Assembly: GCA_025435555.1 (NCBI GenBank) | Contig: JAIWWG010000049.1 | Coordinates: 1-64,000, forward strand | Source: Chytriomyces cf. hyalinus JEL632 | Lineage: Eukaryota; Chytridiomycota; Chytridiomycetes; Chytridiales; Chytriomycetaceae | DNA: 64,000 bases | Direction: 5' to 3' | Shown: positions 1 to 64,000 of the stretch, one piece after another | How the letters are laid out: the number at the start of each line of letters is the position of its first letter | How positions within the stretch are numbered: the stretch's first letter is position 1 | The notes under the pieces: generated by a model | Told to the model about the DNA's origin: nothing | The model's database searches: none | Seen by the model: the letters and a program-made list of their open reading frames with translations, nothing else | Program-made: the position numbers and the translations under genes

Positions 1-222
1 GCAACATGTGGATTTTGAGTCAAAAGCAAGTAGTCGGATCAAAACACGTGCTACTGAGTTAATATTGACAAACTGCACGCAACGGCAGCGTTTACCACTA
101 AATCCAATCAAAGAGCATTTATTTTCAAACACAACACTTCTCACTGCAATCAGTCCAGCAAGTTTAAAAAGTCTTCACCAGCCAATTCAGCCTCAGATAC
201 AACCTCTGGTCTGTTTTCAATG

Positions 223-1734
223 TCAGTGGAAAAACTTGATAGTGTTCCTGGAAAAACTACTGTTACAGTTTGAATGAACAATTTTAGAAAGAGAATGAGA
301 ATCACTTGGCATTTCAGTGCCTTCGGCCTGGTCAACTCCAAGGCTCCCTCGAATATCTTGACGCTCAAACATTCGAATTACAATTTCGCACTCTTCAATT
401 GTCAAACTGCGTTTGAGCGGGATATTGGCCGGCCAATTCACAAAGTGGAAAGACCGATTAAATACACGTTTCGACTGCACTTGAATCCATGGAAAAACAT
501 TGTATGGTTTCAAACCCTGTTCAGCAAGGCAGCCATTCAGCGAAATTAGTGCCAAATGCTCCATGTGGCCTTGCTGCACCGACTTGTTCATTTCAACCGA
601 CTTTGCAACAGAAGGGTACTTCTTTGCAATTACTTGGCTAGCCGTCAATTGCACCAGTAGATCCATTCCAGAACTCACATATTCGGCATTTGCAAGCTTT
701 GCAGGAGTGCCTGTTGTGAGAGTTAACACAGATGTCGCACCTGGTTTAAAAAGGGCCGCCTACCTTTGATTTCTTTAAAAGTCGCATTTGTGTCTGCATT
801 GATACCAGCAAACATGTACGACCAACCCATTGCTTCTATTTGTGAAGAACAGGTTTTAGAATCTGTCAAATTATCATGTACACTCACCTAACAATTCAAG
901 ACTTTTCCCAATCTGAGATAGAAGTTTGCTACATGCTTCAGCCCGTTTTTCGCTGTCAAACTGGCGCACAAGTTGAAGCGGCTCAGCATTTGCTTGGCTT
1001 GCTTTAGTTTCATAAACAGCGCGTTCTTCCCGGCTCAGATTCCTCCATTTCGCAGCTATGGTCTTGCTAGCCTGCCCCATAATCATTTGGTTTCTGCTGC
1101 GTCCTTTCAGATTGATTGCATGTTCGGGAAGGGCGACTGTTCGAAAGGCTTTGAAAAAAAAACCATCAGTGTCAGTTGATCACATGCAGCAGAAGCACAA
1201 ACTTTCAGACTCCTCCCGCTTGAATATTTGGTACCCATTTTCGGTTTTCGTTCGAGTCGCATTTCTCAAATGAGTCACATCAAGAGTGCTCCTTTGAACT
1301 TTGAGAGACTGCACCGACTTTTCACGCAAGCCTTCAGATTGCTGGCTGAGCTCTGTAGGCACTCCTGATTGCTCGCCTGGGTTGTTTTTTTGCTTGCTGG
1401 AGGGTTTGGCATTGTTGAACCAGTTCTGTCCGAAAATACACACAAGTCAGCAATCGAAGATGAAGAAGCTGTAAAAAACATTCAGCTGAACCTTCACTGA
1501 AGCCTCACTGCATTCAAAGAGCTCGGCAATCATTCGCCGTTGGGTTGCATGCTCAGCTTTTGCTGTAATGCCATCTTCATCTCGCTGGCGCTTCAGGTAA
1601 GCTATGCCGGCTGCAGTGAACCGTGCGTTGCTGCGTTTCCAATAGGTGACGGTGGTGGCACTTGATGCAGTGGTGGTGGCTATGGTTGTGGATGCAGAGC
1701 TGCTGTCAAGCTGGGTGCTGCCGGCAAAATTCAT
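223..1734 (-). CDS. Homeodomain plus HMG-box transcription factor
   Basis: Five exons join in one frame: 1734-1492, 1425-1203, 1103-888, 835-764 and 710-223, with GT-AG introns, giving 413 residues. A low-complexity Ser/Thr N-terminus precedes a homeodomain at about residues 31-92. Its recognition helix, read across intron 1, is SVKNWFNNAKPSSK and keeps the W-F-x-N signature. A second DNA-binding module at about residues 140-195 reads ENGYQIFKREE, then AAKWRNLSREERAVYETKA, which matches the end of helix 1 and the helix 2-3 pattern of an HMG box and also spans an intron. The C-terminal ~220 residues are unrecognised. Expected to act in the nucleus as a sequence-specific DNA-binding protein. 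The two domains are rarely combined in one protein. The junction of exons 2 and 3 (acceptor near 1104) is the least certain boundary. Confidence 0.72.
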
Positions 1735-2316
1735 TTTTTATAAGTTTCTGTGTGTGGACGTCGACGATTGGATTCGATTTGTGGAGTTTATTTGTGAACG
1801 ATATAAATCGTATAAATAAGTGAGCACAACCTGTTTTTAAATCAAAACAAAAAAAGCAATCAATCCCGGCTGGACTGGTGCTCTTTGCCCAAGGAGAATT
1901 AATAGCAACGACTTTCTTCGACTGCTTCAAAAGATACTTCATCAATCAAAATCAAAGAAGAATTAAAAAACTAACCTCATTCTGGCAAACACCTCTTTCC
2001 ATCCAGGTCTGTTTTTTCAAAGAAAGAAAGAGGGAAAAGGTCAGAAAAGTCGTCCTTTTATAGCAGTTTTCAAGAGAAATCACGTGATGTACCTGTGGAG
2101 CCATCGGAATTTCATTAGCAGTTGGTGTGAAGGGTGGAGAAATACGAATAGAGTTGGACTGCAATAAAAAATTAGTCCAGACAAAACAAAAAAGTCATTA
2201 AAAGAATAAAATAGGCTTAGTCTTATTGAGATGGTCTGTTAGTCCAAGAAGTGACTCACGCTCTGTACAGACACATCTCGTGACAAGTGGTTTTGCCCCT
2301 ATAGAACTCAGCTCTG
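1735..2316. other. Gene-free interval
   Basis: No coding sequence is supported in these 580 bp. The DNA is AT-rich, with several TATAAA-like stretches near 1800 that could serve the leftward gene starting at 1734. Confidence 0.5.
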
Positions 2317-2757
2317 CTAACCAATCTCAAAGAGAGCATCATGAATTGGCGGAACCTCCGGGCTTACACTAAAAAGCGGCCGGGTCCGAGTCAACAATCT
2401 GAGGCAATGGCAGAGCAGTTCAGAGGCGCGACCAGCTAGTCGTACCAAGGATTCATCCTGCAAGCAGCACTTTTGTCCAGGGTCTCTTGACGCCGACAGA
2501 AGAGCGAGTAGAAGCGCCATACCGCGCCATTGGGAGCGAGAGGCGAAGTCAAAGAAGAAGGCGAAGATGACATGAGGGCGCCTGTATGTGATTTGAGTTG
2601 AAAACGAAAGAAGAAACACAGATTGAAAAACAACAGACAGACCTTCTGCGGCTTTCACCTTCTTCGCACGAGTAGAGGACAACGACGACGACGCTGCGGA
2701 GTTGATGTGTGGTGCAGCGAAGTAGTTGTCGAGGGTGTTGGTTTGTGGTCGTTTCAT
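2317..2757 (-). CDS. Small unknown protein with PIP-box-like N-terminus
   Basis: The reading frame opens with MKRPQTNTLDNYFAAP, followed by a Ser-rich basic stretch. The segment NTLDNYF resembles the PCNA-interacting box found at the N-terminus of several replication and repair proteins, but the canonical glutamine is not at the expected spacing. A three-exon model (2757-2643, 2581-2523, 2457-2317) gives 104 residues; a two-exon model ending at 2436 gives 86. Neither C-terminus is recognisable. I treat it as a real but unassigned small gene because the start is followed by plausible GT-AG introns. It could also be the remnant of a longer repair gene. Confidence 0.33.
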   Translation of the reverse strand: MKRPQTNTLDNYFAAPHINSAASSSLSSTRAKKVKAAEGLSVVFQSVFLLSFSTQITYRRPHVIFAFFFDFASRSQWRGMALLLALLSASRDPGQKCCLQDESLVRLAGRASELLCHCLRLLTRTRPLFSVSPEVPPIHDALFEIG

Positions 2758-2991
2758 TTGTCCGAACTATTTGTAGACAAAACATCCAGTTTTTTGAACT
2801 TTTTGAGAACTTGACTCATAATCCAGTGACTCTTCTCACTAAAATCACACAAAACACGTCACTGTATTTCAGTGTAAATAAATCACACCATTCAAAGTTG
2901 AGTTTATTTGTCACTACCCGAAGGGAGAATCTTTGAAATTCAAATTTTTATTAGAGAAACTCCACAGAGAAAACGGTGCGGGCGTGTCAAT

Positions 2992-3001
2992 GGGGGAGGG
3001 G

Positions 3002-3033
<32 letters not shown>
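2992..3033 (+). repeat. G-rich tract with 29 consecutive G
   Basis: Runs of five, six and then 29 guanines separated by single A bases. Single-stranded G tracts of this length can form G-quadruplexes; the exact length is likely to be poorly determined by sequencing. Confidence 0.95.
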
Positions 3034-3905
3034 TACCAAGCGGGGTGGATTTAAACAGACTTTTCAAGTTCAATAAGCTCAACAGGCTTCCCTCCCACGT
3101 GGTGCAAAGTATCATTGGGTTTCAGGAACTGGAGCTCGAGAGACCCTCAAGGGCACTTTGTTCCAATGCCTTCTGCGCGTGATTTCAAAGCTTGCATGTT
3201 TGTAAATTCAGCGGCACAACGCGCCATTTCATTCTCCTTCTTTTTTCAGTATCAATAATCGCTGGATATAACCCAAGGGTGACACGATCTAAGCAACAGC
3301 TTCATGAATGCCCACGGTACTCCCTCGCTGGAGACGAGCGCTTTGAGAAAGCATACCAGAACCACAATCGCTGCAGATCCGCAATTGGTGAGTCATGCTT
3401 TTATTCCCCTTCTTCTTCTCGTCCGTTGTGTGTTCAAACCTGCATAACAAGTTGACAAGTGGAAATTACTGGGAACAAATGCAGTGGACCATCGTTTTGC
3501 TATCCGTCGAGTGCATTAGTTTTTATTCGTTGAATTTTTTGGAAGTTTTGGAATTTTGATCCAAACAAAGGAACGCGATCGCCACCATCGCCACCATCGC
3601 CATCTGAAGAAAGACAATCTGGCAATGCAGTATAATAACGAAAAAGAAGGGCAAGTTACGTGTTTGTGGCAAGCATTGTGAGACTGCCCAGGATGTGATT
3701 CGTGTTGGCAAAGTCCGTTGGTAAACCAAAATCATATTGACATCAACGGGTTTTGAAGCGGGATTGAAGAGGATCCAGTGTTCGTGCGTCGGAGGAAGTG
3801 TGATGGGGTTATGTGTTTTGTCAAGTGATGAAACTGGATTGGATTCAGTTCAAATTGGAATTAAAATTTTTAATGCGGTGCCACAAGGTTTAAAGGTCAA
3901 CAACG

Positions 3906-3945
3906 ACTGGACTGGACTGGACTGGACTGGACTGGACTGGACTGG
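3906..3945 (+). repeat. ACTGG pentanucleotide array, 8 copies
   Basis: Eight perfect tandem copies of ACTGG, ending about 200 bp upstream of the first RNase T2-like gene. No coding role is seen. Confidence 0.95.
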
Positions 3946-4145
3946 GCACCCGACAACACATCAGCCAGCTTTATTGCACACCCACCACATGAAACACGAT
4001 GAAATAGCGCAGATCACAAACTATGACAAGTACATTTTAACTTTCAACCAGCCACATTTGCTGCAACCAGCCACATTTGCTGGTAAATTCTCCAAAAGTT
4101 ACCGTCACCTGATGATTGAAAATAATTCGAAACCAAAACAATCCC

Positions 4146-4748
4146 ATGCCAGCCCCAACCTCATCCCTTGTTGCAATGCTCCTCACCGTGCTGCTGGCAT
4201 GCTCTGCAGCCACCGCCAGGATCATGCCCATCATGAAGCCGCCGCCTCCTTACGACATGTACATTCTCACCCAAGAATGGCAGCCTGACCAACACAACCT
4301 CAAAATATCTTCCTTTGTGCCTGCCAACCTCGATGGATCCTTGCCGCAAGCTTCATGCAAAGACAAGGAGCTTACCATGGATGATATTACAAAGGCCGGC
4401 GGTGAATCCGCCCTTGAGAAATGGATTGGAGGCATGCGGCCGGGTCCTCAAAACTACCTTACCAAGCAGATTTGGGTTGATGGAATGAAATGTAGTGCCT
4501 TGACTCCATCTGAATGGATTGCGGGGAGTGTTGAAGCCGTCCGTGCATTGCCAGCACCGGGCCTTGTAGGTGGAAGCATCGATGCGCAGCAGCTTAGGAA
4601 TGTGTATGGAGGTGGTGCGGCGGTACTGGAGTGTACGGGAGGCGCATTGTCGCATATTCGCACGTGCCACGACTTTAAGTTTGCACCCATCGTTTGTCCT
4701 GCGGTTCTTTTGGCGACTGACTCATGCACTGGCATGATCCGAATTTGA
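4146..4748 (+). CDS. Secreted RNase T2-fold protein lacking catalytic histidines (copy 1)
   Basis: A single exon of 200 residues. The start at 4146 gives a signal peptide: a short polar start, then a hydrophobic core ending in ACSAATA. The body follows the RNase T2 layout: YDMYILTQEW (first strand), the region equivalent to active-site motif 1 (HGLWP in active enzymes) read here as SSFVPANLDGSLPQ, the region equivalent to motif 2 (HEWxKHGTC) read as QIWVDGMKC, and the C-terminal HIRTCHDFK...CP strand and cysteine. The acid-base histidines of both motifs are replaced, so RNA cleavage by the normal mechanism is not expected. Probably secreted and disulfide-bonded. It may bind RNA or a ligand, or act as an extracellular or vacuolar protein. 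A paralogue lies 400 bp downstream on the same strand. Confidence 0.72.
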   Translation: MPAPTSSLVAMLLTVLLACSAATARIMPIMKPPPPYDMYILTQEWQPDQHNLKISSFVPANLDGSLPQASCKDKELTMDDITKAGGESALEKWIGGMRPGPQNYLTKQIWVDGMKCSALTPSEWIAGSVEAVRALPAPGLVGGSIDAQQLRNVYGGGAAVLECTGGALSHIRTCHDFKFAPIVCPAVLLATDSCTGMIRI

Positions 4749-5145
4749 ATAAAACCATCTTTAGCTTGACACCCGTGAGTGTGTTTACTGGAAATAAACC
4801 AGTTGTGGCCAATGGGAATGTTGTAGGGTGTCTCTGCTTGGGAGATGAGTGAAGCGGCAGAGCGGCAATTAGATTTCAGGGTTCAAAACAGTCACTCACA
4901 CGCAGCCCTGTCTTTGTCTCTCTTGTCCATCGTGTCCTTCATTTGTATCTTCCGGCAACACCCCAGGCAGGCAGGCAGGCACGCCCAGTCACTGTGTGAG
5001 ACTGGTGGCGCCACATTGCCCTTTGCGCACTGGGCAAATAGAATTTTTCTGCATATTGGGTCACACAAGATCATGTGACCCCTGCCACTCACTCAAGCTT
5101 CTAAATACCCCCAAAAACCGTAAAACAAAAAAAACACATCCACAC
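4749..5145. other. Spacer between tandem RNase T2-like genes
   Basis: About 400 bp. AATAAA-like signals overlap and follow the stop of copy 1. A short GGCA array lies near 4964-4983. No gene is seen. Confidence 0.55.
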
Positions 5146-5751
5146 ATGCACTCCCTCCTTCTCGCCCTTGCAGTGCTCCTCGCAATCCCCATCCATGCGG
5201 CACCCAAGATCCAGCCCATGCCCACCTACGACCACTTTGTCCTCTCCCAGGAATGGCAGGCAAACAAGTGCCTCAACAGCGCCGGCGGATTGGGCATCAA
5301 CTCTTTCGTGCCAGCCCGGTTCGACGGCGCCACCTTGTACTCGTGCCAGGACGTCCCAATGACGGACGAAGACATTGAACGAGCCGGCGGAGACAGCGTG
5401 CTCTTCAAGTGGGCTGGATGCAAGGAGGGTCCTCAAAACTACGTCATCAAGTTTGCTTGGGCCAATGAAGGACGCTGCTCAGATTTGAACCCCACAGAAT
5501 GGCTCGTGGGAGCTGTCTCTGCTTTCAACGGGTTGCCTGTGCCCACCGTCTTGCGACGGACCAAGGACATGTATGTTGAAGCGGATGAACTGAGGCAAGT
5601 GTATGGCGCAGATTCTGTTGCCCTGGGATGCGCGGAAGGCGCCTTGACGCATATTCGGACGTGTCATGACCGGTCCTCGTTTGCTCGTATTCCTTGCTCA
5701 AGGGAAGTGCTTTCTGGTGACTCTTGTGACGGCTTGACAAAAATATACTGA
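5146..5751 (+). CDS. Secreted RNase T2-fold protein lacking catalytic histidines (copy 2)
   Basis: A single exon of 201 residues, starting at 5146 just before a clear signal peptide (LLLALAVLLAIPIHA). Tandem paralogue of 4146-4748 with the same order of landmarks: YDHFVLSQEW, then INSFVPARFDG in place of the HGLWP motif, FAWANEGRC in place of HEWxKHGTC, then THIRTCHD and a late IPC cysteine. In motif 2 the Trp, Gly and Cys scaffold positions survive while both His positions are Phe and Glu. This pattern suggests a fold kept under selection after loss of catalysis rather than random decay. Cysteine positions are shared with copy 1. Substrate or partner unknown. Confidence 0.72.
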   Translation: MHSLLLALAVLLAIPIHAAPKIQPMPTYDHFVLSQEWQANKCLNSAGGLGINSFVPARFDGATLYSCQDVPMTDEDIERAGGDSVLFKWAGCKEGPQNYVIKFAWANEGRCSDLNPTEWLVGAVSAFNGLPVPTVLRRTKDMYVEADELRQVYGADSVALGCAEGALTHIRTCHDRSSFARIPCSREVLSGDSCDGLTKIY

Positions 5752-6189
5752 GTTACTTGAGTTCAAGCAAGCACCAGCACGCTCGTTTTTTTTTCTGCTT
5801 ATTTCACCGGGTTGGCTATTAAAGAATCAATCTCATCTTTATTACCATGTGTGGGTTCAACCAAAGAAGTTTCGAAATGCGGTTAAAAAAAATGCGTCTG
5901 TTGCCCAAACACTGAAGTGGGATGATTTTACTTGCGTGCCCAATACAAGCCTTCATCACAAACCAACACAAACATTTATGCTTCTCTTTTGTTATTTTGG
6001 AAACTGAGCAAGCGCTTCGCAGTCAGAAAATGAGGGAGGTGGCATGCATTACCCATTACGCTCAATCTGTGCCTTCTGGGCAATATTTACGGTCAACTTG
6101 TTGCAATCTAGATTTGTTAATCAATGCGCGTCAAACTTTAGAGTACATAAAATAAAATGATAAATTTATTAAAACTTCGAAGATTATGT
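5752..6189. other. Gene-free interval
   Basis: AT-rich spacer of 440 bp between the RNase T2-like gene and tRNA-Lys. No supported gene or repeat. Confidence 0.5.
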
Positions 6190-6262
6190 GCCTGGCTAGC
6201 TCAATCGGTAGAGCGTCAGACTCTTAATCTGAAGGCTGTGGGTTCGACCCCCACGTTGGGCG
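6190..6262 (+). tRNA. tRNA-Lys (anticodon CUU), copy 1
   Basis: A 73-nt cloverleaf without an intron. The acceptor stem GCCTGGC pairs with GTTGGGC (with G-U pairs), the anticodon stem is CAGA/TCTG with loop CTCTTAA, and the T-arm holds GGTTCGACCC. The discriminator base is G. A short T run follows at about 6266, suitable for RNA polymerase III termination. An identical gene lies at 27942-28014. Confidence 0.95.
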
Positions 6263-6568
6263 CGCTTTTGGTTCGCTGCAGTCCCGCAGGTGAGTGCTGA
6301 TAATTCTTGTTGAAGACCTATGAACACTTGTAACCATCTGGCTTGGAAAACTTCTCGCAATAAAGAGCAAACAGTCAGCCTCTTTTGTTGTCAAGAAATG
6401 CTTGCCTGCCTGCAATGCTGAGAACCAGGAATTGCGTACCGGTTTATCCACCTGCTCGACTTGTTTTGTTGCCAATTGCGTCTCTTGTCAAAAACGGAAA
6501 AAAGCGCCGAAAGCAAAAACCATGATCAAAATCCAAACACGATCCAGATCGGGGAGGACCCTCTCAAC
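6263..6568. other. Gene-free interval
   Basis: About 300 bp downstream of the tRNA with no supported gene. An open frame continues upstream of the DUF2256 start but has no domain support. Confidence 0.45.
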
Positions 6569-6778
6569 ATGCCACCGAAACCAAATTCCGTCGCTGCTGC
6601 TTCCGCCGTCTCTAAAAGAAGCTACGCAATGATGCTCGACCGTGGGGTGATGAAGCAGTTCAAGTTGTGTGTGCAGTGTCAATTGCCAATGACGAGGCGG
6701 AAGAAGTGGGCCAGTGATGTAGTGTGGGATGAGGTGCGGTACTGTTCGGATAGGTGCAGGAAGGCGGCGAAAAAGTGA
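6569..6778 (+). CDS. DUF2256-type small zinc-binding protein
   Basis: A 69-residue protein. After a short basic leader it has the DUF2256 pattern: [10 protein letters not shown], then [20 protein letters not shown] and CR. The two CxxC-like pairs probably bind one zinc. The family is widespread, short and of unknown function. The start at 6569 is chosen as the methionine nearest the domain; the frame is open further upstream. No intron is needed. Confidence 0.75.
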
Positions 6779-7086
6779 GGCTCTTTTTTTGCAAGGCGGT
6801 TGTGTTCAAGGAGGCCTGGAGTAGCTGGTATTGGTAGATTGGGCGGGTTGCCACACTGACAAACCACCAGTAAATAAAACAGTTAATATAACCTTGGTTT
6901 GTTCTAACAGCCTTCGTTGACAATTTGATAAGACAGTCCGGTTTTCTTTACACGCGATGGTCAGAATGCCACAAAAAAAATAATAATAAGAAAGGACAGC
7001 TAGCATTTTAAAAAACCATGTTAAGAAAACAAAATAGATATGCAACAAAACTGCCCACAAGCTCAATCCTCGAGGAATCGCTGCAA

Positions 7087-10000
7087 TCAAACCCGACAAA
7101 GGGGACACGGCACATCCCCCACACCACCCTTAGCAACTCCAACACCTAAACCGCCTCGAATCTCCTTCAACTCCATCAACCGATCTAAATCAGTCACAAG
7201 CTCTCGCCCAGCTTCTGCATTCGGTACAGTAGTGTCCACCACTCCAACCAAACCACCAGCACCATCGTTGCCACTTTCTACAGAAAATCGCGTCACAGTG
7301 GAAAGTCGAGCACCTTCATACACAGAGGATGCTGATGATGCGCTATAAATTTCGGCAATCGTTCGTGCGGTCGCTGCGGGGATTGCCAACGGGACGGCGG
7401 AGAGGTGGGCTGGGGCGGTTGTGGGTGGATGGATTGGAGAATCAGCCATACTGCGTTCCAGAGCGATTGACTTTGAGAGCAGGCATGATTTGTGGTACAT
7501 GTGTTTGCAAAAGTAAATGACAATGTTTTTGTCCGGGTCTGCAGTTGAAAATTGTCAGTGGTGATGATTTGCAGGAAAGTGGGAAAATGATTTACCATCA
7601 AACAGTATTTTGGAGTCGCAGAGATTGCATTCGAGGTCTCCTCCTGTTAAGTTTTTGTTTTTGTTTCAGGTTAATAAGACGGCCAAAACTTGTTCCAATG
7701 CTTGCACTTCAAACCTGAAAACGCAAGCGCCATTCTCTGCGCAGAATGTAAATTCTCCATCAACTCAACCGCATCGCTTACTAAAATCTTTGCGCATCCG
7801 TCCTTCAAGGACATTTGAATACCGTAATCCGTCATGATTTTAATGAGACTCGCGCGCAGGTGTGGGATTTCGAGGCCTTTCGGGATCTGTTGAATCAGTT
7901 TGACCGGGTCAATGTGCGACCCGAGGTTTTCGAGGAGGCCAATGATGAATGCTGCGAGGTTGTATTTTGAACTTAGAGGTGTTTGTGTATTTGGGAAGGA
8001 ATTGAGATTCGCTACTGACGTGGTTTATCCATGGAGTACTTGATCAAGTCATCCCAGATTTGGTCATCATTCTGCTCTTTGGCAAATTCGATTGCTTGCT
8101 TCACATCCCCAAGCCTATTTCAGTGCCGTAATGATTTTGAGAAAAAAGCTCTTTGAATCCAGAAAAAGGTGAGCCTCGTACCGATCAATTACAAGCTTCA
8201 ATGCCCTCCGATTATCCCCCATTTTCCCCAATAGATACACCATTTCAGGGACCAAATCTCGGATTTCACATAGCTTGTAAGCGGATTGGACTTTATACAT
8301 TGCTGACGAGCGGAGGAAATCAAGAAGGCGTGTGGGGTCGAAATCTGCGTACAGTTCCACCTGCCCAACAGAAGTCAATTTACAAACACAAATCCGTCAT
8401 GCATTATTGATGTTACCTGCATCGAATGAAATTCGACACCTTCCGCTGGATCATGACGAAACAAGGCATCAAGATATACGTGCAGGTACTTCTTTTTCCC
8501 CGACAGCTGTTTAACAATACTTGAAACCTGATAAAAAATAACACATGAGGTTAAGAATGAGGCTCTCAAAAGGGTGCAGCATACCGGTGCGCGATCCGTA
8601 TTTGCCACGAGCAACCCCACACCTTCCTCCAACCCCGCCCTCCTCAAAACTCTCGCAGTCCCGCCAATATCCACCGAATCTCCAACAGGACCTCCCAAAA
8701 ACCCTTCCTCTCGCCCAGTCCAATGCCGGCTCGCGTCCACACTTTCCTCCTTCATTTCCGCGTTTTTAAAATCATATGCCATTACAAGGTCAACATGCGC
8801 TTGCATGGTCTGAAACAAGTTTTGAGGAATGACGAGTTTCATAATTTCTGGACGGTGCAGTTTCAAGCCATAGAGAAGCGCCTTTTCGAATCGTTGAGTG
8901 GCGAGGGTGAGAGTGATTCCTGCGTCAAGCAGGTGGGTATCTGTTGGCTGGTTTTCGAGGAGGTATTCGACGGCGTCTGTGACTGCTTTGAGGTTGTACA
9001 AATCAGTCGGCCATGTTTTGATGAGGTGGACAAACATCTGTAAGTTCATGTTAAGATTTTTAACAGTTTCTGTTCCGACTCAGCAACGCTGACCTTCTTG
9101 TCCGTTTCCAAAAATCGGGAAAGTATCATTTCATACGCAGTCTTGCTCAACTGGGCCGCTTCGGGTTTGTAAGGGATAAAGGGGAGAATCTCGGCAAGTT
9201 TATCGACTCCGATAAACAAATAGACCCATTCTTCCCATAGCTTGGCATCGTTTCGAAGAACCTTGGGAGACATGGACGCAGCCTTGACATAATTTCCTGA
9301 AACGCAATTTCAGTTATTCGATAAGCTGTAGTATCGCCATGTTAAAACATTCCCAAGCCCACCTTCATCCATAAGACTCTTCATGTAGCCAAGACCAATT
9401 CGAATCACATCTTCGACTTGCATCGTACCCTCATACAGACTGCCATCAGCTTCTCGACGGTTATCCATCACCTTTTCAGCTAAATGGAGTGCTTCTTCGA
9501 ATCGCGAATTATCAGTCAACCATTTGATGCGATCGTCCGTGTTTCTAGGTCGGGCTACAATGATATCTTTCGGCGAAACAATGTAAAATGTGGTATCTCC
9601 AGCTGTCGCCAAATAAGCTGTCACACAAGCAGGAAGAAGGTTCAGCCCTTGTTGCGCAAACATACACATAGGAACTGACCCAACTGATAATCATTTGCGC
9701 GGTAATGCTCATATCCAAAGACATTCAACACGTCGTTTGCAACATGCTCACCGCTCATATCCACGACATGAACTTCAGGTTGCTGCGAGACGAGTCGTTT
9801 GGCGATCCGCGCGTTTTCATCCGTTGGCAACACGTCGACATTCCGCACTCGATCCAAATCAACAATAAAGCTCAAAAGAACAATCTGATCCAACAGCGGC
9901 GCAATCCCAGCCACAATAAAATCTGTTCGAAAGTCGCAAACAATTTCCACATATTTCGAAGGAATCGAGACGGGTGCTGTGGGTGGTTGCGCGGAGAGAA

Positions 10001-11026
10001 TCGAGTTGTTGCCGACACGGTCTTTGACGATTCCGACTTTTACCGAGTCTGCCCATCCAATCATGAGCGTGTTTTCGTCTTTCCAGCAGAGATTGCAGCG
10101 GAATAAATCTGCGCGAGGGCTTCCGACGGGGCGATCAATGTATGCGAATTTTTGCTGCGTAGCTACATCGTAGATTTTGACTCCCTGATTCTCAATTGTG
10201 AGCAGACATACTTGTTGTTTAATCGAAACAACTACTCACAGCATCATTGGCCCAAGCAACATAGTCTCCCTTCCAGGCAATAGCACCAATGGGTCCCTCG
10301 CCACTCGCAATGACAGTATCAAACGACGAAAACCAACCCTGTGCAGTCATGACAAGGTCGCCTGCAAGCCCACCTGATGCAATAGCTTTTGTGGGTTTTC
10401 GCGCGTAATCGTGTTCCAAAGCAAGCGCTTTTAAAGGTCGCAGGTGGCGTCCTGACGATGTTATTGACACGTCGGATGAGTAGAGAGCATGTACCGCGAC
10501 CTGATATCCACGAATTCGAATGAATTAAGAGTGCATTAAGAAAGGAATTAAGAGGAAGATGGAAAACACACCTTCCCGTCGTCGCTTGCTGACGCAACAA
10601 ACTCTGCACACGAGTCAATCGCAACGCAGGTGACGGATGCCGCGTGCGAGCTGAAGCGTTTGACGGCATTGCCAGCGAGGTCCAGCATATGTACACAGCC
10701 GCCGTGTGTGCCGAGTGCCTAATCGCAGTTTCAGTTGAAGGGTAAAGGAAATGAAACGGAAGACTTTGAATATTAGCGATATTCAGTAATATAGAGAACT
10801 AAAGATATAGTACCAGAAATCGATCGCTCACAGCCATAGCAGCCACGGCATCCTTTTTAAGCGTGTCTGCGAGGGTGCCGCTGAGCCGCTGATACTTGAG
10901 CATGGGCTCTTCGTCGTCGTCAGAGTCATCATCATCATCGTCATCTTCTTCGCTGGATTCGGTGGATTCATTGTCTGCGCTGTTGTCATCGTGCTCCTCT
11001 TTGTTCAACTCAGCCTGTGTTTGCAT
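7087..11026 (-). CDS. VPS41: HOPS complex subunit VPS41
   Basis: A many-exon gene on the minus strand that reads like animal and fungal VPS41 along its length. Order: an acidic Asp/Glu N-terminus (10900-11000), then LKYQRLSG; a WD40 propeller with SLCWKD-type signatures (CNLCWKDENTLMIGWADSVK at about 10080) and KYVEIVCDF; then the helical CHCR/clathrin repeat region with FYIVSPKDIIVARPRNTDDR, LWEEWVYLF and AIEFAKEQNDDQIWDDLIKY; and a C-terminal RING-like zinc finger (CNLC, FCKHMYHKSC, then a final CPLC just before the stop at 7087). VPS41 acts at the late endosome and vacuole, where HOPS tethers membranes and drives Rab7-dependent fusion. The last two RING cysteines are separated from the first part by an unusually long Ser/Thr/Pro/Ala linker (7110-7450). 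It shares a 96-bp divergent upstream region with the Sec14-like gene at 11123. Confidence 0.93.
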
Positions 11027-11122
11027 TTTATGGATTCACTTTCTGTAAAATTTGAACAGTGGCGGCTCAAGAAAGCTTGAAAACCTTCCCAGTTCCAGAA
11101 GAAAGAACAAAACAAAAGCGCC
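11027..11122. promoter_or_regulatory. Divergent promoter region of VPS41 and a Sec14-like gene
   Basis: Only 96 bp separate the two start codons on opposite strands, so both promoters must lie here or overlap the genes. No specific operator was identified. Confidence 0.5.
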
Positions 11123-12208
11123 ATGTCCAGCGCAGACCCATCTTCGAACGACGCGCAGCTCTCATCGTTTAAAGACGCGTTGGGAGCCCATTTTAACCCC
11201 GCATCTCACTCAGACGCGCTTCTCGGTCGCTTCCTCAAAGCCCGGAGCTTTAATCTGGAGCTTGCTAAAACAATGTTCATCAACTGGCAAGAGTGGTATG
11301 CTCGAGAGAGTGTAGGTAAAGTTGCTTGGTATTACCTCTGACTGGCAAGCATGAACAAACTCAACAACAATGCCGCCCTCAGATGACATCGTTGCCAATT
11401 TCGCCTTCCACGAGCATGCAGACCTTTGCAGGGCCGTCTCCTTCTATTCGAACAATTTGGCAAACTGGACGCAACCAACTTCTTCCAAATCACAACCCTG
11501 GACCGCATCTCAAAGCTTGAAATCCGAGAGGCCGAGAAACTCGAACTCTACCGCTTTGCAGCTTGTTCCAAAGCCGCCTGGAAAGTTGTGGACAAAGTCG
11601 TTGTGGTGATGGATGTGAAGGCCTACCCGTTCCTGCAGTTTTACCGCATCCAGGGACTCATTTCAATGATTGCAAACATTAATTCAAACTACCATCCTGA
11701 GACCTTGGGGCAGGTGCTTGTCATTAACGCTCCGTATCTGTTTTCGGCGGTCTGGTCTGTCATTGTCAATATTATCCCGGCAGATACTGCGTCTAAATGT
11801 AGGATCCTGGGGTCGGATTATCAGGCTGCCTTGCTTGAGATTATTAGTCCTGAGAATTTACCCGCAATGTACGGAGGAACTTGCGAGTGTCTCGGAGGCT
11901 GCAACTACGCGGATGTGGGGCCGTGGAACGATGGGACTGTGGAAGGGTATCCAGACACGTTCTGGGAGGGATTCACTCAGAGAGATATGGATGCACAAGC
12001 GGCAGTTCTTGCTGCCAAAATGGCCGAAGCCGATGTGGTAAAGCCGGCTGCTGCCAAGCGGGGCAGCATCACAAGCCTCAAAGAGCGCTTCTCGAGAAAA
12101 GGAAGACTGGCCGGGCCAATTCCAGCTGTCGAAGGAAACAAGAACACATCAAGAAAGAGCGTCACCGAGTCTATCGAAGAAGAAGACGTTTTTGTGGATG
12201 CGGAATAA
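11123..12208 (+). CDS. Sec14-like CRAL-TRIO protein, copy 1, with internal deletion
   Basis: The first of two head-to-tail Sec14-like genes. Exon 1 (11123-11315) encodes the CRAL-TRIO N-terminal helices, with LLGRFLKARSF as landmark. Exon 2 begins at 11383 with DDIVANFAF. Near 11426-11431 the reading frame jumps: relative to copy 2, 37 bp are missing, removing the segment that corresponds to PRFQHKTDKQ and shifting the frame. Downstream the CRAL-TRIO lipid-binding domain is intact (EQFGKLD, NSNYHPETLG, then GGTCECLGGC, GPWNDG), followed by a basic Ser-rich tail. An alternative intron, 11312-11431, would restore an open frame but would drop about 26 residues of the N-terminal lobe. So it may be a decaying copy, a gene with altered splicing, or a sequence error. 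The intact family moves phosphatidylinositol and other lipids between membranes. Confidence 0.75.
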
Positions 12209-12225
12209 AAATCATTCGATCAAAA

Positions 12226-13261
12226 ATGTCATCTCCAAATCTCAGCGACGGTATCCCCGTCTTCAAAGAGTCGCTTGGATCCCATTACGATCCTTCGCAA
12301 CACTCGGACATTCTTCTCGGGCGCTTTCTTAAAGCGCGCAACTTTGATGTTCCGTTGGCCACAGCCATGTTCATCAAGTGGCGCGAGTGGTACGTCCAAG
12401 AGCGAGTAGGTGCCATCACAACCGGACACGCATCTGTTCAGATGACTGATCATGCCCTTCCTTCAAACCGCAATGCAAAACAGATGACATTCTCCAAACA
12501 TTCACATTCCCAGAACTCCCGGCCCTCCGCGAAATCTACCCCCGCTTCCAACACAAAACCGACAAACAAGGCCGCATGGTCGTATACAACCAATTCGGGA
12601 AACTCGATGTCTCCAAAATCTTTCAAATCACGACTCCAGAACGTATGCTGACGTATGAAATTCGCGAATCGGAAAAACTGGAGAAATACAGGTTTCCAGC
12701 ACTTTCAAAAGCGGCGGGAAGGAATGTGGATAAAGTTGTATTGGTGTTGGATGTGGCGGGGTTTCCTTTCATGCAGTTTTATCGGATTCAGGCCGTGTTG
12801 GGAAAGATTGCTGAGAATAATTCTAGTTGAGCATTCTTCTGTTTCTTCGATTCATCATCGTCCAGGGCGTGTTCATAATCTGCCCTTTCTTGTTTGCATT
12901 TTCGATGTTAGATTACCACCCCGAAACCCTCGGCCAAGTCCTCATCATCAACGCGCCCTTCATTTTCAAAGCAATCTGGAAGCTCATTGTCAACATCATC
13001 CCCGCCGAAACCGCCGCGAAATGCAATATCCTGGGCTCAGATTATCAAGAAACTCTGCTCAACCTTATCGACGCTGAAAATGTTCCCAAGTTTTTTGGTG
13101 GGACGTGTGAATGCCCGGGAGGTTGCGAAATGGCGGATGTTGGGCCGTGGAATGATGGAACTGTGGAAGGATATCCGGATGAATTTTGGGAAGGGTTTCG
13201 GAAACGGGATTTGGACGCTGCTGCTGCTGCTGCGACGTTGGCTCGTGATGAGATGAAATAA
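12226..13261 (+). CDS. Sec14-like CRAL-TRIO phosphatidylinositol transfer protein, copy 2
   Basis: Three exons (12226-12409, 12484-12825, 12912-13261) give 291 residues. Residues 1-60 are the CRAL-TRIO N-domain (ILLGRFLKARNF, FIKWREWY). The lipid-binding lobe follows, with YPRFQHKTDKQGR, YNQFGKLD, VLDVAGFPFMQFYRI, NYHPETLGQ, AKCNILGSDYQ and FGGTCECPGG. The gene starts only 17 bp after the stop of copy 1, so its promoter probably lies inside copy 1 or the pair arose by a recent tandem duplication. It ends with an Ala-rich tail. All landmark residues of the fold are present, so it is likely the functional member. Confidence 0.9.
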
Positions 13262-13639
13262 ATTAAGGTTGAAAATTAGAAAAGCATGCGGTGCGGGTTG
13301 GCGTGAATGATGTGGAGATGACGGTGAAGGGGTTGATCCCTGGAATGAAATTTCCCCTTCAGACTTATCCCTTTCTTTACTTGGCCAACAGATCTCGCAT
13401 TCTGGGCAGCAACCGAGCACTTGCATTTACTCCAGGGGTTATTTACTGGTGGTAGTATCGCCGAGGCAGCGGCATGCCTTCCCTGCAAGTGGCACGCCAA
13501 GTTGGTCAACCAAGCGAAATTTCATTCGAGGTGTCTTTTAAACGATCACCTCCTATTAAACAGCTGCACAAGGGCAGAAGAACGAAAGTCCATTAGATCT
13601 CAGAACACAATTCCAAGACTAGAACTCTATTAAGAAAGG
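13262..13639. other. Gene-free interval
   Basis: About 380 bp of spacer and probable 5' region of the next gene. No supported feature. Confidence 0.45.
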
Positions 13640-14236
13640 ATGCTACACCTCATTCTGATGTCCATCACCCTCCTGGCATCATCCATCAACGCAGCAACCC
13701 TCCACAACACCCCCTTCCAAGCCATCACTGGCAAAGATGGCCCCACAATCAAACCCAACACACGTTACCGGGCCTACCAAAACCGCGACTGGCCCTCATT
13801 CGACTACACCACCTCCTTTACTCCAACCCTCCAAACATGCGCCGAAACCGCCACAACAAACCAAAAATCATTCTTCACATACAACGCCATCACCAAGGCC
13901 TGTACACTCAAGAACCCAACTTCTTTGCCCGGTGCTGGTATGACCGTTCCGTTCAGGAACAGCGTTATTTGGGGAACGTTTGATTTGGACTTTAACGACG
14001 CGTATGATTTTTATGACGCTGATGACGTGTTTATGGCGCCAAGGGTTGTTGGTTCGATTTCGGCGTGTCAAGACTGGTGTATTGCGAATAGCGCCACGTG
14101 TGCGATGGCCACGTTTCATCAGGGAAAGTGTTACTTGAAGCAACCTGTTTATACGACTGACAACAACATGTATGCCGGGTTTGTGTGGAACTTTTTTGAT
14201 CCGAATCCCAATTTTGCGAGTGTAGACAGGCGGTGA
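13640..14236 (+). CDS. Secreted PAN/apple-like protein
   Basis: A single exon of 198 residues with an N-terminal signal peptide (LHLILMSITLLASSINA). The mature chain holds two units of the PAN/apple layout. The first has TCAETATTNQKSFFTYN then ACTLK; the second has ISACQDWCIANSATCAMATF then KCYLKQPVY. Each unit keeps the Cys spacing that closes the PAN hairpin. PAN modules bind proteins or carbohydrates outside the cell. A cell-wall or adhesive role is likely but is inference. No GPI signal is visible. Confidence 0.62.
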   Translation: MLHLILMSITLLASSINAATLHNTPFQAITGKDGPTIKPNTRYRAYQNRDWPSFDYTTSFTPTLQTCAETATTNQKSFFTYNAITKACTLKNPTSLPGAGMTVPFRNSVIWGTFDLDFNDAYDFYDADDVFMAPRVVGSISACQDWCIANSATCAMATFHQGKCYLKQPVYTTDNNMYAGFVWNFFDPNPNFASVDRR

Positions 14237-14556
14237 GCTGTGGGGACAAGGAGAGTAAAATAAAAAGCATCATATCTCAAATCGCCATGACCACCATGCA
14301 TGACCCACCCCCCAAATAAATAAGTTTGGTTGTTTATTGCCATCTCAACTCCTGCCACTCATGACACCCATACTCTGCCTGGCAGTCTGGGCGGCAACCG
14401 ACTCTTTGCCACCCTGGGAAGCGCGCAAACTGGCGATCCCTTCGCTCGTGACTGGGAACTGTGAATCTCTTCTGAGGTCTATTGAGCAAATAATGTTGGA
14501 CGCTGTTGCGGCCCGAACCTCCTCTGAAACAATTCCGCGTCAATAAAAGTTGAAAG
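14237..14556. other. Convergent 3' spacer
   Basis: About 320 bp between two genes that end towards each other. AATAAA-like motifs occur at 14259 and 14314. No gene is supported. Confidence 0.45.
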
Positions 14557-15447
14557 TCAAGGAAAAGAAAAAAGATATATAACGCAACTGTAAAACAGTT
14601 CCATGTTCATCAAGTTTACGTAAATGTAGTCCTGAAACCCCCAAGCAATAATGAGCCCATCGATCGCGTACTCGTGACTGTAGACGAGATACATGACCAC
14701 CACATTGATGATCAGCGCCAGCAGCGACCGTACAGCTTTTTAGGAGAAAGAATATTCAGTATTACAAGAAAAGGGAAAAATAGATGAGAGTCCAAACCGT
14801 TTTCAATCGCGATTTTCGTAAAAAGGTCCAATCCATTATGAAACGAAAGCCCATTCATGCAGAGAACAACCATACTCGCACCCGTTGCAAACGCATCACA
14901 AATCTTATCCGCCAAGTTGTAATAGAACCCAGTCAACGCGCTGCCTTGGTAATTGCAGAACCCGCTTTCCTCGTCCCAAGAGATTTGCAGCAGGAAAACA
15001 TCCGCCACAGACCAGCCAACCCGATTCGCTATAGACAACACTGCCAGCACAAGAAAGATTTTGTTGTGTCGCGCTGTAATGTACGATTTGTTGAGGATGA
15101 AAATGTCAAAGATGATCATGAACGCGTGCTATGTGACGGCGCCAAAGTAGTTGCCCACGACACAGTTTGATTGGGTTGGAGAGTATGTCGGGAGGAATAG
15201 GAAAAAGTTTGCGAGTGCGAACGCGTTGAAACAGACCAAGGTGCCCATTAGGAAGACTGGTTCTCGTCGTCGGAGGGCATTGATGAATCTGGGCACTGTT
15301 GTTGATTTGTAGTGTTAGAAATAGTTGTGGGCCCAGTCACTGCATGGGACAATAACCTGAGTTGATCAGGCCCTTGAAGCTGGAGTCGATGCAGAGCCCA
15401 AACACGAGGGCGGCAAGCGGGAGACCTGTCAGCTCGCTGCTGCTCAT
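14557..15447 (-). pseudogene. 7TM membrane protein gene with one in-frame TAG
   Basis: Three exons (15447-15357, 15295-14798, 14735-14557) splice cleanly into 255 codons, but codon 15131-15129 is TAG. On both sides the frame stays open and reads as membrane protein: LMGTLVCFNAFALANFFLF before the stop, then MIIFDIFILNKSYI, IFLVLAVLSIANRVGWSVAD, ASMVVLCMNGLSF, LIINVVVMYLVY and GLIIAWGFQDYIY after it, about seven hydrophobic segments in all. The family is unassigned; general architecture resembles the 7TM protein at 48619-49741. The lesion may be a recent nonsense mutation, a sequencing error or a read-through site. Everything else about the gene looks maintained. Confidence 0.55.
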
Positions 15448-15614
15448 TGGGTTTTGGGATGTTGGTGAATAAAAAAAAACTATCTTCGGCAATCTTTGAC
15501 AATGCTGCTGATTAATACCTTCCAGCTACCTTTTTTAGAAAGTCAACTATGGTGTGGAGCGAATAGCAATTGTTCAAAGCGAGTTTTTTAGCGTGAACAT
15601 TTTATATTTATTCA

Positions 15615-16032
15615 ATGCTCCGACAGGCACCAACTCTGCTTACACTGACAATCGACGACGTGCGGCGCTTTCAGGAGGCCAGTCAGGCATCGGTAGCGCA
15701 GTCACACACTGATGATGAGTTGTGTGAGGGAGAGCGCGAGGTGCTGGCATGGTTCAGCGAACCGGACTCACTCGCATCGCAAACACGCTCAGAACAACGA
15801 AGCTGGATCGCTGTAAACAAGCGGCATTTGCAGAATAGCGGTGCGTTGGTTCTCTTGTGTGGTCTCACTCAATATTTTTTGTCATTTTACCACAGCTTCT
15901 CCCGAGTCAAGAAAGAGAATGAATGTGGATGCGAGCGATACGAATGCCGTGAATCAAGATTTGTCTGCGGCAAGTGGAGCACCCGCATTTGTCCGAGGTA
16001 TGGACCACATTGAAGCCACAAACGCGGTCTGA
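15615..16032 (+). CDS. CDC26: APC/C subunit Cdc26-like protein
   Basis: Two exons (15615-15840, 15896-16032) give 120 residues. The N-terminus MLRQAPTLLTLTIDDVRRFQ closely follows the Cdc26 signature (MLRR.PT.i.L..DDI..fe), the segment that binds in the TPR groove of APC6/Cdc16 and stabilises the anaphase-promoting complex. The rest is low-complexity, as in other Cdc26 proteins, which are usually about 60-130 residues. The assignment rests on this short motif alone. Confidence 0.62.
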
Positions 16033-16383
16033 TCCACAATCTCTGTTTCGGAAAGAATTCTCGGCGTTCGTGCGTCCGCTTCTTCAACGTCGCTACTTAA
16101 TCCATCTCATGCGAGTTTATCATCGCAAGCAACGGATATTTCAAACTCAACGGCCCGACGATCTACGCGTGCGGCTGTGGCAGGAAGGTTTCGCGGAGGC
16201 GGACCAGACGCTGCACCGCGATAATTCACACTTGTATACAATAAATCAGAATAAATCAACCAACCTGCAGAACAGCTGCATACACAAAACAAGGGTGGGG
16301 TTGTTGGCGTGGGATAAAAAACTCACCCTTTTCGGACTAAAATTAAAAAAAAAAAGTCCATAAATATTTTCCCACAGAACAGC
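16033..16383. other. Gene-free interval
   Basis: About 350 bp between Cdc26 and mtSSB on the same strand. Nothing recognisable; an A-rich run precedes the mtSSB start. Confidence 0.45.
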
Positions 16384-17186
16384 ATGTTCTCATCATCCCT
16401 TCGCGCGAGTTCAAGTGCTGCGTTCTCAGTCACGGCAGCTGCATCCAAGGTATGTTCTGGTCTTGTGAAATTGAGGGTCTCGAGAGTAATCTGTTAAACT
16501 CGTTGTTACCACTTTTCCTCCTGCCGCAGAGTAAGAATCCGAACGCACATGCGTCACACCCCTACTCGAACTAAAACGAAAGCGTATGAACTACAGGATA
16601 TTCGAGCTCCTACAACAGAGTCATCCTTGTGGGAAATGTGGGCAAAAACCCGGAATTCCATTCTTTCGAAGGCAAGGTGCCCCCAACTCCCACGGCACCC
16701 ATGAACGGCGAACCACCCGTATCCACAAATCCATACGTGAAGAAAACAACTGAACCGCAGACTGAAGAAGTGAGGGATCGAGGGTGAGACTGCTGTTATT
16801 TTTTCGAATGTTTTAGTTTCTTGACAGCTCAATCTCGTTCGACAACAAAACAGAGTGTGGAGTTTCAATGTGGCCACGCATCGCGAGTTCAAGAAAAGCG
16901 ATGGAGAATGGGTCAAAGAAACTGAATGGCACCGAGTCAAGGATTACTCAAACTCGCAAAAATGGATGTACTCGCGCGGTGCAGCGGGCACAGGAGCGCT
17001 TGTGATGGTGGAGGGTCGTTTGAAATACAAGGTTGATGAAGAGTCTGGGAGAACGTTCACGGACATCATTGCTGGTTTGTTGATTGGGATTTATTCTTAT
17101 GTTTGTAACTGAATATTCGGACAGAGAAAGTCGAAGTTCTTCGCAGTTCAAGCATGATGGAATCGATTGATCGACCAGTCATGTGA
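16384..17186 (+). CDS. Mitochondrial single-stranded DNA-binding protein
   Basis: Exons 16384-16449, 16530 (one base), 16597-16769, 16828-17074 and 17125-17186 give 182 residues. A Ser/Ala-rich basic leader (FSSSLRASSSAAF) is a likely mitochondrial targeting peptide. The OB-fold follows: SSYNRVILVGNVGKNPEF, SFNVATHREF, ETEWHRVKDY, GALVMVEGRL and RTFTDIIAEKVEVL, all typical of bacterial-type SSB (Rim1 in yeast). It coats single-stranded mitochondrial DNA during replication. The frame closes only if the base at 16530, lying between a CAG acceptor and a GTAAGA donor, is kept as a one-base exon. A Pro/Thr-rich insert interrupts the usual beta-hairpin near residues 50-80. Confidence 0.85.
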
Positions 17187-17641
17187 AGATGTGATCTGCA
17201 GTGATTGGGAGGTGGGATATGCATTCGTTGCTCTGTTTATGTTATTATTTTAAAGAGTCAGTGTTGCTGTTTTGGGAGTCGTTTTGTCGATAAAGCGCAA
17301 TGTGAATTAGTCTTCTCTCCTGATGAGCAAGCGCTCATCATAATATTTCACGTTGGTTTTAGGCGCTGGGCGTGAAGGGGTCTTATTTCTTCATCCAAAC
17401 GACTAGAAACGGTGATTCCCGACGTCTCGGGTTTCCTCGCTCTAGTCTATTGGACTATTCGCTATTCGGCACCAGATGGATACCAGCTTTCTTTCAACGA
17501 TCAGTTCAACCACTCGTCTGTGTTTTGGGGTTAAATAAAATCCCAAATTGGAAAAAGTTTTTTGCAGTGCTTGGTTTTCTTTCTCTCAATTTTTCCTTCA
17601 GTTTTTACCCTATTTCTCCACCTTCAAATCGCCCTCACAAT
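17187..17641. other. Gene-free interval or 5' leader
   Basis: About 450 bp. The downstream frame is open from 17372 but shows no domain. It is probably 5' untranslated sequence, with TC-rich stretches just before 17642. Confidence 0.4.
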
Positions 17642-18712
17642 ATGCACTCCACGCCTCAATTTGCCCACAACAACCGTCTCATCATGGGCCTGTCCTCACG
17701 CCCCGGGAGCATCTCCCCGACAAAGGGTGTCTACGATATCATGACCCATCGAAGCCCATCTCGCAGCAGCCGCAGCAGCCGCACCAACGATACTCCACCC
17801 ATCTCACCCGCTGCACTCGATCCTTACACCCACAGCGACCCTTATGACCACCCTACCACCACATACTTCCACCACCACCACCACCAAGACCTGCAACCCC
17901 CACTTCCACGGCTCTCCATCTCATCCGGGATCCCCAAAATGTCGCTGGAATGCTTCCTGCAAAGCGCAAGCAGTGAGATTGACTTTCAATCAATCCTGAC
18001 GATGGAATTGGAAGAAATGCGGACTGCTGAATGTCTTGGTGCAGTTTGCTTGTATGATGAGAGTGGGGATGCTGTTGATGAGGTTTCCGGATTTCTCCGG
18101 CCCGGGAAAATGGGATCGATGAGGAGGGAAAGTAGTGGGATGCTCATGTCTGATGAGAGTTTATTAGGCGATGATGATTCCCCGCGGACTGTTGTGATGG
18201 ATGACGATTTGGAGGCGCACGAGTCGATCATGGTGAGTTTTTTGTGTGTTTTTTGTTTGAGGCTGGGAGAAAGATTTGTCAAAGTTTTTACTAAATCTTT
18301 TTCCATCATTCTTTTGACAAAGGACCCTGAATCCAACTCGCTGTTAATGCGCCGCGAGTCTGCTGTTGGAATCCTCGAAAGCATGCAATTTTCAGCAATG
18401 GATGAACTGCTGCGACACGGCGATTCCTCGAAACAACACGTGCGCGGAGTTGCCCTTGCCACCGTCGCTGACAGCAAAGAATTGCGGTTACTCGAAAGTT
18501 TCCATTCCAAAGAAACCAATATTGATGATGTGATTTGTTTGTTGGAAGGGAAATCTGTTCCTGTGAGTAGTGGTGCGAATGTTGATGATGAGGAGACTTG
18601 GATGGATAACGTGTGGCCGTCCAGTTCCGTATCGGTTGCATTTTGCGTTGGTGCAGTTGCTGGCATGGCTGTTTCTTCGCTCTTGGCTCTCCGCAGGCAA
18701 CGAAGATCGTGA
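17642..18712 (+). CDS. Unknown Ser-rich protein with C-terminal membrane anchor
   Basis: The N-terminal half is Ser/Pro/His-rich and disordered, with a run of His (FHHHHHQD). The middle is acidic. The C-terminus has one hydrophobic segment (VAFCVGAVAGMAVSSLLAL) followed by RRQRRS, the pattern of a tail-anchored protein facing the cytosol. A 90-bp in-frame stretch (about 18234-18321), starting GTGAGT and ending AAAG, is probably an intron; removing it leaves the frame open. The start at 17642 is the first Met before plausible sequence. No family recognised. Confidence 0.6.
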   Translation: MHSTPQFAHNNRLIMGLSSRPGSISPTKGVYDIMTHRSPSRSSRSSRTNDTPPISPAALDPYTHSDPYDHPTTTYFHHHHHQDLQPPLPRLSISSGIPKMSLECFLQSASSEIDFQSILTMELEEMRTAECLGAVCLYDESGDAVDEVSGFLRPGKMGSMRRESSGMLMSDESLLGDDDSPRTVVMDDDLEAHESIMVSFLCVFCLRLGERFVKVFTKSFSIILLTKDPESNSLLMRRESAVGILESMQFSAMDELLRHGDSSKQHVRGVALATVADSKELRLLESFHSKETNIDDVICLLEGKSVPVSSGANVDDEETWMDNVWPSSSVSVAFCVGAVAGMAVSSLLALRRQRRS

Positions 18713-19282
18713 TGTGGGGGGGTGCATGTTACCAACAAACTGCTCATTAAGAAAAAAATGCTGTAAATAAAACGAAATCCGGAACGCCCAGCACTTAGTC
18801 GTCGTTGTCAAACTTGGTTCTGAACTGCGGTTTTTGATATTGTTCCCTTATTCCTTTTTTCTTTGATCCTTTGCTCAAGTGTACCCTCCGAGAGCCCCAG
18901 GTTCCCTTGGCCCCTTGCATGCCCAGACGTTCACACTGCACATCCTACAAACTTGGGCAGTCAAAAAAAAACTCACTTTCGGAATAGCGAACTGATGGGC
19001 AGCGAGGGAATCATGTCGAGACATGTGTGAAATAGGCCATTCTCGTGGGCCAGGATTGATGCGCTTGAATGCGCATTGTTGCATCCTGGGGTGAAGAGGC
19101 TGGGAGTACGCCTGTGAACTCCTGCTGTTGGCTGCCATCTGGAAGCATTGTTGATAGAGCCATAGAAAATATATTACATCCTGCACACCTGAAGAGTTTC
19201 CGCCGGAATGTCATAAAAACAAATCGTGTCAAATTTTCATAGTCACGTGATTTAGTGGGTGATGTGCCACATCAAACTTGCT
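18713..19282. other. Convergent 3' spacer
   Basis: About 570 bp between two convergent genes. Short open frames on the minus strand have no coherent features. Nothing else is seen. Confidence 0.45.
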
Positions 19283-19936
19283 TTAATACATCCACAGAGC
19301 AGCAGCGAGGCCAAAGAATCCAGCTGCTGCAAGCACGCTGCCTGACGACTTCTTGTCATTGAGCCCAGCTGCCGTAGAGTAGACAACACTCGCTGTAGAT
19401 CTGGAGTCACTTGCACCGCTGCATTTGCCGGCATCACACGTCATCCCTTTGCCGCAATGGTATCCATCAATCTGGCTCACATTATCGCATGCTTCTCCCA
19501 CTTTAGCCAACCCTTCATTCGTAGCCTTGCACACGCCCTTCCACAGCGCATTCCCGCCGTCCCGAGGGTTGCTACGAATACACTTGAGATCGCTGCCACA
19601 TTGAATGCGGTCGTAAGCACCTCGGAACGGATCGCCGCATTCGCCGTCCATCAAAGCATAAACAGGTTTCCAGCAGTTACCCAGCATGGCAGGCATCGTC
19701 ACGGGAGTCCAATTGTACACACAGATCAAGCCATCAACGCAAGTCGAGTTGTTGATGCAGTTGCCAGTGGAAGCAGTTGGAACAGTTTGGCATAAGCCTG
19801 TGGAGCTGGGTTGATGGATACACTGATCGCTTCCGCAGACGGAATCGTCAGCACAGGAAGTTGAGTTGGCGGAAGGATCCGCGGCCAACACGAAGGGAGC
19901 AAGAGCAGCGACGAGACGGATCGAGAAGGCTTTCAT
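19283..19936 (-). CDS. Cys-rich secreted, probably GPI-anchored protein
   Basis: A single exon of 217 residues. The signal peptide (IRLVAALAPFVLA) is followed by a Cys-rich domain with about 16 cysteines in repeated CxxDxxCxxxxC-like spacing (SCADDSVCGSDQC, NCINNSTCVDGLICVYN, HCGKGMTCDAGKC). After a Ser-rich stalk comes a C-terminal hydrophobic tail (VLAAAGFFGLAAALWMY) ending at the stop, the signature of a GPI-attachment signal. Likely a cell-surface protein. The repeated cysteine units resemble Dickkopf/prokineticin-like or EGF-like small domains, but no family is certain. Confidence 0.65.
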   Translation of the reverse strand: MKAFSIRLVAALAPFVLAADPSANSTSCADDSVCGSDQCIHQPSSTGLCQTVPTASTGNCINNSTCVDGLICVYNWTPVTMPAMLGNCWKPVYALMDGECGDPFRGAYDRIQCGSDLKCIRSNPRDGGNALWKGVCKATNEGLAKVGEACDNVSQIDGYHCGKGMTCDAGKCSGASDSRSTASVVYSTAAGLNDKKSSGSVLAAAGFFGLAAALWMY

Positions 19937-20249
19937 TTCTTGTTTTGTTTGTTTGTTTACGGCATGTTTGAGCAAACGCTGTATCTCAACTTAATTATTT
20001 TATTTTAGAGCGATTCAATCGCAGCGGGCTGGGTTTGGCTCACACGCGACCAGTCATTTGGTGCGTTCAGTGGTGGATGCGGATGCATTTGTGAGATTAA
20101 GGCTTTCGCCGCAGAATGTCAGCGGGGACTTTAGAGCAAGGAAAATGCAAACGTGTTCTTTGTCAGATGACCAGCCACACAGCCAACATCACACCCAGCT
20201 CAAAAGTCATGGCAATATCCACCCCAGCAACAAGTCCAAGTATTTATCA
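19937..20249. other. Gene-free interval
   Basis: About 310 bp upstream of the GPI-type gene, with no supported gene. Confidence 0.4.
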
Positions 20250-21161
20250 TCACCGCAGCATCCACCAAGCAAACAGCGCAATCACAACTGCAAACAGAAC
20301 CTCCTCAAATCCATTTGGGCATTTCCTTCCATCATCATCACCCCCCTCATCTCGTCTAGACCTCCTCCACACAGACTCATCATTGCTCAATTTCAACCCC
20401 ACATTTCCATTCTCCTCCTCTAACCTCGGTCCTTTTAAACCCAATTCAGGCACAGGCGCCCGCTCATCCAAAACCGCATTCAACCCACCAAATTCCATGG
20501 TATCCGCCACCACCGCCGCCGCTGCGTCTGGAATCCGCTGATCACCTCCACCCCGCACAGTATCCACGCGTCCTTCCAAATCCAGCAAAAGGCTCGCCAC
20601 AGAAACAGGTTCCGAATCAATGCGACTCCATTTCAAAGGAAGGGTATCAGTGTTACTGTTGTTGGTGCTGAGTGTTGGAGAATCGTTGCTGCTTGATACG
20701 TGGATCGAGAGACGTGGGATTGGGTCAAGTGTCCACAGGGCAGAGAGGTGTGCGTCCGTGTTAATGAGAACGCGGACACCATCATCGCTTGTTGTATAAG
20801 ATGCAGTGATTTCACACGTTGCAGGGAGTCGGTACAGGTCAATCACCTGTCAATAGGTTGGTTCATGGGTGGCACATGTAAATTGAAAGGCAGACGTGCG
20901 CCCTTTGGGACATGAAGGAAACCAAAAAGACGGAAAAGAGACCCATATATGTACCTTTGCCACAAACAAGTTCCACGTAACAAGCGAGTCTTCAACAAAG
21001 ATTTGGGCAGAGACGGAATTGAGCTCGACCTTGATGCGCAGAATGTTTTCCCAGTCTTCCGAGTCGGAGTCGGGCTCGGACTGCAGGAGGGATGCTGGGA
21101 TGGGTGGTGGTTCAATACGGGCGTCAGGCTGGGACTGCGTGGAGTGTGCTGATGAAGACAT
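20250..21161 (-). CDS. PB1-like domain protein with C-terminal membrane anchor
   Basis: Two exons: the first from 21161 to about 20955 and the second from about 20824 to 20250, joined as VAKVIDLY. Residues about 40-125 have the PB1/ubiquitin-like order (LRIKVELNSVSAQIFVEDS, ITASYTTSDDGVRVLINTD, LSIHV). The rest is acidic and Ser-rich, ending in one hydrophobic segment (VLFAVVIALFAWWML) right at the C-terminus, so it is probably tail-anchored. PB1 domains pair with other PB1 domains. A clearer PB1 protein lies at 25358, but no functional link between the two is shown. Confidence 0.55.
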
Positions 21162-21283
21162 GTGGCTGAGATTTTGGTGTGTTCAGAAGGGTTTAAATAT
21201 TATATCTCCTTTAGCTTGTCTATATTTTATCATATAAATCCCATATATTTTATCCCCACTCAAAAAAAGCACTAGTTTTGTTC

Positions 21284-22406
21284 CTAAGTCAGGTTCTTCT
21301 TGGTCCTGACACCGCGAGCAGGGCCCAAGAACTCGCCGTCCCCATCGACACTGGTAGCCCCAGCAGGCGGCGGAATGAACCGCCAACCGTGCGTGTTAAC
21401 AGCCCACTGCAAGAAGGCAAACTGCACAACAAGATCCAACGACGAAGTAATAATCGAAGCCTGTGAAGCACCATGCAAGAAATTGCGTGCGTCTCTGTCA
21501 AAGTATCCAACTCCAATCATGTCCCAGTAACTGTTTTGCAGGAACAAGTCAATCAGGCAGAACCACGGGGCCAGAATGATTCCAATCAGTGCGATCCAGC
21601 CGTTGCGCATTGACTTTTTGGGCTCGCGGTCTGGCCAGAACATGAAGGCGACAGTGGTGAAGCCAAAGAACATGTCCAGAATCGTAGTCAAGGCTTGGAA
21701 CCTGTGTGTGCCGGAATGAGTCAGTGGGGGGAAAGTAAGTTTCTAACAATAGAAAGCTTCACTAATGAGCATTACATACCATCTGGAAACGTACAGCTGG
21801 TGCAGGGCGTGGTCGGCCTGTTGACAGAATTCATTGTCCTGCAGTCCAGGAAGGCAAACCCAAGTCTTGAAGGTATCAACATAGTCTCCGATGGATTGAC
21901 AAGTGTATGGATGGGTTGCGTTGGGGTTGGCAACGAGGGAACGGTTGGAGGGAACATAGAGCAAGTCCTGGGTGCCGCAGACTTGGAAGAGACCACCGGT
22001 GTGGTATCGGTCACCACGCCAGTGTGGAAGCGCAAAGGCAACCTAATGCGAGGAAGTTGGTTAGCAACGGACGGGGCATGTCGTTTGAAAGGAGATGTGT
22101 GCGTACAAATTGAGCACCCCAACTGCACATGAGAATCAGAATGACGATGAAGCCGGCCCTGATGATGGTCTTGTTGCGAGTGAGTTTACCGGTGACTTCG
22201 TAACCTGGGGGGAACAAGGAGAGGGGGTGCAAGGGTCAAGGAAAGGCGGGTCAAGGGGATGGTTAGGCATGCTCCACGCAGACATCAGCACACAAGCAAA
22301 GGGTGTCACCTTCTTTGGTGTACAGGATCTCTGGGTTTCTGTCCTCCTCAGGCACAAAGACAGGCTCGGGGCCATTATCCGTCCAGTTTGACCACGTAGC
22401 GCCCAT
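21284..22406 (-). CDS. Four-TM claudin/PMP22-like membrane protein
   Basis: At least four exons, starting at 22406 (MGATWSNW). TM1 is AGFIVILILMCSWGAQF. The first external loop contains ALPHWRGDRY, then HTGGLFQVCG, which matches the GLWxxC motif of the claudin/PMP22/Sur7-like superfamily, and further cysteines downstream (TCQSIGDYV, WVCLPGLQ, FCQQADHAL). TM2 is TILDMFFGFTTVAFMFW, TM3 WIALIGIILAPWFCLIDLF and TM4 IITSSLDLVVQFAFLQWAV. In fungi such tetraspans sit in the plasma membrane and act in membrane organisation or as subunits of sensor complexes. The assignment is at superfamily level. The exon between 21740 and 22030 is the least certain. Confidence 0.6.
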
Positions 22407-22607
22407 TTCTTGTTGAGTTTGATCAGAATTTGGGTTTGGCTTTTTTGCGTATTTAAACGCCAGTTTTATTGATTGAATTAGGGCTTCGTGCTTGGATGTC
22501 TGCAGCAAACACAGCCCCATTTCTGCCATTGGAGGACAGCAGCTAAAGAGAAAGCGGCATTGAAGCTGCTGGGATGTCGCAGTACCGCATGCATGTCCTA
22601 CTGGGGA

Positions 22608-22621
22608 CCCCCCCCCCCCCC
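22608..22621 (+). repeat. C14 tract
   Basis: A run of 14 cytosines in the 330-bp spacer between the tetraspan and the GPCR gene. Nothing else is seen in that spacer. Confidence 0.9.
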
Positions 22622-22734
22622 ATGAGGATGCGGCATTGCAAACGTTTGGATGTGATTAAAAGAAAAAGCGGCAAGTCTGTGCGACGTACTTAATCACACA
22701 CACTAAATAATTCAATTTTCTTTCATTTCTTCCA

Positions 22735-24606
22735 TTATGCGCCCCTTTGCTTGTCGCCTGCATTCCGACGTCCCACCCCGCGAACAAGCAACACTACCCC
22801 AACACTCTTGGACACTGTCGACCGAATCTCGGGATCAAACAACCACACAAGCACAGGATTCACTGCCCCCCACATGACAATCATAAACATACTGACAAAA
22901 TCAAATTCGGGCGGCGCCGCAGCTCCAGACGCAGCCTCGCAAAGAAGGAGAACAAAGTACGGTGTCCATCCCATCACATATGCCAGCACAATCAGTATGC
23001 TTTGAGTCCACACTACTTTTTGCCGGTTCGCGTTTTCAGCGACGCACGCCTCCGTGTTTCGGTTAAAAAGAAACGATGGTTTCTGGGATATAAAACTCTT
23101 GATGATGCGTTCGAGCGATGTTTTGCGGAGCCGAACGTATGTGGTGTTGGATTTGGGAGATGGGTTCAACGAGATTCGTACAATGCTCGGACCCGGAGGC
23201 CCGAACCTAGCGATCGACGCTACAGGGTTGGTGATTTGGGCTGGAACCGGTGGTAGGATTGAGGATGAGTTGGAGAACAAGGCTTCTTGGGCAATGGACA
23301 CAAGACTCTTTGCTTGAAAACCACTGCGAGTAAAGCCCTCGGCGACAGACACCAGGGACAGGTTCAAACTTTTAAAACTCTTTGCCGTCTCTACTTGAAG
23401 CGTAGTCTCTTGTGCGCAGGCAGATTGGGACTCAGCTTCCCGTTGCGAATCCGGTGAGTTCTCTGCTGGACTATGAAGTTCGCGCGACTTTGATATTGTA
23501 TGATGGCTGTGTTCCGTATGCAGCGGGTGCAGAGATTTCTGGCTAGTAATGGCCTTGTCGAAGGTGATGATGCTTTCTTTGGACACTGAAATGTCAATCT
23601 TGACTGGGCGCGGAGGGCTCGAACACAAAGCCGCACTGCGCTTCAACGAAGCCCTTCCTCCTTCTCCTCCTCCTCCTGCTCCTCCTTCCCTCATCTCCTT
23701 CACTTCTGGAAGCTGTACAGTCGCTGAAATCTGGGCACTCATCCTTCTTCTCCTCTCAAGGCTCGGTCTTCCCGAGTACCCGGCATTCGAGATGGACCGG
23801 CGCCGTTGCAGACTTGAAAAAGTCTCTTTTGTTGAAGATTCCCCGATAACAGGCACCGCCGTTCCCCCCAACATACTCTGCCGCCTCAAAAGACCCTGTC
23901 CTCCACGCGATGACGAGTACTGAATCGACTCTCGCCGACTAAGTTCCGGCTGAAACACGCCCGACTCGTTTGTTTGAATCACGTGGCTCTGGCTCAAGTC
24001 GAGTTGAGCAAATGTGGCCGTGACAATGTTGCAAATGCGCATGTATCCGTACGGGATCCAGAATAGTGCCGTGATAAAGAATAACTCAGATGGAATCAGA
24101 AATAGCAATTGTTCTGGGGAATGGATCCGCCAATCGAGCGTGCAGAACGCGTTGCTCGGGCGCAGGATTAGCATGTTTGAATCCTTGTTGAAGATTCCAA
24201 CCGGGATTGCAATCATGATAAGCGATGAAAGTACCGCGAGAATAATAAACCGAATCGCCCAAGGAACCGACACTTTTTGTTTCTTGACGAGAATCAGGAA
24301 CCGCACATATGCCAGCCCGACACTGACGATTTGCTGAAACAGAATCCCAAACAGAATTAACGCAGCTTGAGCCACACACGCTGTATGGTCTTGTTGAACT
24401 ATCGGTGCCACGAGTAGAGGTACTGCAAAGAGAAGGTTGGCAGCGACAAGGCTCATTGTGACCAAGGTCTTTGCCGTTAGGTTCCTCGCACCGCACGAGA
24501 AGGACACGATCGTCAGAAAGTTCAGCAGCGCAGATAGCGCGGCCATGACACACAGTGGCTGGCTGTACACGGAGATTCCCATTCTTGCGACAAAAAACTG
24601 TGTCAT
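22735..24606 (-). CDS. Rhodopsin-class (class A) G-protein-coupled receptor
   Basis: A single exon of 623 residues with seven TM segments. A cysteine (TACVAQ) sits exactly 25 residues before the arginine of AYVRF, matching positions 3.25 and 3.50 of class A receptors, and a partner Cys lies in the second external loop (NAFCTLDW). TM6 has the W-x-P motif (YVMGWTPYFVLLL). TM7 has NPxxY-like NPVLVWLFDPEIR and leads into helix 8. The D/ERY motif is changed to VRF. The third intracellular loop is about 330 residues, Ser/Arg-rich, with many RRxS-type phosphorylation motifs. No lysine lies at the retinal position of TM7, so it is not an opsin. Ligand unknown. Class A receptors are absent from most Dikarya but known from some early-diverging fungi. 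Confidence 0.8.
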   Translation of the reverse strand: MTQFFVARMGISVYSQPLCVMAALSALLNFLTIVSFSCGARNLTAKTLVTMSLVAANLLFAVPLLVAPIVQQDHTACVAQAALILFGILFQQIVSVGLAYVRFLILVKKQKVSVPWAIRFIILAVLSSLIMIAIPVGIFNKDSNMLILRPSNAFCTLDWRIHSPEQLLFLIPSELFFITALFWIPYGYMRICNIVTATFAQLDLSQSHVIQTNESGVFQPELSRRESIQYSSSRGGQGLLRRQSMLGGTAVPVIGESSTKETFSSLQRRRSISNAGYSGRPSLERRRRMSAQISATVQLPEVKEMREGGAGGGGEGGRASLKRSAALCSSPPRPVKIDISVSKESIITFDKAITSQKSLHPLHTEHSHHTISKSRELHSPAENSPDSQREAESQSACAQETTLQVETAKSFKSLNLSLVSVAEGFTRSGFQAKSLVSIAQEALFSNSSSILPPVPAQITNPVASIARFGPPGPSIVRISLNPSPKSNTTYVRLRKTSLERIIKSFISQKPSFLFNRNTEACVAENANRQKVVWTQSILIVLAYVMGWTPYFVLLLCEAASGAAAPPEFDFVSMFMIVMWGAVNPVLVWLFDPEIRSTVSKSVGVVLLVRGVGRRNAGDKQRGA

Positions 24607-25357
24607 GTGTAAATCTTCGTTTGTTTCCCGAAATTTTGAACTCGTGGGGAGAGTGTGAATGAAACTGTCGCAGATACCTGTCTACACGCGGTATCGCTCA
24701 TTCCTTTGGAGACATCTTCACACTTGTGAACCCATCAAGGAAATAAAATACGTAAACCGAACCTTTGCAACAAAAATTTTGAGGAATTCTGGGTCTGAAT
24801 ATTTCAGACAGTGATGGCCAAGTGCTCTCCAAATGTCCGAACCTAAAAACGATTTCTTTCGATCTTATTGGGGAACCCCCCGAGTGTGAAAAGAAACTTG
24901 TAGAACTTCTGGGATGGATAAAGAACTGCAGCGTGAGAGAGAGTTACGGGTGTCAGAAGGCATTTTCTCGATTGACTTGAATGGTCTTGCAGCCACAATG
25001 GATGCTGGTGGTTGGCGCTCTGAGAGGTGCATAGCTGGAGTGGAAAACATGCCATTCACTCAATAAGCGAAGTTTGCTCCAGCGAGTATCGCTTTGTCCC
25101 CTATAAACTCCAAAGCCAACGGGCGCCCAACTTGAATGGGTCACTCAAGCATTCTCTCTCGCTGTCTCTCTCTCTCTCTCACCTCCACGTCACTTGCATA
25201 TGTTTGGCAAGACTGCATGCTTGAATTTGGAATTTTGCGTGCGGGAATCGTGGGGTTTGTTTTCGTGTTTTTATCGTGGGGCGCAGTGTGTCTTTCTTCA
25301 TAAAAACTTCCTTCAGCCAACAAACACACTCTTCATAACATTCCAAGCATCCATCCC
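24607..25357. other. Gene-free divergent upstream interval
   Basis: About 750 bp between the starts of the GPCR (leftward) and the p62-like gene (rightward). A CT-rich run lies at 25155-25185. No supported gene. Confidence 0.5.
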
Positions 25358-27239
25358 ATGACCACCCAATCGATCCACTCTTCCTCCATCTCAGCTGGTG
25401 GCTGGGAAGACATTGCACGCTTCAAGGTCGAGTACAGCGGCACCGTCAGGCAGATTGTCCTCGACGACTCGCCCATTAATTTTACCCAATTCGCAGAGAA
25501 GGTACGCATCAACACCAGCAGCGGATGCAATTTAATCTATACTCACACTTAATGCAACACAGGCAAAGCAGTGCTTCAAACTGTCTCCCTCAGACACAGT
25601 CACTGTGAGCTACAAAGACGAAGACGGCGACACGATCGCTGTTGATTCGGATGAAGAGATTCGCGATCTGTTGCGTCTGCCCAAAATGCCCAAGCTTGTC
25701 TTGAACGTGTCGAGCGTTCAGAGTGGCGGCGCTTCTCTGCCGCGTTACAACAATGAGAACCCGTTCCTGGATTCGAACCAAGTCGAGAACGAGAGCGAAC
25801 TTTCCGTGGGTGGGTTAGTCAGCGGCTCGGTGGATGCCGAGAATGTGGCGGCCATCGAATACCCGGCACTGCCATCCCAGAAATCCGTCTACCCCACAAT
25901 CATCGAGTACAACGACGAGTCACACATCCGCATGCATGATGTCGAATCTGTCGCACCCACGGAGTCTGTTGCTGACTCTCCTCCACAAGAAACACAGCGC
26001 AACTTTGAATCCAAAGACTCCAAAGACATCAAAAACGATCACGAGATTCCCGGCGGTTTCCCATCCGGTTCATCCTCCTCGCAGGAACGTTCCCCGAACG
26101 AAAGCGAGCAGACTCCACCGAAAAAGACGGTCATTTTCGACATGAGTGAGTTGGTGGAGAAGATTAAGGCGCTTGTGGAGTCTGTCACGCGTGACCCGCA
26201 GTTTATGAACACTGCTGTTGACAAACTGCACGAGGTGAGTCGCGACGTTTTTGGTTTTTTTTTTTTTGAATCTTATGTCTCATTCGCTGAACCTGCCACC
26301 AATCAACAGTTTGCCGAAGCAAGTAAACACCACTTCGAAGAACTCTTCAAACTCTTTAACGAAATGCTCAGTAAACACTTCAATTCTGACGGATCCACCA
26401 GCACGGGTGCTCCACGGGGATACACCATCATTTTCCAAGAAGGCCAAGCATCCTCCTCAAGAAACCCACAACCATCCCCCGATTCAACTCGCAACTCATG
26501 GAGGAACCCTGTCATCCACATTTGCACTGGAATCAACGACAAATGCCGACACTTGCACAACACGGAATCCTCAACATCCGCCAAAGAAACCATCCGCCAA
26601 GCCGCAAACAGCACAGCTGAAACCCTTCGCAACGCTATCGAAGCCAGTCGCGTCCAAGCCACCGCCGCGCGTGCACAAACTGCATCCACTGCACGTGCCG
26701 CAGCATCTGAAACTCAGCAACAGATTGGAACTGCCATTCAAACGGCGTTGAGTGCTGTGGGTGGTGTGTTGCAGAGTGTTGGGCGGCAAGTTTCGGCTGC
26801 GCGTGAAGTTGGGAGAACGAGCCCTGCGGATGTTGCGCCGCGCTGGACTTATACTACTTGTGATGTGTGTGGTTTGAAAGGATTTACTGGTCCACGGTTC
26901 AAGTGTTCCGTTTGTCGTGATTATGACTTGTGTGGAGTTTGTTACTTTACGGCACTTCAGAAAAAGAGCGAGGAAGATGAAGTACCCTTGAGAAAGGCTG
27001 GAGATAGTGAACCGGCTGATCAGAGTCGCTCTAACGGTCATGACGCAACTCATGAATTTACTCGCATTGACCATCCAAATGATTCGAATCGAAGCCAAAT
27101 TGATGAGCAAGTAGACCGCGTGTTGGAGATGGGCATTAGCGAGGGTATTCCAAGAAGTCGCGTTCAAGAACTTGTTGTACATTTTGGTGGGGATTTGGAT
27201 CGGGTTGTTGAAGTGTTGCTGGCGGAGCAGATGGATTAG
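25358..27239 (+). CDS. p62/NBR1-like selective autophagy receptor
   Basis: Three exons. An N-terminal PB1 domain (ARFKVEYSGTVRQI, then YKDEDGDTIAVDSDEEIRD, the OPCA acidic motif) is followed by a long Ser/acidic linker with a possible Atg8-interacting motif (IEYPALP). Then come an Ala/Gln-rich helical region and a ZZ-type zinc finger (TTCDVCGLKGFTG, FKCSVCRDYDLCGVC, and a downstream HEF). A C-terminal UBA domain (QVDRVLEMGI to VVEVLLAEQ) ends the protein. PB1-ZZ-UBA is the architecture of p62/SQSTM1 and NBR1, which bind ubiquitinated cargo and deliver it to autophagosomes. The FW domain typical of NBR1 is not seen, so it is nearer p62. An intron with a long T run lies at 26234-26308. Confidence 0.83.
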
Positions 27240-27941
27240 AATCTTGAAACCTCTTTTTGATATTTTGGGTTTTTCTTTTCTTGGATCATGTGCGCTTTTG
27301 TTTTTTTTTCAGCTTCTTTGCTATGTAGTATTAGTATTCGTGTTTTCTTTGAATATCATTCATGTATTCACATCAAAACTGGAAGTAACTTGCACCAAGT
27401 CCATATTCAAAAAAAAAGCTGGTCTTGAAAGATTGAGTAAGTAACGCTGGCTCTTGGTAACTCGTACCATTGTGTCCAATAGTGGGAATCGCAACATCAT
27501 CTCGATTACTCAGCAAAAAACGTGACTGGTCGGAGCTCCTTCAATCCACAGGGCGGGACGAAATGCGTTTTTTTTTTTAGATGCCAAGGTGGCGACTTAT
27601 AAGGATTTCATACAAATGGGCCCAACCTCTGCACGTGCATGATGGCAGCTGAACTTGTAAAACAGACAAACCAACCAAAGCCTCAGTATTCATTTGTTTG
27701 ACAGTTAAAAGGAAGAGTCAACAATTTTCATGAACGGCGGTGCATTCGAGGTGGACGCATCAACCAACACAAACACTTCACGTGGGCGGTGTACTGTACT
27801 GCAGAGAGTTGGGGCAGCAATATGCGGCTGCTCCTGAGGGCAGGAAAACAAGTTCAGACGGTGTTGCGATATGCTGAAGATCAACTCAAGTACCATACAA
27901 TGTTGTGCCGTTATAATGTATACACAAAGTGACGAAATATC
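27240..27941. other. Gene-free interval
   Basis: About 700 bp, T-rich at the 5' end (3' region of the p62-like gene). No supported gene. Confidence 0.5.
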
Positions 27942-28014
27942 GCCTGGCTAGCTCAATCGGTAGAGCGTCAGACTCTTAATCTGAAGGCTGTGGGTTCGAC
28001 CCCCACGTTGGGCG
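27942..28014 (+). tRNA. tRNA-Lys (anticodon CUU), copy 2
   Basis: Identical over 73 nt to the gene at 6190-6262, including the G discriminator base. Flanking sequences differ apart from the first few 3' bases (GCG), so the copies are not part of a large recent duplication. A T-rich stretch at about 28018-28024 may terminate transcription. Confidence 0.95.
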
Positions 28015-28274
28015 CGTTCTTTTGCGTTATCTTTGTTCCTTGTTTTGGTTTTGATTGTTGGTTCGCGAAGACAAAAGAATAAGCATTTTGAAATTGCTGA
28101 TATATGGGAAGAAACGAGAGAAAAAAGAAGTAGGAAGATTTGTGTATAGAAGAGGCCACAATTTCACACTGTATTTATTTATGTTATAATATTCCGACGA
28201 GCAAGAAAGTAATCCAAGAAAGCAGGAACAACGAAAAGAGAGAAGGAAAACAAAGAAAAGGGAGACGGGAGATT

Positions 28275-29820
28275 CTACTTCTTTACAACAGTCACGTTCT
28301 CAGAGTCAGCAGCGGGCTTGTCCCCAAACACTTCACTGATTTCCTCAAGAGTCTTTCCTTTGGTCTCTGGGACAAACGCCCAAGCCCAACCAAACATGAT
28401 CATACAGAAGGAGAAGAAGATCCAGTAGACGGTGGGTTCCTTGTTCAAGGCGGAAAAGACTTGTGGGAAAGCGTAGGCAATGATGGCGTTCCAAGTCCAG
28501 TTGGTCATTGTAGCGATACCGGTACCTCTGGCACGAAGACGCAAGGGGAAGATTTCAGCTTGGTAGGACCAAACGACTGGGCCCCAGGTGGAAGCGAAGC
28601 AGACCAAAAAGATGTAGACGGAGATGATTGCACCCCAAGCGAGAGATTGTGGGCCAGATTTGGACAGGGTGAGGAACGTGTAGACACCGGCGTGACCGAC
28701 GGCCATACCGAGACCACCCCAGACGAGAAGTGGTTTACGACCGAAACGGTCAACGGCCCACATACCCGGGAAGGTGGCGAGGAAGTTGACGAACGAGTTT
28801 GCGAGTGGGAAAGCAATGATGGTGTCAGCAGAGGCGAAACCCATGGCCTTGAAAATGTCGGCAGAGTAGTAGAGAATGACGTTGATTCCAGTGAGTTGTT
28901 GCAGGGATTGGTTGACAATGGCGATAATCATGCGGCGACCGTTGGGGCCACGGAAGAGTTCACCCCAGCTGGCGTCACCAATGGCCTTGTCAGCGTCGGA
29001 ACCGGCACGGATCAAGTTGTATTCGTCAATGGCGGCTTGGTCGCTGGAAGTGAGACCACGGAGTTTGGCAATGACTTCAAGACCTTCATCGTGGCGGCCC
29101 TTTTCGGCGAGCCATCTTGGGGAGAATGGAATCAAGGAGACGAGACCGACGAGGAGGACGGCAGGGATGATTTGCATACCGAGGGCGAGTCTCCATTCAA
29201 GGGAGCTGGTGTTGTCGACCGTCTTGATGATGATACAGTTGATGGCGGTGGCAACAAAGATACCAAAGGTGATCATGAGCTGGTAGATGGTGGTCAAAGC
29301 ACCACGGGTGCTGGCTGGGGCAGTTTCGGCAATGTACAAGGGGACGACCATGGAAGCGATTCCGATGGCGAGACCGGAAAAGACACGTCCAGTGAGGAGG
29401 ACAGCCAAAGAACCGGCAGCGGCTTGAAGGGCACCACCGACGGCAAAGAAGCCTCCGGAAGCGATGATGGAGTATTTACGACCGATGCGGTCAGCGAGGA
29501 TGGAGCAAGCAGCGGCACCGGCAATGCATCCGAGCAAGAAAGTGGTGGTGATCCAACCGTCGATGGAAGGTCTGTTTTCGGCATCAACGCGGACACCCTT
29601 GATGACATTGACCATTCCAAAGTCAGTCTGGAAGATTTCCATACCGAGGACTTGTCTGTGATGAGAATAAGGGGGAAGGATCAGTCAAGAGTATATGATT
29701 GGGTGGGGTGAGGATGGGGGGGAAGAGGACGTACCCAATGACACCGATCTCGTAACCAAAGAGGAGACCACCGATACCGGCGGCGAAGGACACTAGCCAG
29801 TTGTAGTTGACACTGCTCAT
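28275..29820 (-). CDS. MFS sugar transporter
   Basis: Two exons; the first (29820 to about 29735) encodes TM1 with GGLLFGYEIGVIG, the second runs to 28275. The full sugar-porter layout is present with 12 TM segments: GRKYSIIASG after TM2, GRVFSGLAIG in TM4, the loop PFSPRWLAEKGR after TM6, QQLTGINVILYYS in TM7, DRFGRKPLL after TM8, and PETKGKTLEEI after TM12. It is expected to move hexoses or related sugars across the plasma membrane by proton symport or facilitated diffusion. Codon use is noticeably more biased than in the neighbours, consistent with high expression. As a result a 523-codon open frame runs antisense to it. Confidence 0.92.
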
Positions 29821-30026
29821 GTTTTGTTTGTGTGTTTTTGATGGGGGAAATAGTTGGGGTGCCAGAGCGAGCTTTTATATGGGGGAAACGAGCGCGTGGA
29901 GATGTTAAAAATTGAAGGCTCGAAAAATTGTTTTTTTTTTTTTCAGATTTTTTGTGATTGCGATTTTTGGAATTATTTTTGGTGATTTTTTTGTGGATGG
30001 CGCCAGAAATGTTTTTTGTTTTTGTA

Positions 30027-30057
<31 letters not shown>

Positions 30058-30168
30058 AGAGGGAGGGGGGAGAGAGGGGAGCGGAGTGGGTGATGACTCT
30101 CTCTGGACTGTCATATCTTTTTTACATAGAAATGCTAGTGAATATAAATATAAATATAAATATAAAAT

Positions 30169-30192
30169 GGGGGGGGGGGGGGGGGGGGGGGG
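30169..30192 (+). repeat. G24 tract
   Basis: Twenty-four consecutive guanines directly after an AT-rich hexanucleotide array. The second long G tract in the window. Confidence 0.95.
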
Positions 30193-30571
30193 TGGGGTTT
30201 GTTGATGGATGGAGATTGGAGATGGGAGGGAGTGCCTTATCGCTTTTAATCCAAACTGACTTTTGGATTGATTCTCTCTCATGCGTTCGTTATTCATTGA
30301 CTGTGTTTGAATTGGATTGCATTGCATTCCTCATTGCATGAACAACTTCACAAGGGTGTGGATATTTAAAATGTACTACCTACTGCTTATGAAAATGGAA
30401 TGGAATACACCCCGACAATGAGGGGCGTTTCAACCACCTGCGACGTAACATTGTTATCTCTTTCTTGTCCTTGATCAGTCTACAATCTCTTCCCCAATCA
30501 GGCAGCCAGCCAGCCAGCCAGCCAGATCTGTAAATATTCAAGTGAATCCATCTGTTCAAGTAACTCATTGC

Positions 30572-30589
30572 TACACACACACACACATG

Positions 30590-30640
<51 letters not shown>

Positions 30641-30650
30641 AAACAAATAC
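30572..30650 (+). repeat. CA dinucleotide microsatellite
   Basis: An imperfect CA array of about 75 bp with ATGCAT and AAAC interruptions. Likely polymorphic. Confidence 0.95.
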
Positions 30651-32084
30651 AAAAAGTTAACCAATTGTTAGTCACACTTATCCTTATCTGTTTTAATCAA
30701 TGCTGCTGACAACATTTTTCATATAAAAATTCAAGAAACGCACAAATTTATTTTTGTTATCTTTCTCTTTCTTCATTTGTCTGTCTGTGTGTCTGTTTGT
30801 CTATCTGGATTGGGTGGCAAACCATGAAGAAGAAAGAAGAAGCAGAAGCCACCCCGCACACTCCAATCCAATCCAACCATTTTCCATTTTCCATTTTCCA
30901 TATTCAAACTTCAAAATCTTGGGAAAACAACTCTTTTCAATTTTGGATGCTTGCGATGCTTGCTTGTGATGGATGCTTGTGATGGATGCTTTGGATGGAT
31001 GGATGGACCCATGATACACTTTCCCCGACGACACCGACACCGACACCGACTCCGAGTGACTGACAGACCCCCTCCTTTCCCTCAGCCTTTCCCCTTACCC
31101 TTTCCCCTTACCTCGGGCTTAACCTCAATGCCACCTCAGGTGTTCATTCAAGATTGCGCCAGATTTCCCCATCTTGCCTGTTTCTTAACCTGACTGACTG
31201 CAAGAAGCACAAGACAACTACACGCTCAGAATGACAGCTTCGTTTAAATACTCGCTTGACTGCAGTTTCATTTCACATCACGCGCTACATTGTCATCTGA
31301 CTTTGTCCAATCTCGGTCACGACAAATTAGGCCATTTCCCGCGCTCTCCGACGTTAGTCACGCTCCACTTTCCCTCCCCGACAGATGAGACGAACAGATT
31401 GGCTCAGCACACGTGGGTCACAATCACTCCACTGGTCTTGAAGTATTTACAAACTGTTCCATCTCCTGGTTTGGGCAAGCAAATGCATGCTCTGGTGCGG
31501 GGAAGCCCCATTGGACTCACTCAGCTCGATCGATCGATCGATCCTCTTCTCGGGCAAGCTTTGGCTGAAAACATGCCATCTGTAATTGAAAATCCGCTTA
31601 GCACGACAAGGGCACGATGCGCCGGTGCGAGGGCATGCTGCTTTCGAGCCAATGAACAGACACCCCCCCGCATGTGGGGCGACATTGACACGGTCCCTGT
31701 CGGAACCCCTTTCTTGACTTCCCTTGCGCACCCATGGATTTCTTCTTGATACGATGACGTTTGCTGATGGATGACTAACTTACAGGCGCGAGGGAATCAT
31801 GCGTACACTGCTGTGATCAATCGCTCGGGCTGGTCTCCTCCTTCTGAAGGAAGCCGCGTTTTGGCCGGCAGTTGACCCTTTTTTCTTTGGATGTGAGTGT
31901 TTTTTCAGATATTTCAGCCTTGTGAATGCGCCCAGCGATTGGAGAGAGAACGCGTGTTCAGTTTGAGAATATAAAAAAAAGTGTTCAAACGGGATCGATG
32001 AGCTTGAATCTGATTGGCCGATCAAAATCCCACGAATAATGTTGAAAACACATTTGGACCGAAAATGAAAAAAAAAAAAAAAAA

Positions 32085-33726
32085 ATGTCTCAACTGATGG
32101 ACCTGCTGTCTCTCACTGCAACCTCACACCCACACCCAGATGACCACCAACAACAACAACAACAACAACCGGCCAAAAAGAAATCAAACGGGGGCCGCAA
32201 AATAGATCCAACCATCCCACCTACGGTAAACTTCCCTCTTGCACACACACACAAACACACACCAACCCGACACAGATCCAAATGACTCAAACGCAATGTT
32301 TAACCCAACCCCACTAGAGACAACAAGAACTCAACAGAGCCAACGGCCGTGCATTCCGAGAGCGTCAAAAGCAGCAGTTTGCATCTATGCAGATGCAAGT
32401 GGCCGAGTTCCATGATTTGACAAACTCCTTGCGTCAGTCACTCTCACAACTTCAAGGAGAAAACAATGGCCTTCGATCCACGATTACGCAACTGCAGACT
32501 GTGAATGCGGCGCTGTTGGCGCAGCCATGGATTGCGGGGGGTCCACCACCATCGCAGCACAATTGTGCTGCTGAGGTGGAACGGACCATGATGCTTCAAA
32601 ACAAGGTTGCTGAACTTGAAGTCAAGTTGAAAGAGTTTGAAAAGCCGTGGGGTTATCAGCAGATGGTGTCGGCATCGACGCTGTTGGCTAGCTTTGATTT
32701 TGTGTTTGGAGCGCCAACGACGACGGATTCGAGCATCTCTTTTTCGTCGACAACGCCAGACCAGTTGCGTAATGAGACTCCAGAGAGTTTGAATTCGGGT
32801 TTGGATGGCAGGAATGAGGACTGGTTGGAGGTGGCCGCTGCGTCCGAGTTGAAGACTTCGGAGCAACTGTTTGGCGCCATCAAAGTGGAGTTTGCGCGGT
32901 ATTCTCTGCAGAGCATTGCATCGTTGAAAGGCAATCCGTTGATTGACCAGTCATTGGATTCGTTGATTGTGAGTTTTTGTTTTTTGCCCCATTCTTGAAC
33001 CCCTCCCCACCTCCACAAAGTTATTTAAACAAACATGTTTTACAGAGCGCATCCAGGACTTGCGAAAAACCAAAACTGCGAAAACATCTCATGCGCACAT
33101 TCATTGCCCAAGCAAAAATCCTCAGCTCCACCACATCTCCAGACAACCGTAAAGACCACTGCCAAATCCACGACATTTTCAGCACTCTCCGTGCATTCAA
33201 CAGACAACACTATGATTACATGATGGATATCATTGTCGACCAGAATGACTTGAAACGCCTGTTTAAAGAGGAAAAACCTGCCACCCCTGAAACACAGAAT
33301 CTCGCCGCGTGTCTCAAGAGTATCAAGGCGCTTGCTTCTGTGCATGATGTTATTGATGAAATGTGTATCTTGTCGGATTTGGTGAGTAGTAGTAGTTTTT
33401 TTTTTTTTTTTTTTTTGGGCGTTCGGTCGAAAAGGCTTGGCTCTCTTTACAAGACGTTTAACTGAGGTTACTGGTAGCCGAAATTGACTCCCGAGATTAT
33501 GATGGAAATGCGGAAACGGAAAGAAATTCTGGAAAACCTTTGTGTACCCGGGTCGGCGGAATATGAACGACTTCGTTGTGCAATGAAAAAGCATCGGCCT
33601 GGAAACAAGGAAGATATGGTATGGACGACTTTTTGTGGTTTTCTTGAAAGCAGGCTTTATTAACATGTGGGTGTTTGGCAGATGCGACGACTGGAAGAAG
33701 CCATGAATGAGCTGGATGTGAATTAG
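32085..33726 (+). CDS. Pap1/Yap1-type bZIP transcription factor
   Basis: Five exons. Exon 1 ends in a basic stretch (AKKKSNGGRKIDP); after the first intron comes RQQELNRANGRAFRERQK, matching the AP-1-like fungal bZIP basic region (NRAAQRAFRERK). A leucine zipper follows (FHDLTNSLRQSLSQLQ, ENNGLRSTITQLQ). A poly-Gln run lies near residue 23. The C-terminal half is helical with few cysteines; the Cys-rich redox domains of Yap1 are only weakly suggested. The last exons encode PEIMMEMRKRKEILENL and finish at 33726. Yap/Pap1 factors respond to oxidative and metal stress. Target genes are unknown here. Confidence 0.75.
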
Positions 33727-33939
33727 TAATAAATCTTTAATGACTTCGGATGTACGTCCGGTACAGCTTGTTGTGCTTGCTGCGACTTTAGTCTGAGATA
33801 TGGATCAGGATTTCATGTTTGAGAGAATTCCGTCTGTGGCGCAGTCCAGAAATGATGAAACTTTCTTATAAGCTTGGTAATCTATTGCTTCTACCAAACA
33901 GGAACAAAGTAACAAATCAAACGACCAAAGAAAAAACAA

Positions 33940-34170
33940 ATGGCAATCTACATCAAACGCGACAACCCCAATCTTGAGCGACTTTTGACCGTTTCCCTCA
34001 ACGCAACACCCTCTAAACTCCCCTCACAAGCACGCAACGACACTGAAGTTGTCGAATCCAAACAACTCTACCAAACTCAAACAAAGGTCTCAAAAGTACT
34101 CGGGGGGGTCGGTTCATTTAACGCGCGTTTGGACCTTATTACTGATAATCTTCTTCTTCATCGAGACTGA
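33940..34170 (+). pseudogene. Truncated Hsp20 copy
   Basis: A 76-residue open frame whose start, spacing and landmarks match the N-terminal third of the Hsp20 gene 220 bp downstream (AIYIKRDNPNLERLL against ALYFKPISSEFDRLL; VGSFNARLDL against GGSFSARLDL). It stops soon after, before the alpha-crystallin core. It is a broken tandem duplicate and would not be a working chaperone. Confidence 0.7.
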
Positions 34171-34335
34171 ACATTTGAAAAAAATAAATAGTACTTTAAA
34201 TGAACAGATGATAATTAGAGAAAAAGTATGTTTTGGTGGTTTCACTTGTTGGACACGTTCTGAGTCAAAGTGATTGTCAACAAACCTTGAGCAAAACCAC
34301 CTTTGCGGAAACGCCCCCCTTTAAAAAGGCGTCCA

Positions 34336-34360
34336 TATCCATCCATCCATCCATCCATCC
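34336..34360 (+). repeat. ATCC tetranucleotide array
   Basis: About six copies of ATCC ending 32 bp before the Hsp20 start codon, within its probable 5' leader. Confidence 0.85.
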
Positions 34361-34392
34361 AAGCAATCACACTCAACCACATTCACAACAAG

Positions 34393-34875
34393 ATGGCTCT
34401 TTACTTCAAACCAATCTCCAGCGAGTTTGATCGCCTCCTTAACGCGCATCTAAACTCCCTCTCTATCGCCAACGATCAAGAGACCAACCAATCCAGTGGC
34501 GCTCCTACCGAACACCACAACAAAATGTCAAAGTACTGGGGCGGTTCCTTCAGCGCACGCCTGGACCTCACCGAGACGCCCAAAAACTACTTGGTGCATG
34601 CCGACTTGCCCGGTGTCCCGAAAGAGCAAGTCCAAATCTCTGTCAAAGATGATGTATTGACGTTGAGTGGGGAACGTGCCCAGAAGCACGAAGAGAAGGA
34701 TGAGCATAGACATATTGTTATGGAGAGAAGTCAGGGCAAGTTTTCGAGAAGTTTGCGGTTGCCGCCGGATGCGAGTGTTGCTGATATTAAAGCTACGATG
34801 AAGGATGGGGTGTTGGAGCTTGTGGTGGGGAAGAAGGAGAAGGAGGATAGAGCTAAAACGATTGCGATTGAGTGA
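34393..34875 (+). CDS. Small heat-shock protein Hsp20
   Basis: A single exon of 160 residues. A variable N-terminus is followed by an alpha-crystallin domain at about residues 50-145 (SARLDLTETPKNYLVHADLP, SVKDDVLTLSGER, RSLRLPPDASVADIKATMKD) with the conserved GVLEL motif. Small Hsps hold unfolding proteins and form oligomers. The start at 34393 is the Met before the family-like N-terminus. A truncated relative lies just upstream, so the locus was duplicated. No clear heat-shock element array was identified. Confidence 0.92.
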   Translation: MALYFKPISSEFDRLLNAHLNSLSIANDQETNQSSGAPTEHHNKMSKYWGGSFSARLDLTETPKNYLVHADLPGVPKEQVQISVKDDVLTLSGERAQKHEEKDEHRHIVMERSQGKFSRSLRLPPDASVADIKATMKDGVLELVVGKKEKEDRAKTIAIE

Positions 34876-35123
34876 TATGGCTGGGATGGGTGTGTGGTTC
34901 TTGTGTCTGATGTTTGTATTTCTGCTGTACTGCACTGTATCTGGAATAAAGGTATCCGTCATCGCTGGTTGTGTCCATAGCCGTGTCCGGAATATCAATC
35001 CCTGTCAAGAAATGGTCCGAAAGCGGAAATGATGAAACCACAAGCCATCCCAATTTTTGGATTGATTGAGATCTTCTGGAAGCACCCCTGGAATCCAACC
35101 AACAACGCACCCACCACCCGACA

Positions 35124-37073
35124 ATGCGGTCACCCGAACCACCGCCAAAAGACGAAGACTGGCCCTTGGCAAGCAGCCCTCCACCCCAGCTGTCCACCTT
35201 GCGTCCCAGCTACACCTACCCGGTCTTCCCTGCGCATCCATCGTACCCAATCAACATGCTCAGCGAGACAAGCTCCGTCAGCAGTAACGACAGCTGTCAG
35301 ATGGATGTCACCTCCTTACAGCGTCTGCACCTTGACGACGTTGACAAGCGTCCGTTCCCATCCATCCTCCCGCTTGTTCAGCCAATGGAGACACTCCACG
35401 AGGAACGCTTCTCTCCCAACAAAGACAACATGAAAGATGAATTGGATTTGACGCAGTTCTGGGTTGGCTCTGCACCGGCGTCTGCAGCTGTAACGCCAAA
35501 CAATCAGTCGCACAACTTTTTTTTCAACATTATTTCTCCGTCGCCCGTAACGTCTCCGTTAATGTCTCCGTATGCTCAGCAGTCTGGTGGTGAGTGCTGT
35601 GTTTCTATTTTTTTTTTTTTTTTTTTTTAAATTTGTTTTTGGCCGGAGGTATGAAACGAACGGGATTACTGAGGCATGAATCGGGGTTTTTTTTTTTCGT
35701 TAATAGGTTTTCTGACGCAAGAGCGAGTGTCCACAGTGTCCACAGAAACTCTTTTTCACGAACCACGGCTCTCGCTATCCTCTCCCATGTATTCTGGACA
35801 GCAGCCACCACTCCAACAGACACCAAACAAAACCATTCAACATCGAGATTCCTTACAAACGCTTTCGAAAGGGTCTACACCCAATCGAAGCAGCCCAATA
35901 AGCCATCATGCGCGTCTGTTGTCTGATGAATCGTTGGTGATGGGATCTGAGGAGAGTGAAAAATATTCAACTTGGAAACGCATGTTTAAAAAGACTGTGC
36001 GGAAGGATACGATTGGGTCTAGAGAGAGTGCATCCACGTTGAATTCATCGACTGCGACCGTGTTGAATACGCGGGAGGCTTTGGTGAATCGACATGTGGA
36101 AGCTTCGGAAGAAAAGACGCCGAAAGGGTTCAAACGTTTTCTGAAAAAGACGGCCGCGTTTTTTCGATCCAGCAACAACAAATCTCAAAAGAAGGATGCT
36201 GCAGCTGTTCTTATATCGAAGCCTGATTCAAACGTCCGCAGCAATTCTGCGCTTTCGCTGTCGTTTGATTCAAAGCCGTCCACATTGACGCAAAGCTCGT
36301 CCAAAGAAACTTCCAACAAATCTTCCGCAAAAACACAACCGCAATCAACAACAACACCGCGCAAATCTCCCTTCAGCTCCATCGACTTTGAATTCCGCGA
36401 TCAAGCTCGTCTCAAATCCACTACCAACTCCATGACAAACCCAATCGTGAGCACTGAAACCATGGAAAGCCTTGACCGCGGTCGCTTGACGTGGAAACTG
36501 TTGGGTACATCAAACCAGTTGAAAACTGAATGTCTCTATGCTTCTGTGCTTGCGAAAAATGAGAATCTGCTTTGTGCGAGTTATAACAGTTCCTTGTTGC
36601 GGCCGAGTAATACGAGTTCTTCATGTGCGACTGGAGGGTGTGGGTGTGGGAGTTTGCGGGATTATTACGCGTCTTCGGATGGGGGGAGTCAGAATGCGAG
36701 TATGGATCGAGCTGGTGGACCGACAGATTCCGGGATCAAAAATGCAAATTTCTCGCCGAGTAGTATCATGAAACGAAATTACGCTGCGCAGTACCGTGCT
36801 GGGAACGGTCTTGCAACGATGGATCCACGGTTAACCCTGGAACGGCTTTCTTCGACTGTTTCGATTCCTGCAGCTGAGAGCCTTGAAGCGAGTGGACGGA
36901 GTCGATCATCACCGGCGGTGGTGATAAGTATTGGTGGATTCCAGGATTTGAAGTTGACGGTTGGGTTGGAGCTTGCAAAGTTGTATTACGATATTTGTGT
37001 GAGTGGGTTGGATGTGGATGAGATTGCGGAGCGGGCAGCTTCAGGAGAGTATTTGAGCGACGAGGAGGAGTAG
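35124..37073 (+). CDS. Large Ser-rich unknown protein
   Basis: Two exons joined across an intron at about 35589-35704 that contains long T runs. The protein is about 600 residues, mainly Ser/Thr/Pro/Asn-rich and disordered, with basic patches (WKRMFKKTVRKD, KGFKRFLKKTAAFF) that resemble amphipathic membrane- or nucleic-acid-binding helices. Near the C-terminus is a short ordered segment (DLKLTVGLELAKLYYDICVS), and it ends in an acidic DEEE. No family recognised. It could be a regulatory or scaffold protein. The first Met (35124) is not certain. Confidence 0.6.
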
Positions 37074-37214
37074 AGAGTGAGCGAGGAGTTTAAGAAGGCG
37101 TATACTTATTCGTTTGTTGTTGTATATGCGTAATGGGGGCACTCTTTTGGTTGTTGGTAATCTTGAACATCGCATAAATAAACAGTTGACAAAAAATAAA
37201 CGCAATCCAAAAAG

Positions 37215-38759
37215 ATGGAGTTCACTGACTTCCTTGCAACGCACGGAGTGAACTTGGAACACGTACAGTTCCATCCATCACACGAATCAAACGAACTGCA
37301 AGAGTCCGACAAGACAAGCACAGTCATCGACAAGGGCATGGGCCTGTTTGCAAACGGATCTTTGCGAACGGATCAACTCATTGTCCGCATTCCGCCGTCT
37401 TGTTTGATGAGTGCGGCGTCAGTGGCCCAGTGGAAGAACCCGGGTCTTGTCAAGTGTATCGAAGCATTGCGGTGTGAGGATAACATGAAGGCGCACGAAC
37501 GTAGGGTTATCCTTGCGGGACTTATTCTGGCGAGTGCATTGAGCGAGAGTGATGAGTCATCTGATGCGGTGGAGTGGGTTCCGTATATGAGAGTGCTTCC
37601 GTCGCTCGATTCCATCAACACACCAGTCATGTATGAAGAAGGAAGTTTGGAGTTGCGGTTGCTTTCAGGCACGGGGGTGGATGCATCACGTGCTGCGAAG
37701 CTCAACAAGCTGCAACGAGAATTCAACGAACTCAAACACTCGTTTTCGTTTTTGGATGCGCGAGGGAAAGAGTTGGCTGTGAAGGATGCTGAGCCGTCAT
37801 CCGTTACCTTTGATCGGTTCTTATGGGCTGATGCTGTGTTTTGGTTGGTGTGCTATTGGCTTCTCATTTCTTCAACCAACTCCCTCTGACTGCTCGTTTT
37901 TCAAAACAGGTCGCGCGTGATTTCGTTCAAATCAGCTCACGAATCCAAACATTTAAATTCTGATTTACACATGGTCCCTCTCATTGACTTTGCCAACCAC
38001 TCCGAAACACCCGAAATGCACTGGCGAGTCGACCCCTCCGATGCATCCATCAGCCTGTTTACAACACGTGACGTGCCAAATGCAACGGAATTACACATTT
38101 CATATGGCGAGAAACCCAATTCTGAGCTGTTGTTTATCCATGGGTTTACGATACGTGACAATGTGCACGACTGCGTTGTGTTCCAGGCGCCGGTTGTTGA
38201 AGCGTTTGGGGAGGGGGATGAAGATGCGTTTGTGGCGCAAGTGAAGATGCATGTGATGCAGTCCTTGGGTGTGGCGCCGTTGGTTCGGTTGAAGAGGGGC
38301 TTGGATCAAGAAGGTGTTGCAAAAGACGGGTTCTTGGGAAGATTGATATTGGAAACGTGTGGGATCTTGGATGAGGATTCTTTGCTGGTTATGATGGTTT
38401 CTGTGCTTGATTTATCGGATTTTGCATCCCTCGTCGAGAGCGAAGAGTTGCAGCGGGAGGATGCTTTGGAAATGTTTTCCAGTTATTCGCTGCTGGATGT
38501 GTTGTTGCTGCGCGTTTGGACTGTGTTATTGGATCTTGTGGAGTCGCGGTTGCAGGAACTGAGTGAGAGCGAGGCTCCTGAGGAAGTGGGCATCCAACAA
38601 GAAGGCGGGATGACGCGGCAGCGGTTGCAGTTTATTAAGATTCTGAGGGAGGGACACTACAAGATCCTTACAGAGGCGTATGAGTTGATGGGTAATCTAC
38701 AAGCAGAGTATTCGCAGCGAGAAGACGTTGTTCGATATTTGACCGAAATGGGCCAATAA
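37215..38759 (+). CDS. SET-domain protein lysine methyltransferase (SETD/RKM type)
   Basis: Two exons (join reading FWSRVIS). The split SET domain shows KGMGLFANGSL near the N-terminus, then after an insertion HMVPLIDFANHS (the NHS cofactor motif) and ELHISYGEKPNSELLFIHGF (the catalytic Tyr and post-SET turn). A helical substrate-binding domain follows. This is the Rubisco-LSMT/SETD3/RKM group, which methylates ribosomal proteins, elongation factors or actin. The exact substrate cannot be told. It ends only 20 bp before the EndoG start on the same strand. Confidence 0.85.
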
Positions 38760-38779
38760 ATAAACAAATAATTATATTC

Positions 38780-39976
38780 ATGCGTGCAAAAGAGCCCAAA
38801 CCAAAACCCAGTTTCGGACTCGGAGTTGGAGTTGGGATCGGTCTCGCAGCGATTGGCGTCGGACTTTACGGATACTTTCAGACCCAGAACAGTTTGCACC
38901 CTGTTGCTGTTTCCTCCTTCTTGCCACAAATCAACCCGCAACTGGCAGGCCCGCCAAGCACCATCGTGTCTAACGGCGGTGTCGCAGTAGCAGATGACCC
39001 TCTCACGCGTGCGCGTTCAATTGTGCGGCATGGGTTCCATGGACCCAAGGCGGATAACCTGTACAGACTTGCGTACTCGGCGGCGTACGACAGGGGAAGA
39101 AGGAATGCGTACTGGGTGGCAGAGAGGCTGACAAAGTAATTCTTGTTCATGTATTGACGTATTCTGATTACGTCATCTTCACATTGAAGAGAATCACTCG
39201 AAAAGCTGCTAATTGAAGATGACTCGGACACAAACAAACCCGACCGAAAACACTCCAAATTCACCGAAGACCCGACAGTACCACCCGAATTCCGTGTCAA
39301 ACCCATCGACTACAGCAACTCGGGCTACGACCGCGGCCACCTCGCCCCCGCCGCCGACGTGACAGAATCTCAAAAAGCCATTGACGAAACCTTTTACATG
39401 TCCAACATGAGTCCACAGGTTCCAGCGTTTAATCGGGGGATTTGGGCGTCGTTTGAGAGGTATGTGAGGGGGCTTGTGCGGTCGTTTGATGAAGTATATG
39501 TTGTCACGGGGCCGTTGTATTTGCCGAAAGTGGATGAAGGGGATGGAAAGTTTTATGTCCGGTATGAAGTGATAGGGAGGGAAAAGAATGTTGCGGTGCC
39601 GACGCATTTTTTTAAAGGTTTGTTAGCGTGTGTGGGTATGTTGGGTTTGCTGACGCTTTTTGTTTATTAGTGATTCTGGGTGTCAAGAATGGAAAGAATT
39701 ATCTCGGCTCTTTTGTATTGCCTAATGAAGGAGCGAGCCATGATTCTCCAATGGAATCATTCATGTTGCCCGTGTCAGGTATATACTTCACGCGTTTTTA
39801 ACTTGCAGAAAGCTGAATTTACGAATGGCGCAGCGATTGAACGGAGTACCGGGTTGGAATTCTTTCCCATGCTGGAGAGAAAGTCGCTCGGCAATTTATG
39901 CTCGGTTGTGAAATGCGGGTTCCTGCTTGCGGCCAAGTTTAAGCTGAAACCAGGCGGCGGGGAAGATGAGGGGTAA
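38780..39976 (+). CDS. Mitochondrial endonuclease G-type nuclease
   Basis: Four exons (38780-39135, 39190-39617, 39671-39778, 39834-39976) give 344 residues. The N-terminus has a basic start and one hydrophobic segment (GVGVGIGLAAIGVGLYGYF), fitting mitochondrial inner-membrane anchoring. The beta-beta-alpha-metal nuclease core follows: YDRGRRNAYWVAERLT, GYDRGHLAPAAD (the DRGH catalytic His), NMSPQVPAFNRGIW (metal-binding Asn), VVTGPLYLP and, after the last intron, IERSTGLEFF. EndoG/NUC1 degrades DNA and RNA, including paternal or damaged mitochondrial DNA. The 20-bp gap to the upstream SET gene is unusually small for independent transcription units. Confidence 0.9.
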
Positions 39977-40067
39977 GGTGTATGCTACAGTAAGTTGGAC
40001 AGGGATGCGTGGAATTTTTATTATGTGTGAAAGTTGAAACATTAAAATACCAAGAGTTCAGGGCTTT

Positions 40068-42031
40068 TTATGCTATATCATCGTCTGCGGGTTCTTCAAT
40101 TAGACATTGGGTCATGGATCCGCTTTCTGAAGTGTTGGAGAGAATCTCAAATTCCAGGTCGATGTCCGGACGTTCGTGTCCATCTGGCTTGTTTTGAATC
40201 CAGCTTTGTTGAATTTCATGGCTCGCCGGCCAGAATACGGACGCAGACAAGTCTTCACTGTCGCTGTCTTCCATGTCGTAGGTAGATCTTGTGGGACTGG
40301 TCCGACTCTTGATAGTCTTTGCGTCGTTTTGGCGCAGACGTGCAAGAAGCAGCTTATCGAGATACGAAAGAGAGCTTGAATGCCCGATACTCTCTAACGT
40401 CGAAGCAACTCTTTGAGACATTGTCAAGTTATTATCGAAGCTGGCGGTTGTGCTTGTTCCAACCGTGTCTGCGAGGGAGCGGAGGGTTAGATGTGCATGA
40501 GGGGGGTTGTTTGAGATGGTGCATTACCGTCTTCCTTTGGCGCATGAGTTTTCGTGGTTGGAGCAGGAGCATCAGTACCACTTCTCCACTCTTTCAGCGC
40601 TTCCAAAAATGAATCGCGCGACTTTTGTTCGTCAAACTCCCCTTCGAATAAGTCCGCTTTTACAGGTTCAAGTTTCTCAGGTGCTCCGTTCCGCCATTCA
40701 TTCAGCGCTTCTAAAAAAGAATTATGCGATTCTTGTTCATTGAATTCTGCATTGTTTGAGATGGATTCTGATTGCTGAACGACAGGTTCTGTTGATGAAA
40801 CGGGTGGTGGAGATTTCAAGCGTAACCTGTTTCGACGGATACGGAACGGTGTTGAACCTTGTGGTAGGGATTTTGAGGATGAGATTTCTGCTGCGGAAGC
40901 TGTTGCGACGGATGTCCATGTTTCGAGGGCGGATAGGAAGGATTTTGGGGGTGTTGGTTGTGGTTCTTCGAGAGTAGTAGGATGCGGTGTTGTGGGATGG
41001 GAGGGGACTTGCCACTGGAGGAGGTTTGGAAGGTGTTAGTGTTTTTTGGTGAGTCAATCAGTGTGTACCATTTGCAGGGAAATGGGCTGTGTTGGCGGAG
41101 TGGGTTGAATTGGTTCGGTTTCAACTTCTTGCTCTTTCTGAATGTGGGGCTTCGAAGGGACAGATGCGCCCGTTGAGGCTACGACAGGATCAGTCTTTTC
41201 AAAAAACTTGGCTTTAGACGCAGGAGAATCCGGCAGGCCTGAGTTCCCTTTATACTGGCTGTGGAGACTGTCGAGTTGCTTGAGTCGCGTCTCCATTTGA
41301 CCTTCAAACGTTTGAAGTTGCGCGTTTGCTGTTGTGTCAATTTGGGTAGTTGTGACGATAAAAGTGACTCTTCGAAACAAGAAACCTTCATCGGCAATTC
41401 CAGCGTATCTGGAACTTGCTTTCAATGCTGACGGCGGCGTAGTCATTTGCTTCTTCTGCGTGTCAGGGTGTTGTCAGCGCACTATTGATTTCATTGCCAG
41501 GAGTTTTTGTTACTACCTTTGCCAACCGCTTTGCAATCAACACATCGTCAGCGTACGTTTTAAGTGACCCTCGCTGTTGATCACCGCCCTTCCAGATGGA
41601 TTCTGTTTGCCTGTTTTGTCCATCAGTGCAGATATTCCCAAAACAACGCGTTTGATATGCGCTTTTTACCCTCTCTTTTCCTTTTGTTTGGACAGATTTT
41701 CTTTTAGTGCAGTTAACCGGTCTTCCATCTTGCGGTTTTCGATTTCGAGGCGTTCGACTTCAGAGATGGTTCTGTTTTTTTTTTGTTGAGTTGCACGAGT
41801 TGATCGGAAGCAAATGAACAGAGGGTTTTACTTTTTTCGTGTGGTGCTGAAATTGGAGGATGCTGTGGATCTTCTGCTTGATTGGTTGGCGGTTTTATCG
41901 ACTGGAGATGCCGGCTGTTCTGGGTGTGGATGCAGGGATGACATTTTGTGTGCCGAGATGAGAAACGATGGCGGTGGTGCTGTTGGTAGATTGGATGGCT
42001 GAGGCTGATGTCGCTGACTGTGCACTTTCAT
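40068..42031 (-). CDS. ZBBX-like protein with SFLxALxxW repeats
   Basis: A multi-exon gene. The N-terminal part reads TISEVERLEIENRKMEDRLT, KENLSKQKEKRGQTESIWKG, then GDQQRGSL, closely following the N-terminal coiled coil and WKxGqxGxL segment of animal ZBBX (zinc-finger B-box domain protein 1). A B-box itself is not seen. The middle holds three repeats of a short motif: PKSFLSALETW, HNSFLEALNEW and RDSFLEALKEW. The C-terminus is acidic and Ser-rich. ZBBX is linked to motile cilia in animals, so a zoospore flagellum role is suggested, but that is inference. Start codon uncertain: Met codons exist at 42031 and 41944. Confidence 0.5.
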
Positions 42032-42122
42032 TCGTGCGATTCGATGTGGATGCAGATGGATGGGAATTGTCGTTTTTTTTTTATATCCAGCAACTGACAC
42101 TGAAGGAAAAAGGAGCAAAACA

Positions 42123-42195
42123 TGTTCTCGCCCGGGATCGAACCGGGGACCACAAGTGTGTTAGACTTGTGTGATAACCACTACACCACGAGAAC
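42123..42195 (-). tRNA. tRNA-Val (anticodon AAC)
   Basis: A 73-nt cloverleaf on the minus strand. The acceptor stem GTTCTCG/CGAGAAC is perfect, the anticodon stem is CAAGT/ACTTG with loop CTAACAC, and the T-arm is CCCGG/CCGGG around TTCGATC. The discriminator is A. It sits between two divergent protein genes. Confidence 0.93.
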
Positions 42196-42316
42196 ATGAA
42201 AACTTGTGAAAATCAATTATAATTAGTATACATTGTTATTTCAAAAACTTGACAATTTTTTTGCGACAAAAAATATATTGGAACACTCATCCCCCCGACA
42301 AAAAAAAAAAACAACA

Positions 42317-43702
42317 ATGAACGGCCAAGCGACCAGCATCGCCCAACAAATGTTCAAAGCGTATCAACGCGAAATTGCGGGCCTGAACGCGAGCCTCTAC
42401 GCCGCCAATGATAAGATCAATACGCTGACTTTCGATCTGGACCATGCCAACAACATGCGCAAAACCATGCAGTCTAGCCAAGTACTTATACGAGAAAGAT
42501 ACCACGCTCGGCTTGAAGATGTGCGCTTGGAATTCGCTGAGCTTGACGCCTCACTCAAGGAAGCGATGGGTCAAATCAACACTGCAAACAAGCGTCTTAC
42601 TGAAACGCAAGCGGAACTTGCAAACACCAAGGAACGAGTCTCCGATGGAAACAAAGACATTGCAGCGGCGAGGCTTCAAATTGGGGATTTGAAGAGTGAA
42701 GTTGCGGGTTTGAAAAGGAAACTTGGTCCTGTGACGGAGGAGCTTGAAGCGGTCAAGAAGGCGCTGGCTTCTTCTGAGAAACGAGTGGAACGCGTGACGG
42801 CAGAGCACGCAAAATGCGCTGCAAAATACGCGAGCGTCGCTGCGGTGCTCAACAGCACGCGTCAAGCGCATACGAATGAGTTCGAAAATCTTAGCCGCGA
42901 AAACGCCAAACAATCCGAGTCTGCTGTCAACGCACTCAAAGAGCAGCTGGAGGCTACGACTAATTCAGCAAACTCAACTCGCCAAAAACTCGTTGATTCA
43001 ATCGCCAAAATGCGGCTCGCTCATAGAGCTGAAGTGAAGGCTCTTGAAGCACAGCTTGCTGAAGCCAAGTCAGCTTTAAGCAAAACCAAGTTAGCTTTGA
43101 GCGAAACCAAGTTAGCTTTAAGCGAACGCAAGTCGGCTTTGAGCGAAACCAAGTCAGGTGTGAGCGAAAACAAGGCAGCGGCAAGCAAATGGGCCCAGGA
43201 AAAGACAACCATGTTTGGCCAGCTGGAATCTCTCTCTGAAGCATTCAGATGCACACATGCTGAGCTGGGTGCTTCTCGCGATCAGATCAAGGCTCTTTCT
43301 GAAACTTGCCATTCAACTCAAGCGAGTCTTGCTGCCGCATTTATCACCATCAAAGACCTCGAAACCAACAATACCATCCTTAAAGAGAACATGAAAGCAG
43401 TTATGGACCAGTTAAATGAGGGCCAGCAGCTTCTTGTTCAGGAGAGAAACGCGAGAGCTGTGCAGGCCAGCATTATCCGCCAACAACGCGATACCCCATC
43501 TCCTCCTTATATCCAGCAGGCGGTAAAAGCACCAGGAATGCCAGCACTGCTTCAATGTCTCGGACACGCGCTGTCCTCAATCACGCACGCAATTCACATT
43601 CTCAAAGAGTTTGGGTCGTATCCGAGTCTGCTTCGCTTGCTTGAAGCGGACCTGGCGACCCTTTTTTCGTGCAAGCAGCAGCTGTCGTTGTTGGCAGTTT
43701 GA
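42317..43702 (+). CDS. Long coiled-coil protein
   Basis: A single exon of 461 residues, almost all predicted heptad coiled coil (DKINTLTFDLDHAN, IGDLKSEVAGLKRKL, AEVKALEAQLAEAKSAL). At 43060-43185 a seven-residue unit of the form KxALSET is repeated about six times in protein and DNA, an expanded heptad array. The C-terminal ~70 residues (LLQCLGHALSSITHAIHI) form a distinct helical unit. No motor or other domain is visible. It may be a structural or filament-associated protein. It lies 65 bp upstream of the RdRP on the same strand. Confidence 0.7.
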   Translation: MNGQATSIAQQMFKAYQREIAGLNASLYAANDKINTLTFDLDHANNMRKTMQSSQVLIRERYHARLEDVRLEFAELDASLKEAMGQINTANKRLTETQAELANTKERVSDGNKDIAAARLQIGDLKSEVAGLKRKLGPVTEELEAVKKALASSEKRVERVTAEHAKCAAKYASVAAVLNSTRQAHTNEFENLSRENAKQSESAVNALKEQLEATTNSANSTRQKLVDSIAKMRLAHRAEVKALEAQLAEAKSALSKTKLALSETKLALSERKSALSETKSGVSENKAAASKWAQEKTTMFGQLESLSEAFRCTHAELGASRDQIKALSETCHSTQASLAAAFITIKDLETNNTILKENMKAVMDQLNEGQQLLVQERNARAVQASIIRQQRDTPSPPYIQQAVKAPGMPALLQCLGHALSSITHAIHILKEFGSYPSLLRLLEADLATLFSCKQQLSLLAV

Positions 43703-43767
43703 ACCTTTTATTTTCTCCTTTCGTTTTATCACACATCACAAGCGATAAAAAGAATAAAAAAAGTAAC

Positions 43768-46700
43768 ATGGAGTTGGCGGTCGAGATCCCACTTTATGTT
43801 ACCAACAAAAAGAGCGTCGAGCGGGCCATCGAGCTCGCATTTGCAGAGAGCGACGACTTGCGCGACACGCGCTTCAAGCTGTTCAAGCGGAAGAACGAGA
43901 CGAACGGGTTCCTGGTACTGTATCCTTGAATGTCAGGTCCCATGTCTCACGATCTAACCGCCCCCTTGTATGCAAAAATAGACAGTGCCCAATGAACAGG
44001 CGGGCATCTTCATCATCATGGCCGGGAAATGGGGTCGCATCCTCGTTGGACTGACTGAAATCAAGCCAGTGAGTTATGACTCATATCCCTTATCTTTTTG
44101 TCTCCTCTCTGCATAACCGCTTGTTAATGCATTTGAACTCCAGCGGAAATCGGGCCGGCGTCCTGATCTGAATGTGATCAAGTCTCTCCTTCACAGCCAG
44201 CCCAGTTACAAAACTATTTCAAAGAAGGACGGTGGCGGGCAGAAGGATATCGAACAGCTTCTGGGAGAGCAGGTGCGATGTCCGAAGAAGTTTGGAAATA
44301 TTATCATGGCATTGACGTGTTTTCCTTTTTTTTTCTCTTGCCCGAAACCGAAAGCTTGACTATGCGTGGGATGATTCCGATGGCGCTTCGCAGTCCTCGT
44401 ACATATCAAATTGGTCCACGAATATGCCTGAAGCACCCGGGCAGGACCTTCTTGACGAAACCGAAGTGTCACTTCCTGTGCGCGAGATTTGGTTTGGCGT
44501 TTGGGTCGATAACGAAGCCACACAGCATTTACCTGTACCTCAACAACGAGTGACGCGACACTCGACTCTATTACCCGCGTCGCACAACTCTGGGTTCAAT
44601 GCGTTTGATCTTTTGACTCCTCAAGAGCGTGGGAAACCAACCTTTTCACCCGAATGGAAGGCCTCGCAAATTGTCGGCACAAACTCGTTTGATCATCCGT
44701 ATTTTGAGATTGACGGGCACTTGTTCAAGTTGAAGTTGTCGGCGGAAATGCAGATTCAGTTTTTCGAATATGTAAAATTGACTTTCATTTGCACTGGATC
44801 CATGCGCGCGTTCTCTGACCTATTTCTATTAATGTAGGATATCAAATCTGTCGTTTTGCATCATAAGACAGACGAATGCAATGTTTTTATTACTTTGGCG
44901 CACCCGCCCATCATTGCAGACACGTCGCAAACACTGTCTCTGTCATACGCAGATGTGAAAAAAGCCACATTCTCACGTTTGTACCAGGTAATTGCAAGTT
45001 GTACTTTGGTTCTGTGGGATCATTTGAACTCAATATTTTTCATTAACCCAAACACTGCAGGTCAACCCCAAACACTCCTTCTTTGTCTTCAACTGCCTTG
45101 TCTGTCGCATTTCATTTAACCCATCCAGAATAGACCAAGTCGCAAGCATCTTTTCCCGCGTCTCTCCTTCTGCTCAAAGTCCTGTCGTCATTGCCCCAGG
45201 CACGTCTGGCGTCTACGCCCGCAAACACCAAGAATCTCTCAAAAAAATGCTGACAAACCTACCTATCCGGATTGCGTACCAACTATCGATCCTTCTCACG
45301 TGGAACGTCATGTTTCCGACGGAATTGGTCGAGTTTGTGAAAAGATGCGTGGTTCCAATGTTGGCGACGCGTTCGGAGCAGGAAATTGCTCAGATTCTGA
45401 ATACTCTTGCGCGTTCAGATCCGTGGGAACCGTTCAAAGGAGAGCGGCGGCCTGATTTCTGTAAACGGTTTGAAACGATCGTGGCAAAGTTCCAGTTTGT
45501 TCCTGATGACTATGACAAGGGAAAGTATAACACAACGTACCGGTTGTATGTCACGCCGACTGGCATGTACATTGATGGGCCCTTCTTGGAAACAAGCAAC
45601 CGTGTCATTCGGCAGTATAAAGAGTATTCGGCGCATTTCTTGCACGTTACGTTTGTGGATGAGGATGGAGCCATGTTTAGTCGCAGCAATTTATCGGAAA
45701 TCCCACATGACATCATTTACGAGGAGCGGTTTTGCACAATGTTGAAGGAAGGAATTCGTGTAGCTGGGCGGTTGTTTAAATTCTTGGCGTTCAGCAACAG
45801 TTCTTTGAAAGAAGGCCGCGTCCTTTTTTTCCATGAACCCAGTGATGGCAGTGGCGTCACGGTGGAGAGTATGCGTGCGTGGATGGGAGATTTTTCGAAA
45901 ATCAAGTTGCCAGCTCGGTATGCGGCCAGAATGGGGCAAGCATTCACAAGCACGGCGTCGACTGTCAAAGTTCTTCCAAGCGAAGTCAATATGTACTTTC
46001 CCGACGTTGAGCGAAACAATTACAACTTTAGTGATGGTATTGGAACCGTGAGTGAGGAAATTGCGGGTGAAATGTGGGACATGTTGAAGAACCAGGATAA
46101 ACGGCTTGCAGCGAAGCTTGCTTCTGGGTTTTCGGATATCGTGGATGCAGTGCCAAGTGCGTTTCAGATTCGATTTGGAGGTGCGAAAGGCATGGTGTCT
46201 GTGGATCCTAGGTTGCCAGGACGGAAAATGAATATTCGGCGGAGTATGATCAAGTTTGAGACCAAAAATTCGAGCGTGATTGAGGTGGCAGATTACAGTT
46301 CTGTCGCGCGGGATGCGTACTTCAACCGGCAGATTATTCTGATCTTGGAAGATTTGGGAGTCCCAAAGCAAGTCTTTTTGGAACTTCAAAGAAACGCTGT
46401 GAGAGAGCTTGCGAGCATGTGGGGCGACAAGACCAAATTGATTGAGCTTGCGGGAAAAGATGGCGCGTTTGGAAATTATGCGCGGCTTTGGGAAAATGTC
46501 CAACTTTCGGAGTGGTTGACGAATGAGTTTGTGCGAGCTTCTTTTGAACACATTCGCGCGTACCTTTTGAAGGAAATTAAGTACCGCGCGCGCTTCAAGG
46601 TTCCAGGAGGATGGCACATGTTTGGAGTGTTGGATGAAACAGGGACTCTGAAGGAGGGGCAGGTCTTTGTCCAGATCCGGTCTCCTCAAGAAACAAAGGT

Positions 46701-47742
46701 CCTGACTGGCCCACATATTATTTACCGAAGCCCTGTGATTCACCCTGGAGATGTGCAGCCTGTTGTTGCCGTGGATATTCCACAACTCCGCCATTTGCAC
46801 AATGTGATTGTGTTTTCGCAACATGGAAAGCGAGACTTGCCGTCACAACTTGGAGGAGGTGATTTGGACGGAGACATGTTTTCCATCATTCAAAACCGCA
46901 CAATCTTCCCAAAAAGAAGCGAATTCCGCGTTGCAGCAGACTACGCCGTCACGAAACCGGATGCAATGGACCATCCAGTGACTATGGACGACATTTCCGA
47001 ATTCATCATCTTTTTCATGGTAAACGACCGTGTTGGAATGATTGCGAGACGGCACTTGGCTCTTGCGGATCAACGGGACGGTGGATCCACGCATCCGGAC
47101 TGTCTTGTGTATTCGGAGCTGCATAACCAAGCTGTTGATTTTGCGAAATCGGGGAAACCTGCTTCTATGGCGCATGCACCGAAACCAAGGGGGCGTCCTG
47201 ATTTCATGTATAGGCCGAATGATCCTATCAAGGAAGGGTTTTATAAAAGTTCGCGCGCGATGGGGTTGATGTATCGGGATGAGGAGTTGAATTCAATGAT
47301 TGATCGGACGTATAGTGAAGGGCAGAAGGAAAGAATGCTGTCTGACGCGGACCCACTATGGCGGCGAATGAAAACCCGTACGGGTGATTGGGAATCGTAC
47401 GTAGAGGATGCGATAAAGTACCAGTTCACGTTCGAAAACGAGATGGAACGAATTGCCAACTACACGCGGCCCAAGTTGACTGAGCTTGAGTTGTGGACCG
47501 GGTACGTCTTGCTTGAAAATCGGAAAACATTCCGCGAGCTGTTTAACTTGGAGGAGTGGGTGCGGGAGCAGTTTTCTGTACTTTTGATCAAGACGGAGGC
47601 GCTGATGAAGAAAGGAAAGAGTGAAAAGGAGGTGTTGGGGCAAGCGGTTGCAAACTACTACATTTCGAACATTGTCAAGAAGTCGGAAAAGTTTGGGTGC
47701 GTGTTTGGGTTGCTGTTATTGCATCATATTGCTGACGAGTGA
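43768..47742 (+). CDS. RNA-dependent RNA polymerase (QDE-1/Rdp1 type)
   Basis: A multi-exon gene, with its largest exon at about 45064-47742. The N-terminal part is divergent. The conserved RdRP core contains NFSDGIGTVSEEIAGEMW, AFQIRFGGAKGMVSVDP, VLDETGTLKEGQVFVQI, VIHPGDVQPVVAVD and the catalytic DLDGD motif (46861-46875) in QLGGGDLDGDMF. The aspartates bind the metals of the double-psi beta-barrel polymerase. In fungi this enzyme makes double-stranded RNA from aberrant transcripts for Dicer, so an RNAi pathway is implied. No Dicer or Argonaute is in the window. The core is complete, without lesions. Confidence 0.93.
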
Positions 47743-47874
47743 TACATGTGCTCTGTCTCTTTGCGTTGTTGCGTTTGCTGTAAAGTGTGCATGTACTAAA
47801 AAGTTGAGATGAGAAGTATACGCGACTTTTGTTTATTTAAATTCGCGTGCCATCAATCCAACTGACAGAACAGC

Positions 47875-48513
47875 TCAAGATTTCGCCGAGTATCCGAGCC
47901 CGAGTTCAGGGTATTGCGCCGGACTGTGTTCCGTGACGGGAGGCTGGAGCGTTTCAACGTTGAGCGGCGCTGAAGGACCCATGAAAGCGACCCTGTCTGT
48001 GTGGTCGAGCAGCTGGTGGCGGCTGAGTGGGTGGATCATGAGAGAGACTGTAGATGGACGCATCTGCGCAACCCAGCCGTAGAACTGGAAAGTATTTGGT
48101 GTGAGGTTGGTGAGTATGGGCCAGATGAAGAATGAGAGAAGTACGGACCTTTCCAAAGTATTCAATGGGCACCCAGACTTCGCAGCTGGACATGGGGTGT
48201 GGCTGTGTGTATGCGGTTGTGGGTGGAGTGGGAGTAGGGTTAGAAAGCAAGAGAGTTGCCGGCAATGTCCAGACACATACCCCGACTGGAGTTGGGTTCA
48301 CGCGCAAGGGCTTGGCGACAAAATAACCCTCTGCATTCTTCTTCTCAATCAAGTCGAGGAGTGTCTCGGCGTCGGTCAGCGCGCGTCTCGATGTCGAGAG
48401 CCAGTACAGATGGACATGGAACTGTGGATGCTGCGTCAGAGCCGTCTTGCAGATGCAAGTGTTACTGTGCTGTTCACCTCTTTGATTTCCTCGACTTCGG
48501 TGATGGTGCCCAT
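47875..48513 (-). CDS. DOPA-4,5-dioxygenase family protein
   Basis: Four exons. MGTITEVEEIKE is joined to HPQFHVHLYWLSTSRRALTD, then RVNPTPVG joined to PHPMSSCEVWVPIEYFGK, then FYGWVAQMR, VSLMIHPLSRHQLLDHTDRV and AFMGPSAPLNV. The HxHxY motif and the second His pair in HPL..DHTD match the metal-binding pattern of the DOPA dioxygenase family. Family members cleave catechols such as L-DOPA next to the ring hydroxyls; many fungal relatives have unknown substrates. Length (about 165 residues) is normal. Confidence 0.8.
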
Positions 48514-48618
48514 TCGTTCGTTTCAGCGGTGAATTTAGATTGGACGGAAGGAGCCAGCCAATCAGATTGGTGCTTAACCGTTTTTTAAAATCGTTTTATT
48601 CTCCGTTTCCTCAGATAT

Positions 48619-49741
48619 TCACGCCCTCAGGATGTCGAATGCGCCGTCCCTGTCCCCGTCAAATCGCCGAGGAAGGGAAGTTGCCAACCCCGGGCTCACT
48701 GCGACATGTGAAATTGGCCGCGAACCCGCACACGGAACGGCAAAGTCATCCACTGGCATACTAAGCGCAGAGATTTTCGAAGTCTGCACCAAACTATGAG
48801 ACATGGTGACGACAGCATTGAGCTTCACGGCCGACGGTTCCAATGTAGAGCAAATATGAACGGCCATCAGTAGCGTGTTTTCCGAGACAAAAAAGACATT
48901 CCAAGTTGTCAGGATCGTTGGATTCTCGCTCGTGAGAACGCATACAATGTGTATAACTTTTGCCAGCATGCTCAACACAAGAATGAAGCCGCGGTGGCGC
49001 ATGACTTTAATCAGCCGTAGCTTCGCGGCGACCCACGGCTGCAAGTAGCCTGCGTTTGTGTTGGGCCGGGATTGTGCGTGTCGAGTCACGACAGAGTCTT
49101 TTTGTACATCCTTGTGTTGGTTGCTTGGCGCCAGACCGTCCAGCTCGCGTGCGCCGAGAAAAAGCGGGTACAAGAATAAAACAGCCACAACCAATGAAAA
49201 TGCAACCTCGCTCACTTTATCTAGCATGAATAGTTTCGGGTCCAGAGTTAGCTGGCAGACCCCGTTTGGATCCATTTTCGCTTCGTAGCAGTAGAGAATG
49301 TAGCAGGCTTCGCTACATTGAAAGAGAAACCCGGCAATGATGATGTACGGTGTTCCCGGGACTGACGCTGATATTCCAGCAGTGACTGTGTGCGTCAAAT
49401 CGGCTTGGAACACCCAGAACGCCATGTTATTGAGCAGCACGAACGTGTTGATAAGTTTGACGCGTAGATAGCAGTTTGTGGTGAGCAAGTAGTCGGCGAG
49501 GAATGTTCCGATTGCGATTGCGAGAAGGAATATGTATATCAGTGATGCTGCGATGGCTGTTTTTGCCGGGATTGAGCGGTGAAAGAAGGCGAGCATGATT
49601 CCAGCGGAACAGCACTAATGTGAACAAGTTTCTCAGTCAGTGACTGTGGCTTCGTTGGATGGGGAGAGTGCAAACCGCGCCGGCGTCGAAGCCGCGGATG
49701 TATTCATTCAACAGGTTTGCTTTGGAGAACGCGTCTGGCAT
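48619..49741 (-). CDS. Seven-TM membrane protein of unknown family
   Basis: Two exons (49741-49676 and 49614-48619) give 353 residues. About seven hydrophobic segments: AIAASLIYIFLLAIAIGTFL, FVLLNNMAFWVFQ, YIIIAGFLFQCSEACYILYC, VAFSLVVAVLFLYPLFLG, GFILVLSMLAKVIHIVCVL and a C-terminal pair. The tail is cytosolic and Ser/Arg-rich. The architecture resembles the interrupted 7TM gene at 14557-15447, and both start with a short exon. It does not carry class A GPCR motifs. Receptor function is possible but unsupported. Confidence 0.6.
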
Positions 49742-50027
49742 TCGGGAAAGAAGGCAGAAACGTTCAAGATTTACGGTTGATCATTGGCAAACCGACAACG
49801 TTATTATTCAGCATATTCTTGACGGAAAAAAAAAGTCGCAGTGTTTCGGGCCCTCCTGCAGTTGACGTGGTAGCATTTATGTCAATTTATTAAATCTGTC
49901 TGCTGTGCCACTTCTGCTCTTCATCGGTAACCGAGAATGCGCACTTGTTCAAAACACCGCATGTAAATTATTCAACTGCCCTCATTAAATATATAATTCG
50001 AACACCGCAGCGCGCAAGAAGACTACT

Positions 50028-50780
50028 TCAAGATGCCTGCTTCGCAACCCAGTCCTTTTTGGGATCCGTCTTTCCGAATCCTTCCGAATAATTCCCCTTC
50101 AACGCAAACAGCTGCCTAAAATGCGGCTTACAATAAAACTCGCCCTCAAGACACGCCACATTTCCCAGCTTCAAAGTCGAGCTGCAGTGTTTACACTTTA
50201 AGCAACTCTTGTGAAACACTTTATCGTCGTATGTCAGTTCTTCCATGGCGTATACCGTCTTGTTACATTTTTCGCATTTGGTTTGGGCGCTCACGATTGC
50301 GGGGCGGACGAGATCCGATGGGGGGACGTATACGGGCGACATGGGGTTCTTGACGAGGACGGCGTCACGCAGGTTTTCAATGGCTTCGTTGATTTTGGGT
50401 CCAAGAGATTCCGTGGACGCATGTGCCGATGGAAGCGAGTCTTCAAATTTGTCACGTAACGCGCTTTCTCGGTGAGAAGCTGCTGACGAGCGACGGGAAA
50501 GCATTTCAGGTGTCACTTCGTCGGTACTGGTTGGGTGGGATGGTCTTTGATGAGTTGTTGTGTGGGTTGTGGTGGCTGTGTGGGATGGGCGGCGTGGAGA
50601 CGGGCCTTGGAGTGTGGAGGGTTTGGGGCTTGGTAGTGCTTTGGCTTCGTAGGCGGAGATTTTGGAGAGGAGGGATGGACTGAGTTGTTTACGTGGAGCA
50701 TTTCCTGGAGTTGTCGCTGCGTCGAGGGTAGCTGATGAGATGAGTCCGTTGGTGGCAGTGACCGGCTTCAGATCGCGCAT
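50028..50780 (-). CDS. Single-LIM-domain protein
   Basis: A single exon of 250 residues. The first 165 are Ser/Thr/Pro/His-rich. The C-terminal LIM domain has the exact ligand spacing C-x2-C-x17-H-x2-C-x2-C-x2-C-x17-C-x2-H (starting at TKCEKC and ending at YCKPHF), followed by a short tail (FALKGNYSEGFGK). That tail resembles the post-LIM segment of animal actin-binding LIM proteins such as EPLIN/LIMA1. A cytoskeletal adaptor role is plausible. Confidence 0.85.
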   Translation of the reverse strand: MRDLKPVTATNGLISSATLDAATTPGNAPRKQLSPSLLSKISAYEAKALPSPKPSTLQGPSPRRPSHTATTTHTTTHQRPSHPTSTDEVTPEMLSRRSSAASHRESALRDKFEDSLPSAHASTESLGPKINEAIENLRDAVLVKNPMSPVYVPPSDLVRPAIVSAQTKCEKCNKTVYAMEELTYDDKVFHKSCLKCKHCSSTLKLGNVACLEGEFYCKPHFRQLFALKGNYSEGFGKTDPKKDWVAKQAS

Positions 50781-50913
50781 TTGTTTTTTTTTGAAAGAGT
50801 TCTAATTTTGGACAACGACCAAAAGTCAGTAGAACCGTTTAAAACCAGTTGAAATACAAATTGAAAAAATGAATTATCGTAGCGCATGAGTTTAATGGTA
50901 AAATAAACTTTAT

Positions 50914-53128
50914 TTATTCCTCCTCGGGATAATTCTGAAGCGCGTACCAGTGACTTGAGTAAAACGAGTCCAACCAATGTATCGTCATGTCGAGCTCCTG
51001 TTTACCATTTTTATAATCCAGCGCTGCATAGTACAGACTGCGGCTTTTGCATATCTTTTGGATGGGACCCTCAACCATGAAATTCAAGATGGAAAAGTAA
51101 GTGTGGCCGCGACACCAACTGTACAACTTTGAAACCTTATCAAACGATGGTAAGTCAACTGGGAATTCAACCAACGCGCTTAGAATCCCAAAGCACTCAG
51201 TCAAAGAAGGATATTCATCTTGAAACGCGCTTGACAACGTCTCAGTGGAGAGAACGTGATTGAGAATCGCAGTCCAAGTTTCCACTGTGCGATATTTCGC
51301 AGCATCTGCAAATAGTTCCATGATTTGATTTGGTTGAAGCAGATCCGAGCCTTTGCGCAACAGCAATGCGGTTTGAATAGCCTCGTTCGAATGCACGGCC
51401 TCACACAAGGTTTGATAATGGAGCAGGGAGTGCAGCGCATCTTCCAACGACATTTCGGGATCCAAGTCGAATAGTTCAATCAACACGTGTAACTGATGGA
51501 ATGCATGTGATTCGAGTCCAGGGACAAAAAGCAGCATCCTTATGACGCCCTTATTCCCATTCTCGAACGCCGTGTCAGCCAGTCGCCAAACAAAGTCGGT
51601 TGCAAAAAACCGAGGGTCAGTTCGGAGTAGCTTTGCAAAAGGGGATGCTGTAAACTCTGTCCCAGAATCAAGAAATGATTCCATTTCATCCTCCGCGTCA
51701 AACGGGTTAAATCGGATATCCGCGCCAAGCATGTACAAAATGTTGATGGTCCTGGGCTTGCATTCTTCAAGCACATTGTGAATGACTGAGTACAGTTCCA
51801 TGTTTTCTTGGTTCACGTCTATCCCTGAATCTTGAATTGCGAGAATGTGTTGCACCACCTTGAATGAACCGTTGGCGCAGGCTTTTATCAGCAGAGTGTT
51901 CCAGAATTCAGCGTCAGTTGCAAGTTTGACTTGATCACAGGACATAAACGCGCGGATGGCCTTAATATTGTCCATTGCGCAGAATTCTAGAATCGCTTTC
52001 TCCTGAAAGTTAAGGTCCATCTGCGTGTTGGTGAGAAGCTCGTAATAAACATCCAAGTACTCTTTTGCAACTGCCGCCTCCAGCAGGAAGCAATTTTTCA
52101 ACGAATATGGCGAAATACGCGAGTCTTGAAGGAGGCTCTTGAGTGCGCGTGGTTGGTTACAGTACACAGCAAACTTGATCGAAAGGTGTTCGACGCTGGC
52201 AAGGTCGAAAGCCGACATTGCGAGATGCTCTGCCATGCATTCCATGTCTCCTTGAACAATGGCCTTTAAAAACGATCCATAGGGTACGCGCCTATCGGAA
52301 AGAAGAGCATTTGTGAAGTTCACGAGTTCCTCTGTGACTGTTGATCTGTGCAAGTGGCCCGTGAGCAGGAAGTCGCCATTGACGGACAGGTCTATGCGAC
52401 TATCGCGCAGTAAATTGACCGTCATGTCAGCATCCAGACGTTGTCGAGCTTCTGCAAACAGGCCATAGTTGTTTTGAGAAACGTCAAAGCCGCGATCCGC
52501 ATAAATCCTGACAAACTCTGTCCAGCCTCGTTTAACTGCGCCTAGCATTGCGATCCACGAAACTTGAACGTTTTGATGGTCTTTGAGGATGGAAATCGCG
52601 GCATTGCGTGAGTTGCGCATGCACCGCATGCAGTCTAGCAGTCGGGAAAGTCCGTCTTTCGAGAGAGATTTCGACAGAATCGCAGCAATGGTGTTGAACG
52701 CGTTTTCGGTCATGAAGTAGCCGTTGAAGGGTCCCCACGGATAGGTTAGCTGGTTCGTGTTGATTTTATTCTCAAGAAGATGCTGGAAGATGCTTGTCAG
52801 GTATGTTAGAGGCAGTTTCCTTAGAACAGGTGTTGTTCTTGTTTTGAATGCAGTAAAGCCGCCTGGGTCTGCGTGGATGTTTGTTGTGACATGCGTGCGT
52901 GCAAAGTGCATGTTTTCGACAAGAATGCGGGCAAATCCGCGAAAAGACAGAGCCGCATTTTGAAGATGAGAGTCGATCGGAAGGTGGAGCAAAATGAGAG
53001 TGAGCACTTCGCACGGGAGAGACGACAGAGAGACCCTGCGGTGGTGGTGGTGGTGGGCGGCTGATGAGGCAAGTTGTTGCGTTGCTTTTCGAGAAGGAAA
53101 CAGACTGACCTCGTCTTGCTGTTCCCAT
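50914..53128 (-). CDS. F-box protein with ankyrin-like repeats
   Basis: A long frame that continues open to 53241. Near the N-terminus SLSSLPCEVLTLILLHLP is a typical F-box; the remaining 650 residues are degenerate ankyrin-like helices (SWIAMLGAVKRGWTEFVRIY, LLIKACANGSFKVVQHILA). F-box proteins recruit substrates to SCF ubiquitin ligases. The start is uncertain. The long frame has no ATG before the F-box, only a TTG at 53241, six bases from the transposon end. A model starting at ATG 53128 with a 49-nt intron (donor GTCAGT, acceptor CATCAG) joins in frame to the F-box and is preferred here. The native 5' end may have been cut off by the insertion. Confidence 0.7.
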
Positions 53129-53247
53129 TGAAGGTCCTGGAGTATTCTGTTTGCATCGGCGCTGACATGGGCCGCTGTGTCAATTCTGCTGTTTTTTAAG
53201 TGTCGTTGAAATTTAGCCGAATTTACAGTCTCAAATTTCAAGTACTA

Positions 53248-53471
53248 TTGTGCGTCCAGCGCCAAATTGGAGAAAGGGCAAAATATTGTGCGTCCAGCGC
53301 CAAATTGGAGAAAGGGCAAAATAAATATCCCAGCCATTAAATTTCCCAGCCGCACTCCCTCGCGTCGTAACCCAACCGCATCACGTAGCAGTCGCCCGCA
53401 ACCAATACCAGTAAGATCGCTATTTTTTTCTGCACCTGCAGTGACCAATTGAAGGCAATTGAAGGTGTTTC
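53248..53471 (+). repeat. Left terminal inverted repeat with duplicated end
   Basis: The TIR proper is 53286-53471. The first 38 bp, beginning TTGTGCGTCCAGCGCC, occur twice in tandem, separated by TA. The repeat probably carries the promoter of the transposase, which starts 20 bp inside. Confidence 0.92.
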
Positions 53472-53490
53472 CAGGCGCAGTCTTCACTGA

Positions 53491-54551
53491 ATGGACATTC
53501 TGCGCACAGTGCGTCACCAACAGGGCTCCCCTGAAGTCCGGTACCATTGCCTGTATATGTACTACTACCAGGGGTTCACAAACAGGGCAAAACTTGCCCG
53601 TATGTTTGGGAAGGTTGGGTCAACAATAACGCACTGGATTCAGCAGTACGAAAAGGGGGATGGAACTGACCGGGCACAAAGGGAAACAGTCTACAAGAAG
53701 CATGGTCCGGAACGGCGCCAGTGGCTAGTCGATCTGTATCGCAAGAGACCGGTTCTCCTTCTCAAAGAAGCAAAGGATCTCTACGCATTACAGTTTCCTG
53801 GTTCCACCGTATCAACATCAACGATCTCGTATATTCTCAAAGAGGCTGGTCTCACGTGGAAAGTCCTTGAGCGTCGAGCAATCCAAATTAGCCAAGCTGA
53901 CATTGTTCGATTCACTGAAGAGTTGATGGCTCTCCCTTGGATTCTCGAAAATCTTGTCTTCCTTGACGAAGTTTCGTTTGACAATCGGGACATGCTTACT
54001 ACACGTGGATATGGAATACGGGGAGAGAAGCTGATCTACCGCGGTGAATTTACTCGTAAGCCTCGCGTCTCTCTCCTCTGCTTCATTGGAATTGGTGGCT
54101 TGCTCGAAACATACCCAACAGACGGCACTTTTGATCGCACAAAGTTTACTGCATGCTGTCGTGATTTTGCATTGAGTCAGAGTGTTCGGCAGTACCCTGG
54201 GCAGCATTCAGTCTGGATTCTGGACGGGGCTCGGATTCATTGCGACAAAAACATTGTGTACTATGATCACTTGGCATTTATCCAATTTTTTTGCCAGCTT
54301 ACTGTCCATTTTTCAATCCGATTGAGCTTGTTTTTGGCATGATCAAAGGAGAGCTGAAGAAGGAGTACAAGGAGAACGACCGACGTGATTTGCTGACTGT
54401 TGTTGCTTTGGTGTTGCTGGAAATTGGCAAACGTGACTTTGCAAAACTCTTTGGGAAGTGTGGTTATGGTCCGCGTGGATTCCTTCCCAGTGTAGCCTTT
54501 AAAATGGACCTTGCTGAAATGCCTGGTTTTGAAATGCCTGGTTCTGAATAG
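53491..54551 (+). pseudogene. IS630/Tc1-type DDE transposase with frameshift
   Basis: The N-terminal part has a helix-turn-helix (KLARMFGKVGSTITHWIQQY) and a second HTH-like part with KKHGPERRQWLVDLY. The DDE core follows: VFLDEVSFDNRD (first Asp), WILDGARIHCD (second Asp), then PAYCPFFNPIE (final Glu), with about 33 residues between the second Asp and the Glu. At a run of seven T (about 54285-54292) the frame must slip by one base for the chain to continue, so the gene as written breaks between the second and third catalytic residues. This may be an inactivating indel, a homopolymer error, or programmed slippage. The remainder ends at 54551. Confidence 0.82.
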
Positions 54552-54609
54552 TGTGTATGTACTTCAGGTTTATTTGTAACGACAACAAAGCAATAAAGTC
54601 CGGTCCAAG

Positions 54610-55596
54610 TTAAGCGTGGTCGACATCTTCCTGCAATCCCACTCTTGCCAGCAAGTCCAAACTGTTCCCCACCTCTCGCGGCTGCAGCGACACGCTGAAG
54701 TCCATCAAAACGCTTCGACAAATCTTTAACTCATGAAGCATACCTTTAGCTTCAGCTTCCGCAAACTCCAAAGAACGCTTTGACCGTTGCAAGCACTCAA
54801 GTGTGCGTTCAAAGCCTAAAATTGCCGTTTCGTTCTGTCGGATTGCGACCTCATTGGATTGAATTATCATTCGGTTATGGACAGCTTCGTCAGTAGCTGG
54901 CAAATCAAAATGCCGAATCAGGATTGTCGGAGGAGGTTCTTCAATGAGTCTCTCTTGTATGTGGACTGGCTGTGTTGTGATCCAGTTTGCCCAAAGATGG
55001 TAACTGATGTGCTTTCCTGGGAATTCTGCTGAGTGCAGCGCCTTGAGCCTTTCGATCAGATTTTGTACCACTGCGCTTTGTACTGCTCCGGATCGGTCTG
55101 TTTTTTCTGGCGAGAGCATCGTCTTTTTCGCTTTTAGAAACACTGCACTTTTGTCCATCGCATTGCCATACTTTTGGACATACAGTACGATTGTTTCGGT
55201 GTTCCATTTCGCCAGTAATACCTCATCAACTTCCGCCAATTTGAGTGACTTCTTGGCGTTCTTGGTTGACCTGACAAGAAGGAATGGCGCCATTATGTCG
55301 GGAGACGCGCCTGCTGGTAACTCAGGAGCATATGTCATAGGAGCATCGGCAGCATCAGGGACAACAACTTCGCGAATCACGTGTGACCTTGCCATTAAAC
55401 AGACAGCTTCTTTGAATTCGTCAACACTTGCAGAATTGATTTCGACAGGTTGCCGTGGTGTCGCTTGCTGACCAATGAAATCCCGCACAGCCATTGCAAC
55501 GCTGGTTTTAAACGGCCCAACAGGCGCATTGGGGGGTTGCTGCTGAGAATTCGCAGCGCGATCAGTTCTTGGTTGGAGAACAGTGGATTCGGCCAT
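54610..55596 (-). CDS. Unknown second ORF of the transposon
   Basis: A single exon of 328 residues within the element, starting five bases inside the right TIR; an in-frame Met also lies within the TIR at 55623. The N-terminus is Gln/Pro-rich. The middle has FLLVRSTKNAKKSLKLAEVD, LVRSTK-like basic patches and EFPGKHISYHLWANWIT. The C-terminal third is helical and coiled-coil-like (VHNRMIIQSNEVAIRQNETA). No transposase or other domain recognised. It may be an accessory DNA-binding or regulatory protein of the element, or captured host sequence. The intact reading frame argues for recent selection or youth. Confidence 0.65.
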   Translation of the reverse strand: MAESTVLQPRTDRAANSQQQPPNAPVGPFKTSVAMAVRDFIGQQATPRQPVEINSASVDEFKEAVCLMARSHVIREVVVPDAADAPMTYAPELPAGASPDIMAPFLLVRSTKNAKKSLKLAEVDEVLLAKWNTETIVLYVQKYGNAMDKSAVFLKAKKTMLSPEKTDRSGAVQSAVVQNLIERLKALHSAEFPGKHISYHLWANWITTQPVHIQERLIEEPPPTILIRHFDLPATDEAVHNRMIIQSNEVAIRQNETAILGFERTLECLQRSKRSLEFAEAEAKGMLHELKICRSVLMDFSVSLQPREVGNSLDLLARVGLQEDVDHA

Positions 55597-55600
55597 GGCA

Positions 55601-55786
55601 GAAACACCTTCAATTGCCTTCAATTGGTCACTGCAGGTGCAGAAAAAAATAGCGATCTTACTGGTATTGGATGCGGGCGGCTGCTACGTGATGCGGTTGG
55701 GTTGCGACGCGAGGGAGTGCGGCTGGGAAATTTAATGGCTGGGATATTTATTTTGCCCTTTCTCCAATTTGGCGCTGGACGCACAA
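55601..55786 (-). repeat. Right terminal inverted repeat
   Basis: 186 bp, inverted copy of 53286-53471 with about three base differences. Ends at GGACGCACAA before TA. Confidence 0.93.
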
Positions 55787-56341
55787 TAACATGACGTAAT
55801 CCACGCGTCGCCGAGCCCGGACTTTGCACAGAAACTCGGATCAGACTGGCTGTCACAAATGTTGATTATTTTTTATTTGTCCCGGATATCAGAGGACTGA
55901 CCTTGGCCGTCAAAAGTCAGAATCTGGTTTTCCTCTGCTGCGTGATCGTTGCATTCATTGCTTGAAAAATGGCTGGCAAGCGGCCTTGTTATCCAGCATA
56001 TGTTGTTGTATTGATCGGCAGCCATGTTATGTGTGCTGCGATTTTTGGACGTGAAATGCGCTGTGAATGAGCCACATGGATACAGCGCATCGGAGTCATT
56101 GTGTCCAAGGAGCTTCCAATGCCACTAATGCGGTTCATGAATGGTGTCGTCAAGCATCAATAAACCCTTCCCAGTGCTCATCCACCTGAACGAATTCCTG
56201 TTTCCATCGGAGTTAAAAATCACAGGTTTCAAACACACGCTTCATTCAACAGCGTCCCACACATGCACACATGCATTACCAACAATAATCATACCAATAA
56301 AAACCCTTCATACATCAACGCCCAAATTTCCACCCAACACA
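55787..56341. other. Gene-free interval right of the transposon
   Basis: About 550 bp. No supported gene; this may be the displaced upstream region of the F-box gene together with the 3' flank of the lipase gene. Confidence 0.45.
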
Positions 56342-59300
56342 TCACTCCTCCTTCCGAAGGGCAATCGCAGCCAACAACGCCTCCATACAATCCTCATAAT
56401 TTTTGGGAATATGATCGCTCATCATCTTGGCCGAAAACACGGGCTCATGACAAATCTCCTTCACCTCCTCACACCGCCGCAAAATCACCTGTGACGAAAC
56501 ACTGCCATCTCCACGCACACCTTGCTGATGACTCACCCAGTAAACCGTCCCGCTTGGATACAACCGGTCATTCTGCATGCTCCCACGAAGCTGTGAAATC
56601 ACGTTAAAGAAAAAGTCTTGTTCTTCGGTGCTTGCGGTGCGTTGTGTTGCTTGGAGTGCCAGAGTGCGGGCCATGATTTTTTCGCTGAGGCCGCGGTTGA
56701 TTGGGTCCAGGAGGTGGAATGTGACTGTTTTCAAGTCGCGGATGAGGCCGACACTCATTGTTGGGATCATGTCGTCTCCGTGGATGAGTGTTGTTGCGAG
56801 ACCTTTGAGAGATGTGCTGCATGCGTGGTCAACTACGCAAGGTGTTCCGAACGAATACACGTGCATGGGCCGGAATGCGGGAAGCCCACTTGATGGGGAG
56901 GTAGAGTACGGAGTGGGTGGGTTCGACATTGGACTCAGCGTCGACCATTCCAGGGCCAACAAAGTAGCTACACCCCCGCCGAGACTGTGTCCCACAAGTA
57001 CCAGGCCAAACGAAGGATTTTCTTGGAGCGCATTTTCGACAGCGAGGAACAGACAAGAGTCGCGTTTCCACAGCCGCCGAGCCGTGTGGAGCATGCCCGC
57101 ATGCACCCGGTGGCCCTTGTATTCAGCGTAGTCAAACTTCAAGTCAATCAAAAGGTCACTCAGGCTCAGTGTCCCTCGAAGCGTGACAACGACAACCCCT
57201 GCTTCCCGGTCAATTGACACGTAGTGAACCACCGGTTGGATTGAACCTTCCTCGGTGTCGGGTTTCGGAGTTGCGCCATCGACTGGTTCTGGCATGGGCA
57301 CCGATTCGTCCATGAACGATGAATGGACAATATCCAGTACAGGAATATTGACATGCGTCGCAAACGCCACATGATTCATTGGAACCGAGGGATCATTCAC
57401 ACCTTTGAGTTTACGAATATTTCCCACGTCAAACACAGTCATAAACTCGCTGCCGTACGATGCCGTTGCATATCGACAGTACCGCGCCAGATTATCCACC
57501 AAATTGATCATTGGAAAGTGCCGGCCCATTCCCAGACTCATTTTCGAAGAAGCAAAGGAAATAACGCTGGATGCGTTATCATTGAGGAGCATTTCGGAGG
57601 TCACTGAGTTTCGGCGTGGGTCAAAGGCTGAGTGGTTTAGGACTGACAAGTCGTCCAATTCGTTCATGTTGTTGATGTTGATGCGGTGCGTACGTCGGAT
57701 TGTACCGTCCTTTTGCTTTTTCGACAACGTTACCTGAAACACACATGCAGCGTTAATATCCAGAATATATATGTGCAGATGGAAAGCTAAGTTACCTTAT
57801 CGAATAATGTCGAGACACCCGCCGAGTATTCCATAATGGAGTGATCCCCCTCCAGACTGTAATTTTCAAACTCGTCGAGAATCTGAGGAGGATCAAAGCT
57901 TCCTGGCATGCTAGTGCTGTTGTACATTTCTGTAGGACCAGGTGGGATCCAGCTTTTGACATAATCAAATAACCAGTTTGAAATCGTGGGTTTCACCGCG
58001 TATTCGTCAACCACTTCGCTTTCCACAGGTAAAACAAGGCTTTGCTCATCAAGTGCACTGCTGCTCATACTGTGCATGCTCAGCTGGTGATCACCCTTTT
58101 TGTAGTTAGATTCAGCCCAGTTGTCATGTGCATCCTCTGCGTCCATCGCGCTTCCAATAAAAGAACGGGCGTCTTCAAAAATGTCTGAGTCTCCTCCCAC
58201 GGAATCTTCAGCGAGTGATTTTGCCGAATGCAGACCGGCTTCTTCATCGGATGAAGATCCATTGCGGACTGTGAGAGGGGACGGTTTCATGGAGAGTCTG
58301 CCAAGAGACAAGCGCTTCGTGTTCACGTTCGTTTTACTTGCTGATAAAGACTCATTGCGGACATTGAGTCGTTCCATGGCTTTGATGAATTCTTGTTCGG
58401 ATCGAAAGGCGCGCTGCCATTGGTATCGGGGAGCCTTTTTTGTAGAAGAAGATGGTACCGCTCCAGGTGGTAACGGCGGAGCGACAGCTGGATCGATCGC
58501 ATGGATCCCGACACCAGCGGCAATTCCACCAGCGACCCATCCAACTGCCTTCCTGGCCGTTGCAGTGAGCGAGTTGGGATCCACGTTAGCGGGCTCTAAA
58601 TCCTGTTCAATAAGGCGGGCGACTTTTCTGGATTCCAGTGTGCGTTCGTGGGTCATGATTTGGAGACAAGCGTATGCGGCTAGGGCTTTTGTGATTCCGC
58701 CTGTGAGAGTGACGGCGCCAATAGCGTTTCCAAAGATTCCGCGGGATGCAAATGCTGGGTCGTGGAGCAGGATTTCTTGGTGGACGAGGTGAACGAGATG
58801 GGTGAGTGCGCGGGAAGTTTCCGTGGAGCCAAAGAGTGAGTTGAAGATGTTGACGGTTTCTGAGGCGGCTTTGAAGGAGAGTTTCATGCTGGTGGATGCA
58901 ATATGGAATGTTCCGAATGTGAGAAGTTCTGCGAATGAAAAGACTGTGTTGACTGTGGATACTCCGGCGTCGGAGGCCTGGATTTCTTGAGTCAGATTGG
59001 GTGACAGTTGACACGTACTCGAAATGTTATATACTTACAGCATCCACGATCCCAGTAACGCCAGTGACAAGAGACGCAACCGTTGATTTGTGAGTTGCCT
59101 GGGCAGGTGGAGATGGAGATTGTGCGGCCTTGTCAGCACCTCCGACGTCTTCCCCTTGCGCATCTGAAGGGCCGTGGACCACGATTTCAGGCGGCTTTGG
59201 AACTTCAGGCGGCTTTGAGTGCAGAGTGGACAAGACTGAAATCAGCGTGTTTTTGACGGTGCTGAGAGTTGCCTCAGATCCAAAGCGAGCCATCGAAAGA

Positions 59301-59553
59301 AGCGAGTCTGAGACGGACGATGCCGAGTAAAGACCGCTGTTGATTGTCTGTGATGTTGCTGAGACGCCCTTGTTGGATGGGGAGGGAGGTGTGAGTGCTT
59401 CATGGGTATGGTTGGTTGGTTGGTTGAGATGAAGATGAGTACCTTGGCCCAAGTGGTAGGAAGGAGTGTTGCATCTCCTTCCTGGGCCATAACCTCGGCA
59501 GCGGGTGCTGAGACTGGCTGTGACCAGTGGACGTGTTTTGCGGCTTCAGCCAT
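56342..59553 (-). CDS. Diacylglycerol-lipase-like class 3 lipase
   Basis: Four or more exons, starting at 59553 (MAEAAKHVHWSQ) and ending at 56342. The first 500 residues contain low-complexity stretches, several amphipathic/hydrophobic segments (GIFGNAIGAVTLTGGITKAL, AVGWVAGGIAAGVGIHAI) and a Ser/acidic region. The C-terminal lipase domain shows VVVTLRGTLSLSDLLIDL (oxyanion side), GLVLVGHSLGGGVATLLALE with the nucleophilic Ser, and LIHGDDMIPTMSVGLI with the likely catalytic Asp. sn-1 diacylglycerol lipases share this arrangement and release fatty acid from diacylglycerol. The catalytic His is not certain (SHQQG region possible). Substrate is inferred. Confidence 0.8.
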
Positions 59554-59904
59554 TTCCAGTTGTTGATTTCTTGTGCTTGGCGAAATTGGAGACACACATC
59601 CAAGCCGCAACTGATGAAATACGCGCTTCCATCTTTGGCCAGCTTTTTGGCTCTATTGAAATGCTTCGTTTGGATGTATAGTACATCAACGCTGCAAGGC
59701 CAAGTCCTGGATAGTCGTTAGCCCGGCAGCTTAATGCCTCACTTCGACAACCGTCAGACCCTCACTCCGATTATCCCCAGAATTAAGCCCCCTAACCTTG
59801 AATCTTCCCCGTTCCCAATATACCACAAGAAAAACCAACAGCAGTTATTAATGTGCCACATGACAAAGCGCGATCGCGTTTGAATTACGAATCAAAACTA
59901 AGAA

Positions 59905-60512
59905 ATGCCGCTCACAAACTTCCTGCCTGGTCTTCCTGGCGCACACGTACTGGCTCTTGGAACTGTCACGGACATGGTACGACTCCACGGCGCGGCATCA
60001 TCTGTTAGGTAGATCTCTGCTAAACCAACCCCACCCCCGTACGCAGGTCTTGCACGCCACCTTCGTCAACAGCTTCATCCAGTACAACACGCTCTCCTAA
60101 TCCATCTTTGGCCACCTCCAGAATGCCCAGTTTCCACCCTACTTTGCCATCTCGGCAGCAGCAACGCTGTTTCTGACTTATTCCACCTTTTCTCTGGCTG
60201 GCCTCTCCAGTTTCGAATCATTCACAGATGCGCTGGCTACAAACTCTGTTAACGCACGCGCTGCGAAAGAAGTCGCCGGGATGGGCGTGGTTGCTCTCGC
60301 GTCGCTGCTGAACCTGTTCTGGGCGGGACCTATGACCACCAAAGTGATGCTTGACCGTAAAGAGCTCGTCAAAAACAACCAGCACTGTTCCTGAGGAGAT
60401 GAATCGAAAGTTCTCGATCCTGCATGGCGATAGCTCGCTTCTCAACTTGTGGGTTGTGGGTGCTGTTGTGACGAATTGCTTCTGGGTTGGGCTGTGGCTC
60501 GGGTCAAAGTGA
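59905..60512 (+). pseudogene. TMEM205/DUF4149-like membrane protein, disrupted
   Basis: Exon 1 (from 59905, HVLALGTVTDM) and exon 2 read as the DUF4149/TMEM205 family: HATFVNSFIQYNTL, SIFGHLQNAQFPPYF (family LPR..FG.LQ...FP.YF), NSVNARAAKE, LLNLFWAGPMTTKVMLDR, and at the end MNRKFSILHGDSSLLNLWV. Two lesions occur: an in-frame TAA at 60098-60100 directly before SIFGHLQ, and a frameshift between about 60361 and 60391 before the last conserved block. Family members are four-TM proteins of poorly known function. Both halves remain recognisable, so the decay is recent, or the sequence contains errors. Confidence 0.6.
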
Positions 60513-60623
60513 GCGGGACTGAGAGTGTGGCTGTTGTCAATAAAAAAGATTGTGTGCACTCACTGAATGCTGTGCGCGTGCCCCGCTTTCAATCTTTGGA
60601 GCACCAAAAAATATATTGGGAAA

Positions 60624-62186
60624 ATGACGTTTCCGTACAAAGAAGTCGTTCTTGGTCTGTCCTGGACCATCTTTGGCTTCGAGCAGTATCTCGCTTACCG
60701 CCAGCATGTGCGTCTCGCGGACCCCTCTCTCGGCGTCCCTGCGCTGCTGAGGACCGAGATTACCGACGAAGAGCACGCCAAGAGCAAGGTGAGGCTGGGC
60801 TTACATGCCGCATTTGATCCCATCGACTCATTCTGTAAGTTTATAGGCGTACGGTCGGGACAAGAGCACTTTTGAATTCGCGGCGAATCTGTTTGGCCAG
60901 GTTATCACCACCGCAACGCTGGTGTTTGACTGGATGCCGCTCTACTGGTCCTGGGCAGCGTCAGTGTTACTGCATTACGGAATGAATGGGGAGAGAGAGG
61001 TGTGTTGCTTGTGGGAAAAATGGGATCTGGTCACTGAAGTGCCAAGCAGATTCTCCAATCCATTGCATTCGTCATTATTTCGAGCGCCATCTCAACTGCT
61101 GTGGATATCCCATTCGGCATGTACAAGCAGTTTGTGATTGAGGAGCGATACGGATTCAACAAGATGGATATCCCGTTGTTTATGTCGGACAAGTTCAAGA
61201 CGTTTATTCTCACGTCTGTGATTGCTGCGCCGGTTGTTGCTGCGATGCTGCAGATTATCAAGTGGGGAGGCGATAACTTTTTCTTTTACGTGTGGATGTT
61301 CATGTGAGAAAGTGCGGTTTTTTCGAATTCGATGTCTTTTTAACATAAGTTTTGACGTTCAGGCTCGTGTTCCAAATCACAATGATTTTGCTGTACCCGA
61401 CGGTAATTGCTCCAATGTTCAACAAGTTTACTCCGTTGGAGGAGGGAAAGCTAAAGACCATGATTGGCGAATTGGCTGCCCGCGTTCATTTCCCTCTCAC
61501 CAAAGTGTTTGTGATTGACGGAAGCAAGAGAAGTTCGCACTCGAACGCGTACTTTACTGGACTTTTCAAGGTTGGGATAAAAGCGATGCTGCTCTTGTGA
61601 ACAATGAAGTGCTTAAATGCGTTTTCGAAAAACAAAAACAGGACAAGCGAATCGTTCTCTTTGACACACTTCTGCAACAAATGACCAACCATGAAATCTG
61701 CGCAGTGCTTGCACACGAACTCGGCCACTGGTCCTCTTCGCACATTTTCCGCACCCTCATGCTCTCGCAAATCCAGCTCTTTTCCATCTTTTACACGTTC
61801 AGCCACTTTGTCAAATCTCTGCCAATGTACCGCGCGTTTGGATTCGAAACGGAGCCTGTCCTGATTGGGCTCGTTTTGTTTACGTATTTGAACCAGCCGA
61901 TGGATTCCATCTTTTCGTTCTTGATGCATTATGTGTCGCGTGTGCATGAGTTCCAGGCGGATGCGTATGCGAAAAAGTTGGGCTACGGAGAGGACTTGAA
62001 GAGTGGGTTGATTAAGTTGAACAAGAAGAATTTGGGCAATTTGATTCCAGATTCTTGGTACAGCGCGTACCACTACTCGCATCCACCGGTGGTGGAGAGG
62101 TAATGAGTTCTGTTTTGTTTCTGTTTGATTGTTTGCTGATTGTTCTCTTTTCGAACAGACTCGAGGCGATTGGAAAGACAGAATAA
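60624..62186 (+). CDS. STE24: CAAX prenyl protease Ste24
   Basis: A multi-exon zinc metalloprotease. Landmarks: FPYKEVVLGLSWTIFGFEQY, YGRDKSTFEFAANLF, PLYWSWAASVLL, DIPFGMYKQFVIEERYGFNK, PMFNKFTPLEEGKLK, SSHSNAYFTGLFK, the zinc motif HELGH (61714-61728), and VHEFQADAYAKKLGY with the third ligand Glu. The last intron joins HPPVVER to LEAIGKTE. Ste24 cleaves the last three residues of prenylated CAAX proteins, including mating-factor and lamin-type substrates, in the ER membrane. The gene is intact, 111 bp downstream of the broken TMEM205 gene. Confidence 0.93.
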
Positions 62187-62395
62187 GTTTCTGCTGTTTG
62201 TGTTGATGGTTATATTTCTTTTTGGGGAGTTGGAAGTGTTTACCGGTTCCAGCAACATTAAATTCGTTGGCAGAAATCTGCAGCCAAACTTTGAGAAGCG
62301 CGTGCAGAATTTGATAGGGGCTTCATTCACTGGTATTCATTGCCGCAGGTGCAACTGATTGGCAAGGCCGGAAGATTATGTGAGAGTATGCTCAA

Positions 62396-63307
62396 CTATC
62401 TACTTTTCGTTGGCAGAATGACCCCGATCTGGAAGTCATTCATCGTGGCCCTGCGCGCGTGCGAGATGGAAGCCAGTCTGCCTTGCGTGTTCAAAGCGTC
62501 TCCCATCAGCACAACCCAAAACGTCATGAGAAACACCATCATGTCCAAATCCTTTGCTGAAGACTCTGTATAAGCTGGAGGCATATCTTCTCCAGTTTCC
62601 GACACTGGCTCAACTACTTCCATCAAATTCCACAGCCAGTCCGCCTCGGCTGAAAATTCAAGGCTTGCAAATGAGACGCCGTTTTGCTCGTTATTCGGCT
62701 GGTTGTAATACAGAGACCGACTCACTCTCCCAGTGGCAACTGTAACCCATTGAGGTGGATCCGTCTATTTCGAGATCAACGGTACGTGGATTTTCGAGGG
62801 CCGCTTGTACGCCACTTGCAGGTTACAGACAACCTCGACTGCGCAGGAAGTGCACTCGATCCAACGCGCGCGCATCCCTCGAACAACAAGTTGGAATTTG
62901 ACGTCGCGCAAGTGTGGTTCATGTGTTGCAAATCTCATTCGTGGGTTGCCGCATTCAAACAGAAACTCGTTCCGGATTCCAAATGATTTCGTGTCGTTGA
63001 TGGGAGGTAGTTTGAGAGTTCATTGTATTGACTGTTGGACTGAGGTGGTGGTTCCATTGGGTTGAGTAGTGATGGTGCAGCCAGGGCTGACCCTGATGTA
63101 AGTTTGGAAGTGGTCGCTGTTCCGAGCAGAGAAGGCAATGATGTTTGCGCCAGTCAACGTGAAGCCGCGAACTTGAAGGAATCGGCCTGAGGCGGTATCC
63201 GAGACAGCAACAACCCCTCGCTCTTGGTGAGAGTTCTCCACTGAAAACTGCCGATTTTTTGGGTCACGTGTTAGTAATACAAGACTTGCCGCCAATACCA
63301 CGGGCAA
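62396..63307 (-). pseudogene. PPxY-containing protein gene with two in-frame stops
   Basis: One frame runs from 63307 to 62396 with stops only at 63020-63022 (TGA) and 62765-62767 (TAG). Between and around them it reads as ordered protein: GVVAVSDTASGRFLQVRGFT, KLPPINDTKSFGIRNEFLFE, VKFQLVVRGMRARWIECTS, RPSKIHVPLISK, then after the TAG DPPQWVTVATG. Near the end MPPAYTES has a PPxY motif of the kind bound by Nedd4/Rsp5 ubiquitin ligases, as in arrestin-like adaptors, and a hydrophobic segment (MMVFLMTFWVVLMGDAL) follows. Arrestin relationship is only a suggestion. Introns that would bypass the stops were looked for and none convinced me. The 5' end is not defined. Confidence 0.4.
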
Positions 63308-63589
63308 GCATACAAAAGCATCTCGTTGGCACGGTGCGGGTATCCTTGCAATGGCTTCAGGGTATCCATTACAGTTCGTACATTCTAAGATGAGCGTACA
63401 TCGTTTTCGATACAGCTGCGTTTGAAGTACTACACATTCATACGCCAGAAACGTGTCGAACGCGCGCGTTTAAAATACGGACCTGTGGCCCCATGCATCC
63501 ATTAGCTTCAACCGACTCTTCTTCTTTATTGGCGGCAATAATTCATAAGCAATACAAAAGTCCTTTGTTTGGAACACAGCCATCCTTTT

Positions 63590-63973
63590 TTAGCGATCCT
63601 CAGCAACGCCAATTCCCGCACCATCCAAAGAGCGCCTACGAGCATCATGAATATTCTCACGCATGCGGCCCAACAAACTGAAGGCTTCCTGCAGCGAATC
63701 TCTTGACCAGCTCACATTAGGAACTGCAATCTTGTCAAGATCAGCATTGGCCCCATTTGCGGAGGATTTTATTTGACCTTCGACAGCAGTTCTTGAAGGG
63801 CCAAGAATCTCATCATCAGTCGCATTTTCTTCCATGGCCAAGGGAGTGATTTCGTCCTCCAGAAACTCCGCAGGACAAGCTTCAGTCTCATCAGAAAGAC
63901 TTAGGTGTCCAAATTCAAGATCATTTGTTCGAACATCTTCCATTAGTTTCGGTGTCTGCGAGTTTGTGGTCAT
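63590..63973 (-). CDS. Short acidic unknown protein
   Basis: A complete 127-residue frame starting at 63973 near the window edge. Acidic N-terminal half (EFLEDEITPLAMEENATDDE), basic helical C-terminal part (LGRMRENIHDARRRSLDG). No family recognised. It may continue a gene that lies partly beyond the window. Confidence 0.4.
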   Translation of the reverse strand: MTTNSQTPKLMEDVRTNDLEFGHLSLSDETEACPAEFLEDEITPLAMEENATDDEILGPSRTAVEGQIKSSANGANADLDKIAVPNVSWSRDSLQEAFSLLGRMRENIHDARRRSLDGAGIGVAEDR

Positions 63974-64000
63974 GGGTTCGAGTTGTATTCTCGCGACGCG

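What the first reader, a model, noticed from the sequence alone, without database searches (positions are those of the whole stretch)
53248..55786. Tc1/mariner-IS630 element with 186-bp TIRs and a second, unknown, convergent ORF
The element carries an intact 328-residue ORF of unknown function opposite the transposase. Both ORFs start beside a TIR, so each TIR probably supplies a promoter, and they meet within 60 bp. TIRs are about 98% identical. A second protein is not standard for this superfamily and could be a regulator, a DNA-binding partner or a captured gene.
Basis: partly seen in the sequence, partly recalled or inferred. Interest (0 to 1): 0.7.

Follow-up and report, generated by a model that had tools for sequence, protein, structure and literature searches.

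The report
Two-gene mariner transposon in a fungus
This is a jumping gene of the common Tc1/mariner kind that carries, besides its usual cutting enzyme, a second conserved gene read from the opposite end, and many relatives in the same, probably fungal, genome carry one too.

Summary
Window 53246-55788 is a TA-flanked IS630/Tc1/mariner element with TIRs identical at 185 of 188 positions, a transposase at one end and a convergent 328-codon ORF2 at the other. In this copy the transposase frame is broken; two copies have both frames open.

ORF2 is neither accidental nor, on the evidence, host sequence. 33 of 34 examined loci of this transposase clade carry a convergent homologous ORF2 or its remnant, although ORF2 identity falls to about 20-22%. 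ORF2 is under purifying selection (dN/dS 0.27-0.36) and has intron-like GT-AG interruptions in two sublineages. No family or solved structure matches it significantly.

Two other transposase lineages in this genome also have convergent second ORFs, not detectably related to this one. The 186-bp TIRs are special to this family; related families have short imperfect ends, so "each TIR is a promoter" is untested and not general.

Best explanation: ORF2 is a dedicated partner of the transposase that takes part in or modulates transposition. The layout is like maize MuDR, but membership lies with IS630/Tc1/mariner. The function is inferred, not shown.

The parts
53246..53283 (.). TA plus an extra tandem 38-bp copy of the left tip, absent from the right end
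   Evidence: Direct repeat D1; matches of the three other near-full-length copies begin at query 37-39
53284..53471 (+). left terminal inverted repeat (188 bp with TA)
   Evidence: 185 of 188 identical to the right one
53491..54342 (+). transposase, N-terminal part: HTH-like region and DDE_3 up to the break of the frame
   Evidence: 283 codons; Pfam DDE_3 E 4e-7, 30.4 bits, cut-off 28.6; HTH hits below cut-off
54273..54551 (+). transposase, C-terminal part in another frame (holds ...FFNPIE)
   Evidence: Pfam DDE_3 E 1.3e-5, profile 107-142, below cut-off on its own; one frame in the copies at C178 and C42
54610..55596 (-). ORF2: 328-codon partner protein of unknown family, convergent to the transposase
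   Evidence: homologs; selection
55084..55098 (-). ORF2 motif DRSGA (D, R and last A invariant in alignment A1)
54688..54888 (-). ORF2 long helix, residues 237-303, probable coiled coil
   Evidence: best part of a poor model, pLDDT about 62-81 over residues 241-300; crude heptad score peaks near residue 263
54616..54630 (-). ORF2 C-terminal motif EDVDH (D324, D326, H327 invariant in A1)
55601..55788 (-). right terminal inverted repeat with TA
55787..55788 (.). right TA of the target-site duplication
   Evidence: TA on both sides in all four near-identical copies

Best explanation
A two-gene cut-and-paste DNA transposon of the IS630/Tc1/mariner superfamily. Gene 1 is a DD34E transposase that recognises the bipartite tips (TTGTGCG, then AAA-n-TGGA) and moves the element between TA sites. 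Gene 2 (ORF2), transcribed from the other end, makes a dedicated partner protein. I think it most likely joins the transposase in the nucleus, through its helical C-terminal part and its opposite charge, to assemble or control the transposition complex. Shown: element anatomy, copies, constant convergent pairing, co-divergence, purifying selection, intron-like interruptions in relatives. Inferred: recognition of the tips by the transposase, and that ORF2 is made, binds the transposase and is needed for movement. That it belongs to the element: about 0.97. That it acts directly in transposition rather than against host silencing: about 0.6.
For: 33 of 34 examined clade-I transposase loci have a convergent ORF2 homolog or remnant. 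The place is kept while ORF2 identity falls to about 20-22%. dN/dS 0.27-0.36, bootstrap upper limits 0.38-0.51, in three pairs. GT-AG interruptions of 60-74 nt in D and 52-54 nt in C. Pairwise distances of the two proteins correlate, r = 0.93 over 15 non-independent pairs. ORF2 pI 4.9-6.8 (11 sequences) against transposase 8.3-10 (6 sequences). Long C-terminal helix. Two further transposase lineages have convergent partners: 5 of 6 and 15 of 17 partner loci have a DDE_3 match within 3 kb, all convergent; clade I by the same test 26 of 39.
Against: No expression, binding or mobility data. No significant family or structure match for ORF2. The only fold possible here is poor (pLDDT 40.7). dN/dS of ORF2 is 2.4-2.9 times that of the transposase in the two pairs compared directly, which fits a host-facing role as well. 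The charge argument does not carry over to lineage G, whose partner is basic (pI 8.5-8.7). Orphan ORF2 copies exist: C197 has an open ORF2 and no transposase match in the 2 kb after it. A Tc1-like transposase in this genome has no such partner in sight.
Confidence: 0.6

Rival explanations
1. ORF2 is a counter-defence protein: it protects the element from host silencing (as VANC does for Arabidopsis VANDAL elements) and is not part of the transposition machine.
For: Higher dN/dS than the transposase; different lineages have partners without detectable homology, as expected if the target is the host. VANC as a transposon-encoded anti-silencing protein: abstract of PMC5735166.
Against: No DNA-binding family was matched and ORF2 is acidic; repeated binding motifs in the element were not searched for. 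Lineage-specific partners would also follow from co-evolution with each transposase.
Confidence: 0.22
2. ORF2 is a repressor that limits copy number.
For: Copy numbers are low: four near-identical copies in family A and eight in B.
Against: Selection among copies would favour loss of a repressor, yet recent copies C178 and C42 keep it intact.
Confidence: 0.12
3. ORF2 is a captured host gene or accidental insertion carried along.
For: Unknown family; single-ORF elements are usual in the superfamily (PMC7325037, passages). Some ORF2 copies have no transposase beside them (C197, C57:509269 near a contig end, C46:4911).
Against: Present with transposases that share only 44-47% identity with that of the window, convergent in 33 of 34 loci; purifying selection.
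Confidence: 0.03
4. ORF2 is not a protein gene: an open frame by chance, or an antisense RNA feature.
For: No translation evidence; some copies carry stops.
Against: dN/dS well below 1 in three pairs, conserved motifs, intron-like interruptions.
Confidence: 0.02

Closest known systems
IS630/Tc1/mariner superfamily (single-gene members such as Tc1 and mariner)
   Same: DDE_3 transposase, HTH-like N-terminus (weak hits), DD34E spacing, TA on both sides, TIRs. Long TIRs also occur in some Tc1 elements such as Minos (PMC7325037, passages).
   Different: A second conserved convergent gene; length 2.3-2.7 kb against about 1.2-1.3 kb for Tc1 and mariner (PMC7325037, passages).
Ciliate multi-ORF members: Paramecium elements, TBE, Tec
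   Same: All 13 Paramecium elements have, besides the DDE ORF, an ORF2 of unknown function, similar among them (PMC5405496, section 7). TBE and Tec have three ORFs (PMC7325037 and PMC9797194, passages). The three TBE genes are under purifying selection (abstract of PMC4724952).
   Different: Fungus-like host; two genes; no tyrosine recombinase seen. Whether the Paramecium ORF2 is homologous could not be tested: its sequence is not held here.
Maize MuDR (mudrA/mudrB)
   Same: Two convergent genes, about 215-bp TIRs with promoters, second protein of unknown function (PMC3440606, passages). The window element resembles it in layout.
   Different: Mutator superfamily; no Mutator family among the Pfam hits here. 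Not a member.
Arabidopsis VANDAL elements with VANC
   Same: A transposon carrying a second, fast-evolving protein besides a transposase (in part recalled).
   Different: Different superfamily (recalled); VANC is an anti-silencing protein (abstract of PMC5735166); no such activity shown here.

Membership tests
IS630/Tc1/mariner superfamily | DDE_3-type transposase | tested here: met
   Pfam DDE_3 above cut-off in the window N-part and in four open relatives; NCBIfam IS630 family transposase 114.8 bits, cut-off 100, for the copy C178
IS630/Tc1/mariner superfamily | DD34D/E-type catalytic spacing | tested here: met
   D159, D245 and E280 invariant over six transposases in A2, 34 residues between the last two; in the window copy the third residue lies beyond the break of the frame
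IS630/Tc1/mariner superfamily | TA target-site duplication | tested here: met
   TA on both sides of all four near-identical copies; no empty site was available
IS630/Tc1/mariner superfamily | terminal inverted repeats | tested here: met
   188 bp in family A; 20-82 bp imperfect in 8 other elements; none detected in 4 (C65, C111, C204, C217) of the 13 tested
IS630/Tc1/mariner superfamily | single transposase ORF (usual, not universal) | tested here: not met
   ORF2 homologs in 33 of 34 clade-I loci
MuDR / Mutator superfamily | Mutator-type transposase | tested here: not met
   No Mutator family among Pfam hits to E 1 for the window transposase, nor to E 0.01 for four open relatives
MuDR / Mutator superfamily | about 9-bp target-site duplication (recalled) | tested here: not met
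   only TA is shared by the two flanks in the four copies printed
Ciliate multi-ORF members (Paramecium, TBE, Tec) | homologous second ORF | not testable with these tools
   ciliate sequences and supplementary files are not held
Ciliate multi-ORF members (Paramecium, TBE, Tec) | tyrosine recombinase ORF in the larger elements | tested here: not met
   no further long ORF in the window element; no Pfam hit to E 1 for ORF2

The most novel reading that the evidence does not exclude
Convergent two-gene organisation is a general way of life for IS630/Tc1-type transposons of this fungus. At least three deep transposase lineages each recruited, independently, an unrelated dedicated partner protein into the same place, so a supposedly self-sufficient transposase superfamily has repeatedly evolved an obligate or strongly selected cofactor.
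Probability: 0.35. Interest if true: 0.75.

Novelty: new variant of a known kind. Interest (0 to 1): 0.6.

Why it matters
Tc1/mariner transposases are textbook stand-alone enzymes, and tools such as Sleeping Beauty rest on that (recalled). A conserved second gene, kept under selection through deep divergence and paralleled by apparently unrelated partners in two further lineages, makes it directly testable whether these enzymes need or tolerate a cofactor, and whether it serves assembly, targeting or escape from silencing. It also gives a fungal counterpart to the unexplained ORF2 of ciliate elements and to mudrB of maize.

Tried and rejected
Rejected: ORF2 as accident, host sequence or chance frame. 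Rejected: membership in Mutator in spite of the MuDR-like plan. Considered and not supported: homology of ORF2 with the partners of lineages F and G (hhalign probability 0.2 and 0.2; with two G sequences 0.1; BLASTP E 0.59 between F and G). Short shared patterns seen by eye were not significant. A deep common origin of the three partners is not excluded.

Led nowhere: family and PDB sequence searches for ORF2 and relatives. The window ORF2 had no Pfam hit to E 1. Relatives gave only hits below cut-off, the best Fib_alpha E 0.0023 for a D sequence. PDB hits were weak (E 0.033; E 0.2-4.6, mostly helical proteins). NCBIfam gave none. Prokaryote, viral and plasmid collections gave no ORF2 relative, nor viral contigs any transposase relative; four prokaryote loci matched the transposase distantly, 23-35% over partial stretches. 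The structure model from a single sequence is too poor for a fold search, and none was run.

Not established: a partner for 15 of 68 DDE_3 loci. These are the Tc1-like C1:537342; a group H of eight equally scoring short matches (C36, C79, C90:259250, C166, C196, C232, C239:35505, C205:51239); and C41, C134, C167 (two), C32, C46:428373. Of these only C1:537342 was read.

Searches found no paper. Searches listed 20 of 25, 15 of 16 and 10 of 15 papers. Among the titles and abstract starts listed I saw none reporting one. This covers open-licence PMC papers only, not Repbase. Passages of PMC9977792 and PMC2657916 were looked at and were not relevant.

Full report
OBSERVATION. Window 53246-55788 is bounded by TA and carries inverted repeats 53284-53471 and 55601-55788, 185 of 188 identical. 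The left ATG (53491) lies 19 bp inside the TIR, the right ATG (55596) 4 bp inside, and 58 bp separate the two stop codons. ORF2 is open for 328 codons.

HOST. The window lies in an unnamed 37.8-Mb genome of 242 contigs. It has chitin synthase (18 matches to PF01644, all over the cut-off) and radial-spoke proteins of flagella (12 matches to PF04712). I infer a flagellated, chytrid-like fungus; the species is not known.

COPIES OF THE SAME FAMILY. Three other near-full-length copies at 99-100% identity exist (C195, C178, C42). All four have different flanks and TA on both sides. In C178 and C42 both frames are open: 354 codons for the transposase, 328 for ORF2. In C195 both are interrupted. This is what a recently active element looks like (inference).

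ORF2 IS A CONSTANT PART OF THE ELEMENT. A search of the genome with ORF2 gave 43 matches at E <= 1e-3, with identities from 100% down to 21%. A search with the transposase N-part gave 64 matches, of which the 30 best were cut out as loci. I examined the loci held, after merging overlaps, plus five fetched stretches. 37 of them hold a transposase match, and 34 of these are of the clade of the window element (called clade I; sublineages A to E are my labels). 33 of the 34 have a homologous ORF2 or ORF2 remnant, convergent and directly downstream. The exception, C34, is a transposase truncated after about 176 residues. The other three are two lineage-F loci and the Tc1-like control. Most matches beyond the 30 best were not examined in this way. 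Where the transposase frame is open, 29-81 bp separate it from the ORF2 frame (families A, B, C and D), except where the ORF2 frame of that copy is itself interrupted.

ORPHAN ORF2 COPIES. In one search, 13 of 39 clade-I partner loci have no DDE_3 match within 3 kb. Two of these (C181:24361, C238:93093) do have a transposase by the profile, and C230:126286 has an N-terminal and C46:500974 a C-terminal transposase piece. C161 and C216 are truncated copies that keep a TIR. C57:509269 ends 624 bp before the contig end. C197 has an open ORF2 and no transposase match in the 1988 bp held after it. C46:4911 has none in the stretch read. C111:792095, C18, C204:208225 and C37 were not read.

SELECTION. 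Nei-Gojobori estimates (own script) for pairs at usable distance: ORF2 0.36 (C1b/C226), 0.33 (C178/C164b), 0.27 (C114/C30); transposase 0.15 and 0.11 for the first two pairs, and 0.08 for C114/C111. The bootstrap ranges for ORF2 end at 0.51, 0.44 and 0.38, all below 1. The C30 ORF2 piece begins slightly inside the intron-like stretch, and C164b gives only 124 transposase codons. For the deeper pairs synonymous sites are near or at saturation, and among near-identical copies the numbers are too small to say anything. ORF2 is thus constrained, but less than the transposase: 2.4- and 2.9-fold higher dN/dS in the two pairs compared directly. Pairwise protein distances of the two genes run in parallel (r = 0.93, 15 pairs among 6 lineages, not independent).

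INTRON-LIKE INTERRUPTIONS. In sublineage D the ORF2 homology is interrupted by a GT...AG stretch of 74 nt in C111 and C35, 65 nt in C30, and 60 nt in C204 and C217. In C114, C67 and C197 the region is free of stops. In sublineage C the ORF2 frame has no near ATG in C1, but a short upstream frame with ATG is followed by a GT...AG stretch of 52 nt in C1 and 54 nt in C226 and C233, after which the main frame runs. Splicing is inferred, not shown.

WHAT ORF2 LOOKS LIKE. No significant Pfam, NCBIfam or PDB match. 15 columns are invariant over seven sequences, two of them near-identical; among them D167-R168, L184-K185, H188, W202-A203, P222-P223, D324, D326 and H327. It is acidic in all 11 clade-I sequences computed (pI 4.9-6.8), while six transposases have pI 8.3-10. 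The F partner has pI 6.2, but the two G partners computed have 8.5 and 8.7, so opposite charge is not a general rule. A model from the single sequence is poor (mean pLDDT 40.7); only the helix 237-303 is better, about 62-81 over residues 241-300. I take it as a probable coiled coil.

THE ENDS. Sublineages B and C share the tip TTGTGCG and an inner AAA-n-TGGA motif with A; D has TTG with weaker likeness. This bipartite tip suits a transposase with two DNA-binding parts, so ORF2 is not needed to explain recognition of the ends (inference). The long, nearly identical TIRs are special to family A. Of 13 elements tested, the one A element gave 188 bp, eight B, C and D elements gave 20-82 bp at 75-90%, and C65 (cut at a contig start), C111, C204 and C217 gave none. 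One F element has 28 bp at 93%. So the two ends normally differ, and the promoter-in-TIR idea cannot be a general rule.

TWO MORE LINEAGES. Lineage F (transposase 26% identical to C178 over the alignment) has a convergent frame of 332 codons. Its homologs occur at six places, five with a convergent DDE_3 match within 3 kb (C57, C90, C211, C172, C168); the sixth is a 66-base fragment at a contig end. Lineage G, with an interrupted transposase, has a convergent 400-codon frame. Of 17 G-partner loci, 15 have a convergent DDE_3 match within 3 kb and two have none; of these loci only C162 (one of two) and C161 were read over the partner. C161 has inverted repeats of 48 bp at 98%, the right one reaching the edge of the stretch read, and an extra upstream frame that resembles one in C162. 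The partners of clade I, F and G are not detectably homologous. Counting all DDE_3 matches (68 loci after merging), 46 are paired by the direct searches, none in another orientation. One search adds seven (C111, C116, C13, C204, C217, C30, C35). That makes 53 of 68, remnants included; for 15 no partner was established, and only one of those was read. That one, a Tc1-like 313-codon gene at C1:536928-537866, shows no clade-I ORF2, and the opposing frames there are at most 179 codons and overlap plus-strand frames; its borders rest on a weak repeat (E 0.12).

MECHANISM. Shown: a transposon with DD34E transposase and TA flanks whose second gene is inherited, constrained and placed as a fixed partner. 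Inferred: that the helical ORF2 binds the transposase and takes part in or controls transposition (about 0.6). The main rival is counter-silencing (about 0.22), which the faster divergence and the lineage-specific partners would also fit.

COMPARISON. Layout and second protein resemble maize MuDR (PMC3440606, passages), but the transposase and the TA flanks place the element in IS630/Tc1/mariner. Inside that superfamily, multi-ORF members were described in ciliates, with an ORF2 of unknown function in all 13 Paramecium elements (PMC5405496, section 7). I saw no description of a fungal two-gene element in the listings of eight searches of open papers (three empty, three listing only the best-ranked papers); Repbase could not be searched.

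VERDICT. A real, conserved two-gene variant of a known superfamily, with an unexpected generality across lineages of one genome.

Noticed in passing
window 53246-53321: Tandem 38-bp duplication of the left tip including TA; the outer copy is TA-flanked too, so the true left border of the insertion is ambiguous. Slippage or a nested or abortive event is possible.
   Followed up: partly
L081 (G000:C162:282177-284903) and L082 (G000:C161:273140-276200): Lineage G: interrupted DDE_3 transposase with a convergent 400-410-codon partner of unknown family and a further upstream frame with a cysteine cluster, possibly a first exon of the partner.
   Followed up: partly
L069 (G000:C57:147377-149453): Lineage F: convergent 332-codon partner of unknown family; 28-bp ends at 93% with TA-TTGTTG.
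   Followed up: partly
G000: C36:41954, C79:396276, C90:259250, C166:112546, C196:112260, C232:538614, C239:35505, C205:51239: Eight equally scoring short DDE_3 matches, probably one exon of a further transposon family; not read.
   Followed up: no
G000: C46:4911-5270, C204:208225-208584, C37:69178-69534: Near-equal matches to a diverged ORF2 with no transposase match nearby; may be remnants or non-autonomous elements. Only C46 was read.
   Followed up: partly
G000:C181:16514-20630 and C238:97380-101497: A stretch of at least 4.1 kb holding a family-B element is 99.98% identical at two places, so part of the copy number is segmental duplication, not transposition.
   Followed up: no
window 50914-53241 and 56342-57742: The element lies between a minus-strand frame with ankyrin and weak F-box likeness, open up to within a few bases of the element, and the 3' end of a class-3 lipase gene.
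   Followed up: no
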